Source of the DNA: an uncultured Bacteroidales bacterium
GTDB lineage: Bacteria; Bacteroidota; Bacteroidia; Bacteroidales; Muribaculaceae
Assembly (NCBI GenBank): GCA_902792895.1
Contig: CADBBK010000002.1
Location: 106,906 to 170,905 of the forward strand
Reading direction: 5' to 3'
DNA length: 64,000 nucleotides
Positions 1-64,000 of this stretch are shown piece after piece. Position 1 is the first letter of the stretch, and the number at the start of each line of letters is the position of its first letter. The position numbers and the translations under genes are program-made. The notes under the pieces are model-generated. The model was given only the letters and a program-made list of their open reading frames with translations, was not told the origin of the DNA and did no database searches.

Positions 1-171
1 CAGGCAATAGAACAAGTCGCTGGCGGCAGCACCCACACCGGTGAAAAACCCCGAGTTACGCCCCTTGTTCAGGGTACGCTGGATGCATAGGATACCGATA
101 GGTCCCATCGGTGCCGACAGGAAGATACCAATCGACACACAACCGATTATTATGGATATAATTGTACCCAC
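1..171 (-). CDS. LysE-family translocator, N-terminal part (cut by window edge)
   Basis: The complement of the first 171 bases reads as the first 57 residues of a membrane protein. A hydrophobic helix leads into the motif SAPMGPIGILCIQRTLNKG and then into SGFFTGVGAAASDLFYCL. That arrangement is the start of LysE/RhtB-family amino-acid exporters as found in Bacteroidota. The start is taken as GTG at 171, because an in-frame TAA lies eight codons upstream with no ATG between. A TACCTTTG promoter box lies about 30 bases upstream. The substrate cannot be told from this fragment, and the rest lies outside the window. Confidence 0.7.
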   Translation of the reverse strand, partial: MGTIISIIIGCVSIGIFLSAPMGPIGILCIQRTLNKGRNSGFFTGVGAAASDLFYCL

Positions 172-199
172 CTCTGGAGGTTCGTCACGTTACAACTTG

Positions 200-207
200 C
201 AAAGGTA
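200..207 (-). promoter_or_regulatory. Promoter -7 box for the LysE-family gene
   Basis: On the minus strand this reads TACCTTTG, an exact match to the Bacteroidota -7 element TAnnTTTG. It lies about 30 bases ahead of the GTG start. No clear -33 TTTG is visible. Confidence 0.5.
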
Positions 208-228
208 CTAAAAAGTCCCGATTGCGGA

Positions 229-906
229 TTACTGGTTGCTGGATTTTTTTAATCGCTTGTTCGCTAAATTGGCGTCAACTGATGATAGGCGGAACGCGAT
301 TCTTGTGATTTGCGGACGTAGCGACAACTCGCCTGGATTGGTGCCTGGGGCGCTTTCGGGTACTGTCATGCCTCGCGAGGCATAAAACTCCCGCCAGTAG
401 TCAGTCACCTGCCCCGAGGCATCATGGAATGACATCGGCACTGGCTCAAAAACAAGAATGCCTTGAGAATCAACATAGTTGAGCTGAACTAGCTCGCTGC
501 AATAGATGGCGCTGTCACCTGGCAGGAACAGGTCATCGTAGGGCTTTCCCACCATCATGAGGCATCGCTTGATTGATTTGGGGATATCCACATCGGCATT
601 CACTCTGCAGATGAGCACGCCACCGGGGTTCTCGCACCAGAAAGTGTCGATGGGTGTAAGGCATACAGCGGGCTTTTTTGCCTCGATGACATATATCAGT
701 CCGTTGTCGCCACCGATGCGGTGGACAATGCCCACATGGTCAATGGGCATGTTTCCGGCTTCACAGGTGACATCGGTAATGGCATTAGGTGACTCGGCAC
801 GGCAAAAAAGCAGGTCACCTTCCTGCAGCTCCACTCCCGATAGAGTCATGGCATAGAATGCCGACAGCAACAAGCACAGAATTATTTTAATACCAGGTGA
901 TGCCAT
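229..906 (-). CDS. YiiX/YebB-like permuted NlpC/P60 cysteine hydrolase, secreted
   Basis: A 225-residue protein with an N-terminal signal segment (about residues 5-24), so it probably acts outside the cytoplasm. LQEGDLLFCR, then PIDHVGIVHRI, then IYCSELVQ follow the order of the circularly permuted papain-like YiiX/YebB group. The probable catalytic residues are H57, E75 and C136. Family members are thought to be amidases or peptidases acting on cell-wall or lipid-linked amides, but the substrate here is unknown. The ATG lies inside the last codons of the LptD-like gene (20-base overlap), so the two are probably co-transcribed. The C-terminal 30 residues are basic and look disordered. Confidence 0.7.
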   Translation of the reverse strand: MASPGIKIILCLLLSAFYAMTLSGVELQEGDLLFCRAESPNAITDVTCEAGNMPIDHVGIVHRIGGDNGLIYVIEAKKPAVCLTPIDTFWCENPGGVLICRVNADVDIPKSIKRCLMMVGKPYDDLFLPGDSAIYCSELVQLNYVDSQGILVFEPVPMSFHDASGQVTDYWREFYASRGMTVPESAPGTNPGELSLRPQITRIAFRLSSVDANLANKRLKKSSNQ

Positions 907-3631
907 TGCTCATGCTGGAGTGCTTGTCGTACTTCACGTCTTGCAGGATCGACGACTTGACGGCGATATGGAAATTGTAGCTCTTGTAGGGGCCCACAGG
1001 CACAAAGCTGGCACTCATCTCAAAGCAGTGCATCTGACGCGAGATGGTGCAGTTCATGTAGGCAATCTTGTGGGTATCGAAGTTGTAGCTGGCCGATGCC
1101 GTGAATGACCAGTTCTTGGTCGGTCTGATGTTGGCATTGAGGCTCAGGTTCTGCGTCCACTTGCCGTTGTACTCCAGCTTGTCGTAGTTGAATGTTCCGT
1201 AGCCGTAGGCCAACGAGTAGTTCACGGTCAAGCTCCACGGGAAATCCCACTTGGCATAGCCATCGATGAGTTCCAGGTCGGTGGTGGGACCGGAGCGGCC
1301 ATCCTCTGACTCCTCGTTTTGTTCATCGTCACGGTCACGGGCGTTACGCTGTGACTGGTTTTTCTCGTCTTGTGACTTGGTCTTGTCCCGCTTGCGCTTG
1401 AAGGTGTCGTTGTTGAAGGTATAGGAGAACGAGGTGCCGGTGCTCGACAATCGTCCCCAACCGCCGCCGTTGAACAGGCGCAGCTTGTTAATGCGTACCG
1501 GGGTGCCGGCCGCATTGAGTCCATACTTGTACACGTCCCATGTCGCACTCAGGTTGAGGTTGAAACCCTTGGTGATGCGCAGCATGATGCTGGTGTTGAG
1601 GTTACTCCACTTGAGTGAGTCGGCAGCCAGGTTGCACGACTGGGACAAGGTGAAGTTCTCGATGAGCGAAATCTTCTTGAAACCGGTGCTGTCGTTATCG
1701 CTCTTGATTTTGGCCTCCAGGTTATTGGCGATGTTGAACGAGATGGTTCCCGACTTGTGCTCAGGAGCGTTGCCGAACATTCCGTGCTGGAAATAGCTAT
1801 AGCGTGAATGGTGCGCTTTGCCGTTCTGGTCCTCATAATCAAGATTGCCGTAGTAGCCCCAGAACGGAGCACCGAATTCGGGCGCCGCCGAGAATGTGAT
1901 GCTGGGCGTCATCACGTGGCGCACCATCTGCAGTTTCTCTCCAAGTTTGCCCAGGAACTTCATGGGCTTGAAGAAGCCGTAAACCTTGGTGCTCAGTGTC
2001 ACGCCGAAGTTGAAGTCAAAGATGTTATAGAAACCGTAGGTCGTATCCCTTACCACAGCACTGGCGTTAGGGTCCCACTGCTGGCGTATCTTGCTGGTGT
2101 ACATGCGGTCGTTCATCGTCAGCGACGGTGTGATGTTGAAGTACTTGAACACGTTGAAGGTGGCCTGCACAGGTATGGTATGGCTCATGCCGTTGCGCCA
2201 GTCCTTGATTAGGCTCTTGTGCAGGAACTCGTCCTGCTTGGCGGTCAAGGAGTTCTGGAAACGTCCTGAATAGCTCACCTTGATTTTCTCGTACCATCGT
2301 TCGTCGCCCACGGCATGCTTGCGCTTGAAGGGTGCCATCTGGGCCATGTTGATGGTCAGATTGGGGAACGAAACGGTAATCGTCGAGTCGGCAGTGCGCT
2401 GTGACACGTTGGCATTGGTCGAGATGGTCCAACGGCTGTTGGGAATCTTGTAAGTCAGGTTCACCGTGCTGCTCTTGGTGTTCTCGGTGAACGCGTTGGT
2501 GTAATAGGTGTTCAGGCTATTGCGCGAATAACCCGTTGTGGCAAAATTCACGCTTGCCGAGAATGTCAGGTAGGGATTAGCCTTCTGGTTCTGGCTGTGG
2601 CTCCACAAGACCTGGAAGTTCTTCATCTTGTTGTAGTCGGGATCGCCCTTCTGTCCCGTCACCGTCGTCAGGTAGTTGATGCTCACTGAACCCGAGAACT
2701 TGTAGCGCTTGGCATAGGACGACTGTGCCGACAGACCCCATGAGCCGCGTGTGTAGATTTCGCCTGTAAGCGCCAGATCGGCATGCTGGCCCAATGCTAG
2801 GTAATAGCCGCCATTGCGCAGGTAGAAACCACGGTTATAGTCCTCGCCGACGGTGGGTACCAGGATACCACTCTGGTATTTCTCGCTGAAGGGGAAGTAG
2901 CCAAAGGGCACCGCAATGGGCAACGGCAGGTCTTCAAGCACCATGTAGGCTGGGCCCGTTACTACGTTGCTCTTGGGCTTGACTTTGGCTTTGGTCAGCT
3001 GGAAGTAGAAATGCGGGTGTTCGTGGTCATCACAGGTGGTATATTTTCCGTCCTTGATGTAATAGTAGTCGTCCTCGGTCTTCTTGGTGATGCCACCGGT
3101 CAGGTAGCCCTCGCCCTGTTCGGTGACGATGTCGGTGATGTAGCCGCGCTTGGTCTTGAAGTTGTATTTCATCACGCGCGACTCATATTCGCCGCTCTTA
3201 TCCTTGAACACGGGCTTGCCGTTGAGCTCACCCACACTGTCAAGAACTCCGATGGCATGAACCTGGCTGCTGTCCATGTCCATGCTGATTTGGGCCGCCG
3301 TCAGGTCAATGTCGCCATACACGACCTTGGTGTTGCCGTACATCGTGGCATGGCTCCTGCCCAGCAGAATCACGCTGTCCTTGGCATTGAACTCCACCAC
3401 ATGGTCCAGATCCACCCGCTCGCGCACAAAGCGGCTCGTGTCGCGCACAGCGCCAGTGCCCTGCTTTGTCACCGCCTGCGTGACGGTTGTGTCGCCCTCA
3501 CTGTTGACAATAGAGTCCACCATCTGCGTCAGGTCGAGCGCATTACCGCTCACTTGACCATGCGACAAACCCGGCAGCAGCATGAATGCTGCCACCATCG
3601 CTAGGATGATATGAAGTGTCTTCTTCGTCAA
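887..3631 (-). CDS. LptD-like outer-membrane LPS assembly protein
   Basis: A large outer-membrane protein of about 914 residues. After a signal peptide comes an OstA/LptA-like region (about residues 70-200) and then a long beta-barrel with alternating aromatic residues, ending in a hydrophobic-aromatic strand (GITWY). This matches the Bacteroidota family annotated as putative LPS assembly protein LptD, which would place lipopolysaccharide in the outer leaflet together with LptE and LptA. The frame is open to a TTG at 3652, but that codon lies inside a promoter box, so the TTG at 3631 is preferred; it gives a clean signal peptide beginning MTKKTLHIIL. An acidic/basic low-complexity stretch (about residues 750-795) probably forms an extracellular loop. 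Confidence 0.75.
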   Translation of the reverse strand: MTKKTLHIILAMVAAFMLLPGLSHGQVSGNALDLTQMVDSIVNSEGDTTVTQAVTKQGTGAVRDTSRFVRERVDLDHVVEFNAKDSVILLGRSHATMYGNTKVVYGDIDLTAAQISMDMDSSQVHAIGVLDSVGELNGKPVFKDKSGEYESRVMKYNFKTKRGYITDIVTEQGEGYLTGGITKKTEDDYYYIKDGKYTTCDDHEHPHFYFQLTKAKVKPKSNVVTGPAYMVLEDLPLPIAVPFGYFPFSEKYQSGILVPTVGEDYNRGFYLRNGGYYLALGQHADLALTGEIYTRGSWGLSAQSSYAKRYKFSGSVSINYLTTVTGQKGDPDYNKMKNFQVLWSHSQNQKANPYLTFSASVNFATTGYSRNSLNTYYTNAFTENTKSSTVNLTYKIPNSRWTISTNANVSQRTADSTITVSFPNLTINMAQMAPFKRKHAVGDERWYEKIKVSYSGRFQNSLTAKQDEFLHKSLIKDWRNGMSHTIPVQATFNVFKYFNITPSLTMNDRMYTSKIRQQWDPNASAVVRDTTYGFYNIFDFNFGVTLSTKVYGFFKPMKFLGKLGEKLQMVRHVMTPSITFSAAPEFGAPFWGYYGNLDYEDQNGKAHHSRYSYFQHGMFGNAPEHKSGTISFNIANNLEAKIKSDNDSTGFKKISLIENFTLSQSCNLAADSLKWSNLNTSIMLRITKGFNLNLSATWDVYKYGLNAAGTPVRINKLRLFNGGGWGRLSSTGTSFSYTFNNDTFKRKRDKTKSQDEKNQSQRNARDRDDEQNEESEDGRSGPTTDLELIDGYAKWDFPWSLTVNYSLAYGYGTFNYDKLEYNGKWTQNLSLNANIRPTKNWSFTASASYNFDTHKIAYMNCTISRQMHCFEMSASFVPVGPYKSYNFHIAVKSSILQDVKYDKHSSMSNGITWY

Positions 3632-3649
3632 AATAGAGCTATCAAACGG

Positions 3650-3657
3650 CAAAATTA
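3650..3657 (-). promoter_or_regulatory. Promoter -7 box for the LptD-like gene
   Basis: Minus-strand TAATTTTG, an exact TAnnTTTG match. It lies 19 bases ahead of the preferred TTG start and would give a very short leader. It also argues against the TTG at 3652 as the start codon. Confidence 0.45.
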
Positions 3658-3814
3658 CTTATTTTTTATGCAAGGTGCGCCACTTAGCAGGGATTTATTG
3701 TCAAGAATTGTGCCAAATTTGATTTTTTTAGCATCCCCCGCCCCATGGAACAAAGAATGAAGCAGCTGCAGAGAATCAAAATCCAACCTGAGTATGGGAA
3801 AACCTCGAAATTAT

Positions 3815-3846
3815 TTTGGCTTTTCTCGTGAGTTTTCGTAAATTTG
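3815..3846 (+). promoter_or_regulatory. Promoter for hydG (-33 TTTG, -7 TAAATTTG)
   Basis: TTTG at 3815-3818, a 20-base spacer and TAAATTTG at 3839-3846: a full match to the Bacteroidota housekeeping promoter. Transcription would begin near 3853 and leave a leader of about 95 bases before hydG. The remaining bases from 3658 to 3814 show no gene. Confidence 0.65.
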
Positions 3847-3948
3847 CAGGTTGTTATGTTACGTGCAATGCGGACAATCCTGTGATGTCCCGTTTCCCGG
3901 ATGTAACGATTTACTTTACTATCAACTATTCACTAATGACTATATTAT

Positions 3949-5364
3949 ATGTATAACGTCAAGTCTATCCATGCCGATGAATTTATCGATGATAGCGAGA
4001 TTCTGGAAACGCTCGCCTATGCCGAGAAAAACAAGAGTAACCGTGTTCTGATCGAGGCGATTATCGATAAGGCTGCCCTGTGCAAGGGCCTTACACACCG
4101 CGAGGCTGCCGTGCTGCTCGACTGTGACCAGCCCGACCTGATTGAACGTTACGAGCAATTGGCGCGTGAAGTGAAGACGCGCTTCTACGGCAACCGCATC
4201 GTGATGTTCGCCCCGCTGTATTTGTCCAACTATTGCATCAACGGGTGCGTCTATTGTCCCTACCATGCCAAGAACAAAACCATTCCGCGCAAGAAACTCA
4301 GCCAGGACGAGATCCGTGCCGAGGTCGAGGCGCTGGTCAAGATGGGCCACAAGCGCATCGCCCTGGAAGCAGGTGAGCACCCCGTGATGAACCCGCTAGA
4401 GTATATCCTGGAGTCCATCCACACGATTTATAGCACCAAGGTGGGCAATGGCGAAATCCGTCGATTGAACGTCAACATCGCCGCTACCGAAGTCGAGGCC
4501 TACGAGAAGCTGAAAGCGGCAGGCATCGGTACCTATATCCTGTTCCAGGAAACCTATAACCGCAAGAACTACGAGGCCCTGCATCCCACGGGCCCCAAGA
4601 GCAACTATTGCTACCACACCGAGGCTATGGACCGCGCTCAATTGGGTGGCTGTGACGATGTGGGCATCGGTGTGCTCTATGGTCTGACGACTTACCGCTA
4701 CGACTTTGTGGGCCTGCTGATGCATGCCGAGCATCTTGAGGCTCGTTTCGGCGTGGGACCGCACACCATCAGTGTGCCACGCATCTGCCCTGCCGAGGAC
4801 ATCACCCTCGACGAGTTCCCCGATGTGCTTCCCGACGACATCTTCTGCCGCATCATCGCCGTTATTCGATTGGCTGTGCCCTACACCGGCATGATCATCT
4901 CTACCCGCGAGAGCCAGAGCGTGCGCGCCAAGGTGCTTGACCTGGGGGTGTCGCAGATCAGCGGCGGCAGCCGCACCAGTGTGGGTGGCTACACTACCGT
5001 CGAGCGTCATGATGAGACGGCACAGTTCGACGTGAGCGACACCCGCACCCTCGACGAGGTCATCAACTGGCTGCTCTCCATCGGCTACCTGCCCAGTTTC
5101 TGCACCGCCTGCTACCGTTCGGGACGCACTGGCGACCGTTTCATGGAACTGTGCAAGGCCGGTAAGATTGGCGACATCTGCACGCCCAATGCACTGATGA
5201 CGCTCAAGGAGTACCTCATGGACTTTGCCAGCGAGGACACAGTTGCTAAGGGCAATGCCCTCATCGAGAAAGAGTTGGCCAAGATCAAAAATGCCCGTGT
5301 GCGTGAGATCGCTGCCCAGCACATCAACGACATTGTTGGCGGTCAACGAGACTTCTACTTCTAA
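3949..5364 (+). CDS. hydG: [FeFe]-hydrogenase maturase HydG (radical SAM tyrosine lyase)
   Basis: A 471-residue radical SAM enzyme. HydG cleaves tyrosine and supplies CO and cyanide as an Fe(CO)2(CN) unit for the H-cluster. The SAM-cluster motif is C96-x3-C100-x2-C103. The C-terminal second cluster that separates HydG from the related ThiH is present as C385-x2-C388-x22-C411. Length and both motifs are intact, so the enzyme should be active. It is the first gene after a consensus promoter, with hydF 90 bases downstream, and it faces the hydrogenase structural genes. HydE, the third maturase, is not in this window. Confidence 0.95.
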   Translation: MYNVKSIHADEFIDDSEILETLAYAEKNKSNRVLIEAIIDKAALCKGLTHREAAVLLDCDQPDLIERYEQLAREVKTRFYGNRIVMFAPLYLSNYCINGCVYCPYHAKNKTIPRKKLSQDEIRAEVEALVKMGHKRIALEAGEHPVMNPLEYILESIHTIYSTKVGNGEIRRLNVNIAATEVEAYEKLKAAGIGTYILFQETYNRKNYEALHPTGPKSNYCYHTEAMDRAQLGGCDDVGIGVLYGLTTYRYDFVGLLMHAEHLEARFGVGPHTISVPRICPAEDITLDEFPDVLPDDIFCRIIAVIRLAVPYTGMIISTRESQSVRAKVLDLGVSQISGGSRTSVGGYTTVERHDETAQFDVSDTRTLDEVINWLLSIGYLPSFCTACYRSGRTGDRFMELCKAGKIGDICTPNALMTLKEYLMDFASEDTVAKGNALIEKELAKIKNARVREIAAQHINDIVGGQRDFYF

Positions 5365-5383
5365 GTTTTAAAAACCGAAACAT

Positions 5384-5442
5384 CAAGAAATACAACAAGA
5401 CAAATAAATCAAATCTTTATTCTGTATTTGTTGTATTTCTTG
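5384..5442 (+). other. Perfect 15-base inverted repeat between hydG and hydF
   Basis: CAAGAAATACAACAA at 5384-5398 is exactly the reverse complement of 5428-5442, with a 29-base A/T-rich loop. It fills most of the intergenic space. The transcript could fold into a 15-base-pair stem just ahead of the hydF start, acting as an attenuator, a processing site or a weak terminator; TTTTATATAT follows the stem. Its function is not known. Confidence 0.55.
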
Positions 5443-5454
5443 TTTTATATATAA

Positions 5455-6657
5455 TTGGTTGTGAACGGATTAAACAATACCCCGAGGAGTGAACGGTTGC
5501 ACATTGCATTGTTCGGTCGACGCAATGCGGGCAAGTCTTCGCTCATCAATGCACTCACGGGACAGCAGATTGCCATCGTGAGCGATGTGGCTGGAACTAC
5601 GACCGACCCGGTGAGCAAATCGATGGAAATTCTGCCATTGGGCCCGTGTGTGCTGATCGACACGGCGGGATTTGACGACTCGGGCGCTGTGGGAGACCTG
5701 CGCACCGAGCGCACCCGCGAAGTCATCAAGCAGACCGATATCGCCATTCTTGTCACCGACGGCACTACGCTCGACGACGAGGTGGCGTGGGCCACACTGC
5801 TCAAGCAGGCCAACGTACCCTATGTTGCTGCGTTGAATAAGGTGGATTTGATGCCTGAAGTGCCCTCTACCCTACTCACTGACATGGCCAAACGGCTGGG
5901 TTGTGACGTCATTCCCGTCAGTGCTATGAACGGAACGGGACTCGATGTGCTGCGTAGCACACTCGCTGGATTGATGCCCGAGAGCGGTAAGCAGTCCCTC
6001 ACTGGCAATCTTGCCCAGGCAGGTGATACCGTGTTGCTGGTGATGCCACAAGACCCGCAGGCCCCTAAAGGCCGTCTCATCCTGCCCCAGGTGCAGACGT
6101 TGCGCGACCTAATGGATAAAGGTTGCATTGCCATCTGCTGCACAACCGAGGACATTGACCGTGCGTTGTCAAGTCTGCACGAACCGCCTCACTTGATCAT
6201 CACTGATTCCCAAGTGTTTGACATTGTTGAGAAGAAAAAGCCCGAGGGCACTCTGCTCACCTCATTCTCAGTGCTCATGGCAGCCCACAAGGGAGATACC
6301 CGTTTCTTTGTCAGGAGTGCCATGACCATTGACCGGCTGACCGAACAGTCGCGTGTGCTTATTGCCGAGGCTTGCACCCATGCCCCTCTGGCCGAGGACA
6401 TTGGGCGCGAAAAGATTCCCCGCATGCTGCGCCAGCGTGTGGGACAGGGATTGACGGTGGATATTGTGGCTGGAAAGGATTTTCCGCCTGACGTGACGAG
6501 CTATGATCTGGTCATCCATTGCGGTGGTTGCATGTTCAATCGCAAGTTCATGCTCTCTCGTGTGGAGCAATGCCGGCGTCAAGGCACACCGATGACCAAC
6601 TACGGCATCACCATTGCCCATATCAAGGGCATCCTAGGGAAGGTGTCACTGCCGTAA
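5455..6657 (+). CDS. hydF: [FeFe]-hydrogenase maturation GTPase HydF
   Basis: A 400-residue GTPase that acts as the scaffold for assembling the two-iron subcluster of the H-cluster and delivers it to apo-hydrogenase. The N-terminal Era/TrmE-like G domain shows GRRNAGKSS (21-29), DTAGF (69-73) and NKVD (128-131). The C-terminal cluster-binding site is CTH (307-309) plus HCGGC (355-359), the pattern expected for HydF. The first possible start is TTG at 5455, with GTG at 5461 an alternative; neither has a Shine-Dalgarno sequence. The gene ends only 11 bases from the end of the convergent second hydrogenase gene. Confidence 0.93.
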   Translation: MVVNGLNNTPRSERLHIALFGRRNAGKSSLINALTGQQIAIVSDVAGTTTDPVSKSMEILPLGPCVLIDTAGFDDSGAVGDLRTERTREVIKQTDIAILVTDGTTLDDEVAWATLLKQANVPYVAALNKVDLMPEVPSTLLTDMAKRLGCDVIPVSAMNGTGLDVLRSTLAGLMPESGKQSLTGNLAQAGDTVLLVMPQDPQAPKGRLILPQVQTLRDLMDKGCIAICCTTEDIDRALSSLHEPPHLIITDSQVFDIVEKKKPEGTLLTSFSVLMAAHKGDTRFFVRSAMTIDRLTEQSRVLIAEACTHAPLAEDIGREKIPRMLRQRVGQGLTVDIVAGKDFPPDVTSYDLVIHCGGCMFNRKFMLSRVEQCRRQGTPMTNYGITIAHIKGILGKVSLP

Positions 6658-6668
6658 ACAGCCGTTCT

Positions 6669-8474
6669 TTAAAGAATCGATTTATCGCGATATTTGGTAT
6701 GAAGGAGTTCGTGGGCCTTGCCGTGAAGGGGCTCACCAAGGAATTCACGATATAAGCGCTGGATGACGGGATTCTCGTGGCTCTTGCGCAGCTTCTTGCC
6801 GACGTCCTCGCTGTAAATGGCTCGCTGGCGCGCTTTGATCACCTCGATATCGCCATGGTGATAGGGCTGTCCTGTGCCACCGATGCAGCCACCGGGACAT
6901 GCCATGACCTCAATGACGTGATAATCAAATTCGCCTGCACGCAGTTTGTCCATCACGATGCGGGCATTGGCCAACGTGTTGACAACACAGACTTTCAAGT
7001 CAAATCCGTTGAGATCGATTGTCGCTTCACGGATACCATCAAGACCACGCACCTGCTCAAACTCGATGTGCGGAAGCGTCTTACCCGTAAACTCTTCGTA
7101 GACTGTGCGCAGCACAGCTTCCATCACGCCACCCGTTGTGCCAAAAATTGCACCGGCTCCTGAAGGATCACCCAGTGGCATATCAAATTCCGTGTCTCGC
7201 AATCGGTCAAAGTTGATGTTCATCCGTCGAATCAACTCGGCCAACTCAATAGTAGTAATCGAATAGTCCACATCAGGCGTGCCCTCGTTGATGAACTCGT
7301 CGCGAGCACACTCATACTTCTTGGAGATACATGGCATGACCGAAACGACCACAAGATTCTCACGAGGAATACCCATGCGTTGAGCCCAGTAAGTCTTGAG
7401 AACTGCGCCAAGCATCTGGGCAGGAGACTTGCAGGTCGAGGGGTACTCACGCAAGTCGGGATACTCATTCTCGTAGAAATTCACCCAAGCGGGACAACAT
7501 GATGTGGTGATGGGAATCTTGACATTGCGATCACCGGCAATGAACTTCCTCAAGCGGTCAACCACCTCGGCTGCTTCTTCCATGATTGTGATATCGGCAC
7601 CGAAATCGGTATCAAACACGTAATCAACACCAATCTTGCGCAGCGCCGTGATCATTTTGCCTGTAACGATGGTACCAGGAGGCATGCCGAACTCCTCGCC
7701 CAGCGCGTAGCGTACTGCCGGAGCCGTCTGTGCTACGACAATTTTGTCGGGGTCAGCCACATCGACCAGCAGGTCTTCCACATAATTGCGTTCACACAAA
7801 GCGCCCACAGGACCATGAATGGCATCAAAACGGCACTTGGTAGTACAATGCCCGCAACAGGTGCATTTATATGGATTGATGAGATGGGGGTGCCTCAAGT
7901 CTCCCACGATAGCGCTACTTGGGCAATTGCGTTTACAGGCGCTACATCCCTTGCATTTCTCTGGCGATATTTCATAAGACAGTACCGACAGGAATTTCTT
8001 GCCACCGATCTCGTAGATGTAGTCATGCAACATGGCGTCCATCGACAACTGCTTGGGATAGGAACTCCAGTGCTTGGAGTCATCCATCAGTTGGTGGGCG
8101 GTGAAATCCACATATTGTAGTCTGTCAAGCAATTTGCCGTCAATGATGTGTGTCTTGACGATATCTTCTACATCCTCGGGACGCACATGCACGTAGGTCG
8201 TGTTGTCGGGCATAATCCTGACGATGGGTCCCTTGGCACAAAAGCCAAAGCACCCCGTTGCCACGACATCCACACGGCTGCCAAGTTCATACTCAGCAAT
8301 AACCCTAATAAATCTGTCAATGATTTTCAAGCTGCCCGATTCATAGCAAGATGAGCCGCAGCAGCACAGGACTTGGATATGCTGGTTTGCGATCAGACCG
8401 TAAGCCTCCGAGGCATTGTCTGATTGTACGTTTTCATTCGTCTTGTTTGATGCGTCGTTAAGTTGAGAATCCAT
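6669..8474 (-). CDS. Chimeric [FeFe] hydrogenase: HydB-type Fe-S modules joined to an H-cluster domain
   Basis: A 601-residue protein from the ATG at 8474; a TTG two codons earlier is less likely. Positions here are counted from that TTG. Residues 35-150 form a thioredoxin-like [2Fe-2S] domain (C40/C45, C77/C81). Residues 170-222 form a 2x[4Fe-4S] ferredoxin (C176, C179, C182, C186; C206, C209, C212, C216). Both align with the two ends of HydB encoded 2.5 kb upstream, but the FMN/NADH domain that lies between them in HydB is absent. Residues 226-603 are a complete catalytic domain with L1 TSCCPAW (C328, C329), L2 MPCISKKYE (C384), L3 ACPGGC (C528, C532) and the C-terminal small-subunit tail. 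All expected H-cluster ligands are present, so H2 activity is likely. The electron partner is unknown. It has its own promoter. Confidence 0.9.
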   Translation of the reverse strand: MDSQLNDASNKTNENVQSDNASEAYGLIANQHIQVLCCCGSSCYESGSLKIIDRFIRVIAEYELGSRVDVVATGCFGFCAKGPIVRIMPDNTTYVHVRPEDVEDIVKTHIIDGKLLDRLQYVDFTAHQLMDDSKHWSSYPKQLSMDAMLHDYIYEIGGKKFLSVLSYEISPEKCKGCSACKRNCPSSAIVGDLRHPHLINPYKCTCCGHCTTKCRFDAIHGPVGALCERNYVEDLLVDVADPDKIVVAQTAPAVRYALGEEFGMPPGTIVTGKMITALRKIGVDYVFDTDFGADITIMEEAAEVVDRLRKFIAGDRNVKIPITTSCCPAWVNFYENEYPDLREYPSTCKSPAQMLGAVLKTYWAQRMGIPRENLVVVSVMPCISKKYECARDEFINEGTPDVDYSITTIELAELIRRMNINFDRLRDTEFDMPLGDPSGAGAIFGTTGGVMEAVLRTVYEEFTGKTLPHIEFEQVRGLDGIREATIDLNGFDLKVCVVNTLANARIVMDKLRAGEFDYHVIEVMACPGGCIGGTGQPYHHGDIEVIKARQRAIYSEDVGKKLRKSHENPVIQRLYREFLGEPLHGKAHELLHTKYRDKSIL

Positions 8475-8540
8475 TGACAATAAACCGGTTAATAGTTCTA
8501 GGGCTTGGAATTATGCAGGATTTCCACACAAATCCATTGA

Positions 8541-8572
8541 CAAAATTACTTGTTTTCGGCCAATCTTGCAAA
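8541..8572 (-). promoter_or_regulatory. Promoter for the chimeric hydrogenase gene
   Basis: On the minus strand TTTG (8569-8572), a 20-base spacer, then TAATTTTG (8541-8548): a full consensus promoter. It lies after the hydBAC terminator and about 70 bases before the ATG at 8474, so this hydrogenase is transcribed on its own. Confidence 0.65.
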
Positions 8573-8602
8573 AAATGGATATAATAATATTTGAATATGT
8601 GT

Positions 8603-8648
8603 AATAAACAAAGAGCAGGAGACCTCATGAGTTGGCCTCCTGCTCTTT
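8603..8648 (-). terminator. Intrinsic terminator after hydBAC
   Basis: AAAGAGCAGGAG(G)CC pairs with GG(U)CUCCUGCUCUUU as a 15-base-pair stem (8610-8624 with 8634-8648) with a 9-base loop. The single irregular pair is G-U on the minus strand but A-C on the plus strand, which supports minus-strand function. GTTTATT follows. Confidence 0.75.
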
Positions 8649-8666
8649 ATGAATGATTGTTCTGGA

Positions 8667-9161
8667 TCAATCCTGTGCAGATACGTTCTCGAGGATCTGG
8701 CGAACGTCCTTGACGTCGAGACGGCCATAGACGTGCTCACCAATCATGACAACGGGAGCAAGACCACAGGCGCCCACGCAACGCAGGCAGTCGAGGGAGA
8801 ACTTGCCGTCGGGGGTAGTTTCACCTACCTCAATGCCCAAGATGCGCTTGATCTCCTCAAGCAGACGCTCTGAGCCGCGTACGTAGCAAGCGGTACCCAG
8901 GCAGACTGAAATCGGGTGCTTGCCCTTGGGGGTCATGGTGAAGAACGAGTAGAACGTCACCACGCCATAGACCTTGGAAGCAGGCACGCCCAGCTTGCGG
9001 GCGATGATGCGCTGCATCTCCTCGGGCAGATAGCCGTGAAGAGCCTGGCACTCGTGCAGCACGTTGATCAGTTCACCGGGCTTGTTGCCGTGCTTGTCGC
9101 AGATTTCCTCAACCTGTTGAACAACGGTACACGCCAGCTTGATTTCTTCTTTCTTCTTCAT
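8667..9161 (-). CDS. hydC: Bifurcating hydrogenase subunit HydC (NuoE-like [2Fe-2S])
   Basis: A 164-residue NuoE-like protein and the small subunit of the HydABC electron-bifurcating or confurcating [FeFe] hydrogenase. A helical N-terminal domain (1-80) precedes a thioredoxin-like domain carrying one [2Fe-2S] cluster; the ligands are C87, C92, C128 and C132. It passes electrons between the HydB flavin region and HydA. It is the last gene of the operon hydB-hydA-hydC, 26 bases after hydA, and is followed by a strong terminator. Length and ligands are normal. Confidence 0.9.
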   Translation of the reverse strand: MKKKEEIKLACTVVQQVEEICDKHGNKPGELINVLHECQALHGYLPEEMQRIIARKLGVPASKVYGVVTFYSFFTMTPKGKHPISVCLGTACYVRGSERLLEEIKRILGIEVGETTPDGKFSLDCLRCVGACGLAPVVMIGEHVYGRLDVKDVRQILENVSAQD

Positions 9162-9187
9162 ATCGTTATTGATGTTTTGATTCGAAA

Positions 9188-10957
9188 TTAGTGAATGGAT
9201 TTATCAAAGTAATGCGTGTGAAGCAGGTGGTGAGACTTCTCGCCACAGGGCTCGCCCAGGAATTCCTTGTAGAGCTTCTGGATATCGGGGTTCTCGTGAC
9301 TCTTGCGCAGTGCCTTGCCCTCGTCCTCGCGGTAAACGGCAGCGGCACGTGCCTTGAGAATCTCGATGTTGCCATGGTGGTAGGGCTGACCAGCACCGCC
9401 GATGCAACCACCGGGACATGCCATCACCTCAACCACGTGGTAGTTGAGCTTGCCGGCACGCAGGGCATCCATCACCTTGCGGGCATTGCTCAGCGTGTGA
9501 GCTACACAGACCTTCAGCTCAAAGCCGTTGAGGTCGATCGTAGCCTCCTTGATGCCCTCGAAACCGCGCACTTCGTTGAACTCGAGGTGAGGCAGGGTCT
9601 TGCCGGTGTGTACCTCATAGACGGTACGCAATGCAGCCTCCATCACACCGCCAGTGATGCCGAAGATGGCACCAGCACCGGTCGATTCACCGAGGGGCGA
9701 GTCAAAGTCGCTGTCAGGCAGGTTAACAAAGTCGATGTTGGCACGCTTGATCAGGCGACCCAACTCACGGGTTGAGATGCTGTAATCCACGTCGGGATTG
9801 CCATCCACCTTGAACTCGTCACGGCCGGCCTCATACTTCTTGGCCAAGCAGGGCATGATGGAAACAACCACGAGCTTCTCGCGGGGGATACCCATCTTCT
9901 CGGCCCAATAAGTCTTGGCAATAGCACCAAACATCTGGGCGGGCGACTTGGCAGTCGAAGGATAGTCAAGCAGGTCGGGATACTCGTGCTCGTAGAAGTT
10001 CACCCATGCGGGGCAGCACGAAGTCATAATCGGCAGCTTCACGTCCTTATCGCCAGCAAGGAACTTGTTGAGGCGTTGCAGGATCTCGGTGCCTTCCTCC
10101 ATGATGGTAAGGTCGGCAGCGAAGTCGGTGTCAAATGCATAGTCAAAGCCAAGGTCACGCAGAGCGGTAGCCATCTTGCCCGTTACAATCGTACCAGGCT
10201 TCATGCCGAATTCCTCGCCAAGAGCGAAGCGCACTGCGGGAGCGGGCTGAGCCACAACCACCTTGTCGGGATTGGTGAGGTCGTCCATGAGCTGGTTGGT
10301 GTAGTCATGCTCGGTGAGCGCACCGGTAGGACAAACAGCAACACACTGACCGCAATAGGTACAGTTGGTGTCCACAAACATCTTGTCGAAGGTGGGAGCG
10401 ATGGTGGTGTTGAAACCACGGCGGATAGCGCTCAGCACGCCTACCGACTGCACATTGTTGCAGACGCTCTCGCAACGGCGGCAGTAAACGCACTTCTCCA
10501 TGTTGCGCGAGATGGCGGGGGTGAGTTCCTGTTTACGCTCGCTCTGCTCGCCACCATTATAAGGCATCTGACGGATATTGAAACGCATTACCAGGCGCTG
10601 CAATTCGCAATCACTGCACTTGGGGCAGGTCAAGCAATCGTTGGGATGGTCGCTGAGCATGAGCTCGGCAACGGTCTTGCGGGCGCGGATAACGCGGGCG
10701 CTGTTGGTGTGAACCACCATGCCCGGAGTCACGCGGGTAGCGCAGGCAGGAGCCAGATTGCGGCGGCCTTCGATCTCCACAACACAAATGCGGCACGAAG
10801 CGGGCATGTTCTGCACACAGGTGCCCTCCAGATCAATGTGGCACAAGGTGGGGATGCTGATGCCAACGGTCTTGGCGGCATCGAGCAGCATGGTCCCTGC
10901 GGGAACATTTACCTCGTGTTTATCAATCGTCAAAGTGATCATATTCTTTTCTTCCAT
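9188..10957 (-). CDS. hydA: Bifurcating [FeFe] hydrogenase catalytic subunit HydA
   Basis: A 589-residue catalytic subunit. In order: a [2Fe-2S] ferredoxin domain (C39, C55, C58, C72), the His-Cys3 cluster region (H104, C108, C111/C114, C117), two [4Fe-4S] clusters (C156-C166 and C199-C209) and the H-cluster domain from about 230. L1 is TSCCPAW with proton-relay C314 and ligand C315; L2 is MPCLAKKYE with C370; L3 is ACPGGC with C514 and C518. A small-subunit-like tail ends the protein. In HydABC enzymes H2 is made from NADH plus reduced ferredoxin, or the reverse. The ATG lies 14 bases after hydB. The catalytic domain is closely similar to that of the chimeric hydrogenase downstream, so the two are paralogues. 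Confidence 0.93.
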   Translation of the reverse strand: MEEKNMITLTIDKHEVNVPAGTMLLDAAKTVGISIPTLCHIDLEGTCVQNMPASCRICVVEIEGRRNLAPACATRVTPGMVVHTNSARVIRARKTVAELMLSDHPNDCLTCPKCSDCELQRLVMRFNIRQMPYNGGEQSERKQELTPAISRNMEKCVYCRRCESVCNNVQSVGVLSAIRRGFNTTIAPTFDKMFVDTNCTYCGQCVAVCPTGALTEHDYTNQLMDDLTNPDKVVVAQPAPAVRFALGEEFGMKPGTIVTGKMATALRDLGFDYAFDTDFAADLTIMEEGTEILQRLNKFLAGDKDVKLPIMTSCCPAWVNFYEHEYPDLLDYPSTAKSPAQMFGAIAKTYWAEKMGIPREKLVVVSIMPCLAKKYEAGRDEFKVDGNPDVDYSISTRELGRLIKRANIDFVNLPDSDFDSPLGESTGAGAIFGITGGVMEAALRTVYEVHTGKTLPHLEFNEVRGFEGIKEATIDLNGFELKVCVAHTLSNARKVMDALRAGKLNYHVVEVMACPGGCIGGAGQPYHHGNIEILKARAAAVYREDEGKALRKSHENPDIQKLYKEFLGEPCGEKSHHLLHTHYFDKSIH

Positions 10958-10971
10958 GATGCTATCGAAAT

Positions 10972-12879
10972 TTAATAAACCGAGATGGCGTCGAAGCGGC
11001 AGTTAGACTTACACATACCGCAGCGGATGCACTCGAAGGGGTTAATAATGTGAGGTTTACGAACATCGCCCATGATGGCGTTGGCGGGGCACTTGCGGGC
11101 GCAGGCGCCGCAACCCTTACACTTGGAGGCTTCAATGCTGTAGGTTACGAGGGCCTTGCACTGCTTAGCACGGCAGGTGTGCTGTTTCACGTGCTCCACA
11201 TATTCGTCCCAGAAGTTGTTGATAGTCGATAACACAGGATTGGGAGAAGTCTGGCCGAGGCCGCACAGGGCGGTGTCCTTAATGATCTCGCCCAGCTCTT
11301 TGAGGCGGTCAAGGTCTTCCATAGTGCCCTTGCCCTCGGTGATGCGGGTAAGGATCTCCAGCATTCGCTTGTTGCCGATACGGCAGGGCGTGCACTTACC
11401 GCAGCTCTCGTCGCAAGTGAACTCGAGGTAGAACTTAGCCACACTTACCATACAGTCGTCCTCGTCCATGACAATCATACCACCAGAGCCCATCATCGAA
11501 CCCGATGCAGCCAGGTGCTCATAGTCAATGGGAGTGTCGAGGTGCTTCTGCGTCAAGCAGCCACCCGAAGGACCACCGGTCTGGACGGCCTTGAATTCCT
11601 TACCGTTCTTCACGCCACCGCCGATGTCGTAGATGATCTCACGCAGGGTGGTGCCCATGGGAACCTCGATAAGGCCCACATTATTAATCTTACCAGCCAG
11701 AGCGAATACCTTGGTACCCTTGCTCTTCTCGGTACCGATCGAAGCAAACCAATCAGCGCCCTTGGTCAGAATGATGGGCACGTTGGCGAGCGTCTCAACG
11801 TTGTTCACGTTGGTGGGCTTCATGTTGTAACCGGCTTCGGCAGGGAAAGGAGGCTTCAAGGTGGGCTCACCGCGCTTGCCTTCCATCGAGTGGATAAGGG
11901 CGGTTTCCTCACCGCAGACAAATGCACCTGCACCGTAACGGATCTCGATATCAAAGTCGAAGTCCGTACCCAGGATGCTCTTGCCGAGCAGACCATATTC
12001 GCGAGCCTGCTGGATAGCGATCTTCAGGCGGTTAACAGCGAGAGGATACTCGGCGCGGATGTAGATCAGACCCTTGTGGGAGTTGATGCAGTAACCGCAG
12101 ACGGTCATGGCCTCGATGACCGAGTTGGGGTCACCCTCCATGATGGAGCGGTCCATGAATGCACCGGGGTCACCCTCATCAGCATTGCAGACTACATATT
12201 TCTCGTCAGCGTCATAGCCACGGGCAAAGCCCCACTTCATACCGGTGGGGAAGCCAGCGCCACCACGGCCGCGCAGACCCGAAGCCTTGATGATCTCAAT
12301 CACCTCTTCAGGAGTCTGGTTCAGCAGAGCGTTGGCGATACCCTGATAACCGTCGCGGGCGATGTACTCCTCGATGTTCTCGGGGTCAATCAGACCGCAG
12401 TTACGCAGGGCGATACGCATCTGCTTGCGGTAGAAGTCCATGTGCTTGCTGTCGCTTACAGTCTTGTTGGTCTTGGGGTCAACATAGAGCAGACGCTCCA
12501 CGCGGCGACCACCGATGATGTGCTCCTTAATGATTTCGGCAGCATCTTCGGGCTTCACCTGGGTGTAGAAAGTGTTGTCGGGCATCACCTTCACAATGGG
12601 GCCCTTCTCGCAGAAACCGAAGCAACCCGTGGTGATGACATCCACCTTGTCGGCGATACCGTTCTCCTCGAGAGCGGCTTTCAGGTTGTCAACGATTTTG
12701 TGGCTGTAGGATGCCTTACAACCGGTACCACCGCAGCACAGCACCTGCAGATGCTCGGCTCCCGTTGCAAGACCACAACACTGCTCTGACGACTGGTCAG
12801 AACTTTCCTCGCGCAGCGCTAACGCCTGTTGAGCGCGCTTCCTCAAATTGTTGAGGTCGTTAATAGAAAGTATTTTCAC
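10972..12879 (-). CDS. hydB: Bifurcating hydrogenase flavin subunit HydB (NuoF-like)
   Basis: A 635-residue subunit that carries the FMN and NAD(H) site where electrons bifurcate. Residues 44-125 form a thioredoxin-like [2Fe-2S] domain (C49, C54, C86, C90). Residues 155-560 are NuoF-like, with the glycine-rich GLRGRGGAGFPTG (201-213) and the [4Fe-4S] site ESCGKCTPCR (491-500) plus C539. Residues 580-635 form a 2x[4Fe-4S] ferredoxin (C587, C590, C593, C597; C617, C620, C623, C627). The start is GTG at 12879; an in-frame TAA seven codons upstream leaves no ATG option. It is the first gene of hydBAC. Its N- and C-terminal modules are the ones reused in the chimeric hydrogenase. Confidence 0.93.
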   Translation of the reverse strand: MKILSINDLNNLRKRAQQALALREESSDQSSEQCCGLATGAEHLQVLCCGGTGCKASYSHKIVDNLKAALEENGIADKVDVITTGCFGFCEKGPIVKVMPDNTFYTQVKPEDAAEIIKEHIIGGRRVERLLYVDPKTNKTVSDSKHMDFYRKQMRIALRNCGLIDPENIEEYIARDGYQGIANALLNQTPEEVIEIIKASGLRGRGGAGFPTGMKWGFARGYDADEKYVVCNADEGDPGAFMDRSIMEGDPNSVIEAMTVCGYCINSHKGLIYIRAEYPLAVNRLKIAIQQAREYGLLGKSILGTDFDFDIEIRYGAGAFVCGEETALIHSMEGKRGEPTLKPPFPAEAGYNMKPTNVNNVETLANVPIILTKGADWFASIGTEKSKGTKVFALAGKINNVGLIEVPMGTTLREIIYDIGGGVKNGKEFKAVQTGGPSGGCLTQKHLDTPIDYEHLAASGSMMGSGGMIVMDEDDCMVSVAKFYLEFTCDESCGKCTPCRIGNKRMLEILTRITEGKGTMEDLDRLKELGEIIKDTALCGLGQTSPNPVLSTINNFWDEYVEHVKQHTCRAKQCKALVTYSIEASKCKGCGACARKCPANAIMGDVRKPHIINPFECIRCGMCKSNCRFDAISVY

Positions 12880-12939
12880 GTTGTAGAAATGAATTAGTTA
12901 TTAGTTGAGATTATTTGTTTATGTTCGGTTTTCGGGGTG

Positions 12940-12971
12940 TAAAATTACTCCGATTTTTTCAATTACGGAAA
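12940..12971 (-). promoter_or_regulatory. Possible promoter for hydBAC
   Basis: Minus strand TTTC, a 20-base spacer and TAATTTTA: one mismatch to consensus in each element. It would give a leader of about 55 bases before the hydB GTG. It is weaker than the promoter of the second hydrogenase. Confidence 0.35.
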
Positions 12972-13062
12972 TATTTCGACAAATATTTATACAAACAAAG
13001 CAAAATCGGCCTAAAATAGGGGGTAAACCGATGGAAATGCCCTCTATATACCCCTTTGTGAT

Positions 13063-13107
13063 GGGGATAAAAATTGCCGACACCCTGCAAAGCAGGATGC
13101 CGGCAAT
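13063..13107 (-). terminator. Intrinsic terminator after rpsA
   Basis: A 16-base-pair stem (13092-13107 with 13073-13088) with a 3-base loop, followed on the minus strand by TTTTTATCCCC. The two irregular pairs are G-U only on the minus strand. It separates rpsA from hydBAC. Confidence 0.75.
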
Positions 13108-13135
13108 AGCGGGTTGATTTAGATTGGGATACGGT

Positions 13136-14977
13136 TTACTCCTCAGTCTTGGGAGTCTCGTCCTTGCTCTCGTTCTTCTCGAGCTGGGCCTTCAGGGCTG
13201 CCAGGTCGGTAACGTCACCGAGGGTGGTCTTCTCCACCTGAGGTGCTGCGGGAGCGGCATCAGCAGCAGGCTTACTGGCGGCAGACTGACGACGGGCCTT
13301 GCGGGCCTCGTTGCGCTGCTCATCCTCAAAGATGCGGCTGTGCGACAGGATGATGTGCTTGCTGTCCTTGTTGAAGTCGATAACCTTGAACATCAGGGTC
13401 TCACCCTGCTTGGCCTGGGTACCGTCTTCCTTGGTCAGGTGCTTGGGAGTTGCAAAGCCCTCAACGCCGTAGGGATCCAGACGGATCTGGCCGCCACGCT
13501 CGGTGAGCTCGCTGATAGTTCCCTCGTGCACGCTGCCACGGGTGAAGATGGTCTCGTAGGTCTCCCAGGGGTTCTCCTCGAGCTGCTTGTGGCCGAGGCT
13601 CAGGCGACGGTTCTCCTTGTCGATGTCGAGAACGACAACGTCGATGGGAGCATCCACCTTAGTGAACTCGCTCGGGTGCTTGATCTTCTTGGTCCAGGAC
13701 AGGTCGCTGATGTGAATCAGACCCTCTACGCCCTCTTCCATCTCAACAAAGATACCGAAGTTGGTGAAGTTGCGCACCTTGGCGGTGTGCTTCGAGCCAA
13801 CGGGGTACTTTTCCTCGATGGTGTCCCAAGGATCGTTGGTGAGCTGCTTAACGCCAAGCGACATCTTGCGGTCCTCGCGGTCTAGAGCCAGAATAACGGC
13901 CTCGACCTCGTCGCCCACCTTCATGAAGTCCTGGGCGGGACGCAGACGCTGCGACCAGCTCATCTCACTCACGTGAATCAGGCCCTCAACGCCGGGAGCA
14001 ACCTCGACGAATGCGCCGTAGTCGTACATAACGACAACCTTGCCCTTGATGTGGTCACCCACCTTGAGGTCGGGATCCAGAGCATCCCAGGGATGCGGCT
14101 GGAGCTGCTTCAGACCCAAGGCGATGCGGTTCTTCTCCTCATTGAAGTCGAGGATAACCACGTTGAGCTTCTGCTCGGGTTGAACGATGTCGGCGGGGTT
14201 GTTAACGCGGCCCCACGACAGGTCGGTGATGTGAATCAGACCATCCACGCCACCCAGGTCGATGAACACACCGTAGTTGGTGATGTTCTTGACGGTACCC
14301 TCGAGTACCTGACCCTTCTCGAGCTTGGACATGATCTCTTTCTTCTGCTGTTCCAGCTCGGCCTCGATGAGGGCCTTGTGCGAAACAACAACGTTGCGGA
14401 AGTCCTGGTTGATCTTCACGATCTTGAACTCCATGGTCTTGTCAACGTAATCATCGTAGTTGCGGATCGGGCGAACATCAATCTGCGAACCCGGCAGGAA
14501 GGCCTCGATGCCAAATACATCGACGATCATACCACCCTTGGTGCGGGCCTTGATGTAACCCTTGATGACCTCGTTGTTCTCAAGCGCTTCGTTAACGCGA
14601 TCCCAGCTCTTGGCCTGACGAGCCTTGCGGTGCGACAGCACGAGCTGACCCTTCTTGTCCTCACGGTTCTCTACATACACTTCAACAGTGTCACCCACCT
14701 TGAGGTCGGGGTTGTAACGGAATTCGCTAACGGGAATGATGCCATCCGACTTCGCACCGATGTTAACCACTACCTCGCGCTTGTTAATCGAGATCACGGT
14801 ACCTTCGGTCACTTCGTCCTCCTGGAACTTGTTCAGGGAGTTGTCGTAGGTTTTTTCCAGTTCCTCAAAAGATTTGTCTCTTTTGGTCTCGCCTTTCTCA
14901 TAGGCGTCCCAATCAAATGATTCACAAGCAAAAACGCCACTTTTTTCTTTAAAAACCTCATTTTTCATGACTGCCAT
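13136..14977 (-). CDS. rpsA: 30S ribosomal protein S1
   Basis: A 613-residue protein with six S1 (OB-fold RNA-binding) repeats starting near residues 55, 137, 222, 307, 393 and 480. The middle ones carry the usual GVxGLIHxSDLSW-type signature. S1 binds mRNA and helps load it on the 30S subunit, which matters most in organisms like this one that lack strong Shine-Dalgarno sites. The last 60 residues are Ala/Lys/Glu-rich and probably disordered. The start is ATG at 14977, with a second ATG three codons later. The gene has its own strong terminator. Confidence 0.95.
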   Translation of the reverse strand: MAVMKNEVFKEKSGVFACESFDWDAYEKGETKRDKSFEELEKTYDNSLNKFQEDEVTEGTVISINKREVVVNIGAKSDGIIPVSEFRYNPDLKVGDTVEVYVENREDKKGQLVLSHRKARQAKSWDRVNEALENNEVIKGYIKARTKGGMIVDVFGIEAFLPGSQIDVRPIRNYDDYVDKTMEFKIVKINQDFRNVVVSHKALIEAELEQQKKEIMSKLEKGQVLEGTVKNITNYGVFIDLGGVDGLIHITDLSWGRVNNPADIVQPEQKLNVVILDFNEEKNRIALGLKQLQPHPWDALDPDLKVGDHIKGKVVVMYDYGAFVEVAPGVEGLIHVSEMSWSQRLRPAQDFMKVGDEVEAVILALDREDRKMSLGVKQLTNDPWDTIEEKYPVGSKHTAKVRNFTNFGIFVEMEEGVEGLIHISDLSWTKKIKHPSEFTKVDAPIDVVVLDIDKENRRLSLGHKQLEENPWETYETIFTRGSVHEGTISELTERGGQIRLDPYGVEGFATPKHLTKEDGTQAKQGETLMFKVIDFNKDSKHIILSHSRIFEDEQRNEARKARRQSAASKPAADAAPAAPQVEKTTLGDVTDLAALKAQLEKNESKDETPKTEE

Positions 14978-15070
14978 CTATAAGCCCGTTTGACAACTGA
15001 CGCCCGATCTATCCGCAAACCTTGTGTTTTTTCAAGAAAAACAGTCTCGCCTCCCCTTCCCCTATCTTTA

Positions 15071-15108
15071 CCACAACAAAAGACGAGGCACTCACCGAGC
15101 ACCTCGTC
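15071..15108 (-). terminator. Intrinsic terminator after the secreted protein gene at 15141
   Basis: GACGAGG pairs with CCTCGTC (15102-15108 with 15082-15088), followed on the minus strand by TTTTGTTGT. It lies just downstream of the secreted-protein gene. Confidence 0.6.
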
Positions 15109-15140
15109 CTTCATGCAGTTTTGTAGTTCAGTCTAATCGG

Positions 15141-16865
15141 TTACTTCACCATGATCTTGGCAGTCTTGCTGGTGCCGTCAGAGTACTTAACGACCACAAT
15201 GTTAATGCCCTTGGTCAGGCCATTGTGCTGGCGACCCTGCAGGTCAAGATAGGTGGTCTCTACAACCGTTGCATCGGTGCCCATCTCGTTGATGCCGGTA
15301 TCATCGGGGTTATACTCGGGATAGTAAACGATGGGTGAACGCCTCTCTTCTCCACCACCACGATAGATCGTCTGTACGCCAAAGTACTCAAAGTCGCCGG
15401 TGTAGAAGTAGATGTAACGTGAGGTTGAACCACCGCCTACAATGTCATAGTTGGAGTAGCCGTAAGGAATTACGGTCATGTCCTCTTCCAGGTCAGGATA
15501 GTCCTCAACCGAGAACACGAGAGGAGTTTGATCCAGATAGCAGGTGTAGAACAACTTGTCGGGCAGGATGTAGTTGCCGTCAACATCGGTAGTGTAGATG
15601 TTGAATCCTGCATAGCCGTGAGCATAATATTCAGTCTCGGTGTAGGGCAAGAAGTAAGTGAACTCAGGCGATGCAGGAGTAGCGGGCTGCTCGTTGAACA
15701 AGTAGAACGTGGGACGCAGATAAACCTCATGGCTGCTGACATCGGCCTTGCCGGCATTGACGATCAAGCCGAGGTCGGGGTTGTTGAACTTGCAGAGGTC
15801 TGCATCATAATCCAGGATCATCTCTTCGGTCTCGTAGGTGTACAGCGTAGCCCATCCCCACTCATCTACAACCTTCTCGATGGTGCACGGTTTGAGGTAA
15901 GCAAGCGTGCTGTAGGTCTTGTCTACACCCAGGAACTGGTTGGTCTCGATACGGGCCTTGTCGCCTTCGATAGTGGCTTTGATGACTGCGTCAGGAACAA
16001 TCTTGGCAATCTTGGCATAGAAAATGTCGTCAACGACAGCACCTTGGATGACCTCATAGGAGATATTGCTGTCATAGGGATAGTGCGTGAACACAAAGTC
16101 GCTGTATTCGATGCCCTCGGGAGCTGTTTGCGGAACTTCATCAAAGGGATAGAACGTGCAGTCCATGTCACCCTGGCCAGGCCATGAGAGGTAACCGTCG
16201 ACTTCTTCCACACCACCATAGAGCAGATTGGGATCCTGTGAGGTGATGGTGCCGTCTTCCTCGATGTTGAACTTGATCTCGGTAACTTCCTCGTCGGGAA
16301 CATAGACCGTGTAGGTGTACTCGTTACCGCTCCAGTCAACGCCGGTAGCTTCTTCGGCCTTCAATGCATGGAGATAATAGGTGTAGAGTTGGTTGGTACT
16401 GCCGTTGTCATACCAGAGCTGGGCGTTGATTTGGCCCGTTTTCACGGTGATGACATTGCCTTCTACTTCACCTTTGATCCATGTGCCGCCATTGCACATG
16501 TTAGTGATGAAATTCTTGAAATAGTAGTTGCCATCGGTGCCTTTAACAACATAGGTGCCCTTCTCGGAGTACTCAGCAGGTGCGGGACTGCCCCAAACCG
16601 GCAGGTAGTCAATACCTGAGCGCCTCATCAGCTGCAGCTCTCCTTCGGGTTGAACAAACAGACTGGGATCGAGTTCTGTCGGGTTCTCATGCTTGGGGGC
16701 AAGCGTGGACGGTGCATTGGCAAAACGCACATTTTTGTTAATCACTCTCTCCTGTCTGGCATTTACGTAGGCGTTGCCTTTTTCTTCAATCGTTTGATAG
16801 GGTGATTGTGCAAACGCGGTGGTAGCCATCAGGGTTACCAGTAATAATGTAAATCCTTTTTTCAT
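15141..16865 (-). CDS. Secreted protein with C-terminal sorting-like domain, unknown function
   Basis: Not recognised as an enzyme. From the ATG at 16865 it begins MKKGFTLLLVTLMATTAFAQ, a clear signal peptide, and has 574 residues; the frame stays open for 40 codons upstream but lacks signal features there. The body is Tyr/Asp/Thr-rich with beta-strand character. The last 35 residues (TTYLDLQGRQHNGLTKGINI, then VVVKYSDGTSKTAKIMVK) resemble the C-terminal modules common on secreted Bacteroidota proteins, related to type IX sorting domains. That relation is by appearance only. A decayed relative lies just upstream at 17120-17714. The role is unknown, probably extracellular or cell surface. Confidence 0.65.
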   Translation of the reverse strand: MKKGFTLLLVTLMATTAFAQSPYQTIEEKGNAYVNARQERVINKNVRFANAPSTLAPKHENPTELDPSLFVQPEGELQLMRRSGIDYLPVWGSPAPAEYSEKGTYVVKGTDGNYYFKNFITNMCNGGTWIKGEVEGNVITVKTGQINAQLWYDNGSTNQLYTYYLHALKAEEATGVDWSGNEYTYTVYVPDEEVTEIKFNIEEDGTITSQDPNLLYGGVEEVDGYLSWPGQGDMDCTFYPFDEVPQTAPEGIEYSDFVFTHYPYDSNISYEVIQGAVVDDIFYAKIAKIVPDAVIKATIEGDKARIETNQFLGVDKTYSTLAYLKPCTIEKVVDEWGWATLYTYETEEMILDYDADLCKFNNPDLGLIVNAGKADVSSHEVYLRPTFYLFNEQPATPASPEFTYFLPYTETEYYAHGYAGFNIYTTDVDGNYILPDKLFYTCYLDQTPLVFSVEDYPDLEEDMTVIPYGYSNYDIVGGGSTSRYIYFYTGDFEYFGVQTIYRGGGEERRSPIVYYPEYNPDDTGINEMGTDATVVETTYLDLQGRQHNGLTKGINIVVVKYSDGTSKTAKIMVK

Positions 16866-17119
16866 AATAAATGGAATTAATGTTAATAAACGCCTCAAAA
16901 TTAAGGATAATAATTGTAATATGCAAGTGGTGCCAAATATTTTATTCAAGACATTTAAAAAAACAACTATTTTCGGTTGTATCATTTCCCATTAGACGTT
17001 TTTGGTAAATCTTGAGGCCTTGTTGCAGCACCTAGCAAACACCCCTCGGATTACCGAAAATCGCTCGAAAGTTCTTCATCGAACTCCCGGGCGATATAGG
17101 TGATTGTGATTAAAATCGA

Positions 17120-17714
17120 TTACTTAATGATCTTGGCGGCGGTGCGGGTGCCGTCGGTGTAGGTGGTCACCTTGATTGTCATGCCGCTAGGCTGTGCCAT
17201 TTCCTGGCCAGCCATGTTGTAGAAGCGTACATTGGCTATCTGCTTGGTGGCATTGAGCTCGTCAACACCGGTGTCGGGGAAGACTTCAAGGTACACAATG
17301 TCACTGGCATTTCTTTCACCGTTAATCGTGTAGTACACCTGAATACCCACCTGATGGGTGAACAACGGTGCCTCATCATAATATAGATAAACACCATAGG
17401 TCGACATGTTCCAACTGTTGAAGAAGATTGACGAGGGAATCTCGGTAACATCGTCGTTCAACTCGTTGGGGAAGTCGTTGGCATCGAAGGTGTAGATCTG
17501 GTCATCATCGATGAAGATGCTGTAGCTGATGAATTCCTGTTCCAGGATTCTGTCATTGACATCGGTCGTGGGCTTGATCTTGAGTCATGCAGGGACCTGC
17601 AATTTTGTTTTTGTTCAGTTGGTGATGGTCGTTGCTGTTCAGGCGCAACATGCCAGCCTGGGCGCTCATCGCCAAAGCCAGAACGGTTAATAAAAATAAG
17701 GTTAATTTTTTCAT
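17120..17714 (-). pseudogene. Decayed secreted protein: signal peptide and C-terminal domain in different frames
   Basis: On the minus strand an ATG at 17714 opens a signal peptide (MKKLTLFLLTVLALAMSAQA) and about 30 further residues, ending at a stop at 17553-17555. A second frame, open from just after a TGA at 17585-17587, encodes about 154 residues that end in the same kind of C-terminal module (RFYNMAGQEMAQPSGMTIKV, ending RTAAKIIK) as the intact neighbour at 15141-16865. The two halves overlap around 17553-17584 out of frame. The middle of the protein seems to have been lost, with a frameshift at the junction. A sequencing error could produce the shift but not the shortness. Confidence 0.6.
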
Positions 17715-17944
17715 AAAATGTAAGTATTAAAAGTTTATACAATGAATGATTTGGTCAATGTAGTCGATTCAGTATAAGAAAGTTATTTACTATCGCACAA
17801 AAGTATATAATAATTGATTCTGACAAATAAATTGTACATTTTTCGATTGTTCTAATAATGCAAAAGGATGGCGATTGATGGCTGAAATCTTGGCACTGTT
17901 TCCACAAATACCCGCTTACGGGTAACAACAAAGGAAAAAAGCGC

Positions 17945-17952
17945 TACCTTTG
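17945..17952 (+). promoter_or_regulatory. Promoter -7 box for the cyclo-ligase/peptidase operon
   Basis: TACCTTTG, an exact TAnnTTTG match, 40 bases before the ATG at 17992. No clear -33 element is seen. The rest of 17715-17944 shows no gene. Confidence 0.5.
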
Positions 17953-17991
17953 CAACGATAAATCGAACTTAAAACAATAATCTACGCTACA

Positions 17992-18570
17992 ATGACGAAA
18001 AAGGAACTTAGACAGCAGATCAAGCAGCTGAAGGCAATCACTCCACTTGCAGTGCGGGAGGTAGAAGCCGACATGGTGTTTAACACAATACGGTCGATGC
18101 CTGTATGGCGGCAGATCAGCAACATCCTGTGCTACTGGTCGCTGCCCGATGAACTGCCCACTCACAAGAGCGTGAACCAGTGGCTGGACGATGGCAAGAA
18201 CATCTACCTGCCTCGCGTCAAAGGCGATGATCTGGAAATCGTGCCATACCACGGTTCGCAGAGTCTGGACGACAACAACAAGTTCCACATCGGTGAACCC
18301 GTGGGTGACGGTGTAGACCCGTCATGTCTTGAACTCATCATCGTACCCGCTGTGGCGCTTGATGCCTATCGCAATCGCCTGGGCCGTGGCAAGGGCTTCT
18401 ATGACCGCCTGCTGAGCACTACGTCCTGCCCTACCATCGGTGTGGCGTGTGATTTCCAGCTCGTGGACGAGGTGCCCGTTGAGCCGCACGACCGTCCTCT
18501 GGATTGCGTCGTTACCAGCGACACGGTCATTTTCAACGAGGAGAAACAAGCCTTGTTCCAGAGTGAGTAG
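17992..18570 (+). CDS. 5-formyltetrahydrofolate cyclo-ligase
   Basis: A 192-residue protein of the 5-FTHF cyclo-ligase family (also called YgfA, Fau or MTHFS). It converts 5-formyl-THF plus ATP to 5,10-methenyl-THF and returns a storage or inhibitory folate to the one-carbon pool. The N-terminal basic helix (KKELRQQIK) and the signature NRLGRGKGFYDRLL (about residues 128-141), which forms the nucleotide/substrate loop, are intact. Length is normal. It leads a plus-strand pair with the M16 peptidase 28 bases downstream. Confidence 0.9.
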   Translation: MTKKELRQQIKQLKAITPLAVREVEADMVFNTIRSMPVWRQISNILCYWSLPDELPTHKSVNQWLDDGKNIYLPRVKGDDLEIVPYHGSQSLDDNNKFHIGEPVGDGVDPSCLELIIVPAVALDAYRNRLGRGKGFYDRLLSTTSCPTIGVACDFQLVDEVPVEPHDRPLDCVVTSDTVIFNEEKQALFQSE

Positions 18571-18598
18571 TTGTAAAGACTAACGACAAGTGGCAGCA

Positions 18599-21397
18599 AT
18601 GAACAGATGGATACTGGTGGTGATAGCCGTGCTTGCCGTGTGGCAGGCTGCGGCAGGTAAGGAGCAGGAACTGCCTGTTGACCCCGAGCTCCGCATCGGG
18701 CGACTGGACAACGGCATGACTTATTACATCCGTCACAATAGCCAGCCACAAGGGAGGGCCGAGTTCTGGCTCTTGCAGAATACCGGTTCGCTCGTCGAGG
18801 GCGATGACGAACGCGGCCTGGCGCACTTTATCGAGCACATCGCCTTCCAGGGGACCCGCAATTTCCCCGGCATCGAGATGGTGGAGATTTTGCAGCGCAA
18901 CGGTGTTTCCTATGGTCGCGACATCAATGCCTCGACGGGATTTGATGACACGCGCTTCCAGTTTTCCAATGTGCCTACCGACCGAGCCAGTTTACTTGAC
19001 TCCGTGTTGCTGATGTTGAAGGACCTGTCGTGCGAACTCAACTTCGACGACCGTGCCATCGAGGAAGAACGCGGCGTGATTCAGGAGGAGTGGCGCATGC
19101 ATGCCGACCAGACGATGCGCACCTACGAGAACACCCTGCCCATCCTGCTATCAGGGAGCCGCTATGCCCATCGCATCCCCATCGGCGACATGAGCGTGAT
19201 ACGGACTGTGACGCGTGGCCAACTTCTCTCATTCTACCACCGCTGGTATTGCCCTAACAATCAGGCTGTAGTCATTGTGGGTGACTTTGATGCCGACCAC
19301 ATGGAGCACATGCTCAAGCAGACGATGGGAACACTCCCCAAGCGTGATGTGCCCGCTCGTGATGATGCGTTAGGTTATATTCCCGATCATAGTGGAGTAA
19401 CCTATGCCCTGAGCACCGATCCTGAGGCCTCGAGCACGATGGTATACCTGATGTTTGAACATAATCAGGTACCGATGGCGCAGCGCAACCAGGCAGTTTA
19501 TCTGCGTCACCATGTGGTGACGACTTTGTTGCAGGAGATGCTCACGCAACGCCTCGATGAGATGGTGCGCACCGCTGCATCGCCCATCGACTATGCCATG
19601 GCCAACGACCACCGTTTTCTGATCTCCCGCACCCGGGATGCCCTCACGTTGGCAGCTATGGTTAAGGCGGGCCGCTCGCTCGAGGCACTGGACTCATTGA
19701 TTACCCATGCTGCACGCGTCGTGCAACACGGCTTCACTGCCGCTGAGCTGGAACGCGCCCGCCGCAATGCTCTCGCCGTGTATGCCGACCTGCAGGCCGA
19801 GGCCGCAAACCGCACGAGCCGTGACTATGCCGAGGAGTATATGGACCATTATGTCAATGGTGGGTATATCCCTGGCGTGATGGCCGAGTCGCGATTGCTC
19901 ATCGATGAGGTGCAGCGTGTCACACTCGATGAGGTGAACGATTACCTGCGCTCTGTTGTCGGCAAGGACAACGTGAGCGTGCTCATTGTCGGGCCACAGT
20001 CGATGGGAGGCCGGAGCCTCTACCCCACCTCACGCGACGTGATAGCCCATTTTGGACGCATAATCGCTACCCCGCAATCACCCTATATTGATTTGTCGGC
20101 GGGAGACAAACTGCTTGCAGTGGAACCTGCCAAGGGCGCTATCATCAACGAAACCTATGATGCCGAAACGGGCATTACTACGATGACTCTGGTCAATGGC
20201 GCTACTGTGCGGCTTAAACCCACCACTTTCAAGAACAACGAGGTACTGTTCAACGCTTTCAGCTTGGGTGGCCAGTGGGCCTACGGCGACAGCGCTGCTG
20301 ACATCAACGTGCGTTTGATGGACCAGGTCGTCGAGCAGTGTGCCCTAGGCGGTCACACCATCAACCAGCTTAACCGCATGCTGAGCGGAAACCAGTTGGG
20401 GCTGTCTTTCATTCTCAACGATCCCAACGAGCAACTCAATGGCGGCTGCCAGAGTGCTGACATTGAAACCCTGCTGCAACTGTGCTACCTCTACTTCACC
20501 GATGTGAGTCTCGATGATGAGGCATTTCAAGGTCTCAAAACCGGTATCATGTCCCAACTGGCTCAAGCAGCCAATAACCCCAAAAAGGTTTACAGCGACT
20601 CTATCGGCAGCACCATCTACCAGGGTAATCCGTTATACCGCAATATTAGCCCCGAGGAGGTGGACAACCTTGACGGAGAGCGCGTATTGCAGCTTTACCG
20701 CCAACGGGTGGCCAACGCGGGCGACTTCACGTTCTCGCTGGTGGGTGCTTTCACGGTCGATGAGGTAAGGCCGCTCATCAGGAAATATCTCGCATCATTG
20801 CCCGATAACGGCAAGCGCGAGGCCTACGGTAGCGGTTACCGTCCTGCCATGGCAACGGGCATGGTGGACAACTTCTTTGAACTGCCCATGCGCAACCCCA
20901 AGTCTTCTATCTACGTCACCATCATGGGTGACAAGAAATACAGTTTTGACGACGAGTTTATGATGGACATCGTGGGCGAATCGGTGGGGACGGCGCTGTT
21001 GACCTTCTTGCGCCATGAGAAGCATGGTACATACGACGTGGCAGCCGATGGCTCATTGTCCATCTACCATAACCGTTGGATGATTAACTACGAGTTTGAG
21101 ACCAGCGTGGCCGACCGTGACAGCATGCTTGTCTGGGCCGATTATGCGGTCAATGCAGTCTTTTATAGCGGCGTGAGCGAAGACCTGTTCATGGCCATGA
21201 AGCAGCGGATTGCACGCGAACACGAGAGTGCTCTGCAGACCAATGCCTACTGGCTGCGTGCCCTGCAGCACAAGGCACTGGGCATTGACATCATCGGTGG
21301 CTTCGACCATATCTATGACGCTTTGACACAGGAGAGCCTCAATAACTATATCCAGTCATTAAGGCCCCACACACGACTACGTATCGTCATGAATTAG
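18599..21397 (+). CDS. Secreted M16-family zinc metallopeptidase
   Basis: A 932-residue inverzincin from the ATG at 18599; a GTG three codons earlier is also possible. A signal peptide (MNRWILVVIAVLAVWQAAAG) directs it to the periplasm. The zinc site HFIEH is at residues 76-80 with the third ligand near E156, followed by three further M16-type domains that lack the motif, giving the pitrilysin/PqqL-like layout. Such enzymes degrade oligopeptides. It lies 28 bases after the cyclo-ligase gene and is probably in its operon, but no functional link is evident. Confidence 0.88.
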   Translation: MNRWILVVIAVLAVWQAAAGKEQELPVDPELRIGRLDNGMTYYIRHNSQPQGRAEFWLLQNTGSLVEGDDERGLAHFIEHIAFQGTRNFPGIEMVEILQRNGVSYGRDINASTGFDDTRFQFSNVPTDRASLLDSVLLMLKDLSCELNFDDRAIEEERGVIQEEWRMHADQTMRTYENTLPILLSGSRYAHRIPIGDMSVIRTVTRGQLLSFYHRWYCPNNQAVVIVGDFDADHMEHMLKQTMGTLPKRDVPARDDALGYIPDHSGVTYALSTDPEASSTMVYLMFEHNQVPMAQRNQAVYLRHHVVTTLLQEMLTQRLDEMVRTAASPIDYAMANDHRFLISRTRDALTLAAMVKAGRSLEALDSLITHAARVVQHGFTAAELERARRNALAVYADLQAEAANRTSRDYAEEYMDHYVNGGYIPGVMAESRLLIDEVQRVTLDEVNDYLRSVVGKDNVSVLIVGPQSMGGRSLYPTSRDVIAHFGRIIATPQSPYIDLSAGDKLLAVEPAKGAIINETYDAETGITTMTLVNGATVRLKPTTFKNNEVLFNAFSLGGQWAYGDSAADINVRLMDQVVEQCALGGHTINQLNRMLSGNQLGLSFILNDPNEQLNGGCQSADIETLLQLCYLYFTDVSLDDEAFQGLKTGIMSQLAQAANNPKKVYSDSIGSTIYQGNPLYRNISPEEVDNLDGERVLQLYRQRVANAGDFTFSLVGAFTVDEVRPLIRKYLASLPDNGKREAYGSGYRPAMATGMVDNFFELPMRNPKSSIYVTIMGDKKYSFDDEFMMDIVGESVGTALLTFLRHEKHGTYDVAADGSLSIYHNRWMINYEFETSVADRDSMLVWADYAVNAVFYSGVSEDLFMAMKQRIAREHESALQTNAYWLRALQHKALGIDIIGGFDHIYDALTQESLNNYIQSLRPHTRLRIVMN

Positions 21398-21420
21398 CAT
21401 TTAGCTGATCAGAGAACTCT

Positions 21421-21447
21421 GAGACCTCAGAGACCTCAGAGACCTCG
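21421..21447. repeat. Three copies of a 9-base tandem repeat (GAGACCTCA)
   Basis: GAGACCTCA, GAGACCTCA and GAGACCTCG follow each other directly, with partial copies on either side (CTCT before, GAGAACTGG after). They lie in the 67-base gap between the convergent M16 peptidase and leucine-rich-repeat genes. Confidence 0.7.
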
Positions 21448-21464
21448 GAGAACTGGCATCAACG

Positions 21465-23543
21465 TCAATTAGGAGTATCCACACCAATGATGTGAGTGAA
21501 CTGCCCCCATTTGTCTGAGGCTTTATACAAAGTGACAGATTCTTTAGGCACGTATAACTTGGCGACATTAAAAACATCGTTGTCAAAAGTGGTCATATCA
21601 GTAGCACATAATGGAGGGGTTGGATTTAATAACATCACTTTCGAGATATTTGTACAGCCGCAAAATGCTAACCTGCCGATGTCGACAAGCGAGTCAGGGA
21701 GTTCCACACTCATCAAGCCACTGCAGTCATAAAACGCACAGTCACCGATGGAGGTAACAGAGTTGGGGATGACGATGCTCATCAGGCCACTGCAACTATC
21801 GAACGCATAGTTACCGATGGAGGTGACAGCGTTGCCGATGGTCACACTTGTCAAGCCACTGCAGCCAAAGAACGCACGGCTGCCAATGGATGTAACCGAG
21901 TTGGGGATGGTCACGGTTGTTAAACTACTGCAGTTATCGAACACAGAGTTGCCGATGGAATTGACCGAGTTGGGGACGGTCACACTGGTCAAGTCACGGC
22001 AGCCAGAGAACGCAGAGTTGCCAATGAAAGTAACCGAATTGGGGATGGTCACGGAAGTGATCTTTGAGCCTTTCGCAAAATATAAGGGCAGCACTTCTAC
22101 TTCATTGCCAATTGTTACCCGCTCTAAATTGGAGGTCACCATATCTCCGTTAGTAGAACAATTCCGGGCGTTCCAAATGAGGTCAGTCAATCCACTGCAA
22201 CCAGAGAACGTTTGGCTACCGATGGAGGTGACAGAGTCAGGAATGGTTATGCTCGTCAGACTACTACAATTATAGAATGCCCCATAGTCGATGGAGACAA
22301 CCGAGTTGGGGATGGTCACGCTCGACAATGCACTGCAGCAAGAGAACGTTTGGCTACCGATGGAGGTGACAGAGTCAGGAATGGTTATGCTCGTCAGACT
22401 ACTACAATTATAGAATGCACCGTGACCAATGGAGGTAACAGAGTTGGGGATGGACACGCTCGACAATGCACTGCAGCCAGAGAACGCCCCGTTGCCGATT
22501 GAAATGACGGAGTTGGGGATGGCCACACTCTCCAGGTAACGGCAGTCATCGAACGCACCGTCTGCTATACCTAGTGTTCCTTCTCTTATAGTAATGCTTG
22601 TGCCTTCGGGCATAGTTCCTTTATATTTGTAAGCCACTAGGCCGGCATATACAAGTCCATCAGGCTGATGATCGTACCATGGGGTGCCATAGAACGCATC
22701 GTGGCCGATGGAGATGACCGAGTTGGGGATGGTCACGCTGGTCAGGCTGTTGCAGTTATAGAACACCCCGTAGCTGATGGAGGCAACCGAGTTGCCGATG
22801 GTCACGTTCGTCAGGCCACGACAGGCACTGAATGCCCATTCGCCAATGAAAGTAACCGAGTTAGGGATGGTTACACTCGTCAGGTTATTGCAGCCAGAGA
22901 ACGCCCAATCGCTGATGAAAGTAACCGAGTTCGGGATAGTCACGTTCGTTAGGCCACGGCAGCCAGAGAACGCACCATCTGCTATACCTAATGTTCCTTC
23001 TCTTATAGTAACACTCGTGCCTTCGGACATTATTCCCTTATATTTATAAGCCACCAGGCCAGCATATACAAGTCCATCAGGCTGATGATCGAACCATGAG
23101 GTGCCATAGAACGCATCGTGGCCGATGGAGATGACCGAGTTGGGGATGTTCACGCTGGTCAGGCTACTGCAACCCCTGAACGCTTCACTCTCGATAGAGG
23201 TAACCGAATTAGGTATTGTCACACTCGTCAGGCTATCGCAGTCATAGAACGCAGAGAAGCCGACGGAGGTGACCGGGTATGTCGTCCCATTGTGGGTTAC
23301 AGTTGAAGGAATGACCACATTGCCACGATAATCACTCCTTATCGAGAAAATACCATTTTTATTAACACTCAAATGTTTGCAGGTGACAGTTGCCTTGTTG
23401 CCGATGATGTCATAGTAGATACCATCAACGTAGAAGTCATAGGTAGTATTATGGGCTGTACCGGTAGGTGGGACGGCAGCGGCAGCGCTGGCTCGAAGCA
23501 GGAGTACCAGCAGCAAAAGGGTGAAATTGAGACGATTGTTCAT
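21465..23543 (-). CDS. BspA-type leucine-rich repeat surface protein
   Basis: A 692-residue protein with a signal peptide (1-23) followed by about 20 repeats of 23 residues of the LRR_5/BspA type (consensus SLTSVTIPNSVTSIGxxAFxxC). This family forms extended surface solenoids used in adhesion and host or protein binding. Two 30-residue non-LRR inserts (QPDGLVYAGLVAYKYKG and following) interrupt the array at almost identical phase. The C-terminal 45 residues (ATDMTTFDNDVFNVAKLYVP) form the usual cap. No sorting domain is obvious. Some repeats are identical at DNA level, showing recent duplication. Confidence 0.88.
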   Translation of the reverse strand: MNNRLNFTLLLLVLLLRASAAAAVPPTGTAHNTTYDFYVDGIYYDIIGNKATVTCKHLSVNKNGIFSIRSDYRGNVVIPSTVTHNGTTYPVTSVGFSAFYDCDSLTSVTIPNSVTSIESEAFRGCSSLTSVNIPNSVISIGHDAFYGTSWFDHQPDGLVYAGLVAYKYKGIMSEGTSVTIREGTLGIADGAFSGCRGLTNVTIPNSVTFISDWAFSGCNNLTSVTIPNSVTFIGEWAFSACRGLTNVTIGNSVASISYGVFYNCNSLTSVTIPNSVISIGHDAFYGTPWYDHQPDGLVYAGLVAYKYKGTMPEGTSITIREGTLGIADGAFDDCRYLESVAIPNSVISIGNGAFSGCSALSSVSIPNSVTSIGHGAFYNCSSLTSITIPDSVTSIGSQTFSCCSALSSVTIPNSVVSIDYGAFYNCSSLTSITIPDSVTSIGSQTFSGCSGLTDLIWNARNCSTNGDMVTSNLERVTIGNEVEVLPLYFAKGSKITSVTIPNSVTFIGNSAFSGCRDLTSVTVPNSVNSIGNSVFDNCSSLTTVTIPNSVTSIGSRAFFGCSGLTSVTIGNAVTSIGNYAFDSCSGLMSIVIPNSVTSIGDCAFYDCSGLMSVELPDSLVDIGRLAFCGCTNISKVMLLNPTPPLCATDMTTFDNDVFNVAKLYVPKESVTLYKASDKWGQFTHIIGVDTPN
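22203..22418. repeat. 138-base tandem duplication inside the LRR gene
   Basis: A run of 78 bases beginning at 22203 is repeated exactly 138 bases later (22341-22418). The 138-base unit equals two 23-residue repeats. The remainder of the unit is nearly identical, so the duplication is recent. Confidence 0.85.
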
Positions 23544-23625
23544 TGTTTGTTTAGATTTTAAATAATTAGTGTTGAGTTGATTGATAAGAGTAAATCAGGT
23601 AATCATCTTGTAGGATGCAAGTTTA

Positions 23626-24561
23626 TTAAAATGGCTTGCGGTATTTGTTGTCGGGATCCTCGTCGAGGATGCTCAAGTAGCTCATGAAGCGAGAATAGGC
23701 AATCTCCCCGCTCTCCACGGCCTGCAGCACCGCGCAGCCCGGTTCGTGGGTGTGGGTGCAGTTGTTGAAGCGGCAATTGTCCGAAATACGAAAAATTTCC
23801 GGGAAATAGTGGGCAACTTCGGTACGTTCAAAGTCGATGGTTCCAAAAGCCTTGACACCTGGAGTGTCGATGATGGCACCGCCGCCGGGCAGGTCCAGCA
23901 GTTCGCTGAATGTAGTCGTGTGCATTCCCTTGTGATGGGTGTGGCTCACGTCCCCCACCCTGACATGGGCTTCGGGCACTAGCAGATTGATAATCGATGA
24001 CTTACCCACGCCGCTATTGCCCGACAGAAGCGACACCTTGCCAGCGAGCATGGCGCGCAGTGCATCGGCATTTTCGCCCGTAGTTGCCGACATCGTGATG
24101 ACTCGATAGCCGATGTTCTCATACATCACCTTGAGTTCATCAAGGTACTGGCGTGACTCCTCGGTGATCAGCAGGTCTATCTTGTTGAAAACGAGAACGG
24201 CAGGCACTTGATAGGCTTCGGCGGTAGCCAGGAAACGGTCAATAAAGGTGGTACTCGTTTCGGGATTGAAAATGGTCGCCACGAGCACTGCTTGGTCGAG
24301 ATTGGCGGCAATAATCTGGAATTCCTTGGAGAGGTTGCTTGCACGACGAATGATATAGTTCTTGCGAGGCTGGATATCGGCCACCACAGGTGAGTCGCCA
24401 CTATGCTCCTCGATGTCAACAACATCGCCAACGGCGACAGGGTTGGTGCAGCGCAAGCCCTTTAGGCGCAGCACGCCACGCATGCGGCAATTCACCGTTT
24501 CTCCGTCATCAAGACGGACGGTTACCCAGCTGCCGGTATTTTTTATAACGAGTCCAGTCAT
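23626..24561 (-). CDS. rsgA: Ribosome small-subunit-dependent GTPase A
   Basis: A 311-residue circularly permuted GTPase that checks and releases late 30S assembly intermediates. An N-terminal OB-fold (1-65) is followed by G4 NKID (about 126-129) before G1 GNSGVGKSS (about 181-189) and G3 DTPG, the permuted order diagnostic of RsgA. The C-terminal zinc site is visible as CRFNNCTHTHEPGC. Length is normal. The symporter gene starts upstream on the same strand, 57 bases away. Confidence 0.94.
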   Translation of the reverse strand: MTGLVIKNTGSWVTVRLDDGETVNCRMRGVLRLKGLRCTNPVAVGDVVDIEEHSGDSPVVADIQPRKNYIIRRASNLSKEFQIIAANLDQAVLVATIFNPETSTTFIDRFLATAEAYQVPAVLVFNKIDLLITEESRQYLDELKVMYENIGYRVITMSATTGENADALRAMLAGKVSLLSGNSGVGKSSIINLLVPEAHVRVGDVSHTHHKGMHTTTFSELLDLPGGGAIIDTPGVKAFGTIDFERTEVAHYFPEIFRISDNCRFNNCTHTHEPGCAVLQAVESGEIAYSRFMSYLSILDEDPDNKYRKPF

Positions 24562-24618
24562 TGTCTAAGTCTCTGGTCACTAATCAATAGATTTAACTTC
24601 TGGTTTTATCTTTTGTCA

Positions 24619-26031
24619 TCATCCCCAACTCTCCAAATCATCGGCTGCCTCGGGGAGGTCACTGCGGTGGAACACAGGATTCTTGATGCCTCGGCGCTTC
24701 TGGTCACGATAGTTATCAAGCAGTTTAAACACATACTTGCAGAGGAAAACCAAAGCGATGAGGTTGCACAAGGTGAGCAAAGCCATAAAGAGGTCACCCA
24801 GATTCCACACAAACTCGAAGCTGGCCACTGCACCGAAGAAAACGAACACACCGCCCGAGAAAATGCGGAAAACCGTGAGTGCCCATTTCTTGTCGGTCAA
24901 GAAACGGATATTGGCCTCGCCATAATAGTAATTGCCGATGATGCTGCTGAATGCGAACAGGAAAAGGGCAATGGCCACGAATATTGTTCCCCAACTGCCC
25001 ACCTGTGACTCCAATGAGGCCTGTGTGAGCTGGATGCCCTCAAGCCCTTCGGTGTTGTAGAGTCCACTGACGAGCACCATAAAAGCGGTACAACTGCACA
25101 CGACTAAAGTGTCGGTAAACACGCCGAGAGCCTGGATGAGACCTTGTTTGATAGGATGTGAGACATCGGCCGTGGCTGCCACATTGGGAGCACTACCCTC
25201 GCCTGCCTCGTTACTGAACAGACCTCGTTTGACACCCACCATGATAGTCATACCCAAGCCGCCGCCAGCCACTTGTTCAAAGCCGAAAGCATTCTCGATA
25301 ATTAATTGCAGTACATGAGGTATCATGTTGATATTCGAGATGACGACATATAGCGCAAGGATGAAGTAGCCGATAGCCATGATAGGCACAATGACACTGC
25401 TCACATGGGCAATGCGCCGAATACCACCAAAAGCGATGAACAAAGCTATCACAGTAATAATCGAACCCACTACCAACGGATCGAACCCAAACGCCTTATC
25501 CAAAGCACCACAGATGGCATTGCTCTGGATGGAATTATAAGAGAGGCCGAAGGTGAGCGTAATAAGTACTGCAAACAATCCCGCCATCCACTTGTTGTGC
25601 ATACCATGCCTGATGTAATAGGCCGGACCACCGATGAACGAGTCACTTGCTGGGCGCTTGAATAACTGAGCAAGCGTCGCCTCAACAAAGGCCGTTGCTG
25701 AGCCGAATAGTGCAATCAGCCACATCCAGAAGATGGCGCCCGGCCCACCCACCGCAATAGCAGTTGCCACGCCAGCCAGGTTACCAGTGCCCACGCGCGT
25801 GGCCATCGAAACGGCAAAGGCCTGGAACGAGGAGATATGCTTTTTGTCACTCTTGGAGGAAGAATCCACGAGTTGACGGAACATGTCGCCAATCATGGTG
25901 AACTGCACAAATCGGGTGCGTATCGTGAAATACAATCCACACAGAATCAGGGCCCCTATCAGCAGATAGGCCCATAGGGCGTCGTTAATTGCCGTGATGG
26001 CCGCTTGTAGTGCATCGAGGTTGAGTGTCAT
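24619..26031 (-). CDS. Alanine/glycine:cation symporter (AGCS family)
   Basis: A 470-residue inner-membrane protein from the ATG at 26031; a TTG one codon earlier is less likely. It has about ten hydrophobic helices and the AGCS signature MATRVGTGNLAGVATAI near residues 75-92. These transporters import alanine or glycine with sodium. Further family motifs such as NEAGEGSAPNVAATA are present. The C-terminal tail is hydrophilic. A TAATTTTG promoter box lies just upstream, back-to-back with that of the GH2 gene. Confidence 0.9.
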   Translation of the reverse strand: MTLNLDALQAAITAINDALWAYLLIGALILCGLYFTIRTRFVQFTMIGDMFRQLVDSSSKSDKKHISSFQAFAVSMATRVGTGNLAGVATAIAVGGPGAIFWMWLIALFGSATAFVEATLAQLFKRPASDSFIGGPAYYIRHGMHNKWMAGLFAVLITLTFGLSYNSIQSNAICGALDKAFGFDPLVVGSIITVIALFIAFGGIRRIAHVSSVIVPIMAIGYFILALYVVISNINMIPHVLQLIIENAFGFEQVAGGGLGMTIMVGVKRGLFSNEAGEGSAPNVAATADVSHPIKQGLIQALGVFTDTLVVCSCTAFMVLVSGLYNTEGLEGIQLTQASLESQVGSWGTIFVAIALFLFAFSSIIGNYYYGEANIRFLTDKKWALTVFRIFSGGVFVFFGAVASFEFVWNLGDLFMALLTLCNLIALVFLCKYVFKLLDNYRDQKRRGIKNPVFHRSDLPEAADDLESWG

Positions 26032-26059
26032 CAATAGCTCTTTTTAAGATTGATTGTTG

Positions 26060-26067
26060 CAAAATTA
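26060..26067 (-). promoter_or_regulatory. Promoter -7 box for the AGCS symporter
   Basis: Minus strand TAATTTTG, 29 bases before the ATG. It is divergent from the box at 26101-26108. Confidence 0.45.
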
Positions 26068-26100
26068 AACAATTATCCCGACATTACGGCAATATTTTTG

Positions 26101-26108
26101 TACATTTG
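26101..26108 (+). promoter_or_regulatory. Promoter -7 box for the GH2-GH3 operon
   Basis: TACATTTG, an exact TAnnTTTG match, 31 bases before the GH2 start. No -33 TTTG is seen at the expected spacing. Confidence 0.45.
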
Positions 26109-26139
26109 CCCATTAAAACCATCATAACCCGAACAAGAG

Positions 26140-29100
26140 ATGAGACATAACCGATTTATTCTCCTAATCACAGCCCTCATCGCCTGCGCCTGCCCGGCCC
26201 AGGCTCAACAGATGAATCGCCCCATCGGGCAATATCCTGGCAATCCCAGCGAGTATTACGGGCCCACACTGGTAAAAGACACCAGTTACCGCAATCTGGC
26301 ACTTCACCGCACCGTGTATCAGTCCTCGTGTTGGGACTACAACCTCACGTCACAACTGTTGACCGACGGTATCATTGATGAACATTATCCTGCTTGGCTC
26401 AATGTCACCACTCCTGACGGGCCGCTTCCTCCTCAGAAGCGCGAGGCTTGTCTCGATGGCAACGAGTGGACGAGCAATATTATCATGGGAAGCGATACCT
26501 GGCTGCAATATGACTGGGAGAACATGAGCATCGACATCGACGAGGTGCAGATGGTGTGCAGCATGGCCTATCGGGAGGATGCGCCAACGGGATTCAAAAT
26601 CAGGTTGCTCACATCTAAAGACGGCAAAAAATGGAAAGTGGCTGATGAATGGAAAGGAGACTCGTTGCCTGGACAGCCATCATGGCAGCGTGTGCACAGC
26701 GATCCCAATAAGAACTCGGGCAGCGACCTGCTACCCACCCGCAACATCGACCACACATTCCACATCAAGCGAGGGCAACTACAGGGATTATTAGAATTAC
26801 TTCATGGTTCACACATGAAATTGGAACTGATCACTCCCGCTGCCGTCCACTGGACGATTACCGAGTTGCGAATGCGCAAGGCGGGGCAGCGAGCCACGGG
26901 CATACTGCCCTCAGAGCACTTCATGAGCGCCTGGCGCAGCCTGGGCAGCAGCAATGAGTGGGTTACCGTGGACTTGGGATCGATTGCCACTATAGAGGAT
27001 ATCCACATCTACGGCATTAATTATCCTGGCAAATGGAGCGTTCAAGTGAGTGACGATAACAAGCACTGGAGCAGCCATTTTCCCATTGATGACAAAGATC
27101 TCAACAAAAAACACGCAACCATGGTCTTTCTCAACACGCATCAAGTGACAGGGAGATATGTGCGCATCAACATGACCGAACCCAGTAGCAACGGACTGCC
27201 TTTCTGCCTGAAAGAGGTGGTCGTTAATGGTAGAGGAGGTATGACTTCCCAACCTGGTAGCAGACCTAGCTGGAACAATGGCAAGTGGCTACTGAATGGT
27301 GGTGACTGGCAGCTGAAGCGGGCTTCGCACCATAATGCCAAGCCTCTTGTGGCCACGGTGCCGGCCACGGTATTGTCGAGTTACGTCAATGCAGGGGCGC
27401 TGCCCGACATGAACCACGACGATAACCTGATGCTGGCCTCGGAGTCGTTCTTTAACGGGGATTTCATCTACACGAGACAATTTGACCTGCCCGTGGAGAT
27501 GCAGGGCAAGCGTGTTTTCCTCAACTTTGACGGCATCAACTGGAAAGCCGTGGTGACGCTTAACGGCACTGACCTGGGACGCATCGAGGGCGCCTTCAAG
27601 CGAGGCAAATTTGACATCACGCCCTACCTCAAGGAAAAAGGCAACGAGTTACAGGTGCTCATCATCGCCAATGCCAATCCTGGAGGCGTGAAGGTCAAGA
27701 CCGAGAAGAATACCGACTTCAACGGCGGCATCCTCGGTGCCGATAACCCCACGTTCCATGCCACCATCGGCTGGGACTGGATTTCGACCATCCGCGGTCG
27801 TGATATCGGCATTTGGGACGACGTATACCTCACATCATCAAGTGACGTGACCGTGAGCGATCCCATCGTGACGACCACACTGGCCGAAAACGACACACTC
27901 GCTACCATGACGCCAGCCGTGATGCTCACTAATCATAGCGACCACGCTGTAACAGGAACGCTGCACGGTCATATAGGTGACATTTGTTTTGAGAAGCAAG
28001 TAACCCTTGCTGCAGGAGAAGGGATTGAAGAGTCTTTTAATCCTAATGAATTCCCTCAGCTTAAGAATCAGCCAATGCGCTTGTGGTGGCCCAACGGCTA
28101 TGGAGAACCCTACTTGTATGATGCCAGTTTCTCGTTCACGGTTAATAGCGTGCAGAGCGATGCTGTCAACTACAAGGCGGGCATCCGCGAGGTGAAGACC
28201 GTTGACAAGGACACCAAATTGCGGATTTACATCAACAACCGACGCCTTATACCGCTGGGCGGCAACTGGGCCTTCAGCGAGAACAACCTGAACTACCGTG
28301 GCAGGGAGTTTGACGCTGCAGTGCGCCACCACAAGGAGATGAATTATAACATGATTCGCAACTGGGTGGGCATGACCGGCGACAAGGAATTCTATGAAGC
28401 CTGTGACCGCTACGGCATTATGGTGTGGCAGGACTTTTGGCTGGCTAACCCCGCAGACGGCCCCGACCCCAATGACGAGACGATGTTTATGGATAACGCC
28501 CGTGACTTTGTGCTGAAAATCCGCAACCATCCGTGCATCGGCATCTACTGCGGACGTAACGAGGGTTATCCTCCCAAGACGCTTGACGATGGACTGCGTG
28601 ATGCCGTTGCTCGCTTGCATCCCGGACTTGACTACATCTCCAGTTCGGCTGATGATGGCGTGAGCGGACACGGGCCCTATTGGGCTATTAGTGCCAAAGA
28701 GTATTTCGAGAAGCAGACGGGCAAACTGCACACCGAGCGTGGTATGCCCAACGTGATGACCTATGAGGGTTTGAGCCGCACGCTTGAAGCCGAACATCTG
28801 TGGCCGCAGAACATCTACTGGGGCCGCCATGACTACACGATGGAAGGTGCCCAGCGCGGAGCCTCGTTCAACCAACTCATTGCTGAGAATTTTGGTGAGT
28901 CGACATCGGCTCAAGAGTTCTGCGAATGGGCGCAGTGGATCAACTATGAGGGCTATCGGGCTATGTACGAGAGTGGAAGCAGTGACCGCATGGGACTGCT
29001 CATCTGGATGAGCCATCCCTGCTGGCCGTCGATGGTGTGGCAGACATACGACTACTACCTGGAACCCACGGCAGCCTACTATGGTGTGAAGCATGCTTGT

Positions 29101-29682
29101 GAGCCGCTACATGTTCAATGGAACCCCGTGACCAACCATGTTGAAATCGTTAACCGTTCGGCTGGACATCAGCAGGGTACAGTTAAGGCATCGGTTATTG
29201 ACTTGAACGGAAAAACATTGTGGGAACAGGTTCAAGGCTATGTTTGTGACGAGGACATGACGCTTGAAATGATGCAGGTGGAAGTGCCTCAAGTAATTGC
29301 AGGCGCTTATTTCCTGCGGTTGACATTGACAGATGACAAGGGCCATGAATGCTCAACAAACGATTATGTGAATACGACCATTGAGGGTAATCGCACCTCG
29401 TTGCATGACATGAGACATGCCCAATTAAGCGCAACAAGCAATGGCAAGTGCATCACGTTGGCCAATAATAGCAATGTTCCGGCTGTGATGATTCGTCTGA
29501 ACCTCAAGGGCGCCGACGGGGAGCAGATTCTTCCTGTCATCTATAGCGACAACTACTTCCACTTGATGCCAGGCGAGAGCCGCACCATCGGCATTGAATG
29601 GAAAAATGAAGACACCCGAGGCTGCAAGCCTGTTGTTGAAATCAGCGGCATGAACGTGCTTAAAACAACGATTGGATTATGA
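26140..29682 (+). CDS. GH2-family glycosidase with two discoidin-like domains
   Basis: A 1180-residue exported enzyme. Residues 1-22 are a signal sequence; LIAC at 13-16 could also act as a lipobox. Two F5/8-type C (discoidin-like) carbohydrate-binding domains follow (about 50-175 and 250-370), then a GH2 sugar-binding domain (about 390-560), an immunoglobulin-like domain and a TIM barrel (about 700-960). The acid/base candidate is E808 in GRNEG; E866 in HTERG is the likely nucleophile. Similarity is to the beta-mannosidase/exo-beta-glucosaminidase branch, but the substrate cannot be fixed from sequence. The stop overlaps the start of the GH3 gene (ATGA), so the two are translated together and probably act on the same glycan. 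Confidence 0.85.
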   Translation: MRHNRFILLITALIACACPAQAQQMNRPIGQYPGNPSEYYGPTLVKDTSYRNLALHRTVYQSSCWDYNLTSQLLTDGIIDEHYPAWLNVTTPDGPLPPQKREACLDGNEWTSNIIMGSDTWLQYDWENMSIDIDEVQMVCSMAYREDAPTGFKIRLLTSKDGKKWKVADEWKGDSLPGQPSWQRVHSDPNKNSGSDLLPTRNIDHTFHIKRGQLQGLLELLHGSHMKLELITPAAVHWTITELRMRKAGQRATGILPSEHFMSAWRSLGSSNEWVTVDLGSIATIEDIHIYGINYPGKWSVQVSDDNKHWSSHFPIDDKDLNKKHATMVFLNTHQVTGRYVRINMTEPSSNGLPFCLKEVVVNGRGGMTSQPGSRPSWNNGKWLLNGGDWQLKRASHHNAKPLVATVPATVLSSYVNAGALPDMNHDDNLMLASESFFNGDFIYTRQFDLPVEMQGKRVFLNFDGINWKAVVTLNGTDLGRIEGAFKRGKFDITPYLKEKGNELQVLIIANANPGGVKVKTEKNTDFNGGILGADNPTFHATIGWDWISTIRGRDIGIWDDVYLTSSSDVTVSDPIVTTTLAENDTLATMTPAVMLTNHSDHAVTGTLHGHIGDICFEKQVTLAAGEGIEESFNPNEFPQLKNQPMRLWWPNGYGEPYLYDASFSFTVNSVQSDAVNYKAGIREVKTVDKDTKLRIYINNRRLIPLGGNWAFSENNLNYRGREFDAAVRHHKEMNYNMIRNWVGMTGDKEFYEACDRYGIMVWQDFWLANPADGPDPNDETMFMDNARDFVLKIRNHPCIGIYCGRNEGYPPKTLDDGLRDAVARLHPGLDYISSSADDGVSGHGPYWAISAKEYFEKQTGKLHTERGMPNVMTYEGLSRTLEAEHLWPQNIYWGRHDYTMEGAQRGASFNQLIAENFGESTSAQEFCEWAQWINYEGYRAMYESGSSDRMGLLIWMSHPCWPSMVWQTYDYYLEPTAAYYGVKHACEPLHVQWNPVTNHVEIVNRSAGHQQGTVKASVIDLNGKTLWEQVQGYVCDEDMTLEMMQVEVPQVIAGAYFLRLTLTDDKGHECSTNDYVNTTIEGNRTSLHDMRHAQLSATSNGKCITLANNSNVPAVMIRLNLKGADGEQILPVIYSDNYFHLMPGESRTIGIEWKNEDTRGCKPVVEISGMNVLKTTIGL

Positions 29683-31736
29683 TGAAACGACTTCTCATAT
29701 CGGGATTATTGCTATTGTCATTGACAATGGCTGCAGCGACTAAATTTCCATATCAAGACGCCAGTTTGCACCCCTCAGTACGCGCCCAGGATTTGCTTTC
29801 ACGCATGACGCTTGAGGAAAAAGTAGGGCAGTTGGTTTGTCTTATGGGCTGGGATTCCTACGTGAGAAGTGGCAATAAGGTGGCCGTCAGCGACAAATTC
29901 CGCCACGAGATAGACAGCCTGCACGTGGGCATGTACTGGGCGGTATTCCGTGCCGACCCGTGGACGCAGAAGACCCTTGACAATGGCCTGAATCCCGCTC
30001 TGGCGGCCGAAGCAGCTAATGCCATGCAATGCTATGCCATCGAGCACTCACGGCTGGGCATTCCCATTTTCCTGGCTGAGGAAGCCCCCCACGGCCACAT
30101 GGCCATCGGGACAACCGTGTTCCCCACTGGACTGGGCATGGCAGCGACATGGAATCCCGGCTTGGTGCAGCAGGAGGGAAAAGTAATCGGCAAGGAAATC
30201 AGGCTGCAAGGCGGGCACATCAGTTACGGGCCCGTGCTGGACTTGGCGCGAGATCCGCGCTGGTCACGCGTCGAGGAGACAATGGGCGAAGATCCCTACC
30301 TGACCGAGGAAATGGGCGCCGCAATGGTTGACGGCCTGGGAGGTGGTGACTTATCACTGCCCTACTCGACCATCGCGACGTTGAAGCACTTTATCGCATA
30401 CGGCACTACCGAAGGTGGTCAAAACGGCGCGCGCAGCATCGTCGGGCCCAGGGAACTGCTCCAAGTGTTCCTGCAACCATTCAGACGTGTGATCAGCGCT
30501 GGAGCCTTGTCGGTGATGACCTCCTATAACTCGCTGGACGGTGTGCCCTGCACATCCAACCGCCAGTTGCTCACCGACGTGCTGCGCGGTGAGTGGTTGT
30601 TTGACCGCGGTATCGTCGTGAGCGACCTCTTCAGCATCGATGGCCTCAAGGGTATCCATCACACGGCTGCCAACTACCAGGAGGCCGCTATGCAGGCATT
30701 ACTGGCCGGTGTTGACGTGGATTTGGGCGGAAACTGCTATTATGATCTTATCGAGGCCGTTAAAAACGGAAAAGTAAAGGAAGCAGCGCTCGATCAAGCC
30801 GTGAAGCGGGTACTGAGGTTGAAATTTGAGATGGGCCTTTTTGAGAATCCCTATGTCAATGCTAAAACTGCTCAAAAGGAAGTCAATAACACGGCCGCTG
30901 TTGCTACAGCCAAACAAGCAGCACTGGAATCCATCACCCTGCTTAAGAACGATGGTACATTGCCTTTGAGCAAAAATGTAAAAGTTGCCGTTGTCGGGCC
31001 TAATGCCGATAACGTCTATAACCTATTGGGCGACTATACTGCCCCTCAGGCCGACGGCAAGGTGGTTACTGTCTATAACGGTATTAAGGCGATGCTTGGC
31101 GAAGCCAATTGCGTGTATGCCAAGGGGTGTGCCGTGCGTGACACCCTGGACTGTGACATTCATGCGGCAGTCAATGCTGCCATGCAGGCCGATGTGGTGA
31201 TTGCCGTGGTGGGCGGTTCATCGGCAAGAGATTTCAAAACCTCCTACGAGGACACGGGTGCTGCTACTGCCGAGCAAAAGTTCATCAGCGATATGGAGTG
31301 CGGCGAGGGCTTTGACCGCGCCACGCTGGACCTGTTGGGACGCCAGATTGAATTGCTTGAAGCTTTAAAGAAAACGGGCAAACCGCTCGTGGTTGTCTAT
31401 ATCGAGGGACGGCCTCTCAACAAGAACTGGGCCGATGAAAATGCCAACGCCCTGCTCACCGCTTATTATCCCGGCGAGCAAGGCGGTAGCGCCATTGCCG
31501 ATGTGCTGTTCGGCGACTATAACCCAGCCGGAAGGCTTCCCGTGAGCGTACCGCGCCATGTGGGACAACTGCCCGTCTATTACAACAAGCCCGCACCAGC
31601 AGCCCATGACTATGTGGATATGTCAGCCAAGCCACTCTACCCCTTCGGTTACGGCTTGAGTTACACCACGTTTGAGTACAGCGACCTCACCGTGACAGGG
31701 CTTGACGCGACATTCAAGTTCGGTTGTACAACCTGA
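29679..31736 (+). CDS. GH3-family beta-glycosidase, C-terminal domain lost by frameshift
   Basis: 685 residues with a signal peptide (1-20). The N-terminal TIM barrel and the alpha/beta sandwich of GH3 enzymes are present; the nucleophile is D316 in GIVVSD. The C-terminal fibronectin-III-like domain starts (PLYPFGYGLSYTTFEYSDL) but ends after about 20 residues with FGCTT and a TGA. The missing end continues in another frame from about 31725 (SSVVQPERQLMAFKRITL) to 31935. About 30 residues appear deleted, with a length not divisible by three. The catalytic domains are intact, so the truncated enzyme may still work or may be unstable. It is coupled to the GH2 gene by an ATGA overlap. Confidence 0.85.
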   Translation: MMKRLLISGLLLLSLTMAAATKFPYQDASLHPSVRAQDLLSRMTLEEKVGQLVCLMGWDSYVRSGNKVAVSDKFRHEIDSLHVGMYWAVFRADPWTQKTLDNGLNPALAAEAANAMQCYAIEHSRLGIPIFLAEEAPHGHMAIGTTVFPTGLGMAATWNPGLVQQEGKVIGKEIRLQGGHISYGPVLDLARDPRWSRVEETMGEDPYLTEEMGAAMVDGLGGGDLSLPYSTIATLKHFIAYGTTEGGQNGARSIVGPRELLQVFLQPFRRVISAGALSVMTSYNSLDGVPCTSNRQLLTDVLRGEWLFDRGIVVSDLFSIDGLKGIHHTAANYQEAAMQALLAGVDVDLGGNCYYDLIEAVKNGKVKEAALDQAVKRVLRLKFEMGLFENPYVNAKTAQKEVNNTAAVATAKQAALESITLLKNDGTLPLSKNVKVAVVGPNADNVYNLLGDYTAPQADGKVVTVYNGIKAMLGEANCVYAKGCAVRDTLDCDIHAAVNAAMQADVVIAVVGGSSARDFKTSYEDTGAATAEQKFISDMECGEGFDRATLDLLGRQIELLEALKKTGKPLVVVYIEGRPLNKNWADENANALLTAYYPGEQGGSAIADVLFGDYNPAGRLPVSVPRHVGQLPVYYNKPAPAAHDYVDMSAKPLYPFGYGLSYTTFEYSDLTVTGLDATFKFGCTT

Positions 31737-31935
31737 GCGCCAACTCATGGCCTTTAAGCGAATTACACTCGAACCAGGCGAAACTCGCCAAGTGACACTT
31801 GACCTTGATTATGGTGACCTGGCCATCGTTGATGCCAAAATGGAATGGACCGTGGAGCCCGGCACTTATCAGATTCTTATCGGGCCATCAAGCAGCGACA
31901 TCCGCCTGAAAGGGAAAACTACTATCCCTAATTGA
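31725..31935 (+). pseudogene. Out-of-frame remnant of the GH3 fibronectin-III-like domain
   Basis: About 70 codons in a frame different from the GH3 gene encode SSVVQPERQLMAFKRITL and a run ending SSSDIRLKGKTTIPN, the standard C-terminal end of GH3 enzymes. It has no own start of note and is followed by a terminator hairpin. It is the detached tail of the gene at 29679. Confidence 0.8.
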
Positions 31936-31970
31936 AACGAAATGCCATCGTTTGAGCATTGCTGAGGTGC

Positions 31971-31996
31971 TGCCAAATTTTAAACTTTTGGCATTT
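31971..31996 (+). terminator. Probable terminator of the GH2-GH3 operon
   Basis: TGCCAAA (31971-31977) pairs with TTTGGCA (31987-31993), followed by TTTCT. It lies 35 bases after the end of the GH3 remnant. Confidence 0.45.
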
Positions 31997-32042
31997 CTAT
32001 GTGTCTAAAAAGTAGAATAATAACCATTAAAATCGACGCATT

Positions 32043-32576
32043 ATGAAACTAGAAGAATCATACAACCTGAGCCGAGATAAATGGTTTGATAGAATCAAGG
32101 GCGAGTGTCGGTCACAAGCAATAAAGGGACTCTGCTTGGCAGCGATGATCTTGCTCGTTTTCATAGTCATCAAGGTTACTTGGCCAGATTCAGAACTTAG
32201 AGTTGTTACCATCTGCTTGACATTCGTTGGTTGTCTTGCTTCCGGCTGGATGGTTGTAAACAATCTTTGGTTTCTCCTGAGGCTGGACAGACTAGACACT
32301 CCTGAGCAACTGTTGCACTGGTATCAAAGGAGGTTCAACTATGATCGAACGGCCGCTTACCTTGCTATGTTGGGAGTTATAATTTTCGATCCGATTTTGT
32401 GGTTCGATATTTTCAATTTTGATTGGACTTTGATTGTCTTGAGATTGGCGCCCGAGGTCGGAATCATTGCATTGTTGATATTCTCCTACTTTAATGATGA
32501 TACATTAGATAAATTTATAACTCGCCGCGACGAGGAGATTTTCGACCGACTGGAAGAACTTGCTGATGAGAAATAA
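32043..32576 (+). CDS. Hypothetical inner-membrane protein, four helices
   Basis: A 177-residue protein of unrecognised family. Hydrophobic segments lie at about 25-45, 55-78, 104-122 and 128-148, arranged as two hairpins. A 25-residue polar linker (DRLDTPEQLLHWYQRRFNYD) separates the pairs, and there is a charged C-terminal tail (ITRRDEEIFDRLEELADEK). The codons are more A/T-rich than in neighbouring genes. It has its own terminator, so it is probably a single-gene unit. No function is proposed. Confidence 0.65.
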   Translation: MKLEESYNLSRDKWFDRIKGECRSQAIKGLCLAAMILLVFIVIKVTWPDSELRVVTICLTFVGCLASGWMVVNNLWFLLRLDRLDTPEQLLHWYQRRFNYDRTAAYLAMLGVIIFDPILWFDIFNFDWTLIVLRLAPEVGIIALLIFSYFNDDTLDKFITRRDEEIFDRLEELADEK

Positions 32577-32596
32577 AACCGTATTCTTGAGCATAC

Positions 32597-32640
32597 GCGG
32601 TTGATTGCCCCCACCTGGGGAGTAATCAACCGCTGTTTTT
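32597..32640 (+). terminator. Intrinsic terminator after the four-helix membrane protein
   Basis: GCGGTTGATT pairs with AATCAACCGC and the inner CCCC with GGGG (32597-32633), followed by TGTTTTT. Confidence 0.7.
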
Positions 32641-32724
32641 GTGATATGAACGATAAACTGAAAACATGTGTAGGAAAGCGCCGAATTAAATCAACAATAA
32701 ATGAAAATTAAGCGAAATAATCGC

Positions 32725-32732
32725 TACCTTTG
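32725..32732 (+). promoter_or_regulatory. Promoter -7 box for the methyltransferase gene
   Basis: TACCTTTG, an exact TAnnTTTG match, 49 bases before the ATG at 32781. Confidence 0.5.
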
Positions 32733-32780
32733 TTCGTGAGTTTATAACGATGAATCAGTAATCTGAAAGAGAATAGGCAA

Positions 32781-33536
32781 ATGGATATAACACAATCTTT
32801 CTACGATGATATGGCCTCTCAATACGAGAAGCTTTTTCTTGATTGGCAATCAACGACTCATGAGCAGGCTGCAATACTGGACCGGATTTTTAAGGATAAT
32901 GGCCTAGACATAAACGCCCATGTGCTTGACTGTGCCTGCGGGATTGGAACGCAGTCCGTTGGATTGGCTGCTCTTGGTTATCACGTTTCGGCATCCGACA
33001 TTAGCGACGGTGAACTGGCCGAAGCGATGGTCAAAGCTAAAGATAACGCTGTTCAGATTAACTTTAAACACGCTGATTTCCGCAATTTGTCGGAGGTGTT
33101 TCCAGAACCGTTCGACATCGTTATTGCCATGGACAATGCCTTGCCTCACATGCTAACTAGAACCGATCTGGAATCGGCAATCAAGAGCATTGTGGGACAG
33201 ACCAAAGACGGTGGTATTTTTGTTGCCAGCATCCGCGACTATGACAGCCTTTTGAAGAAAAAGCCGTCATACTCTCCACCCTATATCCACAAGACGGATA
33301 AAGGCCAACGGGTATCTTTTCAGACGTGGGTTTGGGATGATGAATGTTATCACCTTATTCAATACATCATCGATGATGAGGAATCGCTCCAGATAAGCAA
33401 GTTTGAATGTGACTACAGAGCCATCCGTCAGGGTGAACTCACACAGTTGCTTCTCGCCAATGGTTGTAGCAAGGTTACTTGGATACCTCCGGAGGATTCC
33501 GGCTTTTATCAGCCTATTGTAATTGCGAGGAAATAG
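32781..33536 (+). CDS. Class I SAM-dependent methyltransferase
   Basis: A 251-residue methyltransferase. The SAM-binding motif I is VLDCACGIGT (48-57), followed by the acidic residue at the end of strand 2 (SASDIS, 70-75) and motif IV (DIVIAMDNALPHM, about 111-123). The layout resembles small-molecule N-methyltransferases, but the substrate is unknown. It stands alone between its own promoter and a terminator hairpin and converges on mutB. No neighbouring biosynthetic gene suggests a pathway. Confidence 0.8.
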   Translation: MDITQSFYDDMASQYEKLFLDWQSTTHEQAAILDRIFKDNGLDINAHVLDCACGIGTQSVGLAALGYHVSASDISDGELAEAMVKAKDNAVQINFKHADFRNLSEVFPEPFDIVIAMDNALPHMLTRTDLESAIKSIVGQTKDGGIFVASIRDYDSLLKKKPSYSPPYIHKTDKGQRVSFQTWVWDDECYHLIQYIIDDEESLQISKFECDYRAIRQGELTQLLLANGCSKVTWIPPEDSGFYQPIVIARK

Positions 33537-33568
33537 TTGGCACCGTTATTATACTATCTCAAAATCAA

Positions 33569-33598
33569 GAGCGCCGTGACGTGGATGTCGCGGCGCTC
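33569..33598. terminator. Hairpin shared by the convergent methyltransferase and mutB genes
   Basis: GAGCGCCGTGAC pairs with GTCGCGGCGCTC around a 6-base loop. On the minus strand it is followed by TTGATTTTG, and on the plus strand by no strong T run. It probably serves both gene ends, better for mutB. Confidence 0.55.
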
Positions 33599-33640
33599 TC
33601 GTATCAAATAGAATAATGTGTCAAACTCAGACTACGGGAA

Positions 33641-35779
<2,139 letters not shown>

Positions 35780-35789
35780 AGTCGTCTCG

Positions 35790-37634
35790 TCATTTTAAAA
35801 GTTTAGCGTTGAAGGCTTTTAACGTAGCAAGCACGTTGGTGCGCACATTGATGAAGTTGGTAATGCCCATAGCCTTGAATTCGTCGGTCTCGGGACCTGC
35901 GAGTACGAGCTCGGCACGGCCGTTGAGTTCCTTCACAGCCTCGGGGATGAGGGCGGCATACTCGTCGTCACTGGAGCAGAGCACGACAACGTCGGCATTC
36001 TTCTCCATTGCGGCATCCATACCCTCCTTGACGGTCTTGAAACCGTTGTTGTCGATGAGCTCATAGCCAGCGCAAGCGAAGAAGTTGTCGCTGAACTGGG
36101 CACGGGCCAGACGCATAGCCAGGTTGCCGATGGTGAGCATGAACACCTTGGGCGTGTTGGCAGCATGCTCGGTTGCAAGGCGAACCTCCTCGAACTGCTC
36201 GGCCAGACGCTTGGTGTTGAGCTTCACGGCACCCTCAGCCTCCTCGTGGTTGCAGCCGCAGTGGCAGCAGCAAGCCTCACGGGCATCAGCCTTGTCGGCG
36301 GCCTTCTCGGTGAAGTTGGGGAACTGGTTGGTGCCCAGCAACTGCTCACGGCGCTTAGCCACTTTGTCGAAGCGCTCCTTGGCGGTAGCGTTGACGGCAT
36401 TGATGACATCACCGCTCTCCAGAGCAGCCTTGAAACCGCCCTTGTCCTCCACATCGAGGAAGAGCTTCCAGCCCTGCTCAGCGAGGTTCTTGGTCAGCAT
36501 CTCCACATAGTAGGAACCGCCAGCGGGGTCAACGACCTTGTCGAGGTGGCTCTCTTCCTTGAGCAGAATCTGCTGGTTGCGGGCGATGCGCTCGCTGAAG
36601 TCATCGCTCTTCTGATAGGGAGCGTCAAACGGAGTTACAACGATTGAATCCACGCAAGCGAGTGCAGCGCTCATAGCCTCGGTCTGGCTGCGCAGCAGGT
36701 TCACGTAGCTGTCGTAAATCGTCTGGTTGAAGCGGCTGGTCTCGGCATTGACGTTCATCATGCACGAGTAGTCGTTAGCGGGATTGAACTGCTTCACGAT
36801 GAGTGCCCACAGCTCGCGTGCAGCACGGAACTTGGCAATCTCCATGAAGTAAACGGTCGAAACACCCATGTTGAACTTGATGCGGTTGGCCACCTCGTCG
36901 GCGCTGAAACCGGCCTCGGTCAGCATGGCCATCCACTCGGCACCCCAAGCCAGGGCATAACCCAGCTCCTGATAAATGTAGGCACCGGCGTTGTTCAATG
37001 CCAGCGAGTCAACGCTGAGCACGCGCAGGTGAGCGACGGGCTTCACGGCATTCATCAGCTCGGTGGCCATGGCAACGATGTCGCCGGGGAAGGGCTCACC
37101 GTGCTTGAATGTGCGCTTGAACGGGTTGAAGGTAATCGAGCCTACGAAGGTATCCTCGCAGCCTTTCTCCCTACAAAGCTCAACAAGTTCTTTTGCATAC
37201 TTGATAGCGCACTTGGGGCAGCACATGATGTTGATTTCACAGGCGGGAAGGTCGATGCCCTTAAAGAGCTCCTTCAGGTCCACATCACCATTGTGCATGT
37301 GGAAGCCAATCGAGTTGATACCCTTGTTCAGGATCTCGAGAGCCTTGGCATTGGCGGCCTGAACATCGTCGACAGCGATGTTCTGGCGCACCTTCCAGTC
37401 ATTGTTGTAGCGGGTTCCGCGAACATAGGGGAACTCACCGGGGAGTGATTTGGTTTGCTTCAGGTCAGCAATGTCCATGCTGCGATACAGCGGCTGAGCA
37501 TTGAAACCCTCGTTTGTCCGCCAAACCATTTTTTTCTCAAAGTCGGCCCCTTTCAGGTCAACCTCGGCCTTGGCACGCCACTCCTCAGGAGTGACAGGCG
37601 CGAATTGGTCGAACAATTTCTTTGTTTCTGCCAT
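35790..37634 (-). CDS. mutA: Methylmalonyl-CoA mutase small subunit
   Basis: A 614-residue partner of MutB. It has the same TIM-barrel plus flavodoxin-like layout but lacks the DxHxxG B12-binding motif, as expected for the non-catalytic subunit. Unusually, the linker between the two domains carries a dense metal-binding-like run, CCCHCGCNH (residues 455-463), just before the B12-like domain. I cannot say from memory whether close relatives share it. It is the first gene of mutAB. A TACTTTTG promoter box lies about 60 bases upstream. Confidence 0.93.
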
Positions 37635-37694
37635 AAATTTGAATATTATATAGTAACCTTAAAAATATGATGTGTCACTGTTGATTCCAATCTG

Positions 37695-37702
37695 CAAAAG
37701 TA
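37695..37702 (-). promoter_or_regulatory. Promoter -7 box for mutAB
   Basis: Minus strand TACTTTTG, an exact TAnnTTTG match, 61 bases before the mutA ATG. No cobalamin riboswitch could be recognised in the leader. Confidence 0.45.
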
Positions 37703-37889
37703 CTAATATTTATTGAACTACGGCCCGTTCAGTGCCAATATTCATGAAAAAAAACGATTTTTGGAGTCCCGAAGGGCTTGAAAGACGATTTATCGGTATC
37801 ATGATGGGGATATTCAGTCAGAAATTGGTGGAAAAAAACGGCTCATCATTTTTTCTTGGACAGCTGTTGTCCATGTGGGCAAATTGAAT

Positions 37890-37897
37890 TACCTTTG
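37890..37897 (+). promoter_or_regulatory. Promoter -7 box for the ECF S-like gene
   Basis: TACCTTTG, an exact TAnnTTTG match, 28 bases before the ATG at 37925. The interval 37703-37889 shows no gene. Confidence 0.5.
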
Positions 37898-37924
37898 CAG
37901 TCAGACCAATAAAAGTTATCAAGT

Positions 37925-38443
37925 ATGGAAAGTAACGCTACTGCTATCAGATTGTATTCACTGGGGTGGCGCGAGATGCGCACCTATCTGTTCGCTGCGT
38001 TGTTTATTGCCGGCAACATCTTGCTGCCGCAGTTGTGCCATCTGTTCCCGCAAGGTGGCCTCATCCTGTTGCCCATCTATTTCTTCACGCTGATTGCTGC
38101 CTACAAGTTCGGTTTCCGCGTGGGACTGTTGACGGCCGTCCTCTCACCGCTGGTTAACTCATTGTTGTTCGGCATGCCTCCTGTTGCAGCGTTGCCCATC
38201 ATCATGGTCAAGGGCGTGCTGCTGGCTGCTGCCGCCTCGTGGATGGCCAGCAAGAGCAAGGGCGCCTCGTTGTTGGCACTCATTGGCGTGGTGTTGGCTT
38301 ATCAATTGGTGGGAGGTCTCATCGAATGGGCCATGACGGGCAGCCTGGCTAGCGCATTGCAGGATTGGAAACTGGGCTATCCCGGCATGATACTGCAGGC
38401 CGTGGGCGGTTGGCTGGTCATTAACCACCTGCTGCGCCGTTGA
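37925..38443 (+). CDS. Small integral membrane protein resembling an ECF transporter S component
   Basis: A 172-residue protein with about five or six hydrophobic helices from residue 20 onward and short loops. The overall look (alanine/leucine-rich helices, PxxNSLLFGMPP in the third helix region) resembles substrate-binding S components of energy-coupling-factor vitamin transporters. No ATPase or T component is adjacent, and the substrate is unknown. The gene converges on the DUF3667 gene with a 26-base gap. Confidence 0.55.
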   Translation: MESNATAIRLYSLGWREMRTYLFAALFIAGNILLPQLCHLFPQGGLILLPIYFFTLIAAYKFGFRVGLLTAVLSPLVNSLLFGMPPVAALPIIMVKGVLLAAAASWMASKSKGASLLALIGVVLAYQLVGGLIEWAMTGSLASALQDWKLGYPGMILQAVGGWLVINHLLRR

Positions 38444-38469
38444 GGGCCTAGCAACCTGATTACAATCAC

Positions 38470-39900
38470 TCAAACTACAAGTATCACCAGCATTAGGGCT
38501 GCCGATAGCGACAGTAAGGCAAGCCATTTGCGGTGATACTTTTTATATACGACAACTGGAAGCAGGCTCAAGACTACCGAGAGCATTCCATATAGAGCAA
38601 TCGAGAAGATATTGCCCACAAACGCCAGGAAGGAGCCCCCATCGAATATATCCACATTGCTGATGAACAGGATGGACAGCATAGCGGTCTTGCAGCCATT
38701 GATTACAGACTTGGGCACCAGTTCCTTGTTTGCACTCAGGAATTTGCCGGCATAATAGAATCCCTGAGCCACCAACAGGATTGAAATGGCTGCAATCACC
38801 CAATTCTGAGCTTTACTGATATCTTTTTCCACAATGATTGAGGCAAGTGAGCCCACCCCAACGGCCAACATCACTGCGACAACAAAAGTGAGTAGTTGAT
38901 GAACAAGGGTCGATTTCCATGACAAGCCAAAAAATTGCCGGAAATCAAGCAGTAGCAGGAAGCACACAGCGCATACATAGACAATGGCCAGGAAATTAGT
39001 AACTCCCATGAGCCCTGAATATACTGTCTGCATAAAGGCAGATGGTGTTCCCGTACTAGCGGCGGTCTGGATGCCGTTCTGTATCCATGATATCACGTCA
39101 CTGGGTATCATGCATAACAGGATTTGTGCTAACACATAGGTCAGAAAAATGTACGTCTCGACAAAATTGTACCGATTGACGCGAATGAAAGCGATCCAGA
39201 TGCAGATGAATAATGCGGTTCCGATGAACAGATACTCATAGAGCAGATTATGGGATAAGAACCACACCAGCCACGTGATGGCTGTGGCAATTGAGAGCAA
39301 CGCGCTTGAAAGCTTGAAACGCGCGAAATGAGTTTCGGCAAACACCTTCACGTCTTCCCATCCGTTGGCTTCGCTCAAGCCTAAATCCTCGGTAATTATC
39401 CCTAGAAGGGAATGATCAGGATTGCCTGTCAGCAAACCCACAAATAACAACAGCAGAACGGATACGGCAACCAGCTTGAAAGGCGGGAAATAGAATTGGC
39501 GGTGACCTTCCAGATAGTCACGAATCATATATCCCGGACGCCAGAATAGCTCCTCCATCGTGCGGAAAATCGGCCGATTACCCAGTCCCCAGATATCCAG
39601 AAAATTAAGCATAGCCTGGTGCCAGGTGTAGCGACGCCACGTGCCGGTCTGCCCGCACTGCGGGCAGATGCGTCCCGTGTATTGCTCGCCACAGTTAAGG
39701 CAAGTGCGACGGGTGTTATCCACTTCAATCGAGGCCGTAGTACATTGCTGTAGACGACGGTTCAGCCGAATGTTCCAAGCCTTGACGTTGCGGTAGCATT
39801 TGTTCACGATGGAGCGAAGTTTTTTGGCTTTTCCGTTCTGGGAAGCCTTGTTCTTCTTTTTTCGCTTCATCGAGGTCTTGAGTCTCGTAATTGCTTTCAT
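38470..39900 (-). CDS. DUF3667 membrane protein with N-terminal zinc ribbon
   Basis: A 476-residue protein of unknown function. A very basic start (residues 1-50, many Lys/Arg) leads to a zinc ribbon (C67, C70, C79, C82; CLNCGEQYTGRICPQC). The DUF3667 signature around FRTMEELFWRPGYMIRDYLEGH and six or so membrane helices follow. The family is widespread in Bacteroidota. A TAACTTTG promoter box ends only 5 bases before the ATG, so the mRNA may have little or no leader. The C-terminus overlaps nothing. Confidence 0.8.
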   Translation of the reverse strand: MKAITRLKTSMKRKKKNKASQNGKAKKLRSIVNKCYRNVKAWNIRLNRRLQQCTTASIEVDNTRRTCLNCGEQYTGRICPQCGQTGTWRRYTWHQAMLNFLDIWGLGNRPIFRTMEELFWRPGYMIRDYLEGHRQFYFPPFKLVAVSVLLLLFVGLLTGNPDHSLLGIITEDLGLSEANGWEDVKVFAETHFARFKLSSALLSIATAITWLVWFLSHNLLYEYLFIGTALFICIWIAFIRVNRYNFVETYIFLTYVLAQILLCMIPSDVISWIQNGIQTAASTGTPSAFMQTVYSGLMGVTNFLAIVYVCAVCFLLLLDFRQFFGLSWKSTLVHQLLTFVVAVMLAVGVGSLASIIVEKDISKAQNWVIAAISILLVAQGFYYAGKFLSANKELVPKSVINGCKTAMLSILFISNVDIFDGGSFLAFVGNIFSIALYGMLSVVLSLLPVVVYKKYHRKWLALLSLSAALMLVILVV

Positions 39901-39904
39901 GTCG

Positions 39905-39912
39905 CAAAGTTA
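39905..39912 (-). promoter_or_regulatory. Promoter -7 box placed almost at the start codon (leaderless candidate)
   Basis: Minus strand TAACTTTG, an exact TAnnTTTG match, with the ATG beginning at 39900. The transcription start would fall at or very near the initiation codon. Confidence 0.45.
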
Positions 39913-39914
39913 GA

Positions 39915-39952
39915 AAAAATCCCGCACAGATAATTATCCATGCGGGATTTTT
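39915..39952 (-). terminator. Terminator after the lipoprotein gene at 40006
   Basis: AAAAATCCCGCA pairs exactly with TGCGGGATTTTT (12 base pairs, 14-base loop), flanked by A and T runs on both sides. It lies between the lipoprotein gene and the DUF3667 promoter. Confidence 0.7.
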
Positions 39953-40005
39953 CTATGGTGAGTGCACTCCGGAACGGAATTCAGAAGTGTCTCAACTGGA
40001 AATGC

Positions 40006-40527
40006 TTATTTGTTGAGCTTGATGTCAACAATGGTGCCCTCGTCATTGGACTTGCGTAGGGCATCCCAAAACGCATTGGCCGTCAGCCCGCGGTTATACC
40101 ATTCTACTTCATAGTTCACACCATCGATGCTCTTGTTGGTGGACGGTACGCACACATAGGTTGTCCCGAAGGAGATGCCTCTGTACCCCAGCACCGACAC
40201 TTCAAAGAGTTCATAGGTCTTTTTAATGTTGTCACCTGTTAGGGTAAGATTTCGACCGGAATAAGTCCATGACTTGAAATACCACTCAGTCTTGATGCGC
40301 AGCAGGTCGTCATTCACTACAGTGATTGTGCCTTTCACTGCCTCACTCTCATTGAAAGCCCAAATCTTCTTGTTTGGTTCACCCAATGTGTTGTCAAATG
40401 CTAAAAAAAGTGGAGTTGTCAGGTCTGACTTGGTAACTTCTTTTACATCCAGAACGGGGTTATCGCCACAAGATGACAAAAACAGACTAAAAGCGACCGC
40501 AATCAACGGTAATAGATAGTTCTTCAT
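40006..40527 (-). CDS. Hypothetical lipoprotein
   Basis: A 173-residue protein with a lipoprotein signal peptide; the lipobox is LSSC at 17-20, so the mature protein starts at C20 and is anchored to a membrane. The remainder is beta-rich with many Thr, Asn and aromatic residues. The motif TLTGDNIKKTYELFEVSVLG resembles the lipocalin-like small lipoproteins of Bacteroidota, but I do not recognise a named family. It is a single-gene unit with its own terminator. Confidence 0.65.
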   Translation of the reverse strand: MKNYLLPLIAVAFSLFLSSCGDNPVLDVKEVTKSDLTTPLFLAFDNTLGEPNKKIWAFNESEAVKGTITVVNDDLLRIKTEWYFKSWTYSGRNLTLTGDNIKKTYELFEVSVLGYRGISFGTTYVCVPSTNKSIDGVNYEVEWYNRGLTANAFWDALRKSNDEGTIVDIKLNK

Positions 40528-40561
40528 TGTGAAAGTACGAAATTATAGTTATTAATCGGAT

Positions 40562-41467
40562 TTAGAACATCTTATCGGGATAGACGCCCGTGGCGTGTAA
40601 TTCGGCAAACTTGTCCACTACGCCCTGACGGTCGGCGGCATAGGTCACGCCGAACCACTTGCTCTCGGTAGTGAGCACCTTGACTTGGGCAGTGCCGGCG
40701 GTTACCATTTCATTGACCACTGTGGGGATAAAGAACTCGGCCTTGGGTTTGTCGATGTTCTCCTTCAAGAAGTCGATAAAGCAGCGCTCGCTGTGCTCGA
40801 AGTAGTCGGGTGTGAAGCCCCAGAAGTTCATCGATACCGGTGTCTCGAATGCCAACTGCTGCACATCACCGTTCTCGTCGGTGAACACGATATTGTGATC
40901 TGCATCGTATCCAATGCTCGTGCGCTCGACAACGCCGGTGAGCAAGCCGTCACGGGTTTCGCACACGCCACGAGCCACTGTGCCGCTCTCGCTCATGGTG
41001 TTACCCACTTTGAACCCCACCATGCTATAGTGGGCCTTGCTGCCCTCGGGCAGTGACGAGAGTTCGGCTGCCATGACCTCAAAACTATTGCGGCCATAGT
41101 AGTCATCGGCATTGATGATGGCAAACGGCTCACGGATGACGTCCTTGCCCATGAGCAGTGCATGGTTGGTACCCCATGGCTTGGCGCGCTCGGCGGGACA
41201 GGTAAAGCCCTCGGGCAGGTCGTTCAGCCCCTGGAAGACGAGTTCCACGGGGATGTGTCCCTCGTATTTGGATAATATCTTCTCGCGGAAGTCGGCCTCA
41301 AAGTCCTTGCGGATTACAAAGACTACCTTGCCAAATCCACTCTTGATAGCATCATAAATCGAATAATCCATGATGGTCTCGCCATGGGGGCCCAGACCGT
41401 CGAGCTGCTTGAGGCCGCCATAACGGCTACCCATACCTGCAGCAAGCACAAATAATGTTGGTTTCAT
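40562..41467 (-). CDS. Sugar-phosphate nucleotidyltransferase
   Basis: A 301-residue member of the NTP_transferase family. The nucleotide-binding loop LAAGMGSRYGGLKQLD (residues 8-23) and the metal-binding INADDYYG (about 118-125) are intact. Such enzymes join a sugar-1-phosphate to a nucleoside triphosphate. Its place as third gene after galK and galM suggests it handles galactose-1-phosphate or glucose-1-phosphate in place of classical GalT, which is not visible here; that is an inference. The gap to galM is 59 bases. Confidence 0.8.
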   Translation of the reverse strand: MKPTLFVLAAGMGSRYGGLKQLDGLGPHGETIMDYSIYDAIKSGFGKVVFVIRKDFEADFREKILSKYEGHIPVELVFQGLNDLPEGFTCPAERAKPWGTNHALLMGKDVIREPFAIINADDYYGRNSFEVMAAELSSLPEGSKAHYSMVGFKVGNTMSESGTVARGVCETRDGLLTGVVERTSIGYDADHNIVFTDENGDVQQLAFETPVSMNFWGFTPDYFEHSERCFIDFLKENIDKPKAEFFIPTVVNEMVTAGTAQVKVLTTESKWFGVTYAADRQGVVDKFAELHATGVYPDKMF

Positions 41468-41526
41468 TTATTGAGTTTTTATGTTGTTAGTTTTAAGTGC
41501 AATTAATAAAGCCTAATAGCTAAGAG

Positions 41527-42576
41527 CTAGTTTTTAAAATCAAAGATGATGATGCGGCGGTACTCCTCGTCGGGACGCAGCAGTTGTGACATGAAGTTGT
41601 CGTGGTTGGGGGCATCAGGCATGCCTTGGCACTCGATGGCCACACCATCGTAGTCATGATACTGCTTGCCGCTCTTGCTCACAGGACAGCCCTCCAGCCA
41701 GTTACCGGTGTAGACCTGCGCTGCAGGTTGGTCGGTGCTGATCTCTACCCTGCGGCCTGACTCCTGGTCACACAGCACGGCGGCTAGATGCAAGTCGCCA
41801 TCCTCATAGCCGTCGACAATCCAGCAGTTGTCATAGCCCTTACCATAGTTCAATGCCGGGAAATCCTGCTTAATGTCACGGGCAATCACCTTGGGCTGGG
41901 TGAAGTCCATCGGAGTGCCCTCGACAGATGCCATCTCACCAGTGGGAATGAGGTCGGAGTCGGTCACCAGATAGCGCGAGCAGTTTAGCTGCAGCACCTG
42001 GTTGAGTGCCGTTCCCTCCTTGTCCTCACCTGCCATATTAAAATAGGTGTGGTTGGTGAGGTTAAGCACCGTGGGCGCATCGGTCACAGCGCCAAGCACA
42101 ATCTTGAGCACATTGTCGTCGCTCCATGAGTAGGCAACACGCGCATTCAAGGTGCCAGGATAGTTCTCGTCACCATCGGGGCTCTCGAGCGTGAACACAA
42201 CGGTGTCACCCTCCATCTCGCATTCCCAGATTTTGTTCTGGAAACCCACATTACCCCCATGCAGGTGGTGTTTGCCCTGATGGTTGCAGTTGAGCTGGTA
42301 GGACTTGCCGTCAATCTCAAGGTGGCCCTTGCAGATGCGGTTGGCAAAACGGCCGGGGACTTTGCCGGCACAGGGGCCGTCAAAGAAGTAATCGTTCAGG
42401 TCCTTGTAGCCCAACACCACATCGGCCAGGTTGCCATCACGGTCAGGAACCTTGATCTCGATGATGCCGGCACCCAGCGACGACAGTTTCACGCTTGCCC
42501 CGCTGGCGTTGATGAGTTCGTAGGTGGTGATTTCGCCACGCTCGGTCTCAAAAGTATCAATACGGATGCTTTTCAT
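41527..42576 (-). CDS. galM: Galactose mutarotase (aldose 1-epimerase)
   Basis: A 349-residue enzyme that interconverts beta- and alpha-D-galactose so that galactokinase can use the alpha form. Catalytic His lies in LNLTNHTYFN and the catalytic Glu in IECQGMPDAPN near the C-terminus. The start is ATG at 42576, one base after the galK stop, preceded by GAGGAGG at good spacing. That is a rare clear Shine-Dalgarno sequence and decides the start over an upstream GTG/ATG in galK. The coupling suggests translation linked to galK. Confidence 0.92.
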   Translation of the reverse strand: MKSIRIDTFETERGEITTYELINASGASVKLSSLGAGIIEIKVPDRDGNLADVVLGYKDLNDYFFDGPCAGKVPGRFANRICKGHLEIDGKSYQLNCNHQGKHHLHGGNVGFQNKIWECEMEGDTVVFTLESPDGDENYPGTLNARVAYSWSDDNVLKIVLGAVTDAPTVLNLTNHTYFNMAGEDKEGTALNQVLQLNCSRYLVTDSDLIPTGEMASVEGTPMDFTQPKVIARDIKQDFPALNYGKGYDNCWIVDGYEDGDLHLAAVLCDQESGRRVEISTDQPAAQVYTGNWLEGCPVSKSGKQYHDYDGVAIECQGMPDAPNHDNFMSQLLRPDEEYRRIIIFDFKN

Positions 42577-42577
42577 G

Positions 42578-43714
42578 TCAATCCTCCTCTTTGTGGGCTC
42601 CGTCGCTGATGATGACATTGATCACCTCAGGTTCGTGTCCGTATTTTGCATTGAATTTCTCCTTGGCTGTAGCAATGAAGTGGTCATAGCGCTCGTCCTT
42701 TACCAGGTTGATGGTGCAGCCGCCAAAGCCGCCGCCCATGATGCGCGAACCGGTCACGCCGCACTCGCGGGCCACATCGTTGAGGTAATCCAGCTCCTCG
42801 CAGCTCACCTCGTAGTCACGCGAGAGACCGTCGTGTGTCTCATACATGCAGCGGCCAACGGTCTCGTAGTCGCCACGCTCCAGCGCGTCGCACACGTCGA
42901 GCACGCGCTGCTTCTCGCCGATGACAAAACGGGCACGGCGATAGTCCTCATCGCTTACCTTGTCGCGGATGTCAGCGAGCATGGTATAGGTGGCGTCGCG
43001 CAGTGTATCCACACCCAGCATAGCAGCCACGCGCTCGCATGACTCACGGCGCTTGTTGTAAGGCGAGTCAACGAGTTCGTGCTTTACCTTGCTGTTGAGC
43101 AGCACGAGCTTGTAGCCCTCGGGATGGAAGGGGAAGTACTCATGCTCGAGCGAGCGGCAGTCGAGGCGCATCAGACAGTCCTTCTTGCCAAACACGCTGG
43201 CAAACTGGTCCATGATGCCGCAATTCACACCGCAGTAGTTGTGCTCGGTGCTTTGACCGATTTTAGCCAACTCAAACTTGTCAATCCTGTTGTCGTTGAA
43301 CAGGTCGTTGAGCGCAAAAGCAAAGCAGGACTCCAGCGCTGCCGAAGAAGAAAGGCCGGCACCCAGGGGGACATTGCCTGCAAACACGGTGTCAAAGCCC
43401 TTGACCGTGCCGCCGCGCTTGATGGTCTCGCGGCAAACGCCGAAGATGTAACGCGCCCACTGATCCTTCGGGGCATCCTCCTCGTTCAAGCCGAACTCAC
43501 AGTAGGCATCCAGGTCCATGCTGTAAACGCGCACCTTGTCGGTGCCATTGATATTGATTTCGGCCATGATGTACTTATCGATAGCTCCGGGGAACACAAA
43601 TCCACCGTTGTAGTCGGTGTGCTCACCGATGAGGTTGATGCGGCCAGCCGAGGCATAGATGACGCCATCGGTGCTGAAACGCTTCTTGAATTGTTCTTTG
43701 ATTCTCTCTTTCAT
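42578..43714 (-). CDS. galK: Galactokinase
   Basis: A 378-residue GHMP kinase that phosphorylates alpha-D-galactose to galactose-1-phosphate with ATP. The galactokinase signature GRINLIGEHTDYNGG (24-38), the GHMP ATP loop PLGAGLSSSAALE (about 115-127) and the C-terminal MGGGFGGCT are all present. First gene of galK-galM-nucleotidyltransferase. No classical regulator or transporter gene is adjacent. Confidence 0.96.
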   Translation of the reverse strand: MKERIKEQFKKRFSTDGVIYASAGRINLIGEHTDYNGGFVFPGAIDKYIMAEININGTDKVRVYSMDLDAYCEFGLNEEDAPKDQWARYIFGVCRETIKRGGTVKGFDTVFAGNVPLGAGLSSSAALESCFAFALNDLFNDNRIDKFELAKIGQSTEHNYCGVNCGIMDQFASVFGKKDCLMRLDCRSLEHEYFPFHPEGYKLVLLNSKVKHELVDSPYNKRRESCERVAAMLGVDTLRDATYTMLADIRDKVSDEDYRRARFVIGEKQRVLDVCDALERGDYETVGRCMYETHDGLSRDYEVSCEELDYLNDVARECGVTGSRIMGGGFGGCTINLVKDERYDHFIATAKEKFNAKYGHEPEVINVIISDGAHKEED

Positions 43715-43844
43715 GATAATTAATTGATGATGTTTAATATGATTTCTTAATGAATGGTTTTAACCGAAAGGAATCACCGCAACAACAATAGGAATCTACC
43801 TGAACGGATAATTCCTGACATCATTGCACTCCCCCAATTCTATT

Positions 43845-44336
43845 CTACCTCTTGAAGATGCTGGGATCATTGATGATTCTCTCCAGGTTCTCGATGTTGA
43901 TATGTCCGTTGATGACAACCATCGCATCGCTCATATCACTGGCATTGGCGATGACGAGCTCGTTGACATACTGGCCGTCACGGCGCACGAGCACCGTCTT
44001 CTGCTCACCATAGCCATGCTGGGTGGTCATGATTTCCTCATAGGTGTGCTGCCTGCAAAGATTCAAAAGGCGCTTGCGGAATTTCTCGCGAACGTTGGGA
44101 CTACACTTGCTCAGGTCAAGCAGTTGCACCGAGTTAATGCCAAGACCGGCTTCGGACAAGGTGGGGGAAATCAGGCGTCCAAGACCCAATAAGCCACTGC
44201 CCACATTGACATACTGTGCATGCCTGGCGTCACGCATATCGTCGATGATATCATCGGCATTGCGAGTCAGCATGCTGCAGGACATCACTATCAGCGACAG
44301 TAACAACATGGTCACTGTTCTCATTGTTTTGTTCAT
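43845..44336 (-). CDS. DUF4252 lipoprotein
   Basis: A 163-residue protein with a lipoprotein signal peptide (lipobox VMSC, C20). The body matches the DUF4252 family of small Bacteroidota lipoproteins: helical N-terminal half, then a beta-strand region with VNELVIANASDMSDAMVVING near the C-terminus. The function is unknown. A consensus -7 box lies 36 bases upstream. Confidence 0.75.
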   Translation of the reverse strand: MNKTMRTVTMLLLSLIVMSCSMLTRNADDIIDDMRDARHAQYVNVGSGLLGLGRLISPTLSEAGLGINSVQLLDLSKCSPNVREKFRKRLLNLCRQHTYEEIMTTQHGYGEQKTVLVRRDGQYVNELVIANASDMSDAMVVINGHINIENLERIINDPSIFKR

Positions 44337-44372
44337 AAGGGTTTCTTTTAAAACATTTAACTATATTGATGA

Positions 44373-44380
44373 CAAAAGTA
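44373..44380 (-). promoter_or_regulatory. Promoter -7 box for the DUF4252 gene
   Basis: Minus strand TACTTTTG, an exact match, with TGTG (one mismatch to TTTG) 20 bases upstream. The 311-base gap from 44337 to 44647 holds only this and the divergent pgk promoter as far as I can see. Confidence 0.5.
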
Positions 44381-44581
44381 GGAAAAAATGTGAGATGTTG
44401 CACATTATCTTTTCTTAAAATTCCCAAAAAGATAGTTTTATCCATGTAATTCTAACAAAAAGCCATGAAAAGAGAGGCTATCAACGCTGATTCCCTACGG
44501 GGATTAAGCACTATGGCAGTGACGTTGTTACCCAATAGCCGTTTTTTACAGCACATTATCTGAAATGTACAAAATATTTAC

Positions 44582-44589
44582 TACCTTTG
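44582..44589 (+). promoter_or_regulatory. Promoter -7 box for pgk
   Basis: TACCTTTG, an exact TAnnTTTG match, 58 bases before the ATG. Confidence 0.5.
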
Positions 44590-44647
44590 TGCCGTACTTT
44601 AATTAAGAATCAACCAAAATCACAAATAATTCTTATCTATTTTAGAA

Positions 44648-45901
44648 ATGGCTAACATCAATGACTTTAATTTTGCCGGAAAGAAGGCAATCGTGCGCGT
44701 TGACTTCAACGTGCCCCTGAATGAAAAAGGAGAAATTACCGATGACACCAGAATCCGTGGCGCGGTTCCTACATTAAAGAAAATCCTTGCTGACGGCGGT
44801 GCGCTGATCATCATGTCACACATGGGTAAGCCCAAGGGTAAAATCAATCCCAAACTCTCCCTGAGCCAGATCACCAGTGCTGTTGCCGCTGCTCTGTGCT
44901 GCCCCGTACAGTTCGCTCAGGACAGTGCTGATGCCAAGAATCAGGCCGACGCTCTCCGTCCCGGTGAAGTATTGCTGCTCGAGAACCTGCGTTTCCACCC
45001 TGAAGAGGAGGGCAAGCCTGTAGGTATCGAGAAAGACGATCCCAACTATGACGCAGCCAAGAAGGAGATGAAGGCCCGCCAGACCGAGTTTGCCAAGACC
45101 TTGGCCAGCTATGCCGACGTGTATGTGAACGATGCTTTCGGCACCGCTCATCGCCGTCATGCCTCGACCGCTGTCATTGCTGACTTCTTCGATAACGACC
45201 ACAAGATGCTGGGATACCTCATGGAGAAAGAGGTGACCGCTATTGACAACGTGATGAAGAATGCCCAGCACCCCTTCACCGCCATCATCGGCGGCAGCAA
45301 GGTATCCTCCAAGCTGTCAGTTATCAAGAACCTGCTCGACAAGGTGGACAACCTTATCATCGGTGGCGGTATGGGCTATACCTTTATTAAAGCACAGGGT
45401 GGCCACATCGGTGACTCGCTGCATGAGGACGAGCTGATGCCCGAGGCATTGAACGTTATCGCCGCAGCCAAGGAGAAGGGCGTGAACTTGAGCCTCTCGG
45501 TAGCTACCGTTGCCGGTGACAGCTTCTCCAACGACGCCAACCGCCAGACGGTTGACATTTACAACATCCCCGACGGTTGGGAGGGCATGGACGCCAGCGA
45601 AGCATCGCTTGCTAATTGGAAGAAGATCATCCTCGACTCCAAGACCATCTTGTGGAACGGTCCCGTAGGCGTGTTTGAGTTTGAGAACTTTGCTCATGGT
45701 ACCGGCGAGATTGCTAAGTATGTAGCCGAGGCTACTCAGAACGGTGCCTACTCACTCGTGGGCGGTGGTGACTCCGTAGCAGCCGTCAACAAGTTCGGCC
45801 TTGCCGACCAGGTATCCTATGTTTCGACCGGTGGCGGTGCCATGCTCGAGGCTATTGAGGGTAAGACCCTGCCCGGCGTAGCAGCCATTCTGGGCGAGTA
45901 A
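44648..45901 (+). CDS. pgk: Phosphoglycerate kinase
   Basis: A 417-residue glycolytic kinase: 1,3-bisphosphoglycerate plus ADP gives 3-phosphoglycerate plus ATP. The N-terminal signature [12 protein letters not shown], the substrate-binding [13 protein letters not shown], and the C-terminal nucleotide loop [16 protein letters not shown] are intact. Length is normal. It stands alone between its promoter and a long terminator hairpin, followed by pta. Confidence 0.97.
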
Positions 45902-45956
45902 TTCTTCCTAACGATTTGACTTGCACAAAGCCGTTAAGGCGCTAAGAAATCTATTT

Positions 45957-46010
45957 AACAGACAACTTGGACAATGCACTTGTGCTGTCCAAGTTGTCTG
46001 TTTATATTTA
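45957..46010 (+). terminator. Terminator after pgk
   Basis: AACAGACAACTTGGACA (45957-45973) pairs exactly with 45986-46002. The loop contains a further GCAC/GTGC stem. TTTATATTTA follows. It is the longest perfect terminator stem in the window. Confidence 0.75.
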
Positions 46011-46058
46011 GAACCGAGGATTTTGTTGACAGTTGCATGATAATTGCAAAAAAAGCAC

Positions 46059-46066
46059 TACCTTTG
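46059..46066 (+). promoter_or_regulatory. Promoter -7 box for pta-ackA
   Basis: TACCTTTG, an exact TAnnTTTG match, 58 bases before the pta ATG. Confidence 0.5.
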
Positions 46067-46123
46067 GGGCAATGAAACCAATAACAAATCAGTTTTCCTA
46101 AAATACTATCTAACAAGAGAACA

Positions 46124-47134
46124 ATGGAACCTTTATTTGAGAAACTCAAAAGCAACGCGATTGCCAAGAGGCAGCGCATCGTTCTTCCCGAGAGTACTGA
46201 ACCCCGCACCCTGACGGCCGCCGAACGCATCATCGCCGACGGCATTGCCGACATTGTGCTCATTGGTGACAAGGCCGAAATCCTTGCCAAAGCCACTGAA
46301 CTTGGTCTCAAGAACATCGACAAGGCCCAAGTAATCAACCCTAACGACGCTGAGGCTGTCGAGAAATATGCGCAACTGTTCTATGAACTGCGCAAGGCTA
46401 AGGGTGTCACCATCGAGGATGCCCGCAAGAAGGTGCTTGACCCGCTCTATCTGGGTTGCCTTCTTATCAAGGCCGGTGATGCCGACGGACAGGTTGCCGG
46501 TGCGATGAACACCACGGGCAACGTGCTGCGTGCTGCCTTCCAGGTATTGAAGACTGCTCCCGGCATCAGCACGGTGAGCGGCGCTTTCCTGATGCTGCTG
46601 CCCGAGGGTTCGCCCTACGGCCACAATGGCGTGATGGTGTTTGCCGACTGCGCCGTCGTTCCCGATCCTGATGCCCAGCAACTGGCTCAGATTGCCGTGA
46701 GCGCAGACCGTACAGCTCGCGCATTGGCCGAAATAGATGATCCCAAGATTGCCATGTTGAGCTTCTCGACCAAAGGTAGTGCCAAGCACGAACGTGTCGA
46801 CAAGGTTGTTGAAGCCACACGTCTGGCCAAGGAGATGAACCCCAACCTGAAGATCGACGGTGAATTGCAGGCCGATGCTGCCATCGTTCCCAGCGTGGGT
46901 GCCAGCAAGGCTCCCGGCAGTGACATCGCTGGTCATGCCAACGTGCTCGTATTCCCCGATCTCGGCGTAGGAAACATCGCCTATAAGCTCGTGCAGCGCA
47001 TCGCCGGTGCCAAGGCCGTGGGTCCCGTCCTGCAAGGTCTTGCCGCTCCCGTCAATGACTTGTCGCGCGGCTGCAACGAGGATGACATCTATCGCACTGT
47101 CATCCTGACCTGCAACCAGGCAATCAACAGATAA
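46124..47134 (+). CDS. pta: Phosphate acetyltransferase
   Basis: A 336-residue enzyme: acetyl-CoA plus phosphate gives acetyl phosphate plus CoA. This is the short form without the N-terminal regulatory domain. Motifs seen are VLPESTEPRTLTAAERI at the start, GAMNTTGNVLRAAFQVLKT, and the nucleotide/phosphate region LPEGSPYGHNGVMVFADCAV. It precedes ackA by 95 bases and forms with it the acetate/ATP branch of fermentation. Confidence 0.96.
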   Translation: MEPLFEKLKSNAIAKRQRIVLPESTEPRTLTAAERIIADGIADIVLIGDKAEILAKATELGLKNIDKAQVINPNDAEAVEKYAQLFYELRKAKGVTIEDARKKVLDPLYLGCLLIKAGDADGQVAGAMNTTGNVLRAAFQVLKTAPGISTVSGAFLMLLPEGSPYGHNGVMVFADCAVVPDPDAQQLAQIAVSADRTARALAEIDDPKIAMLSFSTKGSAKHERVDKVVEATRLAKEMNPNLKIDGELQADAAIVPSVGASKAPGSDIAGHANVLVFPDLGVGNIAYKLVQRIAGAKAVGPVLQGLAAPVNDLSRGCNEDDIYRTVILTCNQAINR

Positions 47135-47229
47135 ATAGCTTTTCAGCATTCAGGCTTTAACTATTAGCTGAATGCTTAGACATAAAGCAAAACAAAAACC
47201 CACAACAAGAAACTAAAACCTATATAATA

Positions 47230-48444
47230 ATGAATATCTTAGTATTGAATTGCGGCAGCAGCTCTGCCAAATACAAACTTATCGAGATCAAGGAGAACAA
47301 GACCCTCGCTGAGGGCGGCGTAGAGAAAATCGGTCTTCCCGATGGATTCATCAAGCTGAAATTTGATGACGGCAGCAAGAAGAACATCGACCTGGGACTT
47401 ACCGACCACAAGGGTGCCATCAAGGCCATCCTCGATGCCCTCGTTCATCCCGAATATGGCTGCATCAAGGACCTGAAGGAAATTGACGCTGTGGGCCACC
47501 GCGTAGTGCACGGCGGCGAGAAGTTCAGCCGCAGTGTCCTCATCACCGACGAGGTGAAGGACATGATCCGCGAGTGCTATGGCATTGCTCCGCTGCACAA
47601 TCCCGTGAACATGGCAGGTATCGAGGCTATTGAGGCCGTGCTGCCCGGTGTTCCTCAAGTGGGCGTGTTTGACACCGCTTTCCATCAGACGATGCCCCAG
47701 GCAGCCTACATGTATCCGCTGCCCATGGAGTATTACACCCAGGACCACGTGCGCCGTTACGGTTTCCACGGCACGAGCCACCGCTTCGTTGCACAGCGCG
47801 TGTGTGAGATGCTGGGCACCACTCCTGAGGGTAAACGCATCATCTGCTGCCACATCGGCAACGGTGCCAGCATCAGCGCTATCAAGGACGGCAAGAGCAT
47901 CGACACGACGATGGGCCTCACTCCCACCGAGGGTCTGATGATGGGAACCCGTTCGGGTGATGTTGATCCGGGCGCCTTGCTCTTCCTCATGGAGAAATAT
48001 AACCTCACCCCCGCCGAAATGCTCAACATCATCAACAAGAAGAGCGGCGTGCTGGGCATCACCGGCCTGAGCAGTGACATGCGCGATGTTGTTGACGCTG
48101 CCGAGGAGCAGAACAACAAGCGTGCTCAGTTGGCACTCGACATGTATGAACTGCGCATCTTGAAGTATATCGGTGCTTATGCTGCCGAGCTGAATGGCGT
48201 GGACATCATTGCCTTCACGGGTGGTGTCGGCGAGAATCAGTTCCAGACGCGCAAGCGTGTGTGCCGCCAGCTCTCCTACCTGGGTGTGAACATCAACGAG
48301 GAAATCAACGACACGCTGTGGCGCGGTAAGGAAGGCGAAATCAGCACTCCTGACAGCAAGGTCAAGGTCGTTGTCGTCCTCACCGACGAGGAGTACATGA
48401 TTGCTCACGACACCGAGGCCATCGTAGAGGGCCGCGAGCCGTAA
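47230..48444 (+). CDS. ackA: Acetate kinase
   Basis: A 404-residue kinase: acetyl phosphate plus ADP gives acetate plus ATP. Signatures are VLNCGSSSAKYKL (residues 4-16), RRYGFHGTSHRFVAQRV (mid-protein) and FTGGVGENQFQTRKRV near the C-terminus. Second gene of pta-ackA, followed by a clean terminator. Confidence 0.97.
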   Translation: MNILVLNCGSSSAKYKLIEIKENKTLAEGGVEKIGLPDGFIKLKFDDGSKKNIDLGLTDHKGAIKAILDALVHPEYGCIKDLKEIDAVGHRVVHGGEKFSRSVLITDEVKDMIRECYGIAPLHNPVNMAGIEAIEAVLPGVPQVGVFDTAFHQTMPQAAYMYPLPMEYYTQDHVRRYGFHGTSHRFVAQRVCEMLGTTPEGKRIICCHIGNGASISAIKDGKSIDTTMGLTPTEGLMMGTRSGDVDPGALLFLMEKYNLTPAEMLNIINKKSGVLGITGLSSDMRDVVDAAEEQNNKRAQLALDMYELRILKYIGAYAAELNGVDIIAFTGGVGENQFQTRKRVCRQLSYLGVNINEEINDTLWRGKEGEISTPDSKVKVVVVLTDEEYMIAHDTEAIVEGREP

Positions 48445-48482
48445 ACACGCAGCATAGCTTACGCTGAGCGATAGTATATTAT

Positions 48483-48528
48483 AAACCCTGTACTTGCACT
48501 GATTCGGTCAAGTACAGGGTTTGTTTAG
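48483..48528 (+). terminator. Terminator after ackA
   Basis: AAACCCTGTACTTG (48483-48496) pairs exactly with CAAGTACAGGGTTT (48509-48522), followed by GTTTAG. The T-rich end of the stem provides the U tract. Confidence 0.7.
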
Positions 48529-48552
48529 TGGGTTATTATCAACTGAAACGTT

Positions 48553-49134
48553 CTATTTTCCTAAGCCAACGGCACGCGAAATTGACTTGATTGCAGCGGT
48601 ATTATCGCTGTGATGGGAATCCATACCGGTCCCGAGAGGATGATCATGGTCGACAGGACAGTAGCCCGTATATTGAGTGAACTGCGCATTGAGCGACAAC
48701 AGCAAATAGCCGTTCTCATCAATTTTATAGTACAATTCTTCATGGTCACCATCATCGAACCAGAGATATAAACGGTTGAATTGCTGCTCCCATTTAATGT
48801 CGATATATGTTATTATTATGTTGGGATTGGAATAGGTAGAATAACCATATTGACCTGTTTGGTCTTCATAGAAGTCAAAACATACCTTGATTTGATCAGG
48901 AATCTCAAATCTCTCACCATTAACATCTATGGCATACTCCGATATCCAGCTACCTACAACGCTATTAGAGTGATGTTCTCCCAAGATGACGCCAATAACG
49001 GCATTGACATCGGCGACGGTGACCTCGCCGTCACCATTTACGTCACCATAAATGTAGTTCTGGGCTAACACGCTACAGGGCATGGTAAACATCATCGCGA
49101 TAAAGAAAATCAGAATCTTTTTCATCATATACAT
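48553..49134 (-). CDS. Secreted protein with dockerin-like calcium-binding repeat
   Basis: A 193-residue protein with a signal peptide (start MYMMKKILIFF; three nearby ATGs are possible). The mature N-terminus carries one type I dockerin-like repeat, GDVNGDGEVTVADVNAVI, with the EF-hand-like DxNxDG calcium loop. The rest is a Tyr/Asp-rich beta region. Proteins of this form are frequent in gut Bacteroidales, but with a single repeat and no cohesin nearby, cellulosome assembly is unlikely. The function is unknown. A TATTTTTG promoter box lies at 49181-49188. Confidence 0.65.
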   Translation of the reverse strand: MYMMKKILIFFIAMMFTMPCSVLAQNYIYGDVNGDGEVTVADVNAVIGVILGEHHSNSVVGSWISEYAIDVNGERFEIPDQIKVCFDFYEDQTGQYGYSTYSNPNIIITYIDIKWEQQFNRLYLWFDDGDHEELYYKIDENGYLLLSLNAQFTQYTGYCPVDHDHPLGTGMDSHHSDNTAAIKSISRAVGLGK

Positions 49135-49373
49135 ACCGGTAAATTATCCCTTGTGGGAATTAAAAGTTAATAAAAGAAGGCAAAAATAAACTCATATCGT
49201 TGACTTTAAGCAATCTAGAATGGGTATTAGAGATTTCTAAATCACTAAATGCACAACCAATATGCAAATTACGTCAATATTCTTGATGTATGCAAGATAA
49301 TTTCAAGAATTATGTCAATGACGATTGCAGAAAAAAACTATACTCTATTAACTGCTAACTGAAAACTATTTAC

Positions 49374-49381
49374 TACCTTTG
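49374..49381 (+). promoter_or_regulatory. Promoter -7 box for pheS
   Basis: TACCTTTG, an exact match, 25 bases before the ATG at 49406. It shows that the open frame upstream of that ATG (TTG at 49379) is not translated. Confidence 0.5.
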
Positions 49382-49405
49382 CACGTTAAAACAAGCAATA
49401 AGACT

Positions 49406-50443
49406 ATGTTAAAGGACAAAATAGAAGCGCTGAAGGCGCAAATTGCAGATCTTAAGGCAGAGAACGAAGAGGCCCTTGAGGCATTGCGTATCAAATATCT
49501 GAGCAAAAAAGGAGAGATAACTGCTTTGTTCAATGAGTTTCGTGACGTTGCTCCCGAAGAGAAGCGCGAGCTTGGTCAGAGACTCAACGAGCTGAAGAAC
49601 CTTGCCACTGAGAAAATCAACGCCCTGCGCGAGGCCACTAAACAGCAAGCCAAGGAGCAGAACAAAATCGATATCACTCGTCCCGCATTCCCGGCTGAGT
49701 TGGGAACCCGTCACCCCATCTCGGTGGTGCGCAAGCAGATCATCGACATCTTCTCACGTCTGGGCTTCACGATTGCCGACGGCCCCGAGGTGGAGGACGA
49801 CTGGCATGTGTTCAGTGCTCTGAACTTTGCTGCCGATCATCCTGCCCGCGACATGCAAGACACTTTCTTCATCGAGAAGAACGAGCAGGACGTGACGCGC
49901 AACATCGTGCTGCGCAGCCACACCAGTTCGGTGCAGGTGCGCACGATGGAACGCCAGCAGCCGCCCATCCGCATCATCTGCCCGGGACGCGTTTACCGTA
50001 ACGAGGCCATTACTGCTCGTGCCCACTGCTTCTTCCACCAGATTGAGGGCCTATACATTGACAAGAACGTGTCATTTGCCGACCTGAAGCAGGTACTGCT
50101 GCACTTTGCACAGGAGTTGTTCGGCACCGAGACCGAAATCCGCCTGCGCCCCAGTTACTTCCCCTTCACCGAGCCTAGTGCTGAGATGGATGTTACTTGT
50201 ATGCTGTGCGGTGGCAAGGGCTGCGGTTTCTGCAAGCACACGGGTTGGGTCGAGATTTTGGGTTGCGGTATGGTTGATCCTGCCGTGCTCGAGGCTAGCG
50301 GCATCGACAGCACCGTTTACAGCGGCTACGCTTTCGGCTTGGGTGTGGAGCGCATCACCAACCTGAAGTATATGGTGAAGGACCTGCGCATGTTCAGCGA
50401 GAACGACGTGCGTTTCCTTGACGAGTTCAAGAGCGCCCATTGA
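49406..50443 (+). CDS. pheS: Phenylalanine-tRNA ligase alpha subunit
   Basis: A 345-residue class II aminoacyl-tRNA synthetase subunit. The N-terminal coiled coil (about 1-85) contacts tRNA. The catalytic core contains GRVYRNEAITARAHCFFHQI and the motif 3 region GYAFGLGVERITNLKY. A cysteine-rich stretch CMLCGGKGCGFCKHTGW sits before motif 3, as in related bacterial enzymes. The start is the ATG at 49406, just after the promoter. The beta subunit gene (pheT) is not adjacent. Confidence 0.96.
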   Translation: MLKDKIEALKAQIADLKAENEEALEALRIKYLSKKGEITALFNEFRDVAPEEKRELGQRLNELKNLATEKINALREATKQQAKEQNKIDITRPAFPAELGTRHPISVVRKQIIDIFSRLGFTIADGPEVEDDWHVFSALNFAADHPARDMQDTFFIEKNEQDVTRNIVLRSHTSSVQVRTMERQQPPIRIICPGRVYRNEAITARAHCFFHQIEGLYIDKNVSFADLKQVLLHFAQELFGTETEIRLRPSYFPFTEPSAEMDVTCMLCGGKGCGFCKHTGWVEILGCGMVDPAVLEASGIDSTVYSGYAFGLGVERITNLKYMVKDLRMFSENDVRFLDEFKSAH

Positions 50444-50445
50444 TT

Positions 50446-50464
50446 TTTTGCCCTTTGGGCAAAA
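50446..50464 (+). terminator. Short hairpin after pheS
   Basis: TTTTGCCC pairs with GGGCAAAA around a TTT loop, 3 bases after the pheS stop. A weak U tract follows (AAAATAGATTTG), so termination may depend on other factors. Confidence 0.4.
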
Positions 50465-50491
50465 TAGATTTGTGATTAGAGATTAATAATA

Positions 50492-50517
50492 TAGAGACGC
50501 AAGATTTTGCGTCTCTA
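50492..50517. repeat. Palindromic element (11-base arms) between pheS and nth
   Basis: TAGAGACGCAA (50492-50502) and TTGCGTCTCTA (50507-50517) form a perfect stem with a 4-base loop. It resembles dispersed palindromic repeats with GAGACGC arms that I associate with bacterial genomes; only one copy lies in this window. Confidence 0.5.
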
Positions 50518-50531
50518 CTTATAAATGAGCT

Positions 50532-51182
50532 ATGACAATTAAGGAGAGATTTGAGGGTATATTGGACTATTTCCAGCGGGAACAGCCTAATCCGGTGACC
50601 GAGCTGCAGCATGGCGGCCCGTTTGAGCTATTGGTGGCTGTGATGCTCAGCGCCCAATGCACCGACAAACGCGTGAATATGGTCACCCCGCCCTTGTTTG
50701 CCGCCTACCCTACTCCCCAGGCCATGGCGACTGCCAGTGTTGAGGACATATTGGAATATGTGAAAAGCGTATCCTATCCCAACAGCAAGGCGGCACACCT
50801 GCAGGCGATGGCAAGAATGCTGGTTGACGAGTTTGGCGGTCAAGTACCCGACAACATGAAAGATTTGACCTCTCTGCCAGGAGTGGGCCGCAAGACGGCC
50901 AATGTGGTGATGGGAGCCGCCTTTGGTAAAGCAACGATTCCTGTCGATACCCATGTTTACCGTGTTTCTCACCGCTTGGGCTTGTCACAGGGTAAGACAC
51001 CTAACGACGTGGAGCGTGACTTGGCGCGGCACATCCCCGAAGAACTGCGCTTCAAGGCCCATCACTGGATCTTGCTGCATGGACGCTATGTCTGCAAGGC
51101 ATTGAAGCCCGATTGCCTGAACTGCGGAATCCAGCAATACTGCAAGCAGTACAACAAGCAAACTGTTCCTTATTGCCCTTAA
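50532..51182 (+). CDS. nth: Endonuclease III (base-excision repair)
   Basis: A 216-residue DNA glycosylase/AP lyase that removes oxidised pyrimidines. The helix-hairpin-helix LPGVGRKTANVV supplies the catalytic Lys, and the catalytic Asp is in VDTHVYRVSHRL. The C-terminal [4Fe-4S] site follows the C-x6-C-x2-C-x5-C spacing (CKALKPDCLNCGIQQYC). Complete and normal in length. Confidence 0.95.
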   Translation: MTIKERFEGILDYFQREQPNPVTELQHGGPFELLVAVMLSAQCTDKRVNMVTPPLFAAYPTPQAMATASVEDILEYVKSVSYPNSKAAHLQAMARMLVDEFGGQVPDNMKDLTSLPGVGRKTANVVMGAAFGKATIPVDTHVYRVSHRLGLSQGKTPNDVERDLARHIPEELRFKAHHWILLHGRYVCKALKPDCLNCGIQQYCKQYNKQTVPYCP

Positions 51183-51300
51183 AGTATTCTAAAACACGCA
51201 ATAAATAATTTTTTCCCTATATGGATTAAACTTGACGGTTTGTTTCTCGTCAAAAGACTGTTTAACGTTTTATTATTACTATTTAATTAAATTAAAGATT

Positions 51301-51897
51301 ATGAAGAAAGTGTTGACATTGATTGCTGCTGCAATCCTGTGCATGAGTGCTAGCGCACAAGTTCAGTTTGGAGGAAAGGTCGGTTTTGACTTGACCCACT
51401 TCTGGGGTAAGGATGCTGCTCATGGTATTAAGCCCTCTTATCAGTTCGGTCTGATTATGGAATACAAGGCAACTCCCAATTTTGCCATCGCACCTGAGGT
51501 TGTTTTCGCTGCTCAAGGTAGTAGGTTCAAGGCATTGGAAATTGATTTCTTTGATATGGACGTTTCCACCGGAACTGTAACCTGCAACACCAATTACATC
51601 AATGTGCCCATTATGTTCAAGTACTACGTAGCTCCCTCGTTCAGCATCGACCTGGGTCCTCAAGTAGGTTTCAATGTGTACAGCAAGTATTCTGTTAAGG
51701 GCGTAGACAAAGCTGTTGATATTAAGGACGGAACTAAGCCTGTTGACGTTGGCGTCGGCATTGGCGGTACCTACAATCTCACTGATAACGCCTTCGTTCA
51801 GGCTCGTTACACCATGGGTTTGACCAAGGTTTATAAGGCAGATTACAACAAGGAGAAGAACGGTAACATCCAGATCGCCTTTGGTATGAAGTTCTGA
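51301..51897 (+). CDS. Small outer-membrane beta-barrel protein (PorT/OmpX-like)
   Basis: A 198-residue protein from the ATG at 51301 with signal peptide MKKVLTLIAAAILCMSASAQ. The mature part alternates hydrophobic and polar residues in about eight strands and ends with an aromatic residue (IQIAFGMKF), as outer-membrane barrels do. The opening VQFGGKVGFDLTHFWG and the central YYVAPSFSIDLGPQVGFNVYSK match the porin-family outer-membrane barrels of Bacteroidota. The function is unknown. A terminator follows. Confidence 0.8.
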   Translation: MKKVLTLIAAAILCMSASAQVQFGGKVGFDLTHFWGKDAAHGIKPSYQFGLIMEYKATPNFAIAPEVVFAAQGSRFKALEIDFFDMDVSTGTVTCNTNYINVPIMFKYYVAPSFSIDLGPQVGFNVYSKYSVKGVDKAVDIKDGTKPVDVGVGIGGTYNLTDNAFVQARYTMGLTKVYKADYNKEKNGNIQIAFGMKF

Positions 51898-51942
51898 TTG
51901 CCTTAGCTGAATGACATAGATTAGAAAGTTATCTAAATAACG

Positions 51943-51982
51943 GTGGCTGTCCTGAATCTAACGGGACAGCCACTCATTTTTG
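51943..51982 (+). terminator. Terminator after the small barrel gene
   Basis: GTGGCTGTCC (51943-51952) pairs with GGACAGCCAC (51964-51973), followed by TCATTTTTGT. Confidence 0.7.
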
Positions 51983-52130
51983 TCTATTAACAGTTTTCTT
52001 GTCTTCATGTTCGGCCCGCTGATCAATGGATCATGTACCGAAGCAGTCAAATGTATTTTCACGAATTGTTGGAGAATTACATCGTTAAATTCTAAATTTT
52101 TATATAAAAATATAAAAAGTTCTTAAAAGA

Positions 52131-52239
52131 TTTGTAAGATTCCAAAAAACGATTGTACATTTGTACGTGTGTTTTTCATGGTATTAGATTTAAGGTTTGT
52201 GGAGGCTGTCGTGAGACATCTTCCACTTTTTTATTTTTT
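52131..52239 (+). ncRNA. Candidate small RNA gene (promoter plus terminator, no convincing ORF)
   Basis: A full consensus promoter (TTTG at 52131-52134, 21-base spacer, TACATTTG at 52156-52163) points right. Thirty-five bases later comes a strong intrinsic terminator: a 12-base-pair stem with one mismatch and a GTGA loop (52199-52226), then TTTTTTATTTTTT. The expected transcript is about 65 bases (about 52170-52235). The preceding plus-strand gene already ends in its own terminator, and the next gene (def) is on the opposite strand and ends at 52231. An ATG at 52178 opens a frame that runs beyond the terminator, so a peptide is unlikely. The transcript would be antisense to the end of def. 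Confidence 0.5.
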
Positions 52240-52803
52240 GCGGTTGTGCGGAGCAAATTTGCAACGGTAGCTGCATGATACTTTCCCCTTCACCATATTG
52301 TTCAGCTTGCTGCGGATAAGCTGTTTGCGGATGGGTGAGATGCGGTCGATGAACAGCGTCTTGTTCAAGTGGTCACACTCATGCTGAACCACGCGTGCGA
52401 GATATCCCTCGATATCCTGATCGTGATGCTCAAACTGCTCGTCTTGCCAGTGCAGGTGGATTTTCTCCTGACGATGCACGTTCTCGTGAATACCGGGTAC
52501 ACTCAGGCATCCCTCCTCGCGAGAAATGAGCGGCGCCGTCTCGTCAACAGTGATTTCGGGGTTGATGAGCACCATGCGCACATCCTTGAGTTCGGGGAAG
52601 TCCTCGGCCAGTACATCGACGTCGATATAGACGATGCGTGCATTCACACCCACTTGCGGCGCGGCAATGCCTATGCCCTGGGTGTGGTACATGGTTTCCT
52701 TCATGTTCTCGATGAGTTCCTGCAGATTAGGATAATCGGGAGTAACTGTGGCGTTCTCGGCCCGCAGTACTGGATGACCATAAATATATATTGGTAAAAC
52801 CAT
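52231..52803 (-). CDS. def: Peptide deformylase
   Basis: A 190-residue metalloenzyme that removes the formyl group from new N-terminal methionines. Motif 1 GIGIAAPQVG (43-52), motif 2 EGCLSVPG (97-104, metal ligand C99) and motif 3 HECDH (141-145, ligands H141 and H145, catalytic E142) are intact. It lies 16 bases after ruvX and is the last gene of rho-ruvX-def. The final codons lie inside the T run of a plus-strand terminator. Confidence 0.96.
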   Translation of the reverse strand: MVLPIYIYGHPVLRAENATVTPDYPNLQELIENMKETMYHTQGIGIAAPQVGVNARIVYIDVDVLAEDFPELKDVRMVLINPEITVDETAPLISREEGCLSVPGIHENVHRQEKIHLHWQDEQFEHHDQDIEGYLARVVQHECDHLNKTLFIDRISPIRKQLIRSKLNNMVKGKVSCSYRCKFAPHNRKK

Positions 52804-52819
52804 AGCAATAGTTGTGGTA

Positions 52820-53245
52820 TTAAGAATTGGGTTGATTCATTCTGCTTTGAAGATAATCGTTGAGGATGATGGTGGCGGCAATAGCATCTACCCGTGACTT
52901 GTCACGTCGATCACTTTTTTTCATGCCTCCGTCAATCATGGCCTGATGAGCAATGGCACTGGTAAAACGTTCGTCATACATCACAATGGGCATGTCAGGC
53001 AACTCACCTTTCAGGCGGTTGACAAACGGTGTGATGTATTTCATACTCTCACTAGGCTGCCCATTGAGCTGAGATGGCTGGCCAATCACAATACGGTCCA
53101 CCTGCTCACGCGCTATGTAATCCTTGATGAACTGCATGAGCGTGTGGGTAGGAACTGTCGCCAGGTTCCCTGCTATAATCTGCAGCGGATCGGTAACAGC
53201 CACGCCTGAGCGTTTGCGTCCGTAGTCAATGGCTAGAATGCGTCC
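52820..53245 (-). CDS. ruvX: Putative Holliday junction resolvase YqgF/RuvX
   Basis: A 141-residue RNase H-fold nuclease from the ATG at 53245; a start 5 codons earlier is less likely. The acidic start ILAIDYGRKRSGVAVTD and the C-terminal DKSRVDAIAATIILNDYL carry the expected catalytic aspartates. The family is linked to 16S rRNA processing as well as junction resolution. It lies between rho and def on the same strand. Confidence 0.92.
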   Translation of the reverse strand, partial: GRILAIDYGRKRSGVAVTDPLQIIAGNLATVPTHTLMQFIKDYIAREQVDRIVIGQPSQLNGQPSESMKYITPFVNRLKGELPDMPIVMYDERFTSAIAHQAMIDGGMKKSDRRDKSRVDAIAATIILNDYLQSRMNQPNS

Positions 53246-53285
53246 CATCGTCCTCAACAATCACACATTTATTAATTTAACGGCA

Positions 53286-55385
53286 TCAGCTTTGCTGCAT
53301 GGTGAGCAGGAACTCCTCGTTGTCGCGGGTGCGTTCCATGCGTTCCTTGACAAATTCCATGGCTTCGACCGAAGTGCGGTCGCTCAGGAAACGGCGGATA
53401 ATCCACATCTTGTTGAGGGTATCCTGAGGCAGGAGCAGGTCGTCGCGACGCGTGCTGGATGCCATCACGTCAACAGCGGGGAAGATGCGTTTGTTGGACA
53501 ACTTGCGGTCAAGCTGCAACTCCATGTTACCGGTGCCCTTGAACTCCTCAAAGATCACCTCGTCCATCTTGGAGCCAGTCTCGGTAAGAGCTGTTGCAAT
53601 GATCGTAAGGCTACCTCCGCCCTCGATATTACGGGCGGCACCGAAGAAGCGTTTCGGCCTCTGCAGCGCATTGGCATCCACACCACCTGTGAGGATTTTG
53701 CCCGATGCGGGAGCAATAGTGTTGTAGGCGCGTGCCAGACGGGTAATCGAGTCGAGCAGGATAACCACATCGTGACCACATTCCACCAGTCGCTTGGCTT
53801 TGCTCAGCACCAGGTCGGCAATCTTGACATGGCGGTCGGCCGGTTCATCAAAGGTCGAAGCAATTACCTCAGCATTGACGCTGCGGGCCATGTCGGTCAC
53901 CTCCTCAGGACGCTCGTCGATGAGCAGGATGATCATATAGGTCTCGGGATGGTTTTCCGAGATGGCGTTGGCGATTTCCTTCAACAGCATGGTTTTACCG
54001 GTCTTGGGCTGTGCGACAATAAGTCCGCGCTGGCCTTTACCGATGGGCGAGAACATATCTACCACGCGCTGTGACACGGTGGGATGGGTGCGGCTCACCA
54101 GGTTGAATTTCTCATCAGGGAAGAGGGGCACCAGATGCTCAAAGGGCACACGGTCGCGCACATAAGCGGGAGTGCGGCCATTGATGAGGCGAATCTCGCT
54201 CAGTGGGAAGTATTTCTCACCCTCCATGGGCGGGCGAATGGTTCCCTCAATCACGTCACCGGTCTTGAGGCCGTAAGCCTTGATCTGGGACTGCTGAACA
54301 TAGATATCATCGGGTGAAGTCAGATAATTGTAGTCGCTCGAGCGCAGGAAACCGTAACCCTCAGGGGCGATATCAAGCACGCCTTGTCCCTCAAGGATAC
54401 CATCAAAATTATAAGGCTGGTCCAGATAGGGATTGCTCTCGGCAATCTGCTGCTGTTGCTGCTGTTTGATTTTGCGCTTGTTCTTCTTGCTCTCCTTTAC
54501 TACCTTGGGCTCTTGGATAACAATCGGTGCAGCTGCGGCCTCTTGTTCTTTGCGTTTGCGCTCTTCCTCGGCACGACGCATGGCTTCCTCACGCTCCTCT
54601 TGGGTGCGGGGTTTGAAAGTGAAACCGCTGCCAGTATTGAAGAATGAATTCAGCGACACGTCTTCGCGTTCACGAGGACTTTGTTCGTTGACAGGCTGTT
54701 CGGCGGCCTGTTCTTGGGGCTGCTCGAAATTGTCAGCCATAGGCTCAGGCTCATCGGCCGGCACGTTTTCCTGAATAGGCTCGGGTGCGGCTGCCGTTTC
54801 CTCGCTGATGTTATCAAAAGGCAATACGGGTTGCTCGATGACCTGTTTCGTTTTGCGACCACGACGGCGAGCCGGTTGCTCACTGGGAACTGGCTCTGCT
54901 TCAGGCGCTTCGGTTGTTGCCTCCTCAGTAGGTTGGCCTAAAGAAGCGTCTTCCTTGAGAGCAGCATCGCGTGCGGCCTTTTCGGCTGCCGACGGACGAC
55001 CGCGTTTGCGCTTCGGGGCTTCTACGACAGGTGCTTCCTCGGCTACGACCTCAGGTTTCGGTTCTTCCTTGGGTGCGGGTTCAACACTTTCTGGTGCCTT
55101 TAATTGGCTATCATCATTCTTTTTATTATGTTTCTTCTTGTTGGGAACGGCATCATCCTTTGTCACATTATTTCCATCGGCCTTGGCGGCTGGTTGACGG
55201 ATACGTTCGCGACGACGTTTGGTGGGTTCGGGAGCGATGGCGGCTTCGGTCTCAGCCTGATGATCCAGTATGTTAAATACTAGTTCATCATGGGTAGCTG
55301 AATCAATGTGCTTGAGACCCATTGATTTGGCGATCTCACGAAGTTCCGTGTCGCTCATCTGATTAAGTTGTTCAATGTTATACAT
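53286..55385 (-). CDS. rho: Transcription termination factor Rho with long disordered N-terminal insert
   Basis: A 699-residue hexameric RNA helicase, about 280 residues longer than the E. coli protein. Residues 1-45 are the Rho_N helix domain ([20 protein letters not shown]). Residues about 50-320 are a charged, Ala/Pro/Glu/Lys-rich low-complexity region. The CSD-like RNA-binding domain follows ([20 protein letters not shown]), then the ATPase domain with Walker A AQPKTGKT (near 460). Long disordered inserts are typical of Bacteroidota Rho and have been linked to condensate formation in Bacteroides. The gene is preceded by a promoter about 270 bases upstream, so a long leader is likely. Confidence 0.96.
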
Positions 55386-55655
55386 ATATTTAAAATAATA
55401 TCGGGATTGACTAGCGGGGAATACAATAAGCTGATACTACGCCAGTCGTGGATGTGCATTCTCAAGCACAATCACCCGTAGTTAATGATTTATCAATAGT
55501 TTAAATATTAATTTTCGAATCTGCCCTAACTTCTATATTCCTGTATGCCAACTATAATAGCACTACACGTTTTGAAAAATGTGTTCGGGAAAAGGCGGGA
55601 AACGAAATCGATGATTTTTGAGGCAAAAGGCCTACTTAAGAGCCGTTTTGCGATG

Positions 55656-55687
55656 CAAAATTAGTGATTTTTGGGAACATGAGCAAA
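55656..55687 (-). promoter_or_regulatory. Promoter for rho, far upstream
   Basis: Minus strand TTTG (55684-55687), a 20-base spacer, then TAATTTTG (55656-55663): full consensus. It implies a leader of about 265 bases (55385-55650) with no gene in it; a GTGC/GCAC hairpin lies in the leader at about 55455-55475. Confidence 0.55.
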
Positions 55688-55706
55688 AAAAGCGCGAAAA
55701 AAGCCT

Positions 55707-55714
55707 TAATTTTG
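55707..55714 (+). promoter_or_regulatory. Promoter -7 box for the CCA-adding enzyme fusion
   Basis: TAATTTTG, 20 bases before the ATG at 55734. It diverges from the rho promoter, whose -33 lies 20 bases away. Confidence 0.45.
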
Positions 55715-55733
55715 CAACCCAAAGAGAAAAAAC

Positions 55734-57659
55734 ATGGATATTGACCGTCAAAAAATAGCCGAACATGTGAATCTGCCAGTGATGAAACTGGTGGGATCGG
55801 TAGCCGATGAACTCAACCGCGAGTGCTACGTTGTTGGGGGGTACGTCAGGGACATCTTCCTGGAACGGCCCAGCAATGACATGGACTTTGTGACGGTGGG
55901 CAGCGGTATCGCTGTTGCCAAGGCCGTGGCTCATCGCTTGGGCAAACGGGCCCATCTCGCTGTGTTTCGCACCTATGGCACGGCTCAGGTAAAGACTCGG
56001 CAATGGGAACTGGAATTTGTGGGTGCCCGCCGTGAGTCTTATCACCGCGAGAGCCGCAACCCCATCGTCGAAGACGGAACGCTCGATGATGACCAGCGCC
56101 GACGTGATTTCACCATCAACGCGATGGCCATCTGCTTGAACAAGGAGCGCTATGGCGAACTCTTGGACCCCTTTGACGGCATCGGGGACATGGAGCGGCG
56201 CATTATCCGCACCCCGTTGGATCCCGATATTACCTTCAGCGACGACCCGTTGAGGATGATGCGTGCTGTGCGGTTTGCTACACAGCTTGACTTTGATATC
56301 TATCCCGAGACATTTGATGCCATCAAGCATAATGCCGAGCGCATCAAAATCATTACCCGTGAACGCATCGCCGACGAATTGATGAAAATCATGCGCAGTG
56401 CCCAGCCCTCACGTGGCTGGAAATTGCTCGATCAGTGCGGCCTGCTGCAACTCATCTTCCCTGAATTGGCGATACTCAAGGGTGTCGAGACGGTCAACGG
56501 CCGTGGACATAAAGACAATTTCATGCACACCTTGCAGGTGCTTGACAACGTGGCTCAGTCCAGTGACAACGTGTGGCTGCGCTGGGCCGCACTGCTGCAC
56601 GATGTGGGCAAGGCGCGCACCAAGCGTTGGGACCCGCAACTGGGTTGGACATTCCACAACCACAACTTCGTGGGTGAAAAAATGGTGCCCAAGATCTTTG
56701 CCAAGATGCGCTTGCCGCTGAACGAGCACATGAAGTATGTGAAGAAACTCGTCGGGCTGCATATGCGTCCCATTGCCCTAGTCGAGGATGAGGTCACTGA
56801 CAGTGCTGTGCGCCGACTGTTGTTTGATGCGGGCGACGATATTGATGACCTGATGACGTTGTGCAAGGCCGACATTACCAGCAAAAACCAGAGCAAGGTG
56901 CAGCGCTTCCGTGAGAATTTCGACCTGGTAAAGCAAAAACTAGTGGACATTGAGGAGAAAGATCGCGTGCGCAACTTCCAGCCGCCTGTCGATGGTGAGG
57001 AAATCATGACGACTTTCAACCTGGCCCCGTCACGACCTGTGGGCTACATCAAGGACGCCATCAAGGACGCCATCCTCGACGGCAAGATTACCAACGATTA
57101 TGCTTCGGCCTATCGCCTCATGCTCGACAAAGCCAGCGAACTGGGCATCACTCATGCTCATGAGGGCCAACTTTGCCACACCACAATGCAGACACCCGTG
57201 GGCACGCTTCATATTGCCGCTTCTACCAGTGGCATTGCGCTCATTGGCTGGAGCTATGATGAAGTCGATAAGATTGCCAGGAAACTGAAATTACAGCCAA
57301 TAGAAGCCAATACTCCCCTACTCGCCCAATGCATCAAGCAACTCAGCGAATACTTTGACGGCACACGTCATGAGTTTTCACTGCCCCTCCACCCCGCGGG
57401 TACTGAGTTCCAGATGAGCGTGTGGGAAGAATTGCAGCAGATACCTTACGGAGAGACCATATCCTATGGCGAATTGGCAAAACGTATAGGCAATCCCAAT
57501 GGATCACGTGCCGTAGCTCAAGCAAACCATAACAATTCCATTGCCATAGTCATCCCCTGCCATCGTGTCATCAATGCCGACGGCAGTTTAGGCGGATATG
57601 CTCCAGGACCCGACAAGAAACAGGCCTTGCTCAGCCTTGAGCGAGAGCACAAAGCCTGA
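55734..57659 (+). CDS. Fusion: CCA-adding tRNA nucleotidyltransferase plus O6-alkylguanine-DNA alkyltransferase
   Basis: One uninterrupted 641-residue frame holds two enzymes. Residues 1-480 are a tRNA nucleotidyltransferase/poly(A) polymerase family protein: VVGGYVRD (33-40), catalytic DMD (49-51), the RRDF and TRERIADE motifs, and an HD domain (HD at 289-290). The end of this part, IKDAIKDAILDGKITNDYA, is the usual C-terminus of the family. Residues 485-641 are a complete Ogt/MGMT-type alkyltransferase: PVGTLHIAAS start, DNA-binding helix (GETISYGELAKRIGNPNGSR) and the acceptor IPCHRV with C609. The first part would add or repair tRNA 3' CCA ends; the second repairs O6-methylguanine. The tRNA gene in this window lacks an encoded CCA. 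The second half is slightly more A/T-rich. Confidence 0.9.
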   Translation: MDIDRQKIAEHVNLPVMKLVGSVADELNRECYVVGGYVRDIFLERPSNDMDFVTVGSGIAVAKAVAHRLGKRAHLAVFRTYGTAQVKTRQWELEFVGARRESYHRESRNPIVEDGTLDDDQRRRDFTINAMAICLNKERYGELLDPFDGIGDMERRIIRTPLDPDITFSDDPLRMMRAVRFATQLDFDIYPETFDAIKHNAERIKIITRERIADELMKIMRSAQPSRGWKLLDQCGLLQLIFPELAILKGVETVNGRGHKDNFMHTLQVLDNVAQSSDNVWLRWAALLHDVGKARTKRWDPQLGWTFHNHNFVGEKMVPKIFAKMRLPLNEHMKYVKKLVGLHMRPIALVEDEVTDSAVRRLLFDAGDDIDDLMTLCKADITSKNQSKVQRFRENFDLVKQKLVDIEEKDRVRNFQPPVDGEEIMTTFNLAPSRPVGYIKDAIKDAILDGKITNDYASAYRLMLDKASELGITHAHEGQLCHTTMQTPVGTLHIAASTSGIALIGWSYDEVDKIARKLKLQPIEANTPLLAQCIKQLSEYFDGTRHEFSLPLHPAGTEFQMSVWEELQQIPYGETISYGELAKRIGNPNGSRAVAQANHNNSIAIVIPCHRVINADGSLGGYAPGPDKKQALLSLEREHKA

Positions 57660-57664
57660 AGCCT

Positions 57665-58390
57665 CTAGTCAGCAAACGGAGATACTAACCATTTATCCCA
57701 GGGTTCATAAACTTCCTTGGGATTATCGGTGCTGATATAGTCTTCGTCATTATAATAGCCGCGGACGGTGTAGCGGTTCTTGACACGATAGGAGTCATAG
57801 TATGACGGGTCGGCTACCTGTAGGAAAACTTGCTCGCTCTGCAGGTCAGTACCCTGCCACAACATTAACGTGTAAGTCGTTTCAAATGCCGAGCTTGAGG
57901 TCATGCGATAAACCGCTGAGCGTTCCGGTTCATAATAGAATTCACCATTGAAAACCGTGAAACCGTCGTTCGTTGCACGAACGAAGAGGTTCACATCACT
58001 GTCCCACACAATCAATGTGCTGTACTCGCGGTTGCAGCCGGGGCCTATCAGGATATCGACATTGCCGTCAAAGTTGGCGTCGAGGAAATGTACAATGTGG
58101 CGGGTAATGGCATCTTCCTCATTAATAGGAAGACTCTGCATCAGCATACCGTCGGCATAAATTTCCACCCTGTTAATGGCATATTCGCCATCTAGCAGTT
58201 TCACTTCAAGCACGTCGTGGGTTGTCGGGCAATTCTCTATCGTGACTAGTCCATACTCATTCAGGGGAACCGTGGGCACAGCCAGCGGATGATCATTGGC
58301 GGCTCTACATTGAGGCGACAATAACAAGAGTGCTGCCATCATCAGGAAAGCCATCACTCGTCTAGAGAATATGCTATAACTGATCATCAT
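57665..58390 (-). CDS. Hypothetical secreted protein
   Basis: About 241 residues from the ATG at 58390, beginning MMISYSIFSRRVMAFLMMAA with a signal peptide that ends near LLLLSPQCRA. An open frame continues 16 codons upstream without signal features. The middle contains FLDANFDGNVDILIGPG, like the calcium-binding loops of FG-GAP/VCBS-type repeat proteins, in a beta-rich context. The function is unknown. It converges on the fusion gene with 5 bases between the stops. Confidence 0.65.
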   Translation of the reverse strand: MMISYSIFSRRVMAFLMMAALLLLSPQCRAANDHPLAVPTVPLNEYGLVTIENCPTTHDVLEVKLLDGEYAINRVEIYADGMLMQSLPINEEDAITRHIVHFLDANFDGNVDILIGPGCNREYSTLIVWDSDVNLFVRATNDGFTVFNGEFYYEPERSAVYRMTSSSAFETTYTLMLWQGTDLQSEQVFLQVADPSYYDSYRVKNRYTVRGYYNDEDYISTDNPKEVYEPWDKWLVSPFAD

Positions 58391-58527
58391 GAGATAAGGT
58401 GTTGATTTGCGATAGTGAATAGATGAAATGCGAAACAAGATACATTGAACTGGGACTATTTAAGGCTCTTCAAGCAACGATTGCCATTCGCCAGGTTCCC
58501 GTCAACAGGTAATTGCCGCCTGTGGAA

Positions 58528-59001
58528 TCACTTGGCGGATTTGTTCTTGGGATCGACACGGAAGGTGACGCAGCGATTGTAGGCATAGTTCGCCAGCGTG
58601 TAAACCACCATGGCGAGAACCATGACAATGTTTTGACCAGCCTTCTCCATCGGGAAGAACGGGATGATGTCGTCGGGCAGGTTTTTCCAACCAAGTCCTT
58701 CGAGCAAAATCCAGCTTACGCACAGCTGCAACGCCAGGCAGATCAAGAAACCGCATACAAACAGCAGCAACTCGCGCTTGAAGTTGTTCTTGGTCTTGAA
58801 CACCCAGTTGCGGTTCCACAGGAAACTGTTAATGACGCCGAAGATGTAACCCACTACGTTGGAGATACCGTAGGCCAAGCCCATCTTGGTGTTGAGAACA
58901 TAGAAAACGACGAGCGTGATGAGTGTGTTCAACACACCGATCACACAATACTTGAGCAATTGTATGCCCGTTTGTCTGGCTTCGTCCTTATCTATCTTCA
59001 T
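58528..59001 (-). CDS. GtrA-family membrane protein
   Basis: A 157-residue protein with four membrane helices, starting LLKYCVIGVLNTLITLVVFY and including the family motif region NVVGYIFGVINSFLWNRNWVF. GtrA-like proteins are thought to help flip polyprenyl-linked sugars across the membrane for glycan assembly. No glycosyltransferase is adjacent. It has its own full promoter. Confidence 0.88.
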   Translation of the reverse strand: MKIDKDEARQTGIQLLKYCVIGVLNTLITLVVFYVLNTKMGLAYGISNVVGYIFGVINSFLWNRNWVFKTKNNFKRELLLFVCGFLICLALQLCVSWILLEGLGWKNLPDDIIPFFPMEKAGQNIVMVLAMVVYTLANYAYNRCVTFRVDPKNKSAK

Positions 59002-59020
59002 GATAACAGTATTATAGCGG

Positions 59021-59051
59021 CAAAATTATGTAATTTTAACGAATTGACAAA
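59021..59051 (-). promoter_or_regulatory. Promoter for gtrA
   Basis: Minus strand TTTG (59048-59051), a 19-base spacer, then TAATTTTG (59021-59028): full consensus, 20 bases before the ATG. Confidence 0.6.
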
Positions 59052-59094
59052 ATAAATTTCAATCAATGTTAACAGGAATGACAATTTCCAATAA

Positions 59095-59619
59095 CTATCT
59101 CCTCACTGCAGTGATTCCCATATCGACTAGGCCCTGCAAAGTATCGCACCCTTCCATCGCCTGCCACACAACGACCGAATGGGCGGCAGCAGGAGCGATG
59201 TCACGGGATAGTGTCACTTGCTTTTGATACAATGTTCCGAAGCCTCCACCTGTCCAGTTGCCGTATTCATCGGCCATCGTCACGTCGACCGCTTGCCGAT
59301 GAATGGTCGAGTCGGCAGCGATGATGTCCACCACCAGTGAAAGGTTTCGGTAAGGATAGGTGTTGTCGTGACGCACAGCAAGCAGGAGCTCATAGCGACC
59401 TGTAGAGTCGTCGTACTCGGGCATGAAACACAATGGCAGTGTACGCTGCCAGCCTTGTGACGGCATGTGTTTGAAATCGGCATGTGCCATGACCGGCTTA
59501 TGTTGGCACGCTGTGGCAATGAACACAACGGCGGCAATGTAGATAATCATTGCCACCGTTATGCTATGTCCGTTCAGTCTGCGACTGTCACGAATCCTTT
59601 TGGCCACTATTTTGTGCAT
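59095..59619 (-). CDS. gldH: GldH-like lipoprotein
   Basis: About 174 residues from the ATG at 59619. It has a basic N-terminus, a hydrophobic segment and a lipobox (IATAC), so it is probably a lipoprotein. The rest matches the gliding-motility lipoprotein GldH family found across Bacteroidota, including non-gliding gut species (PLCFMPEYDDSTGRYELLLA and the C-terminal WQAMEGCDTLQGLVDMGI). An ATG at 59550 would be a shorter alternative. The 5' end overlaps the end of ricT by 32 bases, so the pair is translationally linked. The role in a gut species is unclear. Confidence 0.75.
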   Translation of the reverse strand: MHKIVAKRIRDSRRLNGHSITVAMIIYIAAVVFIATACQHKPVMAHADFKHMPSQGWQRTLPLCFMPEYDDSTGRYELLLAVRHDNTYPYRNLSLVVDIIAADSTIHRQAVDVTMADEYGNWTGGGFGTLYQKQVTLSRDIAPAAAHSVVVWQAMEGCDTLQGLVDMGITAVRR

Positions 59620-61045
59620 GTTGCCCATTGTCGTTCTTGGGAGCACCGGCATCCTTAGGTTGGCGAGGTCTGAAGGACTTGCCGGGACGCGGCTGGTGTT
59701 CCTTGTGCGACGGCCTATCGCCACGGGGTTGACGTTCTGCATTAGGGGCGCCGCCATCCTGTGGTTGAGGTTGACGTTTAGACTTACCTGGGCGCTGCTT
59801 GCGCTCGGGTTTACCATTGCCGCTCTCCTGAGAGCCCGTTGGTTGCTGACTACCCTTGTCAGACTTGCCATTAGCAGCGTCATTAGGCTTGCCAGCTCCA
59901 TTTCCTGCTGATTTCTCGCCCGATTTCTTTTTCTTTTTCTTCTTCTTTTTGTCAAAGCGATTGATGGCATCCTGATTCAGCAGGTCGCCGAAGGGAGAGC
60001 CGCCCCTCTTGTTACCGTCATCGGGCAAGAGACTGTCAGGCTTGACTCCGTTCTTGTTGAGGGCAATGATTTCAAAGGCTTGAGCCGCAGTCAGCGTCAC
60101 CGTATCGACTGGCGCATTGCGCTCAGTGGAATAGATGATCTCGCGCTTGAGGGCGTCGGCCTTAAAGTAGTAATAAGTATTGTCCTTCGTTTCCAGATGC
60201 ACGTCCTTGGGCGGCAACTGACGGATAGCTTCAACGTAGGTGTTCACCTCAAAATTGATGCAGCACTTGAGCTTGGCACACTGGCCTGCCAGATTCTGCG
60301 GGTTGAGCGAAATGTCCTGGAAGCGGGCAGCACTCGTGGCTACCGACACAAAACTGGACATCCAAGTGGCACAGCACAAAGGCCTGCCGCAGGGGCCGAT
60401 TCCACCGATGCGTCCAGCCTCTTGGCGGGCACCGATCTGCTTCATCTCGACGCGAATCCTGAACACGTCGGCCAGCACCTTGATCAGTTGGCGAAAGTCT
60501 ACTCGATCGTCAGCAATATAATAGAATATGGCCTTATTGCCGTCGCCTTGATACTCAACGTCGCCGATTTTCATCTTCAGGCCCAGGTCCACAGCAATCT
60601 TGCGGGAACGGATCATCGTGTCCTCTTCGCGGGCCTTGGCCTGCTCATAGCGTTCCATGTCGGCTGGCTTGGCCTTACGGAACACGCGTAGCAACTCGTT
60701 ACCCTTGCGCAGGTTCACTCGTTTCATCTGGTTGCGCACCAGACGTCCGGTGAGCCCCACACGGCCGATGTCATGACCGGGATTGGCCTCTACAGCAACC
60801 CAGTCGCCCTGCTTGAGCGGAATGTGGGTAGTGTTGCGGTAAAAGCCGCGGCGGGTGTTCTTGAACAACACTTCGACGACTTCGTCCTCGTTGTCAGGAA
60901 CATCCTTGAGCCAATTGGTGCTGGTGAGATTGCAGCGGCCGCGGTCGTTGTCGCAGGGACAACCGCAGTTGCCACCGTTATCGCACTTCACGCAGGTCTC
61001 GGCGGTATCGGCTACAGGGTTGACTTGAATCTTTTTCTCGTCCAT
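59588..61045 (-). CDS. RicT/YaaT-like PSP1-domain protein with disordered tail
   Basis: A 485-residue protein. A cysteine-rich start (CVKCDNGGNCGCPCDNDRGRC, split here as CVKCDNGGNC and GCPCDNDRGRC) precedes the PSP1 domain, which carries the conserved pairs GPCGRPLCC and GQCAKLKCC. In Bacillus RicT these cysteines bind an iron-sulfur cluster within the RicAFT complex that affects RNase Y. The gene sits directly after rny (15 bases), which supports a link to RNase Y here too; that is inference. Residues about 355-485 are Lys/Pro/Gly/Gln-rich and disordered. Confidence 0.85.
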   Translation of the reverse strand: MDEKKIQVNPVADTAETCVKCDNGGNCGCPCDNDRGRCNLTSTNWLKDVPDNEDEVVEVLFKNTRRGFYRNTTHIPLKQGDWVAVEANPGHDIGRVGLTGRLVRNQMKRVNLRKGNELLRVFRKAKPADMERYEQAKAREEDTMIRSRKIAVDLGLKMKIGDVEYQGDGNKAIFYYIADDRVDFRQLIKVLADVFRIRVEMKQIGARQEAGRIGGIGPCGRPLCCATWMSSFVSVATSAARFQDISLNPQNLAGQCAKLKCCINFEVNTYVEAIRQLPPKDVHLETKDNTYYYFKADALKREIIYSTERNAPVDTVTLTAAQAFEIIALNKNGVKPDSLLPDDGNKRGGSPFGDLLNQDAINRFDKKKKKKKKKSGEKSAGNGAGKPNDAANGKSDKGSQQPTGSQESGNGKPERKQRPGKSKRQPQPQDGGAPNAERQPRGDRPSHKEHQPRPGKSFRPRQPKDAGAPKNDNGQHAQNSGQKDS

Positions 61046-61060
61046 GATGCGGAGCGCTCG

Positions 61061-62602
61061 TTACTTGGCATAGCTGACGGCACGCGTCTCGCGGATAACG
61101 GTGATGCGCACCTGTCCGGGATAGGTCATCTCGTCCTGAATCTTCTGGGCAATCTCGTTGGAGAGCTTCTCGGTCTCGGCATCGGTAATCTTGTCGGCAC
61201 CGACAATCACGCGCAGCTCACGGCCAGCCTGGATTGCATAGGTCTTGACAACACCGGGATAGGACAATGCCAGGCGTTCCAGATCGTTGAGGCGCTTGAT
61301 ATAAGCCTCGACAATCTCGCGGCGGGCACCGGGACGGGCACCGCTGATGGCATCACACACTTGAACGATGGGAGCATACAGGCTGGTAGCCTCCTCTTCA
61401 TCGTGGTGGGCACCGATAGCGTTGCAGATGTCGGCCTTCTCCTTGTATTTCTCGGCCAACTTCATACCCAACTGGGCATGCGGCAGTTCGGGCTCATCAT
61501 CGGGCACCTTGCCGATGTCATGAAGCAGTCCGGCACGACGGGCTTTCTTGGGATTGAGTCCCAATTCGCTGGCCATGATGGCACACAGATTGGCCGTCTC
61601 GCGGGAGTGCTGCAACAGGTTCTGACCATAGCTGGAGCGATATTTCATCTTACCGATGAGGCGGATGAGTTCGGGGTGCAAGCCATGGATACCCATATCG
61701 ATGGCTGTGCGCTTACCGGTTTCAATCACCTCTTCCTCGACCTGGCGGCGCACCTTGGCGACTACTTCCTCGATGCGGGCAGGATGGATACGGCCATCAC
61801 TCACCAGCTGATGCAGGGCCAGGCGTGCAATCTCGCGGCGCACAGGGTCAAAGCCCGACAGTACAATGGCTTCGGGCGTATCGTCAACAACGATTTCTAC
61901 GCCGGTGGCTGCTTCCAGGGCACGGATATTGCGGCCCTCACGACCGATGATGCGGCCCTTGATCTCGTCATTGTCGATATGGAAAACGGTGACAGCGTTC
62001 TCAATGGCTGTCTCGGTAGCCACACGCTGGATCGTCTCGATGATGATGCGCTTGGCCTCCTTGTTGGCCGTCATCTTGGCATCGTCCATGATGTCATTGA
62101 TATAGCTAGCGGCATTGGTCTTGGCCTCGTCCTTGAGCGACTCGATGAGTTTCTCCTTAGCCTCCTCGGCCGACAGGCCACTCACGTGCTCCAGCGTGTC
62201 GCGGACGCTCTTTTCCATCTTGTCAACCTCTTTCTTGCGCTCGTCGAGTACGGCCATCTGGTTTTCCACATTCACCTTCAGCGTCTCGACCTCGTTGCTG
62301 CGGCGCTTAAGTTCGCCTTGCTGCTGATTGAGGGTGATTTCACGTTGTTTGAGCTTGGCCTCGCTGGTTTGCACCTTGGTCAGTCGAGCGTTAGCCTCTT
62401 TCTCGGCCTCGCTCTTGATGGTCATTCCAGCCTCCTTGCCTTTCAATACCTCGTTGTTCTTGAGCACTTCGGCTTCAAGACGGGCTTTCTCAATAATCTC
62501 GTTGGCTTGCGACTTGGCGTTCTTGCGTGACATGTACAACGCTGCGCCACAGCCAATTGCCATCGCCAGGATGGCTACAAATACAGTTACTATAATGTTC
62601 AT
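61061..62602 (-). CDS. rny: Ribonuclease Y
   Basis: A 513-residue membrane-anchored endoribonuclease starting at the ATG at 62602; an earlier start (62626) would lie in a terminator U tract. An N-terminal helix ([22 protein letters not shown]) is followed by a coiled coil (about 25-190), a KH domain ([19 protein letters not shown]) and an HD domain ([12 protein letters not shown]). It starts mRNA decay. It is followed by ricT and gldH. Confidence 0.95.
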
Positions 62603-62620
62603 TACAATTGATAAAATATT

Positions 62621-62850
62621 AAACAAAAAGCGCCACTTCCGGGGCTAGTGTAGTATAACTTGCTGAAATGCAGCAGGCTTTCACACTATGCCTTAAAGTG
62701 GTGCAGGAACCTAATTTCTAAACAATATCGTTAACTCGACGTCTTGAGTGACTCGCCCTGTGCTCAGTCATGCACGGCCCAACATGCAACCGGCATCACA
62801 AGCGTGAGGTACGACACTCGACGAGAGTATCAGTTTCTTTCAAGCCTCGT
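62621..62850 (-). ncRNA. Structured RNA between zapA and rny, possibly 6S RNA
   Basis: This gap has no reading frame but folds well on the minus strand. AGGCTT at the zapA end (62842-62847) pairs with 62675-62680 as a closing helix. Inside, CTCG..GAGTG pairs with CACTC..CGAG, and CGCTTGTG with CACAGGGCG, giving a rod. The 3' end makes a terminator-like stem (62696-62704 with 62630-62638, plus TAGTGT/ACACTA) followed by TTTTTGTTT. In E. coli 6S RNA also lies next to zapA. That order and the rod shape suggest 6S RNA, but no sequence match was tested. No separate promoter is seen, so it may be cut from the zapA transcript. Confidence 0.45.
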
Positions 62851-63136
62851 CACCCAACAGGGCGTCGAGTCGTTGTTCTAAATCAGTCAGGAAATCATTG
62901 ACCTGTCGGTTTTCACCGTATGCCTCGAGGTAGAGGCGCGCAAACTGGAATGCTACCCTGGCAAGCACATCGTGGGTTGAACCGCTGAAGCGGTCCATCC
63001 ATTTGGTCCACAATGTGTTGACAAGTTCTTCGGCCTTGCGATAACGCTCCTCCTCGACAGGGTTGATGCTCAAGGCGATAGGGTTATCAGTATCGGCTAA
63101 ATGAATCCAAATTTTAATTTTATTATTGTCGGCCAT
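62840..63136 (-). CDS. zapA: Cell-division protein ZapA
   Basis: A 98-residue protein from the ATG at 63136. An N-terminal beta-alpha domain (KIKIWIHLADTDNPIALSIN) leads to a long C-terminal coiled coil (EERYRKAEELVNTLWTKW; NDFLTDLEQRLDALL). ZapA bundles FtsZ filaments at mid-cell. It follows the coiled-coil partner gene by 17 bases and is followed by the candidate 6S RNA. Confidence 0.85.
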   Translation of the reverse strand: MADNNKIKIWIHLADTDNPIALSINPVEEERYRKAEELVNTLWTKWMDRFSGSTHDVLARVAFQFARLYLEAYGENRQVNDFLTDLEQRLDALLGDEA

Positions 63137-63153
63137 AACGGTAGAGAGTCGTG

Positions 63154-63441
63154 TCAAGCGTTCAATTGTTTTATGCAGCGGTCAATGTCCCGCACCATCT
63201 TGGCAACCTGTTTCTTGTAACGGGCAACCACCTCGGGGTTGCTGGGAACCGAATGCGCTACGCGCAGGAACTCGTTATCGATGCGCAACTGGGCATTTTC
63301 TTTCTCCAGCCTTGCAATCTCCAACTCCTGGCGCTCTATCGTGCGCGTCATCTCCTTTTTCTCATTCTGGAGTGTGCGTAACCTGTTGCCCAAGGTCTCC
63401 ACCTTGCGCAACAGCGATTGCAGCTTATCTTTTAACTCCAT
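63154..63441 (-). CDS. Small coiled-coil protein upstream of zapA
   Basis: 95 residues from the ATG at 63441 (other ATGs lie up to 18 bases earlier). Residues 5-60 form a continuous coiled coil with regular heptads (KVETLGNRLRTLQNEKKEM, then QELEIARLEKENAQL). The C-terminal 35 residues are basic and helical. This gene precedes zapA in many Bacteroidota, and a ZapB-like division role is possible, but I do not recognise a named family. A TAATTTTG promoter box lies at 63467-63474. Confidence 0.7.
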   Translation of the reverse strand: MELKDKLQSLLRKVETLGNRLRTLQNEKKEMTRTIERQELEIARLEKENAQLRIDNEFLRVAHSVPSNPEVVARYKKQVAKMVRDIDRCIKQLNA

Positions 63442-63466
63442 CGAAGGCATAGTTACCAATTTTCTG

Positions 63467-63474
63467 CAAAATTA
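63467..63474 (-). promoter_or_regulatory. Promoter -7 box for the coiled-coil/zapA operon
   Basis: Minus strand TAATTTTG, 26 bases before the ATG at 63441. It probably drives the coiled-coil gene, zapA, the structured RNA and perhaps rny. Confidence 0.45.
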
Positions 63475-63629
63475 CTATTTTTTTTTCATTTCTTGTATTT
63501 TGTCCCGAAAATATTTCCCTAAATGATGACAATTTGCTCATTCTGCACTCTTCTAAGGACATTTTCAAGCCATTTTCATTGCTTTTTTCAAGAGAAATCC
63601 AAGAAACCATAAATTTTTTCTCCAAAAAA

Positions 63630-63660
63630 TTTGTCAGTTCAAAAAATGGTATTACCTTTG
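63630..63660 (+). promoter_or_regulatory. Promoter for tRNA-Ala
   Basis: TTTG (63630-63633), a 19-base spacer, then TACCTTTG (63653-63660): full consensus. Transcription would start a few bases before the tRNA. Confidence 0.65.
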
Positions 63661-63672
63661 CAACCGCATTTC

Positions 63673-63745
63673 GGGGCATTAGCTCATCTGGTAGAGCGCA
63701 ACACTGGCAGTGTTGAGGTAAGCGGTTCGAGTCCGCTATGCTCCA
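63673..63745 (+). tRNA. tRNA-Ala (anticodon GGC)
   Basis: A 73-base cloverleaf. The acceptor stem GGGGCAT/ATGCTCC contains the G3-U70 pair that identifies alanine tRNAs. The anticodon stem CAACA/TGTTG encloses the loop CTGGCAG, giving anticodon GGC. The T loop GTTCGAGTC is normal. The discriminator is A and the 3' CCA is not encoded, so it depends on the CCA-adding enzyme. Confidence 0.93.
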
Positions 63746-63758
63746 CAAGCGATTAAAG

Positions 63759-63790
63759 AAGCGACTGATTTTCAGCCGCTTTTTTCTTTT
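63759..63790 (+). terminator. Terminator after tRNA-Ala
   Basis: AAGCGACTG pairs with CAGCCGCTT (one mismatch), followed by TTTTTCTTTT. Confidence 0.65.
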
Positions 63791-63909
63791 ATGTTCATTC
63801 TCGTTCTAATATTCTTGGTTACTATTTTAGACTACTATTTGGTTTCCCGTGAGATAGTTGGAGGCTGGTGTTGAAAACGAATTTTCGTTTGATAGATTGC
63901 TTCATTAGT

Positions 63910-63968
63910 GTCCCGTTAAAATCGGGACGAGTTAAATATTAATCAAAAAGCCCCGGAATGAGGGGACC
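63910..63968. other. Two small hairpins at the right edge
   Basis: GTCCCG/CGGGAC (63910-63928) and CCCC/GGGG (63951-63965). On the minus strand the second is followed by CTTTTTGATTAA and looks like a terminator for a minus-strand gene beyond the edge. The rest of 63791-64000 shows no gene. Confidence 0.35.
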
Positions 63969-64000
63969 AAATCGTTCCTTGACATGATTGAATTCAGTCT

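Follow-up and report, generated by a model that had tools for sequence, protein, structure and literature searches.

The window, a 64,000-nucleotide stretch of the genome of an uncultured member of the Muribaculaceae (assembly GCA_902792895.1, contig CADBBK010000002.1), contains a single gene in which the coding sequences of a tRNA nucleotidyltransferase (CCA-adding enzyme, cca) and an O6-alkylguanine-DNA alkyltransferase (ogt) are joined end to end. The source genus is called Sodaliphilus here, a name that we take to be the right one. The gene starts with ATG and runs through 641 codons to a TGA stop with no internal stop codon, and its parts are as follows (window coordinates, residue numbers of the fused protein).

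55734-57659, plus strand: cca-ogt fusion gene, 641 aa in a single open frame (open reading frame and translation, Pfam, genus search)
55824-56210, plus strand: nucleotidyltransferase head PolyA_pol, residues 31-159 (Pfam, 1.8e-25)
within 55824-56210, plus strand: head motifs GGYVRD (35-40), DxD (D49/D51) and RRD (123-125), from the sequences of 71 fused proteins
56289-56471, plus strand: RNA-binding region PolyA_pol_RNAbd, residues 186-246 (Pfam)
56520-56777, plus strand: HD domain, residues 263-348, with H289 and D290 (Pfam)
57141-57191, plus strand: junction of CCA enzyme and Ogt, about residues 470-486 (alignment of 71 fused with 25 unfused CCA enzymes)
57177-57392, plus strand: Ogt N-terminal ribonuclease-like domain Methyltransf_1N, residues 482-553 (Pfam)
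57405-57644, plus strand: Ogt DNA-binding and catalytic domain DNA_binding_1, residues 558-637 (Pfam, 3.2e-34)
within 57405-57644, plus strand: Ogt catalytic-domain residues Y578, R592, N601, PCHR (608-611) and E636 (sequence comparison)
57558-57560, plus strand: codon of the alkyl-accepting cysteine C609 (sequence)

The names GGYVRD, DxD and RRD are those that we presume to apply to the nucleotidyltransferase head, and we likewise assume the customary roles of the Ogt residues (the PCHR cysteine, Asn hinge, Arg finger, Tyr and Glu). The sequence TAATTTTG at 55707-55714 on the plus strand, ~20 nt 5' of the start codon, is a candidate for what we take to be the Bacteroidota -7 element, TAnnTTTG.

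The initial annotation read this frame as a full tRNA nucleotidyltransferase (DxD, HD domain) followed by a full alkyltransferase (PCHRV, C609), and the Pfam matches and conserved motifs agree. At the level of sequence the gene is thus confirmed as a complete CCA-adding enzyme joined to a complete Ogt, with the catalytic residues intact in both. An AlphaFold2 model computed with 51 fused sequences (mean pLDDT 89.5, pTM 0.63) predicts that the CCA and Ogt parts are each well folded, with their relative placement uncertain. In Foldseek searches the model matched structures of CCA- and A-adding enzymes (3wfp and others), the M. tuberculosis OGT-DNA complex (4wx9_A, TM (target) 0.86) and also the C-terminal domain of E. 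coli Ada. The fusion is the only protein of the source genome that matches PF01035 (DNA_binding_1), and a second PolyA_pol protein of the same genome is encoded on contig C10.

The fused protein has the features of both parent families. Like CCA-adding enzymes of the PolyA_pol/HD type, it contains a head with GG, DxD and RRD motifs, an RNA-binding region and an HD domain (Pfam, Foldseek) in the usual order and of the usual length, and the CCA part ends as it does in unfused relatives, but the protein then runs on into Ogt; its scores against the CCA equivalog models that NCBIfam lists stay below their cut-offs. Like Ogt/MGMT (AGT) proteins, it has both Pfam domains (Methyltransf_1N and DNA_binding_1), the PCHRV cysteine and the active-site set of Arg, Asn, Tyr and Glu, but here Ogt forms the C-terminal part of 641 aa and has a tRNA enzyme in front. 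The C-terminal position of Ogt in a longer protein is shared with Ada, whereas the Ada zinc-binding domain and AraC-type HTH, which stand ahead of Ogt in L147, L160 and L166, are absent from the window protein (Pfam). An alkyltransferase-like (ATL) protein is ruled out by the acceptor C609, present in all 71 fused proteins, and the AGT-EndoV type by the lack of an endonuclease V domain in the window protein (Pfam).

Full-length, one-frame CCA-Ogt fusions are present in 77 of the 101 genomes of the source genus. Eleven others have an unfused CCA enzyme ending at about residue 473-485, six gave no match, and seven were set aside rather than counted as fused: G020 and G024 have the halves split over two contigs, G007 has fragments, the G085 match reaches the first base of its contig while still in the CCA part, G076 (one draft assembly) has the CCA and Ogt parts in different frames, G030 has a headless variant described below, and G060 has only a second type of CCA enzyme. 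Elsewhere in the family (397 genomes; among the matches listed, with at least about 720 bits) the full-length fusion occurs in all five g28 genomes and in three of nine g23 genomes; five of the other six g23 genomes are unfused, and the sixth (G206) has a fragment running from the CCA part into Ogt. Among the matches listed for 393 genomes of the order and 395 of the phylum, CCA-Ogt was found in the source genome only, and those listed for a class sample of 169 genomes included no further case. The initial annotation had regarded the two-domain architecture as something to be sought across Bacteroidales, and the search thus placed it throughout much of one genus and in two more Muribaculaceae genera. 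An assembly or sequencing error at the junction is ruled out by the 77 genus genomes with one frame, and since 71 fused genes that come from many assemblies and encode distinct proteins are all open across the junction, this is neither a chance event nor a stop codon lost in a single assembly. Comparison of these sequences therefore confirms the join as old and real. The gene neighbours of the fusion vary among relatives.

Alignment of the 71 distinct fused proteins with 25 unfused enzymes places the end of the CCA part where the free enzyme ends, and the normal start of Ogt follows within a few residues, or up to about 20 in g23 and g28. In a relative, G126 (genus g27), cca and ogt are two separate genes, with the end of cca overlapping the start of ogt by 4 nt, and in G110 (g11) they lie in a same-strand cluster of four genes, the two genes between them resembling queD and queE by eye. 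Neighbouring genes of the G126 or G110 type can fuse through one small change, and we infer from these arrangements that the fusion arose when cca and ogt, lying side by side, became joined in frame; the overlapping pair of G126 lends support to the earlier suggestion that a stop codon was lost between adjacent genes. A cluster of this make-up (cca, queD-like and queE-like genes, then ogt, all on one strand) lies at L215 (2728-5653, minus strand).

Both halves are under purifying selection. For the CCA part the median pairwise dN/dS is 0.104, taken over the 557 of 2485 possible pairs whose pS lies between 0.05 and 0.60; for the Ogt part it is 0.217, taken over the 500 of these 557 that were computable. 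These are rough values by the Nei-Gojobori method in which synonymous sites are largely saturated; the highest Ogt pN/pS in any pair is 0.91. Sixteen Ogt residues, the active site included, are invariant in all 71 fused proteins, among them Y578, R592, N601, P608, C609, H610, R611 and E636. In the CCA part all 71 proteins have GGYVRD, D49, R124, D125, H289 and D290 without variation, and D51 and R123 are each conserved in 70.

Among 14 chosen genomes, 11 have the fusion as their sole PolyA_pol protein; the source genome encodes two such proteins, and G030 and G060 encode the second type only. In the source genome an encoded CCA was flagged by a simple end test in 6 of 34 tRNA genes (ARAGORN on 30 loci, 30 of the 42 tRNA matches having been read). 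Because the fusion is usually the sole PolyA_pol protein and few tRNA genes encode CCA, CCA addition should still be needed, and it is probably carried by the fusion in most fused species; in the source genome the second CCA-type enzyme could share it. That second enzyme occurs in 6 of the 101 genus genomes. At L167:2943-5594 and L169:3-5311 its gene precedes an RlaP gene, and at L169 it also follows TROVE/Ro60 and RtcB genes in an RNA-repair operon (Pfam on L167 and L169).

The fusion and a separate Ogt gene exclude one another within the genus. A genus-wide search, which scored few candidates per genome, gave separate Ogt genes in none of the 77 fused genomes versus 8 of the 11 unfused ones (Fisher p 2.6e-9), and a PF01035 scan was then run on 55 chosen genomes. 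All 19 intact fused genus genomes scanned had exactly one match, the fusion itself, and 8 of the 11 unfused genomes had one or more; the other three, G008, G012 and G035 (82, 77 and 87% complete), had no PF01035 match. The sole Ogt-family match of unfused G045 is a short ATL-like protein in which PCHR is still present, and one in unfused G004 is an HTH-Ogt protein. Within g23, fused G122 has a second, short match, and G218 and G240 have one each. From this pattern the fusion looks like the ordinary Ogt of the cell. Genome G030, which carries the second-type CCA enzyme, encodes a headless variant (L228:1836-3317, plus strand) that is without residues 1 to about 172 and retains the HD domain and a complete Ogt; its RNA-binding match is weak (21.6 bits against a cut-off of 22). 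This variant fits selection on Ogt apart from CCA addition, as far as one draft genome with a possible misassembly can indicate.

Phylogenetic trees point to a history of both gain and loss. Two unfused clades of the genus are nested inside fused ones in the CCA trees, and a single clade of fused CCA parts is rejected (p-AU 1.7e-7), so that losses, re-gains or transfers must have occurred; the Ogt tail seems to have undergone loss in addition to gain. In the best Ogt trees the fused Ogts of Sodaliphilus and those of g23 and g28 form two separate clades, possibly reflecting two independent CCA-Ogt joinings, but one clade of CCA-fused Ogts is not rejected (p-AU 0.385 and 0.381). Fission of the fusion was considered as the source of the free Ogts in unfused genus genomes and rejected, as L172-L177 group with other Muribaculaceae Ogts and not with fused ones; the HTH-Ogt protein L170 sits on a long branch whose position is unsure, and L171 and L178 are short ATL-like proteins. 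No Ogt remnant was found (best E 1.7) when as much as 1.5 kb of downstream DNA was searched at each of 31 unfused CCA loci from this genus and others; several of the stretches were shorter than 1.5 kb, and two of the loci are the same gene.

Ogt is also attached to other proteins in Bacteroidales. A fusion to LpxB (lipid-A-disaccharide synthase) is present in G635, from another family of the order; of 99 genomes searched in that family, 13 carry it full-length (7 in g189 and 6 in g506); a probable further example in G1343 is split over two contigs. Among 20 stretches fetched for their long open frames, 13 hold non-CCA Ogt fusions (three of them LpxB) and seven hold none. The fusions are as follows, with partners assigned by Pfam at L247, L251, L254, L258, L260 and L262 and by likeness at the other loci.

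L165:1270-2922 (minus strand), L260, L261 and L262: LpxB-Ogt, Ogt C-terminal
L251, L252, L253 and L254: UbiD-type decarboxylase-Ogt, Ogt C-terminal, same family as LpxB-Ogt
L246-L250: GNAT acetyltransferase-Ogt, Ogt C-terminal, same family as LpxB-Ogt
L258: HhH-GPD glycosylase-Ogt, Ogt C-terminal, same family as LpxB-Ogt

A single lineage for the 40 non-Ada fused Ogts in the tree, a group defined after its inspection, is rejected (p-AU 3.5e-8). LpxB-Ogt forms two clades in the best tree, a split that is not firm (p-AU for one clade 0.468). With unrelated partners and a single fused-Ogt lineage rejected, the common factor of these fusions is Ogt rather than the function of the partner, although in HhH-GPD glycosylase-Ogt the two parts could be functionally paired for alkylation repair. 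Overall, fusions of this kind are uncommon, as among the matches listed for the class sample of 169 genomes only the source genome and G471 (Ada-like) have an Ogt frame longer than 400 aa.

We therefore favor, with a probability of about 0.72, a fusion of neighboring genes for an independent tRNA CCA enzyme and a single-use DNA alkyltransferase, in which the benefit of the join is to expression or dosage. We infer both activities, their independence, the neighboring-gene route and the dosage benefit. The N-terminal ~476 residues would add the CCA end to tRNAs or restore it, and the C-terminal 165 residues would act as a general O6-alkylguanine/O4-alkylthymine DNA alkyltransferase of which each molecule is spent once, the two halves working independently on tRNA and on DNA. 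Every copy of the housekeeping enzyme would come with a single dose of suicide repair domain, and Ogt would thus need no promoter or start of its own. In those genomes that keep the join, it would be retained because it ties a single-use repair protein to steady housekeeping production. Because related bacteria attach Ogt to quite different household enzymes, the window gene looks like one instance of a recurrent passenger fusion of a suicide enzyme with a housekeeping gene, and not like a new tRNA-repair system. That the CCA partner is kept across most of the genus, and was possibly joined twice, is something that passenger status alone does not predict.

There are precedents for attachment of this domain. 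The PDB matches include many engineered chimeras with an Ogt/MGMT domain (SNAP-tag and MGMT chimeras), which by analogy show that it tolerates attachment well. Natural alkyltransferase fusions named in the accessible part of PMC10779285 are AGT-EndoV of Ferroplasma, ATL-EndoV and AGT-2 of C. elegans, with no CCA partner among them; AGT-EndoV and AGT-2 resemble the window protein in that an alkyltransferase is naturally joined to another protein, but their partners are an endonuclease and a histone-like protein, whereas here the partner is a complete RNA-specific housekeeping enzyme. Nothing on fusions was found in the portion of PMC4437013 that was available, and no description of a CCA-Ogt fusion was found in the searches of open-access papers. 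According to excerpts of PMC7403430, MGMT in recurrent glioma becomes fused behind diverse 5' partners and its expression rises; this is, by analogy, the nearest known case of such capture by partner genes, sharing an alkyltransferase placed behind an unrelated partner, although the glioma fusions are somatic, some to a 5' UTR only, and the window fusion is an inherited bacterial gene. The window gene unites an essential enzyme of RNA with a DNA-repair enzyme of the suicide type, genus-wide and in a form that looks functional. Together with the LpxB, UbiD, GNAT and glycosylase fusions, it suggests that Bacteroidales Ogt has repeatedly lost its independent gene and become an appendage of another protein. 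It raises the question of what sets the cellular dose of a repair protein that works only once, and is a caution that domain fusion need not mean a functional link.

The two activities might instead reside partly in separate proteins, made from an internal start near residue 485 or by proteolysis, such that the open frame overstates the fusion. An in-frame ATG lies between residues 470 and 495 in 46 of the 71 members, often at 485 and with the window member included, and some free Ogt could also be made in this way. The other 25 have no ATG in this interval and five of the 71 have no ATG, GTG or TTG, leaving no start position common to all, and the frame is kept through the junction in all 71 genes, which makes this account improbable, if the best placed of the alternatives.

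Slightly less probable again is a functional coupling, in which the tRNA-binding half takes Ogt to RNA for dealkylation of tRNA or its CCA end, or alkylated Ogt alters CCA addition as a damage signal. The join has been long retained across the genus and is found in three genera, the linker is tight at a few residues, and five positions (480, 500, 529, 596 and 620) are typical of the Sodaliphilus fused Ogts and uncommon in free ones; Q596 and G620, both in the catalytic domain, differ from most free Ogts, and the five could mark a specialized role. Against this, other fusions with the same domain order pair Ogt with unrelated enzymes that do not act on RNA, the unfused genomes with a separate Ogt-family gene have Ogts that, where they fall in the main clades, group with free ones, the headless G030 protein still has its Ogt, and neither the DNA-binding Arg nor the hinge Asn varies. 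In human MGMT a 2'-OH clash at Gly131 is stated to hinder the repair of RNA (PMC10814553, in the part accessible), and residue 595, which aligns by eye with Gly131, is Ala or Gly both in the fused and in the free Ogts. The proposals in the initial annotation that the tRNA-binding part presents the repair domain, or that RNA is dealkylated, thus gained no positive support, and we similarly doubt that the join links the upkeep of tRNA ends to alkylation damage and thereby lets translation respond to alkylation. Least credible of all is that Ogt is an inactive, tolerated read-through tail, for although this half evolves faster and one pair reaches a pN/pS of 0.91, it is under purifying selection with its 16 invariant residues and excludes a free Ogt.

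Several long or unusual Ogt frames were examined and not accepted as new fusions. Of the seven stretches above that hold no such fusion, as judged by eye, L255 has a chance-looking front part, L263 and L265 have Ogt first with odd tails, L256, L257 and L264 are plain Ogt genes, and L259 has an HTH-like front of the Ada type. In G624 (L164) an Ogt frame of 516 aa has a front part that matches no Pfam model and appears to be open by chance. On the CCA side, a 678-aa open frame whose front part is without a Pfam match includes a CCA enzyme in another Bacteroidota family (L231:2559-4595, minus strand).
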